A stretch of DNA of 28,359 bases. Origin: a virus. The notes beneath the pieces are model-generated. The model was not told the origin of the DNA. It made no database searches and saw only the letters and a list, made by a program, of their open reading frames with translations. The DNA is taken from the IMG/VR virus record IMGVR_UViG_3300042321_001640, positions 1 through 28,359 of that record; one strand, given 5' to 3'. Positions 1 through 28,359 of this stretch are shown piece by piece; positions within the stretch are counted from its first letter, which is position 1, and each line of letters begins with the position of its first letter. Position numbers and translations under genes: made by a program.

Positions 1-217
1 TTCTGCGATTCAGTTTTTCAGGATCTTTAATTATAAATTCATTAAGAATAGTTTGTGGGAAATATTTTCTTTGAATCTCATCAAATAAATCCCAAAGTCC
101 ATTTTCAGATACTCCAGTACACTGGGAGAGTATTGCAATCATAGAACTCAGTACAATTCCTATAATTGCATACTGCTTTATATCTGGTTTTTTATTTCCA
201 AAATTGAAATTAAACAT
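1..217 (-). CDS. Small membrane-anchored phage protein (C-terminus beyond window)
   Basis: The ATG is at 217 and the frame stays open for 72 codons to the window edge, so the C-terminus is missing. The N-terminus MFNFNFGNKKPDIKQY is followed by a hydrophobic stretch (about residues 17-31, YAIIGIVLSSMIAIL) that reads as one membrane segment. After it comes a charged part with LWDLFDEIQRKYFPQ. I recognise the sequence type as a conserved hypothetical protein of marine T4-like phages, but no function is known to me. It lies downstream of the tail-lysozyme-like gene, separated by a hairpin, and an AATAAATA late-promoter-like box precedes it. The call as a real gene is fairly sure; any role in lysis or the membrane is only a guess from context. 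Confidence 0.75.
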   Translation of the reverse strand, partial: MFNFNFGNKKPDIKQYAIIGIVLSSMIAILSQCTGVSENGLWDLFDEIQRKYFPQTILNEFIIKDPEKLNRR

Positions 218-220
218 AAA

Positions 221-242
221 TGGGGAGATCTAACCCTCCCCA
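221..242 (-). terminator. Hairpin between tail-lysozyme-like gene and membrane protein gene
   Basis: A perfect 7-bp stem (TGGGGAG with CTCCCCA, arms 221-227 and 236-242) encloses an 8-base loop. On the minus strand it follows the TGA stop of the 260-901 gene by 17 bases. The downstream run is only TTTATGTTT, so termination is probably weak. The hairpin also sits just before the ATG at 217, so it could instead mask that start. Confidence 0.5.
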
Positions 243-243
243 C

Positions 244-251
244 TATTTATT
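244..251 (-). promoter_or_regulatory. T4-like late promoter candidate (AATAAATA)
   Basis: The minus strand reads AATAAATA, one mismatch from the T4 late consensus TATAAATA, ending 26 bases before the ATG at 217. The predicted start would fall inside the hairpin at 221-242, which lowers confidence. Confidence 0.35.
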
Positions 252-259
252 CTATTGTG

Positions 260-901
260 TCAAACTTCTGCTAGGATCAGTCGGTTGGCATAATTATAAG
301 CAAAATCAGTTCTTGCTCCGTGATGACCCCAACGGATCCACTTTCTAGCAAGTCTCATATAATCATTAATAGACTTACCAGGAGTTTTCATTTGATTCTC
401 AATCATCTTCCAATCACCTTCGTGCAGCATATAGTCAAGTTGTGCATCCAGTGAGGAAGGATTAGCACCAATACGAGCAGCATGTCTTCCTAGTCCATAA
501 AAACGAGGAGCATTAGTCCATTGAATAATGCCATACCCCCCACCACAGTTAGGATAGGAAGTTCTAGCACCACCTTCACAGATATTAGGAGTGAAGGTAG
601 ATTCTTGTCGGATATTGCCCATAATGGTTGCTAGGGCGTTTTTGTCACTGATTCCTCGTTTCTGTAAGAATTCCAGAGTACGGGACTCATTGGTATTACA
701 TCCTTTACAAACTAATCGTTTTACTTTAGGTTTCTCGGGAACAACCTCTTTGGTCTCTGTCTCTTGAGTAGGCGCTTCAGGAATAATCGCAAATGGCGGT
801 TTTACTGAAGATGTTGCCATACTCGGTGCTGGCAGTGTTGCCGCTGATGTTGCAACCGCACCTAAAAGAGCTACGGTTACATTTGTTAGGTTTTTAAGCA
901 T
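260..901 (-). CDS. Secreted or membrane-targeted phage tail lysozyme-like protein
   Basis: The start is the ATG at 901 (213 aa), giving a signal-peptide-like N-terminus: MLKNLTNV, a hydrophobic core VALLGAVATSAATL, then small residues. A frame open further upstream to a GTG at 985 would bury that signal. Residues of about 35-75 form a Pro/Glu/Lys linker with a CKGC motif. The rest resembles the phage tail lysozyme fold (Phage_lysozyme2 type): FLQKRGISDKNALATIMGN, then IRQESTF, then GGGYGIIQWTN, with a His/Arg-rich end. The Glu of IRQESTF is the likely catalytic acid, by analogy. The role is probably peptidoglycan cleavage during entry or lysis. A sigma70-type promoter at 1032-1060 and a structured leader precede it. 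The domain call is good; the export route is inferred. Confidence 0.72.
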   Translation of the reverse strand: MLKNLTNVTVALLGAVATSAATLPAPSMATSSVKPPFAIIPEAPTQETETKEVVPEKPKVKRLVCKGCNTNESRTLEFLQKRGISDKNALATIMGNIRQESTFTPNICEGGARTSYPNCGGGYGIIQWTNAPRFYGLGRHAARIGANPSSLDAQLDYMLHEGDWKMIENQMKTPGKSINDYMRLARKWIRWGHHGARTDFAYNYANRLILAEV

Positions 902-922
902 TAATTTTAATTGAATTCGGCA

Positions 923-972
923 TCCGTTTAGAAAGGGGGTACACCCAACCTCTCGGAGGGCACTTTCCACGG
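923..972 (-). promoter_or_regulatory. Candidate structured 5' leader (three-way junction)
   Basis: Between the promoter at 1032-1060 and the ATG at 901, the minus strand can fold into a three-way junction. A closing stem pairs CCGT with ACGG (969-972 with 924-927) and GAAAG with CTTTC (963-967 with 931-935). It encloses CCTC-CGA-GAGG (949-959) and GGG-TGTA-CCC (937-946). The pairs are visible by eye but short. I cannot assign it to a known riboswitch class. The same bases are open in frame from a GTG at 985, so coding use is the alternative. Confidence 0.35.
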
Positions 973-1000
973 CTCTAAGTGTCACATCAATGACTCATAG

Positions 1001-1025
1001 TAAAAAACCCACCATTTGAGTGGGT
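1001..1025 (-). terminator. Rho-independent terminator after the 63-aa gene
   Basis: A 6-bp stem ACCCAC/GTGGGT (arms 1020-1025 and 1007-1012) with a 7-base loop is followed on the minus strand by five T after the last paired T. It ends transcripts of the 1057-1248 gene. The start predicted from the promoter at 1032-1060 falls at the base of this stem, so for that promoter the hairpin is the extreme 5' end of the RNA. Confidence 0.65.
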
Positions 1026-1031
1026 CTACGC

Positions 1032-1060
1032 ATTATAAGTGATTATTTAGGATCTGTCAA
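1032..1060 (-). promoter_or_regulatory. Consensus sigma70-type promoter for the tail-lysozyme-like gene
   Basis: The minus strand has TTGACA at 1060-1055 and TATAAT at 1037-1032 with exactly 17 bases between: both hexamers perfect. The -35 contains the TGA stop codon of the preceding 63-aa gene. This is the type of promoter used by the host polymerase early in infection. Confidence 0.75.
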
Positions 1061-1248
1061 GCCTCTGGATCTTCGGTCTCCTCTACCTCCTCGGCAGGGT
1101 CAGGTTCGGGAAGAGTTACGCCAATTTGAGTAAGATACTCAATTGCTCCCTGAACTTTAAGTAGAAGTTCTCTTTTCTCAGTCGTTTCCTGAGAAAGAGA
1201 CTGCCTTTGTTGAAGTAAATTAATGAGATGTTCTTGTTGTTCAGTCAT
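1057..1248 (-). CDS. Small coiled-coil-like conserved phage protein (63 aa)
   Basis: It starts at ATG 1248 with MTEQQEHLINLLQQRQ. Residues of about 1-40 are rich in Leu, Gln and Glu with heptad-like spacing, suggesting one long helix or coiled coil. The C-terminal 20 residues are strongly acidic (VEETEDPEA). No catalytic motif is visible and I do not know a function. It has two promoters: a consensus sigma70-like pair at 1295-1322 and a perfect TATAAATA late box at 1271-1278. Its own terminator lies at 1001-1025, so it may be expressed as a monocistron through both early and late infection. The divergent plus-strand gene begins 68 bases away. Confidence 0.78.
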   Translation of the reverse strand: MTEQQEHLINLLQQRQSLSQETTEKRELLLKVQGAIEYLTQIGVTLPEPDPAEEVEETEDPEA

Positions 1249-1270
1249 AATTTTAAATAAAAATTCGTTT

Positions 1271-1278
1271 TATTTATA
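1271..1278 (-). promoter_or_regulatory. T4-type late promoter (TATAAATA)
   Basis: A perfect TATAAATA on the minus strand ends 22 bases before the ATG at 1248, a spacing that leaves a short leader. It is the consensus bound by the gp55 late sigma factor in T4-like phages. Confidence 0.65.
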
Positions 1279-1285
1279 ATGGGTC

Positions 1286-1293
1286 AATAAATA
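1286..1293 (+). promoter_or_regulatory. Plus-strand late promoter candidate (AATAAATA)
   Basis: AATAAATA, one mismatch from TATAAATA, lies 22 bases before the ATG at 1316 and is the best candidate promoter for the two plus-strand genes. It is interleaved with the minus-strand promoters. Confidence 0.4.
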
Positions 1294-1294
1294 C

Positions 1295-1322
1295 ATTATA
1301 CTACAAAATCGAAAAATGTCAA
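1295..1322 (-). promoter_or_regulatory. Sigma70-type promoter for the 63-aa gene
   Basis: TTGACA (1322-1317) and TATAAT (1300-1295) on the minus strand are both perfect, with a 16-base spacer. The -35 overlaps the first codons of the plus-strand gene at 1316, so the two divergent units physically overlap. Confidence 0.65.
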
Positions 1323-1429
1323 AGTCACCAAATAAGGGTAAAAAAGGTTCTGCTGGTGGCAAGCAATCCAAACAAAATCAGGGTAATGCGACTGCCAAAA
1401 AAGCAAAGAACGGAGGTAAGAAAAAGTGA
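1316..1429 (+). CDS. Lys/Gly-rich 37-aa basic peptide
   Basis: ATG 1316 to TGA 1427-1429 encodes MSKSPNKGKKGSAGGKQSKQ and then a Lys/Asn/Gly tail ending NGGKKK. About a third of the residues are lysine, and acidic residues are absent. I recognise near-identical short peptides in marine T4-like phages, where they are unannotated. The composition suggests nucleic-acid binding or an unstructured packaging peptide, which is inference. It is on the strand opposite nearly all other genes and is followed six bases later by the next plus-strand gene. The upstream sequence has no clear Shine-Dalgarno site. Confidence 0.72.
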   Translation: MSKSPNKGKKGSAGGKQSKQNQGNATAKKAKNGGKKK

Positions 1430-1435
1430 GGTATT

Positions 1436-1627
1436 ATGCCAAGAGAATGGAATACTCCTAATAGAGAACCTTGGAATACGCCAATACACAACATCCTGAA
1501 GGCAATTGATAATCATACTCAAGAGTATTTCAAAAGTGGTGATACTTGGCATCTAGAGAAAGCAGATATATTAAGAACTTATATTCACGAACTTAAAACT
1601 TGGATTCATAATCAAGAAAAAAAATGA
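1436..1627 (+). CDS. Conserved 63-aa phage protein of unknown function
   Basis: ATG 1436 follows GTGAGG, a usable ribosome-binding site that overlaps the end of the preceding gene. The N-terminus repeats the element WNTP (MPREWNTPNREPWNTPIH), and the rest is predicted helical, with Trp, His and Lys. No catalytic motif is visible. It forms a two-gene plus-strand unit with the Lys-rich peptide and converges on the lysozyme frame that ends at 1665. No convincing terminator is visible in the 37 bases between them. Confidence 0.72.
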   Translation: MPREWNTPNREPWNTPIHNILKAIDNHTQEYFKSGDTWHLEKADILRTYIHELKTWIHNQEKK

Positions 1628-1664
1628 AAGAATGTTAAATGAGGGTATTGCATATCCTTACGTC

Positions 1665-2138
1665 TTATAATTTTCTCCAAAGTTTTCCTTCAGCAATTCT
1701 TCTTCTCAATAATCCTGCTTCTACATCACTTCCAGGATTTTTGTAAAGTTCAAGAGCAGCAGGAACTTTACCCCATTCTTTATTCTTAAGAACTCTAGTT
1801 ATGGTCACATATCCTCGACTACCATAAAAATTAGCACCAAGGTTATAAGCAAAAGACAATAAAGCACCGCGCTGATAATCATTCATCTCACTCCAATAAG
1901 GTATTTGTTTCAGTGCTGAAAGAAATTCATTTTGTATCTGCCAATCAAACAATTCATCTGCTTCTTTCTGAGTAATCTTTTCTCCTAACTTAAAAGGACT
2001 TCCATCCTTCTTACGAGTGCTTCCCCATCCTATAGTATAAGGTTTTCCTTTAGTATAAGGATCTGGATATGCTACTAATTTACATTTTTCAAATTCTTTA
2101 ATGAGTTCTATTCCTTCTTTCAGAATAGAACTTTCTAC
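1665..2138 (-). CDS. GH24 phage lysozyme domain in the -1 frame (frameshift product)
   Basis: This frame is open from G2138 to the stop at 1665 and encodes 157 residues of a T4-lysozyme-family (GH24) domain. The segment KEFEKCKLVAYPDPY, then PYTIGWGS, gives Glu17, Asp26 and Thr35 of the extension, matching the catalytic Glu-Asp-Thr order with the nine-residue Glu-Asp spacing of T4 lysozyme. Further on come ITQKEADELFDWQ and YQRGALLSFAYNLG, both typical GH24 elements. There is no ATG in this frame before the catalytic residues. The only non-ATG start that gives a separate ORF (TTG at 1952) would delete the active site. Translation therefore most likely enters by a -1 slip from the C39-like gene at 2138-2144, giving a 388-aa fusion. 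The alternative is a sequencing indel or a broken gene. Confidence 0.7.
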   Translation of the reverse strand, partial: VESSILKEGIELIKEFEKCKLVAYPDPYTKGKPYTIGWGSTRKKDGSPFKLGEKITQKEADELFDWQIQNEFLSALKQIPYWSEMNDYQRGALLSFAYNLGANFYGSRGYVTITRVLKNKEWGKVPAALELYKNPGSDVEAGLLRRRIAEGKLWRKL

Positions 2139-2144
2139 TTTTTT
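2104..2144 (-). other. dnaX-type -1 programmed ribosomal frameshift signal
   Basis: The minus strand reads GTA AAA AAG TAG in the peptidase frame, so the heptamer A AAA AAG (2144-2138) is in slippery phase and is followed directly by the stop. Five bases after it comes a perfect 10-bp stem, AGTTCTATTC with GAATAGAACT (arms 2132-2123 and 2113-2104), with a 9-base loop. Twelve bases before the heptamer is GGGGAAG, an SD-like stimulator. All three elements match the E. coli dnaX arrangement. The -1 frame after the slip is exactly the lysozyme frame. Confidence 0.72.
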
Positions 2145-2830
2145 ACATCAAAGATTCTTCCCCATCCAGTCCTATCTTTTCCTTTCTCTAACCAACGATA
2201 CATCAGATCAGACTTTTTGTAAACAGCACCTTTGCCATTTGTTGCAGGACCAGTATATCCATCATTCAGAGAACCATAAGGATCATTTACCACATAATCT
2301 TCACCCTTCTTACCGATGACTACAACCATGTGCCCACCAGAAGGAGCAGATAGAGTACCCCTGTGATAGATCCCGATAACAACAGGTCTCCCAGCAGCAA
2401 GCTCACGATCAAGATCAGCAAAAGAAAGATTATAACTAAAGTGTGACTTAACTCCATAACCTTCCAGAACTTTTGTCTGAACGGTATGATCAGTTGTGTC
2501 ACCAATTGCAAATACTTTCTGAATATAAGAATCATCACCCTTTGCTCCCTTAAGAGTCCCTGGTTTAAAGTATTCCAGACACATCGCACAAGAAGATGAA
2601 TTACAGGTTCTTTGAGCATCTCTGTAATTATCTGTTTGTGGATAATAAGGAACTGCGAGAACACCAGGAACTGCTGGTTTTGTTCTGAAAATACGAACCC
2701 AGTTTGAAGTATCATCAATCAAATCTGGATTCTTATCTGCAAGATCCACTTCAAGTTGCTCTACTGCAGCAACGTGTTTTGGATTATTAGGATCGAAATG
2801 TTGAAAAAAGTTATGAAGATCAATTTTCAT
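2135..2830 (-). CDS. C39-like papain-fold peptidase, first part of a peptidase-lysozyme fusion
   Basis: It starts at ATG 2830 after GGGATAAT and encodes 231 residues in the zero frame. Residues 1-50 are a helical leader (HFDPNNPKHVAAVEQLEVDL) and residues 60-200 a C39-family fold. Visible catalytic candidates are Cys76 in TCNSSSCAM, His167 in SGGHMVVVIG and Asp183 in VNDPYGS. Stand-alone C39-like domains in phages are associated with cutting cell-wall peptides, so the likely substrate is the peptidoglycan cross-link; that is inference. The frame ends in the slippery codons AAA AAG before TAG, where a -1 shift would add a GH24 lysozyme. Together they would cut both peptide and glycan. The 64-aa gene lies 33 bases upstream. 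Confidence 0.8.
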   Translation of the reverse strand: MKIDLHNFFQHFDPNNPKHVAAVEQLEVDLADKNPDLIDDTSNWVRIFRTKPAVPGVLAVPYYPQTDNYRDAQRTCNSSSCAMCLEYFKPGTLKGAKGDDSYIQKVFAIGDTTDHTVQTKVLEGYGVKSHFSYNLSFADLDRELAAGRPVVIGIYHRGTLSAPSGGHMVVVIGKKGEDYVVNDPYGSLNDGYTGPATNGKGAVYKKSDLMYRWLEKGKDRTGWGRIFDVKK

Positions 2831-2863
2831 AATTATTATCCCAAGATATTTTACTTGAAATAT

Positions 2864-3058
2864 TTAGTATTTCTCACCAATATATTCAAGAGAAAAAATA
2901 TCATGCTCCTCAATTTTAGGATCTAACCATTCATTAAATTCTTGTTGAATTGAATAAGCATTATGATATTCATGCTCCTCATGAATATCACAAAGAACAT
3001 GAATACGTTCTATTGCCCAATCATGATTAATACGAAGAGTTTCAATTAAAGTTTCCAT
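2864..3058 (-). CDS. Small acidic protein, unknown function (64 aa)
   Basis: It starts at ATG 3058, which lies inside the last codons of the nuclease-like gene (17-base overlap), and begins METLIETLRINHDWAIERIH. The protein is rich in Glu, His and Ile and predicted mostly helical, with a cluster of His and Glu near residues 22-32 (CDIHEEHEYHNAY) that could bind metal. No family is recognised. The overlap with the gene before and the short gap to the peptidase gene after suggest co-transcription. It could be a chance ORF, but the tight overlap favours a gene. Confidence 0.6.
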   Translation of the reverse strand: METLIETLRINHDWAIERIHVLCDIHEEHEYHNAYSIQQEFNEWLDPKIEEHDIFSLEYIGEKY

Positions 3059-3470
3059 AGTCTTTTTTTAGATACCTGCCTAGGATATTGCTATTGTAGT
3101 ATGCTGGACTACCATCGTCAAGTGCTTCCTTCAACACATTATTTAAAAAGAGTTGCTTTGTTTCTTCATAATTACAATCACCTCTTGTCTTATGAAGACT
3201 TATAATTTCTCTAGTAAAAAATTCTTTACCATATTTTTTAATATCTTCTTTAAGTTCTGGGCAAGAACCATAATACTTTTTCCAATCAGATTCTTGTTTA
3301 ACTTTTCTTTTTTTTCCTGGAGGAGTTCTAAAAGACCAAAAATATTTCCTACCCCAATACTTTCTTTGAGTCTTAGAACAAATTATTAAATATACAAATC
3401 CAAAATAGTCTTGAATATCTTCAGTTTCAAAAACTTTTCCTTTGAATCTCCAAGGATTCTCATAGCTCAT
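3042..3470 (-). CDS. GIY-YIG-like nuclease of marine T4-like phages
   Basis: It starts at ATG 3470, 142 aa. Features that resemble the GIY-YIG fold: FGFVYLIICSKTQRKYWGRK supplies the aromatic strand pair and the Arg/Lys of the active-site region. Then come SDWKKYYGSCPELKEDIKKY, the phrase EFFTREIISLH with the usual Arg-Glu spacing, and a late Glu/Asn segment (CNYEETKQLF) where the metal-binding Glu would lie. Close relatives are widespread in marine T4-like phages as putative endonucleases. Homing-endonuclease-like activity, host DNA degradation or recombination are all possible; the sequence does not decide. No flanking intron or split gene is visible. A GATAAATA late-like box precedes it. 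Confidence 0.72.
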   Translation of the reverse strand: MSYENPWRFKGKVFETEDIQDYFGFVYLIICSKTQRKYWGRKYFWSFRTPPGKKRKVKQESDWKKYYGSCPELKEDIKKYGKEFFTREIISLHKTRGDCNYEETKQLFLNNVLKEALDDGSPAYYNSNILGRYLKKDYGNFN

Positions 3471-3491
3471 ACTTAAGTCTCAGAGAGCTAT

Positions 3492-3499
3492 TATTTATC
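3492..3499 (-). promoter_or_regulatory. Late promoter candidate (GATAAATA)
   Basis: GATAAATA on the minus strand lies 21 bases before the ATG at 3470 and just after the terminator at 3530-3554, the same layout as at the perfect late promoters in this window. Confidence 0.45.
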
Positions 3500-3529
3500 C
3501 TTCATCCTTAGCAAAGCGATTCTAGCAAT

Positions 3530-3554
3530 AAAAAGGGGGTCTTGTCAACCCCCT
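3530..3554 (-). terminator. Rho-independent terminator after the 325-aa gene
   Basis: A 7-bp stem AGGGGGT/ACCCCCT (arms 3548-3554 and 3534-3540) with a 7-base loop is followed on the minus strand by TTTTATT. It lies 22 bases past the stop at 3576. Confidence 0.8.
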
Positions 3555-3575
3555 GAGAATTATGTTATAATAGGA

Positions 3576-4553
3576 TCAATGCTTTCTTGATTCACTTACA
3601 TAATACTCAATGATGTCATCCCAAGTGTACTCAGAAAGATCATATCCTTCTTCTAAAAGATCATCTACCCATTCTGAAACTTCTTCAGCAAAAATATAAT
3701 TTTGATATTCTTCAATAATTAAACCAACAGCAGATTTATCCATTTCTAACATGATATAATGTGCTTCTTCGAGACTATCTGCATGACCACGACCAATCAA
3801 GTAATCTAAAAGAATATCATAAGGTTCATAATCATATGATTGTTTTAAAGTTGAGTTTTTTTGCATAGTTGTTGAAGTAGCAGTTGGTTTTGTTGTTGAT
3901 GGTGTTGCTGCTTTAAATGCATTTGGATTTTGAGTTAGTGATTGATTGCCTAATTTCAATTTTGCAACATCAGGCGATTGAACTGAAGGTGAATTCATAG
4001 GAAGTCTAGACTTCATATCTTTCATTAAAGGATTATCAGTTTGTTGAGTTCCACGAATTCTTGCTCGTTCAGCAGCAGCACTAGCAAGTTTTTGATTTGC
4101 CAATTCCCATGTTGATTTACCAGTTTCTTCTGCACCTTTAATATTACCAGTCTTTATTTGTTGCTTATACAATCCCATTCCACCTTTAATCTTATCTGCA
4201 GTTGATGCAGATGCTGATGAGGTTGATTTTGGTTTTGCTGCTTCTGGTTTTGGAGGTCTTGGTGTGGGTACTGCTGATGGAGTTGGTTTTTCTGCTTCTG
4301 GTTTTGAAGGTGTTGTTGGAGGCGTTGCTTCTGGTTTTGGAGAATCTTTCTTTGTAGCATCTATGGTTGCTTTAGATTGCCAACCATAATCCTTTCCAGT
4401 CCAAACTTTTGTTCCTATACCGGGAAGAGTTCTAGTTTCTCCAGGTTTAGATCCTGGTTTTTCACCTTTCCAAACAGTCTGTGGATTTTGCCATCCATAA
4501 TTACCACCAATCCAGACTTTTCCCCCAGGGCCTATTTCTCCAAGTTTTGGCAT
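3576..4553 (-). CDS. Modular virion-like protein with GWQ repeats and acidic C-terminal modules (325 aa)
   Basis: It starts at ATG 4553 behind a TATAAATA late promoter. The N-terminus has two copies of a short repeat, VWIGGNYGWQ (13-22) and VWTGKDYGWQ (50-59). Residues of about 70-110 are a Pro/Lys/Thr/Glu linker. The middle is Ala/Lys-rich. The last 86 residues hold two acidic helical modules: DILLDYLIGRGHADSLEEAH (about 246-265) and LLEEGYDLSEYTWDDIIEYY (about 300-319). Both modules recur, in the opposite order, in the next gene upstream (4642-5478). No enzyme motif is visible. Late promoter, linker and shared modules suggest a head or ejected protein, which is inference. Confidence 0.78.
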   Translation of the reverse strand: MPKLGEIGPGGKVWIGGNYGWQNPQTVWKGEKPGSKPGETRTLPGIGTKVWTGKDYGWQSKATIDATKKDSPKPEATPPTTPSKPEAEKPTPSAVPTPRPPKPEAAKPKSTSSASASTADKIKGGMGLYKQQIKTGNIKGAEETGKSTWELANQKLASAAAERARIRGTQQTDNPLMKDMKSRLPMNSPSVQSPDVAKLKLGNQSLTQNPNAFKAATPSTTKPTATSTTMQKNSTLKQSYDYEPYDILLDYLIGRGHADSLEEAHYIMLEMDKSAVGLIIEEYQNYIFAEEVSEWVDDLLEEGYDLSEYTWDDIIEYYVSESRKH

Positions 4554-4583
4554 TTTTATTTTTAATATTACTATCTGTAAAAA

Positions 4584-4591
4584 TATTTATA
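4584..4591 (-). promoter_or_regulatory. T4-type late promoter (TATAAATA)
   Basis: A perfect TATAAATA on the minus strand ends 31 bases before the ATG at 4553. It is fused to the T-tract of the terminator just upstream. Confidence 0.7.
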
Positions 4592-4617
4592 AAAAAAAGA
4601 GGGTCAAAAGACTCTCT
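4591..4617 (-). terminator. Terminator after the 278-aa gene
   Basis: The stem AGAGAGTC/GACCCTCT (arms 4610-4617 and 4598-4605) has one A-C mismatch and a 4-base loop. A run of eight T follows on the minus strand and leads straight into the late promoter. Confidence 0.7.
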
Positions 4618-4641
4618 AGTGTATTATTTTGAAAAGTGGTC

Positions 4642-5478
4642 TCACCTTTCACCACGCATATGTCTTTCAGATTCTCTTGCTTTTTGAAGTGCCTGACTAG
4701 TATTTTGTTTTCCTGGAATATAAGTATGGGCAGATCCAGATTTTCTTTCATTCTCTTTATTAAACTTTTTCTGAAGATATTTTGCTCTTCTAGTTTCTTC
4801 AATAATACTCTCTCTCCACTCATCATTCATATTTACCATCATGGCAAGTGCTTCTTCCTCAGTTTCAGCATATCCTTCATCAAGAAGATAACCTTTAATA
4901 ACATCAAAAATATCAAAATCTTGATTTAATCCATAAGGATTTCTTTCTTGTGATGGTTTAGATGGTTGGGGTTTTGCTGTTTGTGGTTTTCTTGGACTTG
5001 GAATACTACCTGCCGCCTCTCTACCTTGTTGTAAAGCATGACCAGCCCATTCTCTACCTTTACCCCCAAGAAGAGCCTGATCAGCTGCTGCTGCTAATCC
5101 CACCCATGGTAAAACATTACCAGTTTTTGCAAGTATTTCCTTGGTTGTCTGTTTTGCTCCAGGAATAAATTTAGGTCCTTCTTTAGTTTGTTTAACTGAT
5201 CCTTGCCAAGCAGTTTTTATAGCACCTTTTCCAGATTCCAGTGCTTTACCAGCAACTGTTTTTAATACACTTCCTAAACCACCTTCACTAAGATACTCTT
5301 CATAGAGTTCATCATAAGTATACTCACTTAAATCATATCCTTCTTCAACTAATTCATCAATTACTTGTAGAAATTCTTGAATATTTTCTTGCTCTTGTAA
5401 ATCACCAGTACAATTATTATAGATAGAAACATAAGATTCTATTAAAGATCTACAGTTTCCGGCAGTTAATCTTTCCAT
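4642..5478 (-). CDS. Modular virion-like protein with acidic modules and an Ala/Gly segment (278 aa)
   Basis: It starts at ATG 5478. The acidic module ELVEEGYDLSEYTYDELYEE lies at about 42-61. A Lys/Gly/Thr-rich region follows, with a moderately hydrophobic stretch NVLPWVGLAAAADQALLGG (121-139). A Pro/Lys/Gln linker spans 160-180, and a second acidic module begins DIFDVIKGYLLDEGYAETEE (189-208) and continues EALAMMVNMNDEWRESIIEE. The tail is basic. The N-terminus contains SLIE/S, which fits the [LI]xE pattern cut by T4 prohead protease; this is weak alone. The same two modules occur in reverse order in the 3576-4553 protein. The function is unknown; a packaged or ejected virion protein is the best inference. 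Confidence 0.77.
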   Translation of the reverse strand: MERLTAGNCRSLIESYVSIYNNCTGDLQEQENIQEFLQVIDELVEEGYDLSEYTYDELYEEYLSEGGLGSVLKTVAGKALESGKGAIKTAWQGSVKQTKEGPKFIPGAKQTTKEILAKTGNVLPWVGLAAAADQALLGGKGREWAGHALQQGREAAGSIPSPRKPQTAKPQPSKPSQERNPYGLNQDFDIFDVIKGYLLDEGYAETEEEALAMMVNMNDEWRESIIEETRRAKYLQKKFNKENERKSGSAHTYIPGKQNTSQALQKARESERHMRGER

Positions 5479-5499
5479 TAGAAATAATACCTTTACTAT

Positions 5500-5507
5500 T
5501 ATTTATT
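5500..5507 (-). promoter_or_regulatory. Late promoter candidate (AATAAATA, overlapping pair)
   Basis: The minus strand carries AATAAATA at 5507-5500 and again at 5511-5504, each one mismatch from consensus, 21 bases before the ATG at 5478. The boxes overlap the stop region of the 5510-6898 gene. Confidence 0.45.
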
Positions 5508-5509
5508 TA

Positions 5510-6898
5510 TTAAACTGGTCTTGCCATCGTTGAAGAAGATGGTTTAATACCAGTTCCCACTTTTTTAGGTCCTACAAGTTTTGGACCTACAATCTTAGGT
5601 CCAACCTTTGCCTGACCAACACCACGACCAGGAAGTTTCTGTGCAGTTGCTGCTTGTGGATTAATTCCAAGTTGTCTCTGATATTGTTGAGTTCCTCTAA
5701 GAGCAGTTCTATATTCTTGTTTTGCTGCCTGGGATTCTGCTGCTTTAGAATATCTACCAATATTCAACGCTCTTCCAACTCTTGCTCCAAGACTTGTATC
5801 TCTAGATTGAATTGAAGGTCTTGCAAGATAAACTGCCCTTCCTCCTTTATATGCCAAATCCCCAACAACTTGTCTACCAGTTTTTGGATCACGAACTAAT
5901 TGAGTGGAGGAAAGTTTTGCAGTTTTTCCACCAGAAGTAAGAGTTCCTGCTTGTCTATTAACCGTTGTAGGTCCTCCTACACCTGTAAGAGCGGATCCTT
6001 GTCTTGTACCATAGGCACCAGATTGTGATGCAACTTGTCTTGCTCCTCTGGTATCAACTGTTTGTTGTGCTTTTTGTAGTCCAGATCCTCGATTGATTAA
6101 TCCACTTCTCTGCTGAAACTTATCAAATCCAATTGATCTTGATACTGCTTGTCTTGCTGGGCGTGTTTTATTTGCTGCCCAGTCATATGCTTTTCCTGAT
6201 GTTTCTGCTCCCACCAATCCTGCAGTGATTGCAGCGGCACCTTTAACAATTGGTGGTCCCGGAACCATGGCACCAAATTTTGCTGCAGCAGCATATCCTG
6301 CTAGTTGTGAAGCAGCACCACCTGCTGCTCTTGCTCTAGATTGTCCAGTATCTCTTCTATCTTTATAATCTAGTGCAGCACCAGCAACGTTTGCTGCAGG
6401 TCCGACAGCATTACCTAAACGTGAACGAAGTCCTGGACCATTTGTTGCTGCTGTGGGGGGTTTTGCTGTAGGTGCTGGAACGTTACTGGTGGGTGGTTTT
6501 GGTGGTGGTGGAGTAGATGCCTTAGGTTGCTTAGGAGGTGCCTGAGTGGTCTTAGGTTCCGCTTTAGGTGATGGTGGAGTAGATGCCTTAGGTTGTTGTT
6601 TAGGAGGAGTTTGAGAGGTTCCAGAAGGTTGTTTAGGCGGTTTTTGTGTGGTTCCAGTTCCTCGTACATCTTGCCCAGAAACCTTAGTATTTTTAACTTC
6701 AAATCCAGATGGAGGTTTACCAGTCTTCATATATCCTTTCATAAATTCTTTGGCAGCAGCAGTTGTTTTTTCACTACTATTCCTTTCGTAAAATCTTCCA
6801 CCTTTAGTAAATTCTTTTGGATTTGCATTCATCCAATCTTGCCATGCTTTTTGCGCTTTTACAGCATCTTCATTCAAAAACTCGCTAAAAGTCTTCAT
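5510..6898 (-). CDS. Large low-complexity virion protein with T4-like capsid-targeting N-terminus (462 aa)
   Basis: It starts at ATG 6898 behind a perfect TATAAATA. The N-terminus MKTFSEFLNE/D resembles the capsid-targeting sequence of T4 internal proteins (MKTYQEFIAE) and ends in L-x-E, the consensus cut by prohead protease gp21. Residues of about 75-155 are a Pro/Lys/Thr/Gln linker with repeated units (PPKQ, PKASTPP). Residues of about 160-240 are Ala/Gly-rich with weakly hydrophobic stretches such as AAITAGLVGAETSGKAYDWA, as in proteins that interact with membranes. The C-terminal half is Arg/Gln/Gly-rich, ending in repeated VGPK units (KIVGPKLVGPKKVG). No catalytic motif is visible. The likely role is an internal head protein ejected with the DNA; this is inferred from the N-terminus and composition. 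Confidence 0.78.
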   Translation of the reverse strand: MKTFSEFLNEDAVKAQKAWQDWMNANPKEFTKGGRFYERNSSEKTTAAAKEFMKGYMKTGKPPSGFEVKNTKVSGQDVRGTGTTQKPPKQPSGTSQTPPKQQPKASTPPSPKAEPKTTQAPPKQPKASTPPPPKPPTSNVPAPTAKPPTAATNGPGLRSRLGNAVGPAANVAGAALDYKDRRDTGQSRARAAGGAASQLAGYAAAAKFGAMVPGPPIVKGAAAITAGLVGAETSGKAYDWAANKTRPARQAVSRSIGFDKFQQRSGLINRGSGLQKAQQTVDTRGARQVASQSGAYGTRQGSALTGVGGPTTVNRQAGTLTSGGKTAKLSSTQLVRDPKTGRQVVGDLAYKGGRAVYLARPSIQSRDTSLGARVGRALNIGRYSKAAESQAAKQEYRTALRGTQQYQRQLGINPQAATAQKLPGRGVGQAKVGPKIVGPKLVGPKKVGTGIKPSSSTMARPV

Positions 6899-6918
6899 TT
6901 ATTTCTTACTTTTTTAGA

Positions 6919-6926
6919 TATTTATA
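6919..6926 (-). promoter_or_regulatory. T4-type late promoter (TATAAATA)
   Basis: A perfect TATAAATA on the minus strand ends 21 bases before the ATG at 6898, directly after the T-tract of the nrd operon terminator. Confidence 0.72.
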
Positions 6927-6951
6927 AAAAAAGAGGATCTCAACGACCCTC
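6926..6951 (-). terminator. Terminator of the gp61-nrdA-nrdB operon
   Basis: The stem GAGGGTC/GATCCTC (arms 6945-6951 and 6933-6939, one G-T pair) with a 5-base loop is followed by a T-run on the minus strand. The hairpin starts inside the last codons of the 50-aa gene and overlaps its TGA stop. Confidence 0.75.
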
Positions 6952-7092
6952 ATTATTCATCCATTCTTTTTCATAATCATAATCGCCAAACAGAAACTCA
7001 TCACTTTCTGCTGCCTCTTGGTATGCGTTCAGGATTTCCTGTTCGCACCATTCATCATAGTTGGAATCCTGAGAAAGTATCTTTGGTAACAT
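6940..7092 (-). CDS. Small acidic protein overlapping the end of nrdB (50 aa)
   Basis: The ATG at 7092 is chosen because GGAGGAATCAAGCAAG directly precedes it: a strong Shine-Dalgarno site lying inside nrdB. The gene overlaps the nrdB end by 38 bases in another frame. The product begins MLPKILSQDSNYDEWCEQEI and is strongly acidic (EAAESDEFLFGDYDYEKEW), with a single Cys. No family is recognised. The frame is open further upstream to 7215, but that part is only the shadow of nrdB. Its position suggests co-expression with ribonucleotide reductase and perhaps an accessory role, which is inference. Confidence 0.65.
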   Translation of the reverse strand: MLPKILSQDSNYDEWCEQEILNAYQEAAESDEFLFGDYDYEKEWMNNEGR

Positions 7093-8236
7093 CTTGCTTG
7101 ATTCCTCCAACAATGTACGATTCAACTTCGGTTTCTTGTGGCGCCACTTGAAGACCCTTAGAACTAATCCAATGTTCAGTCCAAGGAAGGGGATTATTCT
7201 TTGCCGGAATATCATAAAGAGGTTTCAGTCCGATTGCCTTCATTCTACGGTTAGCAATCCATTCAACATACTGCTGTAACAGTTTGTCATTTAGACCAAT
7301 CATAGAACCATCTTTGAACAGATACTCTGCCCAAAGTTTTTCTTGATTGACAGCATTCTCAAAGGTCTTGTAGACCCACTGTTCTTCTTCTCTTGAAATA
7401 CGTGCCATATCAGGATCATCACCCTCTTTCCATTTGTTTAGAATGTTCTGAGTAATGACAAGGTGTTGATTCTCATCACGGGCAATTAGACCTATGATTT
7501 TTGCACTTCCTTCCATAAGCTTGAGTTCGCCAAATGCAAAACTGCAAGCAAAACTGACATAAAAGCGAATACCTTCAAGTATATTAACATTTGCAACTGC
7601 TCTGAATAATTTGCGTTTGAGTTCATATCTTTCTTCTTGTGCGTAGGGAACTTGTTCTTGGGCATGTTTCCAAAGTTCAGAAGTTCCATAATGTTGAGCA
7701 CTATTAATGAAGTCATTATATGCCTCAGTTACACTGACAGCACGTTCCATAATACGTTCGTCTTTCAGAATCGTATCAAAGACTTCAGAAGGATCTGAAT
7801 AAACATTTTTGATAATATATGTATATGAACGGGAATGGATCATCTCCATAAACTCCCACACCTTCATACATGCTTCCAGTTCAGGAAGAGAACAGTAAGG
7901 AGCAAATGCCATACCAGGACCTCTTCCCTGAACAGAATCAAGCATAACCTGATACTTCAGATTACTGGTGAAAATATGCTTTTGTTCTGGGCGAAGAGAT
8001 TGATAATCTCCTCTATCCTTTTGAAGAGAAACCTCTTCAGGTCTCCAAAAATATCCTAGTTGTTGAGTTGTTAATTTATCGAAGATTGGATATTTGTAAG
8101 AATCGTATCTTTGAATTCCTAGTGGTTGTCCAAAAAACATAGGAGATTTTTTTGTATCAACTTCTTCAGAATTGAAAACTGTCATTTGATTGACCACATT
8201 CTTCTCCGCTAGTTTTGTCTTAAAGTTAAAATCCAT
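7055..8236 (-). CDS. nrdB: Class I ribonucleotide reductase, small (beta) subunit
   Basis: The beta subunit houses the di-iron centre and stable tyrosyl radical used by NrdA to reduce ribonucleotides to deoxyribonucleotides for phage DNA synthesis. The ATG at 8236 gives 393 aa, near the usual length. The iron ligands are visible: Asp100 (MLDSVQ), Glu131 and His134 (EMIHSRSY), Glu221 (ILEGIRF), and Glu255 and His258 (DENQH). The radical Tyr is Tyr138, seven residues after Glu131 as in E. coli. The C-terminus DTFSGFQL matches the tail that docks into NrdA. The gene follows nrdA after 46 bases, with AGAGAAG as a plausible ribosome-binding site. All key residues are intact. Confidence 0.97.
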   Translation of the reverse strand: MDFNFKTKLAEKNVVNQMTVFNSEEVDTKKSPMFFGQPLGIQRYDSYKYPIFDKLTTQQLGYFWRPEEVSLQKDRGDYQSLRPEQKHIFTSNLKYQVMLDSVQGRGPGMAFAPYCSLPELEACMKVWEFMEMIHSRSYTYIIKNVYSDPSEVFDTILKDERIMERAVSVTEAYNDFINSAQHYGTSELWKHAQEQVPYAQEERYELKRKLFRAVANVNILEGIRFYVSFACSFAFGELKLMEGSAKIIGLIARDENQHLVITQNILNKWKEGDDPDMARISREEEQWVYKTFENAVNQEKLWAEYLFKDGSMIGLNDKLLQQYVEWIANRRMKAIGLKPLYDIPAKNNPLPWTEHWISSKGLQVAPQETEVESYIVGGIKQDVTKDTFSGFQL

Positions 8237-8282
8237 AATTTTTTCTTCTCTAAATTAACTCACACTTTTATATTTAATCAGG

Positions 8283-10580
8283 TCAGATTTTGCAACTTTC
8301 ACAATCGTCTTCGCCAGAACTCATAATGTCATCAAGAAGAGATTGAAGTTGTTGTTTTGGTTCTTCAACTTCATCTGTCTTATTATCATAAGTGTTTTGA
8401 TAGTATGCTGTTTTATGCCCCAATTTGAAACAAGTAAGCATATCCTGTGCCATTACGCTAACAGGAACCTCATTGTTCTCATAATTCTCTGGGTTATATG
8501 ACCAGTTTCCAGAAATCGCCTGATCAAAGAATTTTTGCATAACAGCAACAATATTGATATAACCACGATTGCTAGGCATATCCCAAAGAAGCGTATAATT
8601 GTTCTTAAGAGTATGATACTGTGGAACAATCTGCTTGAGCGGTCCCTTCTTCGACTTCTTAACGGACAGATATCCTCTGGGAGGTTCAATTCCGTTTGTT
8701 GCATTTGACACAACGGAACTACTCTCCGATGGCATCTGTGCGGACAGTGTTGAGTTCCTAACTCCATACTGTTTGACCTGTGCTCTAAGACTTTCCCAAT
8801 CATACTTCAGATTATTTGGAACGATTTCATCAACGTCAGTTTTGTATGTATCAATGGGCAAAATACCATTACCATACTTGGTGCGATGAGAGTATTCACA
8901 GGCACCCTTTTCTTTAGCAAGATTGACAGTTGCCTGAATGAGATAGTATTGGAATGCCTCAGTCAGATCGTGAACTAATTGCCATGCCCCAGGATCGGCA
9001 TAATTCTGCCCGTGCTTGGCAAGATAATGTGCCAAACCAATATAACCTACGCCAAGTGACCTACGTGCTCTGGTGGCGATTTCTGCTGCTTTGACGGGGT
9101 ATCTTTGAAAATCAATAAGTTCATCAAGACTCCTAACAGCAAGATCACAAAGAACTTCAAGATCTTCATTACTTTTAATTTTACCAACATTAATAGCAGA
9201 AAGAATACAAAGAGCAATTTCCCCATTTGGATCATCAATATGTTGAATCGGTTTTGTTGGAAGTGTGATTTCCTGACAAAGATTACTCATCTCAACTTTA
9301 TCCATAAAGGAAGAGTGAGAGTTGCAGTGGTCAATATTCATAATGTAAATACGACCAGTTTCGGCACGTTCTTTTAGAAGATCCAGAAATAATTCTTGAG
9401 CGCCGATAGTTTTTCTTGGAATAGATCCATCTCGTTCATAACCCACATAAAGGTCGTCAAATCGATCAGTGCCAAAAGCATCATAAAGACCAGGAACGTC
9501 GTGTGGGGAGAAGAGTGTGATTTCTCCGTTTTGAATGAATCGTTCATAGAAAATTTTGCTGATTTGGATACTGTAGTCTAACTTACGAACACGGTTATCT
9601 TCGGTTCCTTTGTTATTTTTTAATACTAGGATGTCTTGGATTTCTTGGTGCCAGATTGGAAAGTGGACAGTTGCTGATCCACCACGGATGCCGTTTTGAG
9701 TGCAAGATCTGACAGTTGCCTGAAACTTTTGGAGGAATGGGATAACACCTGTATGAATAACTTCTCCCCCTCTGATTTTACTGTTGATGCCACGGATTCT
9801 ACCTGCATTGATGCCAATTCCTGCTCTTTGAGCAACATACCTAAAAATTGCAGAATCACTAGACTCGATACTAGGCAAGGTGTCATCGACATCAACAAGA
9901 ACGCAACTTGCATATTGGCGAAGTGGGGTTCTAACACCTGCCATGATTGGTGTGGGAATGTTGATTTTATGTTTGGAGATTGCGTCATAATATCTCTTAA
10001 CGTAATCTAGACGAGTTTCTTTTGGATACTTAGAAAAAATAGTTGCTGAAATCAAAAGGTACATAAACTGTGGGGTCTCATAAAGAGCACCACTACTCCT
10101 ATCTTGAACAAGATACTTGTCCACTACTTGTCTAAGTCCTGCATAAGTGAACAAGTAGTCACGATCATGATCAATAAACGACTCAAGTTTCTCAAATTCT
10201 TCATCTGTGTAAAGATCAAGAATTTCTGAATCATAAACTCCGTCATCAACACAATCAAGAACGTGTTGCTTTACGGTTGGGAATTCATGCATACGTCCAA
10301 ACAATTGCTTGCGAAGAGCAAACAGAAGAAGACGAGCAGCAACAAATTGATAATTAGGATGATCCAGATCAATCAAATCAGAAGCAGAACGAATCAGAAT
10401 TTCCTGAACCTCTGCTGTAGTAATTCCATCATAAAACTGAATTCCAGATTGCATTTCAACTTGAGATGCAGAAACTCCAGCAAGATCCTTACAGGATTCT
10501 TCCACCATAACATGAAGTTTATTCAAATCAAGTGGTTCAGTATTTCCATTTCTTTTAGTGACTTTTGTTCCGTTGCTCAT
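8283..10580 (-). CDS. nrdA: Class I ribonucleotide reductase, large (alpha) subunit
   Basis: This is the catalytic subunit of aerobic ribonucleotide reductase. The start is ATG 10580, behind GGAAG and overlapping the gp61 stop as ATGA; a TTG 12 bases further up is not needed. Length is 765 aa. An ATP-cone allosteric domain covers about residues 5-95. The active-site Cys pair is in YASCVLVD and IALCILSA, and the radical Cys lies in the classic SNLCQEITLPTKP, near residue 430. The radical-transfer tyrosines are in KTAYYQNTYDNKTD. The C-terminal redox motif CESCKI re-reduces the active site and is a shortened form of the E. coli tail. Retention of the ATP cone implies dATP feedback control may persist. 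Confidence 0.97.
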   Translation of the reverse strand: MSNGTKVTKRNGNTEPLDLNKLHVMVEESCKDLAGVSASQVEMQSGIQFYDGITTAEVQEILIRSASDLIDLDHPNYQFVAARLLLFALRKQLFGRMHEFPTVKQHVLDCVDDGVYDSEILDLYTDEEFEKLESFIDHDRDYLFTYAGLRQVVDKYLVQDRSSGALYETPQFMYLLISATIFSKYPKETRLDYVKRYYDAISKHKINIPTPIMAGVRTPLRQYASCVLVDVDDTLPSIESSDSAIFRYVAQRAGIGINAGRIRGINSKIRGGEVIHTGVIPFLQKFQATVRSCTQNGIRGGSATVHFPIWHQEIQDILVLKNNKGTEDNRVRKLDYSIQISKIFYERFIQNGEITLFSPHDVPGLYDAFGTDRFDDLYVGYERDGSIPRKTIGAQELFLDLLKERAETGRIYIMNIDHCNSHSSFMDKVEMSNLCQEITLPTKPIQHIDDPNGEIALCILSAINVGKIKSNEDLEVLCDLAVRSLDELIDFQRYPVKAAEIATRARRSLGVGYIGLAHYLAKHGQNYADPGAWQLVHDLTEAFQYYLIQATVNLAKEKGACEYSHRTKYGNGILPIDTYKTDVDEIVPNNLKYDWESLRAQVKQYGVRNSTLSAQMPSESSSVVSNATNGIEPPRGYLSVKKSKKGPLKQIVPQYHTLKNNYTLLWDMPSNRGYINIVAVMQKFFDQAISGNWSYNPENYENNEVPVSVMAQDMLTCFKLGHKTAYYQNTYDNKTDEVEEPKQQLQSLLDDIMSSGEDDCESCKI

Positions 10581-11575
10581 ATTTTCTTCCAATTGTTAAA
10601 TTTGATTTTTGCTTCTAAACCTGAATATGTACTTGATTTTAACATATCCATAACGTTATGTCCAGCGAGCACCATATCATTAATATCCTTTTGCTCTATG
10701 AATAATGGCCAAATAATTACCTTGTCTCCTCTGTTGATGGTTTTTGATATTCGGTTGACGATTTCTCGATTACGTGGTTCGTTATCATAAACGTAAATAT
10801 AATCGCACCAACCAAACGACCTAATATCAATATCGGACCCACACATAGCAATAGAGTTTTGTATGAACGTAGAGTCGAAAGGTCCTTCAACGATGTAAAT
10901 GGGTTCCGAAGAATCCACTTGGTTGAGTCCATAAATTTTTGGTGCATCATCAGAAATCATTACAGTGATGTATTTATTTGGAGAATAACCAAGTGCTCTT
11001 CCCTGAAATCCAATCAACTTAGAGTCAATTCCATATAAAGGTATAATAATGCGACTCTCATCTTTATCAGTAGAATCAAATGTCTGTTTTTGAGTATTTG
11101 TCCACTCTTTAAATTTGTGAGCAAAGTAAAACTTTTCTGGGTTTATCTTTCTCTTCTCCAAATACTCTCTGGCAACTGGAATCTCTGATGCCTTTGGTAG
11201 ATCCAACTTTTTCACGTTTTTGGAATTTTCACGTTTTATGAAAAAGTCTGGTTTCTGAAAATTGAACTTGGGTTCCTCGACCACAAAGTTCTTACCAGTA
11301 TGCCCCTCCTTAAACTTCTCCATTGTATATTGCTTATGAAGAGTTGGATCTAGTTCTTTTAGAAAATTATTGAACGATAAACTAGCACCACAGTTGTGAC
11401 ACTTGAAATTAGTATTGTTCTTTACGGGATATAAGTATCCTCTAGTCTTATTCTTGTTCTTCTGAGAATCGCCACAAATAGGGCAGCGGAAGTTGTAGAG
11501 ATCCGCCTTGACCCTTTTGAATTTCTGCAATCTTGAAGAAACTAGTCCGATGTATTTTGAGTCAATAAAATCCAT
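10577..11575 (-). CDS. 61: DNA primase, T4 gp61-like
   Basis: This primase makes RNA primers for lagging-strand synthesis and works with helicase gp41. The ATG at 11575 gives 332 aa, close to the 342 aa of T4. An N-terminal zinc ribbon is visible (CPIC at 31-34 and CHNCG from 59, the four Cys 31, 34, 59 and 62), with the tail FNNFLKELDP typical of DnaG-type ribbons. The TOPRIM domain follows, with its Glu in PIYIVEGPFDSTFI and Asp in YIYVYDNEPRNREIV. A sigma70-type promoter lies directly upstream, and the gene is coupled to nrdA by an ATGA overlap. The pairing of primase with nucleotide reductase differs from T4, where 61 is not joined to nrdA. Confidence 0.93.
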   Translation of the reverse strand: MDFIDSKYIGLVSSRLQKFKRVKADLYNFRCPICGDSQKNKNKTRGYLYPVKNNTNFKCHNCGASLSFNNFLKELDPTLHKQYTMEKFKEGHTGKNFVVEEPKFNFQKPDFFIKRENSKNVKKLDLPKASEIPVAREYLEKRKINPEKFYFAHKFKEWTNTQKQTFDSTDKDESRIIIPLYGIDSKLIGFQGRALGYSPNKYITVMISDDAPKIYGLNQVDSSEPIYIVEGPFDSTFIQNSIAMCGSDIDIRSFGWCDYIYVYDNEPRNREIVNRISKTINRGDKVIIWPLFIEQKDINDMVLAGHNVMDMLKSSTYSGLEAKIKFNNWKKI

Positions 11576-11597
11576 TCACATGGTCATCAGGACTCCT

Positions 11598-11626
11598 AGT
11601 TTAACACAAGATTATGAGGTTGTCAA
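11598..11626 (-). promoter_or_regulatory. Sigma70-type promoter for gp61-nrdA-nrdB
   Basis: On the minus strand TTGACA (11626-11621) is followed after 17 bases by TAAACT (11603-11598), preceded by TGT as an extended -10. The -35 overlaps the TGA stop of the 145-aa gene. The ATG of gp61 lies 22 bases past the -10. Confidence 0.6.
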
Positions 11627-12060
11627 TCGGAAACATTTTGCTGATGCAAGTGCCCCTGGCGCTGCATTTGCATTTCTGATGGTGTCCACCAACCTGATAA
11701 GAGAGAAGCAAATGCTCCAATTAAAACAACTAAAAGAACTCCACAACCTGCAGTCATCCACTTAATTTTTGAAACATCATCAATTTCGTTTTCAAGATCA
11801 TCCATTCTTTTAGATAATGCGGCAGAATTTTCTTTATTTTCAGATTTCAAATCTTCAATCATTTTGATAATAATTTGATCATTCTTATAATTCTGATCAA
11901 TTCTTTCGTCATGCTTAGTAAGAATCGTCGCTATCCGATTATTACTTTCGGATATTTTGTCTACTGCCGATTCTAGCTTTGATAGCATCTCGCGGGAAAG
12001 ATCTTCGTACATACTGAGTTTTGATTCAAGAACCGCTAATTTTGATACTTGACTGAACAT
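11623..12060 (-). CDS. Coiled-coil protein with one C-terminal membrane segment (145 aa)
   Basis: It starts at ATG 12060 with MFSQVSKLAVLESKLSMYED. Residues of about 5-95 are a long charged helix with heptad-like Leu/Ile spacing (KMIEDLKSENKENSAALSKR), a probable coiled coil. A single hydrophobic span follows at about 100-120 (AGCGVLLVVLIGAFASLLSG), then a short Gln/Met/His-rich tail. The expected topology is a coiled coil on one side of the inner membrane. Similar proteins occur in marine T4-like phages without known function. I considered UvsY, which has a similar length, but UvsY has no membrane span. A lysis or membrane-organising role is possible but unsupported. Confidence 0.78.
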   Translation of the reverse strand: MFSQVSKLAVLESKLSMYEDLSREMLSKLESAVDKISESNNRIATILTKHDERIDQNYKNDQIIIKMIEDLKSENKENSAALSKRMDDLENEIDDVSKIKWMTAGCGVLLVVLIGAFASLLSGWWTPSEMQMQRQGHLHQQNVSD

Positions 12061-12107
12061 CTCTCTAAAGTTGTAAGTTACTTTTTAATAATGTAACCCA
12101 TTTCTTA

Positions 12108-12115
12108 TATTTATT
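12108..12115 (-). promoter_or_regulatory. Late promoter candidate (AATAAATA)
   Basis: AATAAATA on the minus strand, one mismatch from the late consensus, lies 47 bases before the ATG at 12060 and touches the stop of the gene before it. Confidence 0.38.
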
Positions 12116-12350
12116 ATGGTTTTCTTCTTTGCATCCTGGCAAGATTTTTAAAGAAGGGATTCCAACTTCTATGTTTTCTTAAATCAACTGGGGGACTGTC
12201 CCCAGCTTGACTAGTTCCTGCTATTTTACCACCAGAAAGAGAATTTGTTGGCCCTCCAGAAACAACTCCACCTTCCTCTTTCAAATTGTGAATAATTTGT
12301 ATCAATTTATCTACTTTATTCATTAGATTATTTGGAGTTGAGAAAGACAT
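12114..12350 (-). CDS. Small phage protein with Gly/Ser linker and basic tail (78 aa)
   Basis: The ATG at 12350 follows the purine-rich AGAAGATGAAGA and gives MSFSTPNNLMNKVDKLIQII. A second ATG at 12323 would form a TAATG overlap with the upstream stop and give 69 aa; either is possible. The N-terminal third is helical, the middle is Gly/Ser-rich (GGVVSGGPTNSLSGGKIAG), and the C-terminus is basic and aromatic (SWNPFFKNLARMQRRKP). No enzyme motif is visible and the function is unknown. It sits in a run of probable structural genes behind a late promoter, so a minor virion or assembly role is plausible. Confidence 0.65.
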   Translation of the reverse strand: MSFSTPNNLMNKVDKLIQIIHNLKEEGGVVSGGPTNSLSGGKIAGTSQAGDSPPVDLRKHRSWNPFFKNLARMQRRKP

Positions 12351-12694
12351 TCTTCATCTTCTATAATATCGTGAATTTGAGTTTTCGGATATTCGGGAAG
12401 ACGATTTAAAAATAAAAGAAAACTTTTTATAAAAGGCCAAAGTTCTCTATCTAAATTATAAAAAAGCAATGGAACCGCAGCATCATTAAAAACATTAAAA
12501 AGAACGGTAAGGTGATTTAATATTAAATGAGTCTTTAAAATTCCAGTATTTTTGTATTTTTTTAAAAGTCTTTTAATGTATTTAATTCTCTTCAAATCAT
12601 CCTCAAAATCTTCTTTTGTTAAAGCTTGAGGATTATTATAGAATTTTATAGCAAATAGCAAATAATTATCTTGATTCAATTCATCAAATCTCAT
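12323..12694 (-). CDS. Conserved 123-aa phage protein, unknown function
   Basis: It starts at ATG 12694, nine bases after the preceding stop, with MRFDELNQDNYLLFAIKFYN. The protein is predicted all-helical, rich in Leu, Phe, Lys and Asp (EDFEDDLKRIKYIKRLLKKY), without membrane spans or catalytic signatures. I recognise this N-terminal pattern as a recurrent hypothetical protein of marine T4-like phages. It follows the 188-aa beta-rich protein and precedes the 78-aa protein, so a common late transcript from 13300-13307 is likely. Its role is unknown. Confidence 0.75.
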   Translation of the reverse strand: MRFDELNQDNYLLFAIKFYNNPQALTKEDFEDDLKRIKYIKRLLKKYKNTGILKTHLILNHLTVLFNVFNDAAVPLLFYNLDRELWPFIKSFLLFLNRLPEYPKTQIHDIIEDEECLSQLQII

Positions 12695-12703
12695 ATGTTA
12701 TTA

Positions 12704-13270
12704 TCAGCTATCTGGATATCTGGTATCGTCATCAGCATCGCCAGTAATACTACTACCAGCAACTAATGTTTCGGTTTTAACTCTGAAGTTTCCGTGACTA
12801 TCAATATATGTAGTAACACCAACCCAACCAGCGTGAGTGGGAGCATACTTACGAGCATCTCCAGTTGCAGCATTTGCAACACTTACTTCTTCTGTACTTA
12901 CACCGACAACGGCAGTGAATACTGGACTTGTTGAATATCCGACAGTCTTGGACTGTGGTGCTCTATAAACCGAATCTACAACGGCATAAAGTGGTTCTTC
13001 GGAAATAAAGTATGAAGTTCCGGCAGGAACAGTTGTAAGACCAGAAACAAAACCTTCGGTAGAAGCAATTGAAATAGTTGTGGAAGTAAATCCGGTTATT
13101 ACTGCATAACCATAAGTTGCTCCAGCACCAACCGTAATCACATCACTAGTTGAAATACCTGAAGTTGTAAATGTAACAACACCAACAGTACCAGTTACTG
13201 TTTTGGTGCCAAGATTAACGGCAACAGTACCGTCAGAATAAACTAAATCTTTATTACCCCAAAGAGACAT
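12704..13270 (-). CDS. Beta-rich putative virion protein (188 aa)
   Basis: It starts at ATG 13270 with MSLWGNKDLVYSDGTVAVNL behind a perfect TATAAATA. The composition is rich in Thr, Val, Ser and Gly with alternating short strands (KTVTGTVGVVTFTTSGISTS, TTISIASTEGFVSG), as in phage fibre, decoration or tail-surface proteins. The C-terminus holds a Trp/His/Asp region (HAGWVGVTTYIDSHGNFRV) and an acidic tail. No Cys and no catalytic motif are seen. Related sequences beginning SLWGNKD are common in marine T4-like phages and are labelled structural or hypothetical. It is not assigned to a named T4 protein. Confidence 0.78.
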   Translation of the reverse strand: MSLWGNKDLVYSDGTVAVNLGTKTVTGTVGVVTFTTSGISTSDVITVGAGATYGYAVITGFTSTTISIASTEGFVSGLTTVPAGTSYFISEEPLYAVVDSVYRAPQSKTVGYSTSPVFTAVVGVSTEEVSVANAATGDARKYAPTHAGWVGVTTYIDSHGNFRVKTETLVAGSSITGDADDDTRYPDS

Positions 13271-13299
13271 GTGTCTTACCCTTAATTCTTTTATATTGA

Positions 13300-13307
13300 T
13301 ATTTATA
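13300..13307 (-). promoter_or_regulatory. T4-type late promoter (TATAAATA)
   Basis: A perfect TATAAATA on the minus strand ends 30 bases before the ATG at 13270 and overlaps the T-tract of the terminator just upstream. Confidence 0.72.
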
Positions 13308-13335
13308 AAAAAAGGAGACCTTAAGTTTGGTCTCC
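13307..13335 (-). terminator. Terminator after the 62-aa hydrophobic gene
   Basis: A perfect 7-bp stem GGAGACC/GGTCTCC (arms 13329-13335 and 13314-13320) with an 8-base loop is followed by seven T on the minus strand. It lies 23 bases past the stop at 13358. Confidence 0.82.
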
Positions 13336-13357
13336 CTGTTTATTTAAAGTAATATTA

Positions 13358-13546
13358 TCATCCAGCACTTTTGGACTTCAAGTATTTTTGTACCTGAATA
13401 ATAACAAAGGAAACAATTCCATTTGCCTTAACTCTTGAATCTGCTCCAAGAACCTCAGAAATTGCCAAAAGAATACCAAGAATAAGTTGAACATTTGCTG
13501 CACTTAATCCATTACCAATAGTTGCTAGTAAGAATGCGGTAGTCAT
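13358..13546 (-). CDS. Small hydrophobic protein, holin-like in size (62 aa)
   Basis: It starts at ATG 13546 behind CGGAGATT, a clear ribosome-binding site. Two hydrophobic stretches are visible: MTTAFLLATIGNGLSAANV, continuing into QLILGILLAISEVLG, and GIVSFVIIQVQ. They are joined by a short charged turn (ADSRVKANG), and a basic tail follows (KYLKSKSAG). Two membrane passes with a basic C-terminus fit a small holin or another membrane peptide, but no family is recognised and nothing else in the neighbourhood proves lysis function. It has its own terminator at 13307-13335. Confidence 0.72.
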   Translation of the reverse strand: MTTAFLLATIGNGLSAANVQLILGILLAISEVLGADSRVKANGIVSFVIIQVQKYLKSKSAG

Positions 13547-13587
13547 AATAATCTCCGTGTGAAAGAGTATCCTGTACTATTTAGGAA

Positions 13588-15153
13588 TCAATCAAATCTT
13601 GAGTGCATCATGTCGTCATTTGCTGCTAGTGATCTTCTTCTTCTTCTTTCTGCAACGTTATCTGCCGGAGTCACTGCTGGTCTTTGAGGTTCTACAGGAC
13701 CTGTACGATCTTTTTTTACTCCTCTTCCTTGTTTATGCTGAGCAACAGTCCCACCACTTCTAGTCATAAATCCTGTTTCATTTTGACCTCTTACAATCAT
13801 CAAAGCTGGATCTGGTTTACGTCTTGGTTTACCTTCTTCCTTCCTTTGTCTTGTTCTTTCATCAATTATTTCACCTTCTGGTTCATAAGATGCTGCCATC
13901 ACAATAGGATTTTTTACTCCCATTGATTGCAATTTACTAGCAATCAAACTTTTGGTTGTTGGAAGTGATCTTTTATCAATTTCCTTTTTATTATTTTCAC
14001 TACCACATTCAGATTCTTCTTTCATTGCTTGCTTACGAATTGAAGCAAAATAAACTTTTTTTCCATTTTCTGTACCATATTGGTCTTGCATTGATGCTTT
14101 CATGCCAGAAGAGTCATACTTTTTCTTTAGTTTTTTTTCTTTTGTTTTTGCTGCTTTTGTCATCTTTTTTTCCTGAAGCATTCCAAGAAACTTAGAATAT
14201 CCAGTTTCAGAAATTACTTCACCACTCAATTCAGTATGTGCCAACACAGTATTGTTTGGATTTACTGTAATTTTATTTTTTTTATTCGCAGGTAAAATAT
14301 CTATTTGAACATTATTTGAATCTTGATTCAAATATTCTGAAGCATCAGTTTGAGGTAAATTTGACATTTTTGATACTTCACCAATAAATTCTTCCTTTAC
14401 ACTTGAAGTATCTTTTCCGTCAGGTTTTCCACCTCTTCTACGTTGAATTGCATTATGAACTGCTCCAGCATGTTCCTTTGCACCACTTTCAACTTTACCA
14501 TCACCATCATAATCTTTCTTTGCTCTTTTACCAAGAACTTCGGCAGTTTTTTCACCTTTAGTTCTTTCACCTTCATATGGATCTCCATATTCGGTCATTT
14601 CAACCTCTAGTCCTCGTGCTCTAAGTTGACTAATTTTTTCACGAGTTGCATATCTAACATAAGTAACACTATTTTCCTTATCAGTGACTCTTACCTTATA
14701 CTTTTTAGATTCTGAGGTTTGATTTGCGTCTTCCTCTAATCTACTCTTAATTTCATCAATATCAATGACTTCATTTTTCTTTTCTACAAATACTTTATAA
14801 AGTGCTTTTGCCATTGAACTGGATGCAGATTCTTTCATATCCATACTAAAGTCTTCTGCTTGCATTCCCTCAGATCCACCAAAAAGTTTTTTTCTTACTT
14901 CCGATTTTTCTGCTTCGCCCATTGAACTATTTTGCATAAACTGAGAGTATGCAGATCTCAATGGAATATTTTCTCTTCTTGCACGATAACGAATATCATA
15001 TACTGCTTGTCTAATTTTTTGTTCTGGCGTTTTTTCTCCCCCCTTATCATCATCTCTACCAGAATCTCTACTTTCTGGTTTCTTATTTTGGGAAGATAAT
15101 TGTGCCTGGGGATGACTTCTTGCAGGAAGATCTTCAGCAATATGTTTTTTCAT
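13588..15153 (-). CDS. Large charged virion-like protein with a Ca-binding-like loop (521 aa)
   Basis: It starts at ATG 15153. The N-terminus MKKHIAE/D ends in I-x-E and could be a short gp21-type cleavage site. Most of the protein is Lys/Glu/Arg-rich and low in hydrophobics. At 214-222 it carries DYDGDGKVE, a DxDxDGxxE loop like those of EF-hand or dockerin sites, followed by SGAKEHAGAVHNAIQRRRGG. A later element, YGTENGKKVYFASIRKQ, resembles a segment I know from other marine phage virion proteins. The C-terminus is Arg/Pro-rich. No enzyme motif is seen. It is probably a head-associated or internal protein. A GATAAATA box precedes it inside the end of the upstream gene. Confidence 0.76.
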   Translation of the reverse strand: MKKHIAEDLPARSHPQAQLSSQNKKPESRDSGRDDDKGGEKTPEQKIRQAVYDIRYRARRENIPLRSAYSQFMQNSSMGEAEKSEVRKKLFGGSEGMQAEDFSMDMKESASSSMAKALYKVFVEKKNEVIDIDEIKSRLEEDANQTSESKKYKVRVTDKENSVTYVRYATREKISQLRARGLEVEMTEYGDPYEGERTKGEKTAEVLGKRAKKDYDGDGKVESGAKEHAGAVHNAIQRRRGGKPDGKDTSSVKEEFIGEVSKMSNLPQTDASEYLNQDSNNVQIDILPANKKNKITVNPNNTVLAHTELSGEVISETGYSKFLGMLQEKKMTKAAKTKEKKLKKKYDSSGMKASMQDQYGTENGKKVYFASIRKQAMKEESECGSENNKKEIDKRSLPTTKSLIASKLQSMGVKNPIVMAASYEPEGEIIDERTRQRKEEGKPRRKPDPALMIVRGQNETGFMTRSGGTVAQHKQGRGVKKDRTGPVEPQRPAVTPADNVAERRRRRSLAANDDMMHSRFD

Positions 15154-15170
15154 ATGAAGAATTTAACGTT

Positions 15171-16397
15171 TTACTTTTTCCTATTTTTATTTATCATATT
15201 TACACTATAAGGTTTTCCAGGAAGTCTCATCAATTTGGACATATACTTTTCAGAGTATGATTCCTTAACATCTTTGATCCAGGATTTAAACATCATACCA
15301 CCTTCAGATACGCAAATTAAATAATTTGTTCCTCTACGAGTTATCTTACCTATCATTCCAGTATTTAAATTTTCTACAAAAGTTCCAAGTTTAAAAATAT
15401 TTCCATCAATATAATTTTCTCTTAAAGATTGTAAATCATATTCTGGAGCAATTTCCCAAATATTATATCCTTCTTGTTGCATTTCCAAAATTCCCATTCC
15501 TTGACGAACCAAATCAAAAAGTTGCAACGCATCTTTATTTTTAATTTTAGGAGGAAGTCCAGAACGAAATGTCATAAAATCACCTTCAGCAGCAGCAAGT
15601 CTAAGTCTAGATGAAGATAATCCTTCTACATTTTTAGTATCTGGATCCTCATTTTCCAAAGGCAATACTTCAATTACATCAAACTGATATAGTTGCCCAT
15701 TATAATTATTTGCCAATTTTTCAAATTCTTTTGATCTATCAGATCCACATACAATCCTTACATTAGTATAACCATCATTATGAACCTTTTTTAAAACATC
15801 AAAGATTGATATAAAATTTGCATCATTTACAATTCTTTCACTATGATCTGGAAAAATCTTTCTCATAAATGATATTTTGGTATCAGGATCTAATGGATTC
15901 TTTTTTGCATCATAACTTCTAGATGGTACAACAATATAATCCCCATCCTCTTCCATTGCAATCATTGCAGCAGTATCCATCAATTGCTGATGCCCCACGG
16001 TTGGAGGATTGAAACGACCAAAAGCAATTGTTAGAGTTCCTTTAGTTTTTGGAACTGCTGGAGGAGTTATAACTGGTTCTTGTTGAGGAACAGGTTCTTC
16101 TTGAGGAACAGGTTCTTGCTGAACTGCCTGCTGTTCTGGTGGAATCTGAGGTGTTTGTTGAGTAGGATAAGAAGATCCCAATGGGATATTTTTTTCAAAT
16201 TCAGATTGAGATGGATCTTTTCCACCAATAATTTGCCTTTTATTAAAATACTTTAATTGTCCACTGACAGTTTTTGCTTCAAACTCGCCAGTGGCTCTAT
16301 TATACCATCCACCATGGCCATCACCAACAAGTCCAAGTCTTTTTGCTTGAACTGATGCTGAGGTTGCTTCAGTTATAAACTGGAGAAATGTTTTCAT
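15171..16397 (-). CDS. Nucleotidyltransferase with T4-like capsid-targeting N-terminus (408 aa)
   Basis: It starts at ATG 16397. The N-terminus MKTFLQFITE/A closely matches the T4 internal-protein targeting peptide (MKTYQEFIAE/A) and ends in the I-x-E cleavage pattern. Next is a small module with DGHGGWYNRATGEFEAKT (26-43), then a Pro/Gln/Glu linker (80-115). A cytidylyltransferase-like Rossmann domain (about 120-275) follows, with IAFGRFNPPTVGHQQL, a variant of the HxGH motif, and GLSSSRLRLA, equivalent to the SSTxxR motif. The C-terminal module (about 335-378) contains NTGMIGKITRRGTNYLICVS. The enzyme transfers a nucleotide; the substrate (NMN-like or other) is unknown. The N-terminus suggests it is packed in the head and injected, which is inference. 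Confidence 0.83.
   Translation of the reverse strand: MKTFLQFITEATSASVQAKRLGLVGDGHGGWYNRATGEFEAKTVSGQLKYFNKRQIIGGKDPSQSEFEKNIPLGSSYPTQQTPQIPPEQQAVQQEPVPQEEPVPQQEPVITPPAVPKTKGTLTIAFGRFNPPTVGHQQLMDTAAMIAMEEDGDYIVVPSRSYDAKKNPLDPDTKISFMRKIFPDHSERIVNDANFISIFDVLKKVHNDGYTNVRIVCGSDRSKEFEKLANNYNGQLYQFDVIEVLPLENEDPDTKNVEGLSSSRLRLAAAEGDFMTFRSGLPPKIKNKDALQLFDLVRQGMGILEMQQEGYNIWEIAPEYDLQSLRENYIDGNIFKLGTFVENLNTGMIGKITRRGTNYLICVSEGGMMFKSWIKDVKESYSEKYMSKLMRLPGKPYSVNMINKNRKK
15188..15195 (-). promoter_or_regulatory. Late promoter candidate (GATAAATA)
   Basis: GATAAATA on the minus strand lies 34 bases before the ATG at 15153, inside the last codons of the nucleotidyltransferase gene. One mismatch from consensus. 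Confidence 0.38.
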
Positions 16398-16436
16398 TCT
16401 TTAATATATTATAAATCTAATAAGATCTGTATAATA

Positions 16437-16444
16437 TATTTATT
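16437..16444 (-). promoter_or_regulatory. Late promoter candidate (AATAAATA)
   Basis: AATAAATA on the minus strand lies 39 bases before the ATG at 16397, in a very AT-rich gap. One mismatch from consensus. Confidence 0.4.
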
Positions 16445-16462
16445 CATTAATGAAAACTGCGT

Positions 16463-16870
16463 TCATCTTATAGGCATAAGATCAAATAGTTCTGGGTGTA
16501 GGGAACCATATTTTCTCATGATTTCACCTGCTTTTGCATTTGCTTGATTCTCTAATGGACTTCCGGCATGAGAACTTCTATGATGAATACTTCTTTCCGT
16601 ATGTTGTTTATAATGAACAAACTCATGAGCAAGGGTTCTTAAGATATCCATGGGATGACGATTAACAACGCTTAGATGAATTGCATTTTTGTTTGATATT
16701 TGACCAAATGCTTTAATTGTTTTTGCGAAGTCTGCATCATCCACAAGAATAACTGGAATATCATAAGTAAGTTGAAGTTCTCTTTTAAGGAAGATCTTAA
16801 AACTTTTAAGAATTAAATCAAATTGAATTCTTGTAGTTGGTCTTCCTTTTCTTTTTCCAATCAAGGACAT
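16463..16870 (-). CDS. Small zinc metallopeptidase-like protein (HExxH)
   Basis: It starts at ATG 16870, 135 aa. The helix TLAHEFVHYKQH carries the HExxH zinc motif with its catalytic Glu. About 25 residues on, SPLENQANAKAGEIMRKYG offers a third ligand (Glu or Asp) in a second helix, as in short SprT- or ImmA-type gluzincin-like folds. The N-terminus is basic (KRKGRPTTRIQ) and could contact DNA or a partner. No signal peptide is seen, so action in the cytoplasm or on assembling virions is expected. It lies between mazG and the packaged-nucleotidyltransferase gene. Proteolysis of a phage or host protein is plausible; the target is unknown. Confidence 0.78.
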   Translation of the reverse strand: MSLIGKRKGRPTTRIQFDLILKSFKIFLKRELQLTYDIPVILVDDADFAKTIKAFGQISNKNAIHLSVVNRHPMDILRTLAHEFVHYKQHTERSIHHRSSHAGSPLENQANAKAGEIMRKYGSLHPELFDLMPIR

Positions 16871-16879
16871 TTTTTGAAA

Positions 16880-16887
16880 TATTTATT
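16880..16887 (-). promoter_or_regulatory. Late promoter candidate (AATAAATA)
   Basis: AATAAATA on the minus strand overlaps the mazG stop and ends only 9 bases before the ATG at 16870, so a transcript from it would be almost leaderless. Low confidence. Confidence 0.25.
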
Positions 16888-17302
16888 ATCTATCGTCAGC
16901 AGCACGGTTTTCTGAAAAATAAACATCAAAAGCACCTTCAGGATAACGCTTGAGAAGTTTTTGTACGTTACGAGCAACGACATCATCAAGAGTTACATTA
17001 AGTGCAATACAAGCTTGAGCAACATACCACATAATATCACCCAGTTCAATGATCAAGTGCTCGCGGTTGTCTTCATTATAAGGTTTCCCCTGAAAGACCA
17101 TTTTCTTAATGATCTCAAGGAATTCTCCACCTTCGGCATTGATACCAACACCTGCGGTAAGAAGACGTTCAATATTAGCACCTTTCTCATCCAGTTGAAC
17201 CAAACGATCAGAAAGAGCAAGAAAATCTTTAGATGCGTCACTTGTGACTATATCTACAAACTCAGCATATTTATTAAAATTAACGTGTCTAGCAGTTTCC
17301 AT
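16886..17302 (-). CDS. mazG: MazG-like nucleoside triphosphate pyrophosphohydrolase
   Basis: Enzymes of this all-alpha family hydrolyse NTPs or dNTPs to monophosphates and pyrophosphate; in cyanophages they are thought to tune nucleotide pools or alarmone-like signals. The ATG at 17302 overlaps the gp41 stop as TAATG. Length is 138 aa. The metal-binding pattern is visible: Glu57 and Glu60 in NAEGGEFLEI, and Glu86 and Asp89 in IIELGDIMWYVAQ, the E-x-x-E plus E-x-x-D signature. The substrate cannot be read from sequence. It is the last gene of the coupled replication string and is followed by the metallopeptidase. Confidence 0.85.
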   Translation of the reverse strand: METARHVNFNKYAEFVDIVTSDASKDFLALSDRLVQLDEKGANIERLLTAGVGINAEGGEFLEIIKKMVFQGKPYNEDNREHLIIELGDIMWYVAQACIALNVTLDDVVARNVQKLLKRYPEGAFDVYFSENRAADDR

Positions 17303-18681
17303 TAAAATTTAAATCCCTCAAATGATTTTTTTAGTTTCTTTTCTTCACTATCATTATACTCCTCTTCTTGTCCAGTGTCAACTATGTCTTTTTGTGCAGA
17401 TTGTTCGCAGTCATAGAGACGCATTTTAGCACGATCAATACCAACAACAAAACGCTTGTAAATGGTTGGATCATTATATCGGTTCTTAAGTTGTTTCACC
17501 ATAATTTGCCCCAAACCTTCTAGATCTTCGGTACTAATAAGGGCAAACATAAGATCAGCAGTAGCAGGAAGACCAAAGGATTCAGAAGTATCAGTAAGTT
17601 CAACATCAGAGTTACCAAAACCACTACGAGTGGTCTGAGTAGCGGAGACAATTGGGACATTAAACTCAACGGCGAGTCCTCTAAGTTCTTCCGCAATTGA
17701 TTTGATATATGAATAAGAATTGATAGAACTGTTTGCCTTGTGCCTAGAGGAAGCACAAATATTAAGGTAATCAATAAAAATAATATCAGGTCGGAATGAC
17801 TTCTTAAGTGCAAGTTCATTAAGTAATGCCTTAAAGTGTCCACTATGAGCAGAAGCAGTAGGATATTCTTTGATGATCAAAGTTCCTTGAGTTTTCTTTG
17901 CAAGATTTGTAACCTTAGTTTCAAAAGTAGAACGAGGAAGATCTGATAACTCCTGAATATTTACATTCAGAAGGTTTGCATCAATTCGTTCAGCAATTTT
18001 CTCTTCTGCCATTTCAAGCGTAATGTACAGAACATTCCGTCCTTGGAGCAAGACGGAGCTAGCCACATGGCACATGAATAGAGATTTCCCGACACCCGTA
18101 CCAGCAAGTGCGATATTGAGAGTTTTGTTAGGGAGACCACCTTTTGTGATTTTGTTAAAGTATTCAAGATCAAATTCAATTTTATCCTCCTTTCTGTGAT
18201 AGTACTCATATCGCTCTTCATAGTTATTTAAGTAATCGTGTCCAATATTATTGTCAAAACTGACAGCAAGAGCATCAGAAAGAATACTGGGAATAGCATC
18301 ACGATTCTTTTTTTCATTATTTCCATCAGCAATGTGAATGGATTCCATAAGTGCCAGATAAATGGCACGATCACGACACCACTTCTCAGTAGTATCTATC
18401 AACCAAGTCTTATCGACAGGAGCATCATTTAAACTCTTGTTGATCTCCCTGATCTCTTTGATTTGATCTTCTGTTAAATCAGTTCGGTTCTCGACTTCGA
18501 TTCCGAGTGCTTCGATTGTGATTGCCGAACCATATTTAACAATAAACTGGACAATTTCCTCAAAAATGACCTTTTCGGATTTTTGCTCAAAATAATCTGG
18601 TTGTATGAAAGGTATGACCTTACGCGAGTAATCTTCATTAAATACTAGGTTTCTGAGAATAGTTGTTTCAATTTTTTCCAT
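17302..18681 (-). CDS. 41: Replicative DNA helicase, T4 gp41-like (DnaB family)
   Basis: This hexameric 5'-3' helicase unwinds the fork and recruits primase gp61. The ATG at 18681 overlaps the previous stop as TAATG; 459 aa, close to the 475 aa of T4. The N-terminal primase-interaction domain spans about 1-150. The RecA-like core has Walker A in ALAGTGVGKSLF (about 191-202) and Walker B in RPDIIFIDYLNI (298-309). SATQTTRSG is the DnaB-type sensor segment, and QLKNRYNDPTIYKRFVVGID forms the arginine-finger region. It stands between the 2OG oxygenase and mazG, in a string that runs from gp43. Confidence 0.95.
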   Translation of the reverse strand: MEKIETTILRNLVFNEDYSRKVIPFIQPDYFEQKSEKVIFEEIVQFIVKYGSAITIEALGIEVENRTDLTEDQIKEIREINKSLNDAPVDKTWLIDTTEKWCRDRAIYLALMESIHIADGNNEKKNRDAIPSILSDALAVSFDNNIGHDYLNNYEERYEYYHRKEDKIEFDLEYFNKITKGGLPNKTLNIALAGTGVGKSLFMCHVASSVLLQGRNVLYITLEMAEEKIAERIDANLLNVNIQELSDLPRSTFETKVTNLAKKTQGTLIIKEYPTASAHSGHFKALLNELALKKSFRPDIIFIDYLNICASSRHKANSSINSYSYIKSIAEELRGLAVEFNVPIVSATQTTRSGFGNSDVELTDTSESFGLPATADLMFALISTEDLEGLGQIMVKQLKNRYNDPTIYKRFVVGIDRAKMRLYDCEQSAQKDIVDTGQEEEYNDSEEKKLKKSFEGFKF

Positions 18682-19238
18682 TACTTATAATGTAAATAGG
18701 CACTCATAATATACTTTGGATTTCCGATAGGAGGATTACCTTTATGAGGAAACATCCAAAGTGGTGGAAACATCACTAATGTTCCTTTTTTTGGTTGAAT
18801 TACTAAATCCTTGAAGACAGTTTCTCCACCAGAATCAACATCATTTAAATACCACATAAAAGATAAAAATCTTCTTGATGATGAATATTCAATAACATCT
18901 ACATGAGTATCGAAACGATCTTCTCCCCCAGGATTGTACTTCTTTATTCTAAATTGTTCAAGTGCATGTTCTTCTGGAAAAACTCTTGAATCAGTAAATT
19001 CATAATACTTATCACGATATTCAAATATTTTTCGAATGATGTGATTATGAACTTGATTGACTTCTGAGGTTATATCTCTGTTTTCAGTTAGATTAAATTG
19101 AGTAAAATTTGGTTTCCCTTCATTATTATAACGTTCATGCTTATCTGGAACTTGATCAAAAAGAGAAATCAAAAAATCACAAATATTTGCTTCTAAAGCA
19201 TTTTCATACACATGAATAAAATCATTCAGTTCATCCAT
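18681..19238 (-). CDS. 2-oxoglutarate/Fe(II)-dependent oxygenase (prolyl hydroxylase-like)
   Basis: The start is ATG 19238, which overlaps the uvsX end by eight bases. A longer form from a TTG at 19268 adds only uvsX-shadow sequence. The product is 185 aa. The double-stranded beta-helix motifs are present: the HxD pair His112/Asp114 in FDTHVDVIEYS, the distal His165 in WMFPHKGNPP, and Lys175 in GNPKYIMSAYL for 2-oxoglutarate. The frame also has GGETVFKDLVIQPKKGTLV, typical of prolyl 4-hydroxylase-like enzymes. The substrate is unknown. Such oxygenases are frequent in cyanophages; nucleic acid or protein hydroxylation are both possible. Confidence 0.87.
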   Translation of the reverse strand: MDELNDFIHVYENALEANICDFLISLFDQVPDKHERYNNEGKPNFTQFNLTENRDITSEVNQVHNHIIRKIFEYRDKYYEFTDSRVFPEEHALEQFRIKKYNPGGEDRFDTHVDVIEYSSSRRFLSFMWYLNDVDSGGETVFKDLVIQPKKGTLVMFPPLWMFPHKGNPPIGNPKYIMSAYLHYK

Positions 19239-20232
19239 AAGAGAATTGTTGTTTTGCGATGGCGTCAAGTTTGTTCATAATTTCTTCAGTGAAATATTCC
19301 TCTGGATTAGCAAGGATCTGTTTGGCATAAATCTTCTTACCATTCATCTCATAACGACCCGCTACATTCTTCCAGAGTCCACCAATCTCACCAAGTTCTA
19401 GAAGACCATAATAACGATCAAGACCTCGCTCATCATAATACAGACGGACTTCAACATCTTGATTCTCCTTACTCAAACGTGATTTATGAGTCTTTGCCTT
19501 AATAATGTTTCCGATGACTTCTGTTCCGTCTTTCTCCTTTTTCTTGCTGAGATAGATGATAGTAGAAGCGGCATACTTAAGACCACTACCACCACCCATT
19601 TCTTTTGTGGGAACATAAGCGCCGATAACATCATAGGTGTGATTAGTAACGATCATAGGAATATTTGCCTTACCCAACTTCAGAGTAAGCATACGAAATG
19701 CCCCCTTAATTAGTTGAGATTTGGTCATGTCACGAACTTCCTTATCATTCAGAGCATCATTAATCTCTTTACTGGTTGAAAGCATTCCCAGAGAGTCTAG
19801 CACGAACATACAAGGATTACGTTCCCCTTCTGGTTTCTTCATATACATATCAACTGCCTTGAGTGCCTTACCACGAAACTCTTCTACAGTTACAACATTA
19901 ACCACGACAAGGCGTGATGTGTCGATGCCGCGACTCTCCAAGAGTGATTTTGTAATGGCAGCTTCAGTATCAAAGTAGAGACAATAACCATCGGGATTAT
20001 TATTGAGAAAATTCTTAACCACGGCGAGGCTGAAGAAAGTCTTTCCAGTAGAAGACTCTCCAGCAATAGCAGTAATCTTATTGCCAGATACACCACCAAA
20101 AATACTACCTGAAACCAGTGCGTTAAAAATGTACGAACCCGTGTCAACATAAGTCTCTGTCTCATCAATATCAGATGCTAATTTTGTATAATCATCACCG
20201 ATTTCTTTTACAATATCTTTTAAAAAATCCAT
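19231..20232 (-). CDS. uvsX: RecA-like recombinase UvsX
   Basis: UvsX forms filaments on single-stranded DNA and drives strand exchange, repair and recombination-dependent replication. The ATG at 20232 overlaps the gp43 stop as TAATG; 333 aa. Walker A is GESSTGKTFF (58-67) and Walker B CMFVLDSLG (141-149). The L2-like segment is KEMGGGSGLKYAASTIIYLS and the core has PMIVTNHTYDVIGAY. It is shorter than T4 UvsX (about 390 aa) mainly at the C-terminus, as is usual in marine relatives. No uvsY is present in this window. Confidence 0.95.
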   Translation of the reverse strand: MDFLKDIVKEIGDDYTKLASDIDETETYVDTGSYIFNALVSGSIFGGVSGNKITAIAGESSTGKTFFSLAVVKNFLNNNPDGYCLYFDTEAAITKSLLESRGIDTSRLVVVNVVTVEEFRGKALKAVDMYMKKPEGERNPCMFVLDSLGMLSTSKEINDALNDKEVRDMTKSQLIKGAFRMLTLKLGKANIPMIVTNHTYDVIGAYVPTKEMGGGSGLKYAASTIIYLSKKKEKDGTEVIGNIIKAKTHKSRLSKENQDVEVRLYYDERGLDRYYGLLELGEIGGLWKNVAGRYEMNGKKIYAKQILANPEEYFTEEIMNKLDAIAKQQFSYG

Positions 20233-22733
20233 TAGAAGAAAAATAAATCAAGGTTTACAGTTTTTTCCACATTCCACCCAATTGCATCGAGAATAGATTT
20301 GAGAGGGTCAATAAAACTCTTCTCAAATTGTAATTCATAGTCGATGTATTTGTCAAGACCAAGTTCCTTAGGAAAAACTTGAATGAAAGAGATCACATTT
20401 TCCTGAATGATATTTGGTTTCTTAAGAAAAATATATTTAACCTTTTCACCATTATTAATCAGCGAATATTTATTAGTAAGTTTTTTCTGCTTGATATAAT
20501 GATTGAAAAGAAGTGCTCCACGAACCTGAATTGGAGTTTTGGGTGCATAGATGTTTGATGATGAATAATATTTACGAATATCAGAAGCAGTTCTGGGAAA
20601 AGCAATCTGTTCTGGTGGAAGTTTCCTAAACTCATCACGACATTTATCAATGAACTGAATCACATCATCCTCAGTTCCACTCATCAGAATCTTAAAGGAA
20701 TCTTTCAGCATCTTACGACAAGGCGCTGGAGTAGAAGACTTAATTGCCTCAATACCCTTGATTTTCAATTTAGGTTCCTCATAACGAACACCTTCACTAT
20801 CCCACACGCTCAGAATGTATCGTTTCTTCGCAGTCCAAATACCACGTTCAGCAATACATTCACGCTTCATGATCATCTTTTGATCATAGGCATTTACATA
20901 GTCTGCCAATTTTTGGTAAGAACTTTCAATATATTTTTCAAATTCCACTTGACAGACCTTATCAAGGAACGACACAACGTTTTGAGTAATTTTCTCTCTT
21001 CCCTTGAATACAGTTTCAACCAAAGGGCCCATATGGACATAAAGAGAATCGGTATCAGAAGCAATAACATAATCAACATCATCGGTTTTAAGAACTTTGT
21101 TTAAATACCTATTCATAGAATTCATAATCCACTGAATAGAAACCTGCCCAGACAGAGTGATTGCCTCTGCATTTGCTAGTTTAAAATATCGGAAATATTG
21201 ATTGCCGATAGCACCATAAGCAGAGTTAAGTTGAATCTTCCTTGCCATCTGAATATTATTGCAACGGGAGATTTCTTTTAGAAGTTGTTTGTTCTTTGTC
21301 TTCTCATATTCCTGCTCCGCAGCAAGCATCTTCTTTTTGAAGATCACACGTTCATTATAGATCTTTTCCATCAATTCTGGAAGAAATCCACGCACATCTT
21401 TACGATACATCGCTCCGTTCGCACAAACGGCATAATCCTTATAGAGTTCAAAATTCAATTGCTCATTCAGAATCTTATCAACATTTACGGACGGATGTTT
21501 CTCTTCCAGAAGAGTTTCTGGCGAGATGTTGTATTGCATAATGAGATGAGGGTATAGGGAGTTGAGGTCAAAAGACACAACCCAGTCATACTTTCCAGGA
21601 ATAGGTTCTTTAACATACGCACCAGCATACTTTGAATCCTTATCAGAACGTTCTTTAGGAGGAATCGCAATATTCCTCTTCTTCAGGTAGTTATAAATGA
21701 TTGTATCCCACATCCGAACCTGAGAGAACACATCAGCATAGTTCGCCTTTGCGTCATATGCCATCGTGATCGCAAGTTCAATCAGTTTCATCTTGTCTTC
21801 CAAACGGTCAACAAGTTCTACGTCAACGATGTTATACTCTACGAACTTCTGCCAACCCTTTGTATAGAAATCCTTGAAGGTTTCATACTCAGAGTGATCC
21901 AGTTTCTTCTGTCCCAGTTCTACTTCGGCAATATAATCCAGTCGATAAGATTCCTGTGCCTTATAGGTGAATTTCTTATAAAGATTCAGGTAATCGAGTT
22001 GAGTAATTCCACCGACATCGTAAGCAATGTGCTTACGCCCAGAGATGTAAACCTCAGATTCAGTAACAAGACCCCAAGGAGACATACGCTTCATCAGTTT
22101 CTCACCGAGAACACGATCCAAACGGCGAACAAGATATGGAATATCATACAGTTCAATATTCCAACCAGTCACAACCTCAGGAGCATTTTCCTCAACCATC
22201 CACCAGTTAATAAAGTCCATCAGAAGATCCCGTTCATTCGTGAAGGATCTATAAATGACGTTCTTCTGTTTGTTCTGAAAGGGACCAGATCCCCAAGTGC
22301 GAATTTGCTTGGAAGAATAGTCCTGAATAGTAATCAACAGAACTTCTTCGGCAGCAGACTCTACATCTGGGAATCCGTTTTCGGAAGCAACCTCAATATC
22401 CAAAGTAGAAACCTTGATTTTACTGATATCAAATTTGACTTCCTCTTCAGGATACATTTCAGAAATGTATTGATAAATGTATCCTGTATTTCCATGAATT
22501 TTAAAGTTTTCTACGTTCTCATACTTCTTAATAAACTCACGACAGTCACGAACACATCCAGGTTGAACTGCTTCAACATACTCGCCATTTAGAGTTTGAT
22601 ATTTAGTTTTTTTATTAGAAGGGACAAAAAGAGTCGGGTTAAACTTCTCACGAGTCATGAAATGTTTTCCATTTTCATAACCACGAACCAAGAAGTGATC
22701 CCCGACCATTTGAACGTTTGTGTAAAATCTCAT
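20232..22733 (-). CDS. 43: Family B DNA polymerase, T4 gp43-like
   Basis: This is the replicative polymerase with proofreading exonuclease. The ATG at 22733 overlaps the upstream stop as TGATG. Length is 833 aa against 898 in T4. Exonuclease carboxylates are Asp112/Glu114 (TLDIEV), Asp197 (GWNIELYDIPY) and Asp304 (NIVDVELVD). Polymerase motif A is FDLNSLYPHLIM (Asp389), motif B ARKIQLNSAYGAIGN, and motif C ASDTDSLYV (Asp560, Asp562). The tail ENVISFIQVFPKELGLD and the C-terminal hydrophobic end VNLDLFFF may include the clamp-binding peptide. RegA, encoded nearby, represses several replication mRNAs in T4. Confidence 0.97.
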   Translation of the reverse strand: MRFYTNVQMVGDHFLVRGYENGKHFMTREKFNPTLFVPSNKKTKYQTLNGEYVEAVQPGCVRDCREFIKKYENVENFKIHGNTGYIYQYISEMYPEEEVKFDISKIKVSTLDIEVASENGFPDVESAAEEVLLITIQDYSSKQIRTWGSGPFQNKQKNVIYRSFTNERDLLMDFINWWMVEENAPEVVTGWNIELYDIPYLVRRLDRVLGEKLMKRMSPWGLVTESEVYISGRKHIAYDVGGITQLDYLNLYKKFTYKAQESYRLDYIAEVELGQKKLDHSEYETFKDFYTKGWQKFVEYNIVDVELVDRLEDKMKLIELAITMAYDAKANYADVFSQVRMWDTIIYNYLKKRNIAIPPKERSDKDSKYAGAYVKEPIPGKYDWVVSFDLNSLYPHLIMQYNISPETLLEEKHPSVNVDKILNEQLNFELYKDYAVCANGAMYRKDVRGFLPELMEKIYNERVIFKKKMLAAEQEYEKTKNKQLLKEISRCNNIQMARKIQLNSAYGAIGNQYFRYFKLANAEAITLSGQVSIQWIMNSMNRYLNKVLKTDDVDYVIASDTDSLYVHMGPLVETVFKGREKITQNVVSFLDKVCQVEFEKYIESSYQKLADYVNAYDQKMIMKRECIAERGIWTAKKRYILSVWDSEGVRYEEPKLKIKGIEAIKSSTPAPCRKMLKDSFKILMSGTEDDVIQFIDKCRDEFRKLPPEQIAFPRTASDIRKYYSSSNIYAPKTPIQVRGALLFNHYIKQKKLTNKYSLINNGEKVKYIFLKKPNIIQENVISFIQVFPKELGLDKYIDYELQFEKSFIDPLKSILDAIGWNVEKTVNLDLFFF

Positions 22734-22987
22734 CAGGCAGTTAATTCAAGATACTTTTCAATAATTTCTGGTTTTGGATCTACAATAGTAAGAATACTAT
22801 CCGAATGAATCATCATTTCTCTTTGCTCTGTAATATCAGGCCAAGGAGTTAGATTACCTTGAATATCGATTTTATAAGGATTAATGAGTTTACAATCTGG
22901 TTCTCCAAGTTCGGAACCAATTTCAATAATCTCAGTAACAATTACGTTATCAACTTTCAGTAAAAGACACTTGATCGATTTGTCCAT
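22733..22987 (-). CDS. Small tandem paralogue B, unknown function (84 aa)
   Basis: It starts at ATG 22987 inside the previous gene (38-base overlap) and ends at the gp43 start as TGATG. The product is MDKSIKCLLLKVDNVIVTEI, then LINPYKIDIQGNLTPWPDIT and SILTIVDPKPEIIEKYLEL. The same order of elements (KxxLLK, NPYKI-like, PW, IVTIVxP, I..Y) is in the neighbouring 110-aa protein, so the two are paralogues. The short beta-strand pattern recalls an Sm-like small barrel, but this is a weak impression. Function unknown. The position before gp43 suggests a role in controlling early or replication gene expression. Confidence 0.75.
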   Translation of the reverse strand: MDKSIKCLLLKVDNVIVTEIIEIGSELGEPDCKLINPYKIDIQGNLTPWPDITEQREMMIHSDSILTIVDPKPEIIEKYLELTA

Positions 22988-23282
22988 TTAATTTTTCCTC
23001 ATACATTTCTTTGATGGTTTGAATAGGTTCCACAATTGTAACAATCCAATCAGGTGGAACTGGTATTTGATTATCACTTGTTAAAATAATCCAAGGAGAT
23101 AAGGAAACTTCTAAATCCGCTTTTGAATTCTCATTTTCCTCAACTAAAAGAAAACTCTTTCTAGTTTCAATCTTATGTGGATGATTGAATAAGAATCCAC
23201 AAACTTTTTCTTCAGAAATTAGTTCTTTGATATCGGAAATAATTGTTTCTCCAGATTTTAATAACGCTAATTTAATTGACAT
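22950..23282 (-). CDS. Small tandem paralogue A, unknown function (110 aa)
   Basis: It starts at ATG 23282, 22 bases past a sigma70-type -10. The product begins MSIKLALLKSGETIISDIKE, continues FLFNHPHKIETRKSFLLVEE, LSPWIILTSDNQIPVPPDW and IVTIVEPIQTIKEMY. It shares the LLK, N(P/H)xKI, PW and IVTIVxP elements with the 84-aa protein next to it, with an insert of about 15 residues between the second and third elements. No catalytic motif is seen. It is the first gene of the early operon leading into gp43. A homo- or hetero-oligomer with its paralogue is plausible but unsupported. Confidence 0.76.
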   Translation of the reverse strand: MSIKLALLKSGETIISDIKELISEEKVCGFLFNHPHKIETRKSFLLVEENENSKADLEVSLSPWIILTSDNQIPVPPDWIVTIVEPIQTIKEMYEEKLNGQIDQVSFTES

Positions 23283-23304
23283 GTCTCAAATCATTCCTCA
23301 TTCC

Positions 23305-23333
23305 ATTATAGCAAAAAAAGAGGGAGGCGTCAA
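23305..23333 (-). promoter_or_regulatory. Sigma70-type early promoter of the gp43 operon
   Basis: TTGACG (23333-23328), 17 bases, then TATAAT (23310-23305) on the minus strand: eleven of twelve consensus bases. TGC before the -10 adds an extended -10 element. The -35 lies in the terminator hairpin of hsp20. Confidence 0.75.
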
Positions 23334-23356
23334 CTGGTTTTTACCAGTTGCCCCCC
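23312..23356 (-). terminator. Terminator after hsp20, overlapping the next promoter
   Basis: The minus strand has a perfect 8-bp stem CAACTGGT/ACCAGTTG (arms 23343-23350 and 23331-23338) with a 4-base loop. An outer GGGGGG/CCTCCC stem is offset by a 3-base bulge, and TCTTTTTTT follows. It lies 25 bases past the hsp20 stop. Confidence 0.75.
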
Positions 23357-23380
23357 AGCGCCGACAATAGTCAATTATAT

Positions 23381-23821
23381 TTAGAGATAGTCTTTCCTCT
23401 TATGATGTTCTGGAATAATTCTACCAAGAGTAACCACCAAAAGACCATTCTCAAAATCAACTGACTTAACTTCAGTGTCATCAGAAAGTGTCCATGCTCG
23501 TTTAAAGGATCTTTGCGCTAATCCCTTATGAACATAATTGGTTTCTGTTTCTTTGTCTTCTTTCTGCCCCTCCACAAAAAGTTTTCCGTCTTGAGTGTAG
23601 ACAAAGACTTCTTTTTTCTTAAATCCAGCAAGTGCAAGTTCTAATCTTGATTCCACATTACTTACTTGTACAAGATTATAAGGTGGGTAATTAGATGTAG
23701 TTTCGTGAAGATTAAATAGACGATCAAAATACTCATCCATTCCAATGCTATGACGAGTAATCCTGTCCATCAAAGCAGGCAAATCCGCAGATGTAAACCG
23801 CGAGGTTGCAAGGTTAGTCAT
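23381..23821 (-). CDS. hsp20: Small heat-shock protein, Hsp20 / alpha-crystallin family
   Basis: This is an ATP-independent chaperone that binds unfolding proteins, recurrent in T4-like cyanophages. The ATG at 23821 follows AAGGAG, the strongest ribosome-binding site in this part. The product is 146 aa. A short N-terminal arm (RFTSADLPALMDRITRHS) precedes the alpha-crystallin domain (about 50-135), with VESRLELALAGFKKKEVFVY, then QRSFKRAWTLSDDTEVKSVD and the signature NGLLVVTLGRI. The gene has terminators on both sides and an A/T-rich -10 upstream, so it may be a single-gene unit. Its target could be phage capsid assembly or host proteins; the sequence does not say. Confidence 0.93.
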   Translation of the reverse strand: MTNLATSRFTSADLPALMDRITRHSIGMDEYFDRLFNLHETTSNYPPYNLVQVSNVESRLELALAGFKKKEVFVYTQDGKLFVEGQKEDKETETNYVHKGLAQRSFKRAWTLSDDTEVKSVDFENGLLVVTLGRIIPEHHKRKDYL

Positions 23822-23882
23822 TATAGTAGCTCCTTTTTAAGCGAGTTTGTGTTTTGTGGATCCTTTTTGGCATCCAGTACTA

Positions 23883-23888
23883 ATTATA
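23883..23888 (-). promoter_or_regulatory. Probable -10 element for hsp20
   Basis: TATAAT on the minus strand lies 61 bases before the ATG at 23821 and right after the regA terminator. No good -35 is seen at 16-18 bases, so the promoter may need an activator. Confidence 0.35.
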
Positions 23889-23897
23889 CAACAAATA

Positions 23898-23923
23898 CAA
23901 AAAAAGGGAGTGTTGAACTCCCT
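23898..23923 (-). terminator. Terminator after regA
   Basis: A perfect 7-bp stem AGGGAGT/ACTCCCT (arms 23917-23923 and 23905-23911) with a 5-base loop is followed by six further T on the minus strand, 7 bases past the regA stop. Confidence 0.82.
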
Positions 23924-23929
23924 AATAAA

Positions 23930-24370
23930 TCATTCGGTTTCTTCACCTCTTTTTTTCTTGGAACCAATATTATATTTGGTTTCCAAAATCCAATCTCCTT
24001 TATCCTTATAGGCAAGGACTTTAATTTGATTTAGTGGTGCAATATCTTGAATTTTTTTAACATCAATAATTGTAATTAATCCCCAATCTGCAAGAAGTTG
24101 GGCAATACGATTACGACGTTGAACATCATTTACAGTCAGATTGGCATGTTTACCATCCAATGCAAAAAGTTCCTTAAAATGTACAAGATAATATCTACCC
24201 TGCTTGTGCAGAATATGACAAGACTGATAGATTTTCTTTTCCTTTCTTGAAGCAACTCCAATACGGGTCAAAGTCTCACGAACCTTTAAAAAGTCATCAG
24301 GTTCATTAAGAATCACTTCCACCATTTGATCGGGCGTCCACTTTACTTCAGGTTCTTGAACGACACTCAT
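23930..24370 (-). CDS. regA: Translational repressor RegA
   Basis: RegA binds start regions of early phage mRNAs and blocks ribosome loading; in T4 its targets include clamp-loader genes and its own message. The ATG at 24370 overlaps the gp62 stop as ATGA, behind GGAGG within gp62. The product is 146 aa versus 122 in T4, the excess being an N-terminal extension and a basic tail (GSKKKRGEETE). The core DFLKVRETLTRIGVAS, YQSCHILHKQGRYYLVHFKE and LLADWGLITI aligns closely with T4 RegA. A terminator follows. Confidence 0.94.
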   Translation of the reverse strand: MSVVQEPEVKWTPDQMVEVILNEPDDFLKVRETLTRIGVASRKEKKIYQSCHILHKQGRYYLVHFKELFALDGKHANLTVNDVQRRNRIAQLLADWGLITIIDVKKIQDIAPLNQIKVLAYKDKGDWILETKYNIGSKKKRGEETE

Positions 24371-24747
24371 TTTGTTCCTCCAGTTTCAAATTTTGATTTT
24401 ATAAAAGTAAGTTGTTCTTTTGTAAGAATCCTCAAAGCCTGTTTTGCCTTTTCATTACTATAACCATAGTAACGTTTAACATAATCAAGATCTTTGATTG
24501 TATCTTTACGGAGCCAGGGAGAAAATCTCTTCTTTTTCCTCAGACTATTTATAAAAAAGTCATATTGCATTTTCTTTGAAAGGAATGAGTACATATTCAT
24601 TTCATTCGCAAACATAATAGAATCAATATGACCAGAAAAACAACGATTAATAATATACGGATTGTATTCTTTTTCTAAAGATGGATCCTCATCAATTAGA
24701 TTTTTTTTCGTTTGATTGATTGAATTTAACCAGTCTTTTAATTCCAT
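24367..24747 (-). CDS. 62: Clamp-loader small subunit, T4 gp62-like
   Basis: gp62 joins four gp44 subunits to load the sliding clamp gp45. The start is ATG 24747 (MELKDWLNSINQTKKNLIDE), one base after the preceding stop; a longer frame upstream is not supported. The product is 126 aa, shorter than the 187 aa of T4, as usual in marine relatives. Recognisable elements are YNPYIINRCFSGHIDSIMFA and YVKRYYGYSNEKAKQALRIL, with a basic centre (LRKKKRFSPWLRKD). In T4 gp44 and gp62 genes adjoin; here three unrelated genes lie between them. Confidence 0.88.
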   Translation of the reverse strand: MELKDWLNSINQTKKNLIDEDPSLEKEYNPYIINRCFSGHIDSIMFANEMNMYSFLSKKMQYDFFINSLRKKKRFSPWLRKDTIKDLDYVKRYYGYSNEKAKQALRILTKEQLTFIKSKFETGGTK

Positions 24748-24748
24748 A

Positions 24749-25807
24749 TTATCTAATAATTTCCAAGTTTGAATGTGCTGTCCACAACTCAAGTTCTGTT
24801 CTTAATTTATGTTCTGACTTGAGTTTTTCATACCTTTTAGATGCTTTTCTTTTCCACCATTCGATGACTTCTTGTGGTTCGTATCCAAACTTAGAGATAT
24901 AATACCTTTTCTTTTCAGTGAGTGATTTTGCATGTTCGATGCAAGATTTAAACTCAAGTAGTTTTGAGGCATCACAAAGAGACTTTGTGATGATTGAAAT
25001 CATCTTGGTTTGAATTTTTAATTTCTTAGATGATTTATCTGCAGAAATTAATCGTTCTCCACCGTTTGCATTATTATTGAACCACCAAAACATATCTCTA
25101 AAATAATCATCATGAAATAATGGAAGAAAATTACTTTCAGTATCTCCTATGTGTCGAATATAAGGTTTAAGACCATCATACATGGATACTCCTTTTGTTG
25201 TACCGTATAATGAAGTTGTTTCAAAGTATTGAAGATCAGTTCCATACTTTGCATTAAATTGTCGTTTGAGTTCATTAGATGATGCTAGTAGTGCAAGAAG
25301 TTTTCCACCAAGATAATTATATCCAAAAGGTTGTACTGGGACAATATTAAATCCCATTACAAACTCATGATTAATTTTTGATAATGATAATACTTCACCA
25401 AAATAATCATTTCTTGGTTTCGAATTAATAGTTGGTGATCCAAATCTAACTACACCAACAATTTTTTTAGTTGTATCTTCAGTTACAATCCATTTAATTG
25501 TTCTTCCAGGAATTGCTTCCTCAATTGGATTTGATGCAGTCATGTTCAAAATTTCAGAATATAATTCTTGATTATATTTTGTTTTTGGTTTTGAACTAGT
25601 ATCAACTTCATGAATTGAAAAAGACATGTCATTGGGATGAATACTAAAATTTGAAAAAATCTCATCCTCAGGCCCAAATAATTTTCCAGAAGAATTAGAG
25701 ATTCTACTTTGTTTTACAAATCTTAGATAATCATCAATTCTATTGAATTTTGAATAATACTCAATAAATTGATCTGCCGCCCAAATGGCATTTTCTGGAG
25801 ATAGCAT
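24749..25807 (-). CDS. DruA-like (DUF4338-like) protein inside the clamp-loader cluster (352 aa)
   Basis: It starts at ATG 25807, two bases after the preceding stop. The middle of the protein reads IVGVVRFGSP, then MGFNIVPVQPFGYNYLGGKL, then FNAKYGTDLQYFETTSLYGT and a DGLKPYIRHIGDT segment. This order (strand, N/F-x-I-x-P-hydrophobic helix, YG-x-x-x-x-x-E-T, then a G-T segment) resembles the DUF4338/DruA family, known from the Druantia antiphage system. The match is from memory of the family, not a search. The C-terminus (about 290-352) is a basic coiled-coil-like stretch. Function in a phage is unknown: nucleic-acid handling, counter-defence or a replication role are options. Confidence 0.68.
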   Translation of the reverse strand: MLSPENAIWAADQFIEYYSKFNRIDDYLRFVKQSRISNSSGKLFGPEDEIFSNFSIHPNDMSFSIHEVDTSSKPKTKYNQELYSEILNMTASNPIEEAIPGRTIKWIVTEDTTKKIVGVVRFGSPTINSKPRNDYFGEVLSLSKINHEFVMGFNIVPVQPFGYNYLGGKLLALLASSNELKRQFNAKYGTDLQYFETTSLYGTTKGVSMYDGLKPYIRHIGDTESNFLPLFHDDYFRDMFWWFNNNANGGERLISADKSSKKLKIQTKMISIITKSLCDASKLLEFKSCIEHAKSLTEKKRYYISKFGYEPQEVIEWWKRKASKRYEKLKSEHKLRTELELWTAHSNLEIIR

Positions 25808-25809
25808 AA

Positions 25810-26361
25810 TTAAACCAAAAACCTTTTTTCATATTCTAACAGGTCTTTTGGTGTTTCAATAACATTTGTATCTAAAGAAACTGCTTCGCTCCAACGACCA
25901 TGCTTTTGGGGACGAAACCAAAGATTAATTCCCAAATAATTATATTTTTTATTTGTAGGAACATGAATTAAATAATCTTGTCCATTATTTTCTGTGAGCG
26001 CCGAAAGAGCAATGTTTTCTTGTTGAGTTACCATAACCGTTTTACAAGATTCCCAAAAAATCTCTTCAAAAACAGAATATTTAGAAAGATATTTATCTGG
26101 ATTATCCATAATCATTCTTCCAATAAATTGGGGAGAAAGACAGTGATCATAAACAACCTTTTTACGATTAATTTTATTCTTTAATGCTTCTTCACTTACA
26201 AAACCTGTAAAATTAGAAAGACCACAATCAAAAACATTAATATAATAAATTCTAGTAATTGGACGGTAAAATTCTACTTTACCCCAATATTCAAGATTTG
26301 CCTTCAAGGAATTGAATGAAGTTTTGCAATATGCCTTCCAGTCTTTTTTAATTTTTTTCAT
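25810..26361 (-). CDS. Unknown 183-aa phage protein next to the DruA-like gene
   Basis: The start is ATG 26361 (MKKIKKDWKAYCKTSFNSLK), overlapping the 69-aa gene by 14 bases; the longer form from a TTG at 26391 is unnecessary. The protein is mixed alpha/beta with a basic N-terminus, RPITRIYYINVFDCG, SPQFIGRMIMDNPDKYLSKY, and NYLGINLWFRPQKHGRWSEA. No motif that I can name is visible; several His, Trp and Arg residues cluster near 150-165 (RPQKHGRWSEA). It lies directly before the DruA-like gene with a 2-base gap, so the two are probably co-translated and may act together. Confidence 0.75.
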   Translation of the reverse strand: MKKIKKDWKAYCKTSFNSLKANLEYWGKVEFYRPITRIYYINVFDCGLSNFTGFVSEEALKNKINRKKVVYDHCLSPQFIGRMIMDNPDKYLSKYSVFEEIFWESCKTVMVTQQENIALSALTENNGQDYLIHVPTNKKYNYLGINLWFRPQKHGRWSEAVSLDTNVIETPKDLLEYEKRFLV

Positions 26362-26557
26362 AATCAGGTTTATTATACTTAAGGTATTCAAAAAAAGTAA
26401 GTTTCATTTCTTTCTGCGTCATGCCACAATGTTTAGCAGCAGCAGGAAGAGTCATTTTAGCACGAAAGAGACCTTCGTTTGCTTCTTTAACATTTTCGGG
26501 AGTCGTTTTAACTGGATTCTCCTTTAAGGATTTATAATCAATTTTATAGGGATTCAT
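26348..26557 (-). CDS. Small HTH-like protein coupled to gp44 (69 aa)
   Basis: The ATG at 26557 overlaps the gp44 stop as ATGA. The N-terminus (MNPYKIDYKSLKENPVKTTP) is polar. Residues of about 30-60 (RAKMTLPAAAKHCGMTQKEM) look like a helix-turn-helix: a helix with the A-A-K pattern, a Gly turn, then a second helix. The tail is basic and aromatic. A DNA-binding or regulatory role is inferred from this shape alone. Relatives sit beside gp44 in marine T4-like phages without known function. Confidence 0.75.
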   Translation of the reverse strand: MNPYKIDYKSLKENPVKTTPENVKEANEGLFRAKMTLPAAAKHCGMTQKEMKLTFFEYLKYNKPDYEKN

Positions 26558-27498
26558 TGGAACTCACACTCACACATTATTTCAGTTAATGCTGCCAAAA
26601 GATTTATCTCCTGATCAACACAAAAAGCTGACTGATACTGATACTTAGCAATAATGAGAACAGCAGCAGGAATAGATTGGGCAAGTAAATAATCATAAGA
26701 AGCGTCATAAATCCTACGAAGTAAGACCGGAGCATCGTTATCAAGGTTGGAAACCACCCACTTACGGACTTCTGTGAAATTCTTTTCTTTGAGATTCTTG
26801 ATGAGTTCATTTACTGAAACGTCTGAGAAAGATGCAAGAATTCCAGTGTCAATTTTCCCACCAGTAGAATACCTTTGACATTCGTTGAGAACACGACGAA
26901 AATCTGGAAAATGTTTTGAGACCAGTTCTGCAACGACCTTTTCATCATATTCAATCCTTTCTTGATCAAGGATTTGAAGAACTCTTTTGAAGAATGCTCC
27001 AGCAAGTTGTTGCTTCTGTTTTCCTTTGATTGTGAAGTCAATGACGGCACAACGGGAATGGAGGGGTTCAATAATTTTGTTCTTGTAGTTACAGGTGAAG
27101 ATGAATCTGCAGTTATTATAAAATGCCTCAATATTCGCCCGTAGTAGGAGTTGAACATCCGAAGTTGTATTATCTGCTTCGTCTACAATGATGACTTTGT
27201 GTTTAGAAGATCCCGTAAGTGAGACAGTAGAAGCAAAGTTCTTTGCTTGGTTCCGAACAGTATCCAGGAAACGTCCTTCGTCGGATCCATTGATTACATA
27301 AAAGTCTGCTCCCAACTCATTACACAACGCCTTTGCGATTGTAGTTTTACCAATACCGGGAGGTCCAGAAAGAAGGAGATTTGGAATCTCACCCTTCTCC
27401 ACAAACTCCTTAAAGGTTTTTTTAGTATCATCGGGAAGAATACAATCCTCAATCACTTGAGGTCTGTATCGTTCCACGAAAAGAAATTCACTTGTCAT
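26554..27498 (-). CDS. 44: Clamp-loader ATPase subunit, T4 gp44-like
   Basis: gp44 is the AAA+ ATPase of the complex that opens and loads the sliding clamp at primer ends. The ATG at 27498 gives 314 aa (T4: 319). FVERYRPQVIEDCILPDD is the canonical start of the family. Walker A is SGPPGIGKTTIAKAL (44-58) and Walker B KVIIVDEADN (101-110). Sensor 1 is FIFTCNYKNKIIEPL and the SRC arginine-finger motif LHSRCAVIDF. The C-terminal collar helices follow. The next gene is coupled by ATGA. Clamp gene 45 is not in the window and may lie further right. Confidence 0.95.
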   Translation of the reverse strand: MTSEFLFVERYRPQVIEDCILPDDTKKTFKEFVEKGEIPNLLLSGPPGIGKTTIAKALCNELGADFYVINGSDEGRFLDTVRNQAKNFASTVSLTGSSKHKVIIVDEADNTTSDVQLLLRANIEAFYNNCRFIFTCNYKNKIIEPLHSRCAVIDFTIKGKQKQQLAGAFFKRVLQILDQERIEYDEKVVAELVSKHFPDFRRVLNECQRYSTGGKIDTGILASFSDVSVNELIKNLKEKNFTEVRKWVVSNLDNDAPVLLRRIYDASYDYLLAQSIPAAVLIIAKYQYQSAFCVDQEINLLAALTEIMCECEFQ

Positions 27499-27501
27499 AA
27501 T

Positions 27502-27801
27502 TTATACTTCAATATTAGGTTGAATAATTGACCCATTTAAACGGTTATTTGGATTTGTTGAATCATAATACCGTCTAATCATTTTTTTATCAACAATGGT
27601 TGGTTGTTTTGTAACTGCCACCCCATCAGCAAACCAAACATTATACTCTTTGCAATTATCATCAAAATGCTTTGCCAACTGCCAATTTGTTTGGATATGT
27701 AGAGTATCTCTTTCTAATTCTTCAGCAGAAGCATATTCCAAAAAAATAGAATAAAGATAGGAGTCCAACTCTTTTGAAGGATGAAAAAAATAATCTTCCA
27801 T
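27502..27801 (-). CDS. Unknown 99-aa phage protein upstream of gp44
   Basis: The start is ATG 27801 (MEDYFFHPSKELDSYLYSIF), five bases after the preceding TGA; a GTG at 27810 would add three residues and overlap that stop. The N-terminal half is acidic and helical (EYASAEELERDTLHIQTNWQ), the C-terminal half polar with Asn and Arg (IRRYYDSTNPNNRLNGS). No motif is recognised. It ends three bases before gp44 and so probably belongs to the same transcript. Confidence 0.7.
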   Translation of the reverse strand: MEDYFFHPSKELDSYLYSIFLEYASAEELERDTLHIQTNWQLAKHFDDNCKEYNVWFADGVAVTKQPTIVDKKMIRRYYDSTNPNNRLNGSIIQPNIEV

Positions 27802-27806
27802 TACAT

Positions 27807-27962
27807 TCACTTGTCATAATCTATATAAAAAGAATCTTTTTCAAGAAAGTGGATTTTGTCATGAATTGCATTTAACGCATTCTGTTTTATTTCCCAGTGG
27901 TCTTCATCGTCATTAACGAGAATATTTACCGTTGTTTTTACTTCAACCCTTAGTGCTTTCAT
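27807..27962 (-). CDS. Small 51-aa phage protein
   Basis: The ATG at 27962 overlaps the preceding gene's stop as ATGA. The product begins MKALRVEVKTTVNILVNDDE, continues DHWEIKQNALNAIHDKIHF and ends YIDYDK. A beta strand-turn-helix shape is likely, as in small ssDNA- or protein-binding domains, but no family is recognised. The ATGA overlap at its start and the short spacing to the next gene support it as real despite its size. Confidence 0.65.
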   Translation of the reverse strand: MKALRVEVKTTVNILVNDDEDHWEIKQNALNAIHDKIHFLEKDSFYIDYDK

Positions 27963-28359
27963 ATCCAATCAGGTTTTCTTGACGGCATACGAAGATAATT
28001 AGATGCAACCCAAGGTTTGGATGCGATATACATCTTGTAAGCAGTAAAAGTGTCAATGCTTGTGTCAAATTTATACTCATCAGGCATTGCCCTCGTAAAT
28101 TCTACCACATTTTTGTAGATGGAAATTTCTTTTCCACTTTTAGTAGCAAAGATATTCTCCGCAACTTCAAGACTTTTCATACAAGAGTGTTCTTTTTCAT
28201 AACGATGCCGATACTCATTACAAAGAGCATAACCGTGCCGAATCAACCAAGCAAGGTTCTCATGGGATTTTGCTGCCCATTGAGTACAGGGATGATTGCG
28301 GAAGGCACCCTTTTCAGTGTCATATGGAAGACCATCTTTCTTGGGAATGTATCCCCAAT
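27959..28359 (-). CDS. Conserved phage protein, N-terminus beyond window
   Basis: The frame is open to the right edge, giving at least 132 residues: it begins WGYIPKKDGLPYDTEKGAFR, continues NHPCTQWAAKSHENLAWLIR and HGYALCNEYRHRYEKEHSCM. A TTG at 28246 is not the real start. I recognise the pattern NHPCxxW-x(8-10)-NxxWL-x(6)-L-x-EY-x-x-RY as a conserved phage family of unknown biochemical role; the conserved His, Cys and Trp could be functional. The C-terminus is TFTAYKMYIASKPWVASNYL, then RMPSRKPDWI. It is followed by the 51-aa gene through an ATGA overlap. Confidence 0.78.
   Translation of the reverse strand, partial: WGYIPKKDGLPYDTEKGAFRNHPCTQWAAKSHENLAWLIRHGYALCNEYRHRYEKEHSCMKSLEVAENIFATKSGKEISIYKNVVEFTRAMPDEYKFDTSIDTFTAYKMYIASKPWVASNYLRMPSRKPDWI

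Follow-up and report, generated by a model that had tools for sequence, protein, structure and literature searches.

A predicted programmed -1 ribosomal frameshift between the C39-like peptidase and GH24 lysozyme frames of cyanophages

We propose that cyanophages use programmed -1 ribosomal frameshifting to fuse a GH24 lysozyme onto a C39-like peptidase. Based on comparative evidence, and with no protein measured, we assign this reading a probability of about 0.92. The locus lies within a window of 28,359 nucleotides, meaning the whole stretch of DNA that was analyzed (IMG/VR record IMGVR_UViG_3300042321_001640, positions 1 to 28,359). It represents part of the genome of a T4-like cyanophage, with genes for DNA polymerase, a DnaB-like helicase, UvsX, the clamp loader, NrdA, NrdB, and primase. 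The original prediction had described a peptidase frame of 231 amino acids ending in GTA AAA AAG TAG, a heptamer in slippery phase, and a perfect stem shortly after it, and all of these were read from the sequence as described:

2830-2135, minus strand: 0-frame gene for the 231-aa Peptidase_C39_2 protein, with its stop TAG at 2137-2135 and the 3' end GTA AAA AAG TAG
2163-2157, minus strand: GGGGAAG, proposed as an internal Shine-Dalgarno sequence, 12 bases before the heptamer
2144-2138, minus strand: slippery heptamer A AAA AAG, in slippery phase within GTA AAA AAG TAG
2133..2137, minus strand: 5-nt spacer TAGAA between heptamer and helix, containing the 0-frame stop
2123..2132, minus strand: 5' arm of the stem, AGTTCTATTC, beginning 5 bases 3' of the heptamer; the two arms form 10 perfect pairs around a 9-base loop
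2104..2113, minus strand: 3' arm of the stem, GAATAGAACT, which also codes for G-I-E-L at the beginning of the GH24 domain
1665..2138, minus strand: -1-frame extension of 157 aa (VESSILKEG...LWRKL) plus stop, open from the heptamer; fusion product 388 aa
1689..2099, minus strand: GH24 domain (Phage_lysozyme, PF00959; Pfam 1.2e-19, 125/125 positions; PDB lysozyme matches)

In the proposed mechanism, a ribosome on the peptidase gene would reach A AAA AAG with two lysine codons in its P and A sites and would meet the stem-loop, about 5 nt downstream, at the same moment. The majority of ribosomes would be expected to read TAG and release the 231-aa C39-like peptidase. A minority would move back by one base and so avoid the stop; they would then unfold the stem and translate GH24 as well, giving a 388-aa peptidase-lysozyme fusion that is likely the endolysin. 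It is inferred that ribosomes and not RNA polymerase slip and that both proteins accumulate; the fusion as the cause of lysis, the importance of the product ratio, and the fixed ratio supposed in the original prediction are likewise inferences.

The 231-aa protein matched PF13529 (Peptidase_C39_2) in Pfam from end to end (143/143 positions, 1e-13), and C76, H167, and D183 were invariant among 22 diverse homologues, which meets the Cys-His-Asp requirement for a C39-like peptidase. Its fold model weakly resembled papain-like and C39 peptidases; because the fold models were mediocre (mean pLDDT 69-71), these matches are taken as weak support only. Hundreds of relatives were present in viral contigs and 105 in annotated phage records, all 105 of which were from Synechococcus phages or cyanophages. 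Elsewhere in the window, an ORF at 3042-3470 (minus strand) matched a PHROG named NAD synthetase and also homing endonucleases, and the name is probably wrong because an S-CAM7 record notes the relative as GIY-YIG. The neighboring ORFs at 3576-4553 and 4642-5478 (minus strand) both matched phrog_3708, of unknown function, and are possibly a tandem duplication.

In the -1 frame, the catalytic residues E, D, and T appear in the order required of GH24 (KEFE...AYPD...YTIG). Together with the PF00959 match, this bears out the expectation that the shifted frame encodes a GH24 domain with no ATG before its catalytic residues. The earliest ATG, GTG, or TTG in this frame is a TTG at 1952, which lies 3' of the catalytic Glu/Asp/Thr region. 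Across eight pairs, dN/dS of GH24 in the -1 frame ranged from 0.03 to 0.57 and, judged by these ratios, the domain is under purifying selection in that frame. A programmed frameshift calls for a conserved and directly accessible -1 frame, and the frame was open in all cases with dN/dS below 1, its expression being inferred.

Within the sensitivity of Pfam, PF00959 and PF13529 each occurred at one locus in the S-PM2 genome and in several large relatives. Because these genomes have a single GH24 and a single C39-like domain, the peptidase-lysozyme fusion is the likely endolysin; that it acts on peptidoglycan is an inference. In both S-PM2 (L003:2460-2678) and S-CAM7 (L010:2499-2717), the 72-aa "lysin" of the annotation starts at an internal codon and is without the catalytic Glu. 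The true lysin coding region in these two phages begins at the frameshift site, and the proposed frameshift would explain why the lysin was annotated as a truncated fragment and the peptidase as hypothetical.

To compare junctions across relatives, we defined the frameshift class by an in-phase A AAA AAG followed by GH24 in the -1 frame; it comprised 97 distinct junctions from viral contigs. Counts rest on distinct junction sequences because some contigs occur twice in the totals. The relatives were divided among this arrangement (119 loci in the first set), an ATGA overlap that gives the lysozyme its own start, and one continuous gene. Some sister lineages had a GTGA overlap, and in other relatives GH24 was located elsewhere, for example 8 kb away in the L137 genome. 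On the peptidase tree the junction classes were interleaved, and the well supported branches imply five or more changes for the ATGA junctions. Many ATGA-class lysozymes (L057-L089, e.g., L062 from 3190) carried about 55 additional N-terminal residues (SIKFxDAVKNHKDLPHQNDAW) before GH24, whose role is unknown.

This distribution bears on whether the frame break is real. An indel introduced by sequencing or assembly would also separate the two frames, as would the decay of a gene broken by mutation; errors are common in homopolymer runs, and some relatives do have continuous frames. However, the window junction was unchanged in two other metagenome contigs (L012 and L013, 100% peptidase identity), and the same frame break recurred in divergent surroundings at about 150 loci, including two separate records of the cultured phage S-PM2. 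In addition, dN/dS was well below 1 on both sides of the junction. On the basis of this recurrence and purifying selection, we rejected an indel or decay, and the missing or extra base that could have overturned the original prediction was not supported. In two lineages (L149; L171 and L221-L224), as in L225, A7 replaces A6 and the frame is continuous, with the stem kept; these junctions represent either a real fusion or a homopolymer error.

An in-phase slippery heptamer of the form X XXY YYZ, followed by a 3' stimulatory structure, is required of a bacterial -1 programmed frameshift signal, and the heptamer requirement is met here. By itself, an in-frame A AAA AAG is not uncommon, with 5 occurrences among 8,183 codons; what stands out is its position at the end of a gene, with a stem and an open -1 frame. 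The search of homologues for the same heptamer that had been suggested at the outset returned A AAA AAG at 119/119 loci of the first set with a -1-frame GH24, preceded by the codon GTA, GCA, ATA, or GAA (Val, Ala, Ile, or Glu). Elsewhere in the same genes, Lys-Lys pairs were mostly written T AAG AAG, and codon usage in these genes gives an estimated chance of roughly 0.08 per independent case for the pattern at Val/Ala-Lys-Lys. Because the heptamer belongs to the class definition, a scan of loci irrespective of the heptamer provides the fair test, and it found no open -1-frame GH24 lacking both a slip site and an ATGA or GTGA start. These patterns indicate that the heptamer is under selection. 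In the S-CAM7 group (L010:2180-2260, L172, and L173), A AAA AAG is replaced by T TTT TTT within a T8 run, with a stem 5 nt downstream.

The stimulatory structure of -1 frameshift signals is expected about 5-8 nt downstream of the slip site (PMC4066793). This requirement is met at 5 nt in the window; in the family as a whole, the distance from the heptamer to the start of the helix ranges from +2 to +8 nt. When random positions of the window were examined, 0.2% had a perfect Watson-Crick helix of at least 10 pairs starting in the same zone, and synonymous recoding of the protein produced such a helix in 0.9% of cases. Minimum free energy z-scores were tried as a stem test; they were noisy and separated the classes poorly, with some ATGA junctions and many fusions also scoring, and a test restricted to the helix close to the slip site was therefore used instead.

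With the latter test, the stem exceeded the synonymous-codon null (p<=0.05) in 84 of the 97 distinct frameshift-class junctions, the helix averaging -18.9 kcal/mol vs -9.8 kcal/mol in synonymous recodings of the -1-frame protein. Significant stems were also present in 7/7 fusions with the heptamer, 3/3 junctions of the S-CAM7 type, and 2/2 A7 fusions, but in only 2/14 fusions without the heptamer and, under the same recoding test, in 0/23 ATGA junctions. This contrast between classes, together with the invariant heptamer, the covariation of the stem, and the absence of an indel, supports the central claim of the original prediction, namely a programmed -1 frameshift fusing the peptidase to GH24. 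No significant simple stem was found in the remaining 13/97 frameshift-class junctions, and at least two weak-stem junctions (L002 and L125) contain an in-frame ATG. The junctions L002:2185-2205, L125, and L138 combine an A-run with an ATGA overlap, the run being A AAA AAG but A AAA AAA in L138; L002 and L125, without a significant stem, look as if they stood between frameshifting and reinitiation.

Under reinitiation, ribosomes would terminate at TAG and begin again close by, using a non-standard start codon, to produce a separate lysozyme. ATGA or GTGA overlaps are indeed used in sister lineages, and a GTG, TTG, or ATG is present in the linker of 36/97 junctions. In the other 61/97, no such codon lies ahead of the GH24 start. 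Moreover, reinitiation needs neither A AAA AAG, which is missing from most ATGA relatives, nor the stem, which is absent from all 23 of them, and we consider it very improbable.

The position and pairing of the stem were variable. The 5' arm stays close to the slip site, and the 3' arm occupies three registers, one codon apart, along the start of GH24, with at least 19 changes of pairing register on the GH24 tree. Covariation of the stem in homologues, proposed as a check, was upheld in registers 13 and 16, where paired cells made up a larger share and double changes were more numerous than in any of 1,000 shuffles, but not in register 10, where covariation was not in excess of the 1,000 shuffles. 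The window's own register is among those with covarying pairs. Because the shuffles take no account of relatedness, the difference between the junction classes carries more weight. The stem is rebuilt rather than inherited, and its sequence is not conserved.

The slip site and the stem also bear on transcriptional slippage, in which RNA polymerase would add an A in the A6 run so that part of the mRNA became continuous, with identical protein products. The homopolymer at the junction, the A7 found in the genomes of two lineages, and the T8 run of S-CAM7 are compatible with this, and a T8 run is long enough for slippage. An A6 run, however, is short for efficient slippage by bacterial polymerases. 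A longer run would be an easy adaptation, yet A6 followed by G persists, and a stem a few nucleotides downstream, whose presence tracks the slip site, fits ribosomes. We therefore regard polymerase slippage as unlikely for the family and retain ribosomal frameshifting as the preferred reading; in the S-CAM7 group, polymerase slippage is a fair alternative.

A further set of relatives carries the site in reverse polarity. L008, L009, L197-L207, and L226 are continuous fusion genes with an in-frame A AAA AAG and a stem, and in these loci a -1 slip meets TGA after one codon. In the ACG-2014f isolates analyzed and in L205-L207, the slipped frame reads AAA AAA GTC TGA (K K V stop), and the stem lies 5-6 nt downstream. 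L226, which belongs to a different part of the family, shares this arrangement; taking L226 and the ACG-2014f isolates together, the stem lies at 5-7 nt. Such a site is predicted to yield a truncated peptidase. Because both polarities occur, production of both proteins may be what selection keeps, although two-protein output is, on the gene structures, not universal, since plain fusions without the heptamer exist.

Among known systems, the closest comparison is E. coli dnaX, where, as in the window, A AAA AAG is followed after about 5 nt by a stem-loop. The dnaX-type layout invoked originally is thus matched in these two elements, but not in the third, an upstream Shine-Dalgarno sequence. GGGGAAG is not conserved in the family, and its pairing with the 3' end of 16S rRNA, averaging -6.47 kcal/mol in frameshift junctions, is no better than that of the same Gly-Arg codons in ATGA junctions (-6.41 kcal/mol). 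By conservation and by anti-Shine-Dalgarno pairing relative to ATGA relatives, the tripartite cassette of dnaX is therefore incomplete, and GGGGAAG probably represents mere Trp-Gly-Arg codons and has not been shown to be part of the device. In E. coli dnaX, a slip leads to a stop one codon later, a polarity matched by the ACG-2014f-type relatives, whereas a slip in the window gives the longer product; both polarities of dnaX have been reported, in different bacteria (PMC5009743). The cyanophage system further differs from E. coli dnaX in that its stem sequence is free to be rebuilt and its product is a lysis enzyme.

The tail assembly chaperones of the lambda G/GT type likewise use, in a phage, a -1 shift at the end of the upstream gene to make a minor, C-terminally extended product, and A AAA AAG is among the heptamers used in such frameshifts (PMC3483164). 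The proteins are unrelated, however, and the window joins two catalytic domains of a probable endolysin. For the endolysins CTP1L and Lys170, one gene gives full-length and shorter forms acting together (PMC4777826). There, a ribosome binding site and start codon inside the gene are used, and the C terminus is common to both forms, whereas the forms predicted here have the N terminus in common; an N-terminally truncated form from an internal start is not supported in the window, where no ATG, GTG, or TTG precedes 1952 in the -1 frame. The fused cyanophage proteins of PHROG 3617 contain the same two domains, matching the peptidase and GH24 parts of the window, but are encoded by a continuous gene, whereas the window requires a frameshift for the same product.

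Known phage frameshifts mostly concern tail assembly and capsid proteins. The PRFect paper (PMC10885494) counts lysins among the genes with a known frameshift and cites for this Shearman, Jury and Gasson (1994), on a lactococcal phage lysin of two overlapping genes; its host is Gram-positive, and no relation to the cyanophage family has been shown. Because of this older lysin, the statement that no phage endolysin made in this way has been described needs care. For cyanophages, we found no description of endolysin frameshifting in the literature (subscription papers being mostly outside our coverage). The mechanism is of a known kind; its use for a cyanophage endolysin and the range of variants appear to be new.

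One tentative possibility is that selection acts on the amount of peptidase made relative to two-domain endolysin, and that the site could tie enzyme dose to the translation state of the host, for example through the supply or modification of tRNA-Lys. We raise it because the recoding site has been kept despite a changed heptamer, a rebuilt stem, and reversed polarity, alongside lineages in which an ATGA overlap or plain gene fusion has taken its place.

If the frameshift operates as proposed, recoding would be needed to make what is probably the lysis enzyme of a widespread group of cyanophages. In S-PM2, the shifted frame holds the one GH24 gene identified within the sensitivity of Pfam. The family, with its stem variants, slip-site swaps, and polarity reversals, offers a natural series for the evolution of frameshift signals in phages that can be cultivated in the laboratory.

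Follow-up and report, generated by a model that had tools for sequence, protein, structure and literature searches.

A T4-type N-terminal sequence probably loads an adenylyltransferase-like protein into the head of a cyanomyovirus

Enzymes have repeatedly been seen in purified cyanophage virions, in studies unable to tell cargo from contamination. Here we report that a 408-aa adenylyltransferase-like protein encoded in the window (the whole 28,359-base stretch of viral DNA that was analysed) is probably loaded into the phage head by a T4-type tag. Loading into the head, as originally predicted, is well supported by conserved residues of the capsid-targeting sequence (CTS), mass spectrometry (MS) of four relatives, an enrichment in the S-CREM2 proteome and a late promoter-like box. 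The presence of the family in virions was already known; the loading mechanism, the occurrence of the tag on several unrelated enzymes and a second module behind it appear to be new. A recognisable tag makes the choice between cargo and contamination testable from sequence and existing MS.

Results

The gene order of the window (nrdB, nrdA, primase, mazG, gp41, uvsX, gp43, clamp loader) is that of a T4-like cyanomyovirus and is identical to that of S-SZBM1. The 408-aa gene lies between mazG and nrdAB, in synteny with S-SZBM1 and S-SM1. Its product matches Pfam CTP_transf_like (1.3e-5) and phrog_395 (9e-91), with homology spanning the enzyme and C-terminal domains, and has relatives in 534 phage records, chiefly from phages that infect Synechococcus or Prochlorococcus. 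Among isolates S-SRM01 comes closest (72% identity); identity is 48% to S-SCSM1 and 35% to the S-CREM2 homologue. The annotation of the S-PM2 protein, T4-LIKE GC 190, links the family to T4-GC190 as defined by Sullivan et al. 2010, where it is counted among the core genes of cyanophages (PMC3037559). Some family members are labelled NrdB or ribonucleotide reductase A (S-MbCM25, S-MbCM6, metaG-MbCM1 and S-B64 records), probably a propagated misannotation. That the downstream gene (13588-15153) corresponds to S-SZBM1_139 was considered and dropped, the two showing no similarity. The gene, its parts and its upstream box are as follows.

15171-16397, minus strand: adenylyl/cytidylyltransferase-like ORF of the cyanophage virion-associated family, 408 aa, ATG start (T4-GC190 / phrog_395)
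16437-16444, minus strand: AATAAATA, late promoter-like -10 box of the T4 type, 47 nt upstream of the ATG
16368-16397, minus strand: predicted T4-type CTS MKTFLQFITE, aa 1-10, with a gp21 cut expected after E10 (match to T4 IPII/IPIII; constrained positions)
16227-16364, minus strand: GHG/GYG module, aa 12-57, a small beta module (HMM matches, alignment, AF2 model)
16053-16202, minus strand: low-complexity P/Q/E-rich linker, aa 66-115 (sequence; pLDDT about 30-45)
15480-16043, minus strand: nucleotidyltransferase domain, aa 119-306, PPAT/NMNAT-type fold (pLDDT mostly 75-93; Foldseek; VIA-align)
15990-16019, minus strand: motif I GRFNPPTVGH, a TxGH variant of HxGH (G127-T133 and H136 invariant in the alignment)
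15600-15617, minus strand: motif II SSSRLR, ISSTxxR-like (S261, S263, R264 and R266 invariant or nearly so)
15267-15404, minus strand: small beta domain at the C-terminus, aa 332-377 (phrog_4808 and phrog_22379 match here as well)

The likeness of the N-terminus to T4 internal proteins and its I-x-E ending, both part of the original prediction, were borne out by comparison with the T4 sequences (AF158101). The window protein begins MKTFLQFITEA and both IPII and IPIII begin MKTYQEFIAEA, with 7 of 11 residues identical and F/Y at position 4, and the propeptide of IPI (N-terminus MKTFKEFTSTTTPVSTITEA) ends in ITE/A, as in the window protein. In T4 IPIII, residues 4 and 7 govern targeting and residues 8 and 10 processing, and gp21 cuts after L/I-x-E (PMC9026906). 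These same four positions are the constrained ones in both clades that we aligned, 81 relatives around the window protein (64 distinct) and 80 around S-SM1 (58 distinct), while positions 3 and 9 vary. Among the 64 distinct window-clade relatives, K2, F7 and E10 never change, position 4 is F or Y, position 8 is I, L or V (V in one only), A11 is present in 63 and positions 3, 5, 6 and 9 vary freely; in the 58 distinct proteins of the S-SM1 clade, F4, F7, L8, E10 and A11 are invariant and position 9 is the most variable. Within a limited set of literature, in which only PMC9026906 brings capsid targeting and cyanophages together, and on another matter, we found no report of a CTS on T4-GC190 proteins or of the module described below.

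Such N-termini are rarely produced by chance. The strict pattern MKx[FY]xxF[IL]xEA occurred in none of 438,000 shuffled N-termini, and a looser pattern, expected 0.0075 times per 219-gene proteome, was observed four times in S-CREM2 (gp6, gp13, gp14 and gp154), in each case on a protein detected in virions. The gp23 major capsid proteins carry a similar predicted cut site near residue 55 (SFLSE/A in S-SRM01, LLTE/A in S-CREM2, ILTE/A in S-SZBM1). In tagged proteins, the predicted cleavage would yield peptides such as AAVDQPGANPTGPGSNETPAMK (S-CREM2 gp12) and AAESGASVQAK (S-SCSM1) in place of intact spanning ones such as FASFMAEAAVDQPGANPTGPGSNETPAMK or NFSSFLTEADEK; we saw no N-terminal peptide that shows a cut.

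Virion data come from relatives of the window phage. Published MS identified a T4-GC190 “putative citidylyltransferase” in virions of S-SM1 (PMC3037559) and further family members in those of S-SZBM1 (PMC9146016), S-SCSM1 (PMC9602691) and S-CREM2 (PMC10665884), all four cultured phages. All four of these homologues have CTS starts: MKKFSAFLNEA (S-SM1), MRFRQFIIEA (S-SZBM1), MKSFLQFLKEA (S-SCSM1) and MKNFSSFLTEA (S-CREM2). Abundance looks low, with an emPAI in S-SZBM1 of 0.26 for the family member versus 27.6 for the capsid protein (PMC9146016), which as a rough estimate may correspond to one copy for every hundred or so capsid proteins. Co-purification of abundant proteins is possible according to the authors of the S-CREM2 (PMC10665884) and S-SCSM1 (PMC9602691) studies. 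In S-SCSM1, each of the four adjacent genes 89-92 (L191 39-5197), the NMNAT-annotated homologue among them, bears a virion protein label.

A CTS score matrix built from the first 11 residues of the relatives together with T4 was used to rank the complete set of 219 annotated proteins of S-CREM2. The seven highest scorers, gp154 (cytidylyltransferase, of the family from which the matrix was built), gp14 (kinase), gp13, gp123, gp209, gp136 and gp6 (SAM lyase), are all among the 52 proteins detected by MS, and five of them carry the tag at the N-terminus; gp123 and gp209 owe their scores to matches elsewhere in the sequence, probably by chance. A score of at least 5 was reached by 7/52 detected and 2/167 undetected proteins (Fisher p = 7e-4). 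A further virion protein, gp12, has FASFMAEA internally, beyond its N-terminus. In S-SZBM1, one of three motif-bearing coding sequences was detected, the cytidylyltransferase only, which gives no independent enrichment; S-SZBM1_191 and S-SZBM1_192 have good CTS starts and were undetected in virions, so the sequence does not guarantee detection.

A late promoter-like box is common in the family, ATAAATA occurring within 150 nt upstream of the gene in 67 of the 81 relatives. The window as a whole has 17 copies of ATAAATA on the coding strand versus one on the other (6.5 expected). It also encodes a second protein with a CTS-like start, preceded by a box of its own:

5510-6898, minus strand: second CTS-bearing ORF, 462 aa, MKTFSEFLNED, predicted cut after E10 (N-terminal homologues in L049, L051 and L018)
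6919-6926, minus strand: TATAAATA, late promoter-like box just upstream of the 462-aa ORF

The product of the second ORF is repetitive and basic, and the syntenic gene of S-SRM01 (176324-177667) has the N-terminus MKSFSQFLEES. Similar starts were noted elsewhere: in S-CRM01 (L188 3249-7827) the adjacent genes g131-g127, the last a cytidyltransferase, all have CTS-like starts and may be a cargo cluster, and phrog_1742-type proteins of about 100 aa begin MKSFKxFxSES (S-SRM01 L092 26582-26890; S-SZBM1_191, undetected in virions).

Directly behind the CTS of the 408-aa protein lies the GHG/GYG module, whose sequence (residues ~12-57) begins RLGLVGDGHGGWYNRATGEFEAKT. The AF2 model gives it a helix continuing from the tag and then 4-5 short strands (pLDDT about 80). 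A profile HMM of the module, built without the CTS residues, found only two S-CREM2 proteins, the gp14 kinase (two copies, 1.1e-17) and the “Cas9”-annotated gp12 (2e-12), the next best match being at 0.21; both are in the virion protein list of that phage (PMC10665884). The “Cas9” annotation of gp12 is unsupported by Pfam, NCBIfam or PADLOC, and we keep it as a label only. The module is also present in the S-CRM01 kinase and in g128 of that phage, with a CTS-like stretch ahead of each, and a protein kinase has been reported from S-CRM01 virions. In ACG-2014f, a 796-aa protein to which no function is assigned (L190 2489-4879) starts with the stretch LLSFLSEAA, behind which comes the module (E 1.3e-15); its gene lies near a Dam methylase, and it has no Pfam match. 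The small lysine-rich gp220 of the Pseudomonas jumbo phage Lu11 (L189 2866-3339) has the module (E 5e-12) without a CTS.

The module was not found in the 50-100 kb region of T4 that was searched, which includes all three internal proteins. Alone, it matched no solved structure in Foldseek (best E 1.4), and whole-protein scans placed it in no Pfam family; these negatives do not establish a new fold. Scans of viral contigs with the S-CREM2 kinase and the Cas9-annotated protein returned no relatives having those peptide patterns, and breadth was therefore judged from the phage collection.

The original prediction also named the motifs GRFNPPTVGH and SSSRLR, which are present at aa 127-136 and aa 261-266, and took the protein for a cytidylyltransferase-fold enzyme. 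The nucleotidyltransferase fold and its motifs stand (most relatives have SASR/KxR or SSSRxR as their second motif), but the closest folds are those of adenylyltransferases. Neither the protein nor its alignment matched any PDB entry by sequence, so the fold was assigned from the AF2 model. By Foldseek and VIA-align, phosphopantetheine (PPAT) and NMN/NaMN (NMNAT) adenylyltransferases are nearest to the model and tied, at Z 12-13; every top-ranked fold match is an adenylyltransferase, and a family outside that list may still fit. On this modelled fold, adenylyltransferase-like describes the enzyme better than cytidylyltransferase, and because the PPAT and NMNAT structures tie, the fold does not decide the substrate. 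The best NCBIfam match, nadR_NMN_Atrans (7e-5), is far under its cut-off; with 22 bits against a curated cut-off of 341 for TIGR01526 and 17 against 112 for TIGR00482, the protein is not classed as an NMNAT. A PADLOC scan of the protein gave no match.

Some homologues lack the tag. S-PM2p139 (L103 1880-3052) has a DUF6267-like tail fused to the enzyme domain and has lost the tag, the module and the C-terminal domain; the reported virion proteins of S-PM2 do not include GC190 (PMC3037559). Seven homologues of T4 proteins known to be structural also went undetected in that proteome (PMC3037559), so the contrast is suggestive only. The homologues in RaK2, GAP32 and Paride are bare enzyme domains without a CTS, indicating that the enzyme also exists in untagged form.

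Discussion

These observations are consistent with a model in which the 408-aa gene would be transcribed late and residues 1-10 of its product would act as a T4-type CTS, binding the protein to the prohead core until the prohead protease gp21 cuts, as predicted, after E10. The GHG/GYG module would stay on the mature protein as part of a cargo tag common to other packaged enzymes, and may serve to retain the protein in the head, to bind DNA or to help it through the tail. The packaged adenylyltransferase would then pass into the host together with the DNA and be at work before phage gene expression begins.

As in T4 IPI, IPII and IPIII, the proposed tag consists of ten N-terminal residues with F/Y4, F7, I/L8 and E10 followed by A, and the predicted gp21 cut and late promoter-like box are likewise shared with the internal proteins. 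Unlike them, the window cargo is a multi-domain enzyme with a second module after the tag. If injection is true, a closer parallel in function would be the T4 ADP-ribosyltransferase Alt, an enzyme that is loaded into the prohead and injected, although both cleavage and injection have been demonstrated for Alt and are predicted for the window protein, and we claim no kinship between the enzyme domains. The protein belongs to the same family as the T4-GC190 “cytitidyltransferase” or NMNAT of S-SM1, S-SZBM1, S-SCSM1 and S-CREM2. It resembles the NMNAT and PPAT enzymes NadM, NadD and CoaD in fold and in its TxGH/HxGH and SxSxxR-type motifs, but differs from them in its extra N- and C-terminal domains and in a domain identity of about 12-20%.

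The likeness of the enzyme to both NMN/NaMN and phosphopantetheine adenylyltransferases leads us to name NMN/NaMN as a possible substrate, though a tentative one. A narrower form of the head-loading reading, in which an injected NMN/NaMN adenylyltransferase would sustain host NAD+ early, for example against NAD-depleting defences, seems to us somewhat unlikely: the NMNAT-type fold, the sub-threshold nadR_NMN_Atrans match and the metabolic role proposed by the S-SCSM1 authors (PMC9602691) are offset by the tie with PPAT, by an emPAI implying few copies per virion and by the empty PADLOC scan.

The tag might instead mark a component of the prohead core or of head morphogenesis, as IPIII may be in T4, with an activity that matters in the producing cell or never, and with delivery incidental. 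A part for IPIII in head assembly has been discussed (PMC9026906), the gene belongs to the cyanophage core and its neighbours in S-SCSM1 encode virion proteins, all of which would suit such a role. Both catalytic motifs are conserved, however, the S-PM2 homologue retains its enzyme domain though the tag is lost, and the other tagged proteins are very different enzymes (SAM lyase, kinase); we therefore consider this explanation unlikely.

That an abundant late intracellular enzyme merely co-purifies with virions, its N-terminus being a conserved helix that serves some other purpose and resembles T4 by coincidence, is improbable, since although the proteomics authors themselves raised contamination, the emPAI is low and jumbo phages have CTS-less homologues, the family recurs in four independent virion proteomes, its conserved positions are exactly those of T4 targeting and processing, shuffling failed to produce the strict pattern, and CTS scores are enriched among MS-detected proteins, with the same tag on unrelated virion enzymes.

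Loading of the 408-aa protein into the head by its T4-type tag thus remains our preferred reading. The evidence is evenly balanced on a broader proposal, that in cyanomyoviruses a two-part tag, a T4-type CTS and a retained GHG/GYG module, loads varying unrelated enzymes, sometimes encoded side by side, and delivers them at the start of infection. Its cargo set would comprise the adenylyltransferase, the protein kinase, the Cas9-annotated protein and the 796-aa protein, with the SAM lyase carrying the CTS alone. Such a tagged set may act on Prochlorococcus and Synechococcus ahead of any phage gene expression.
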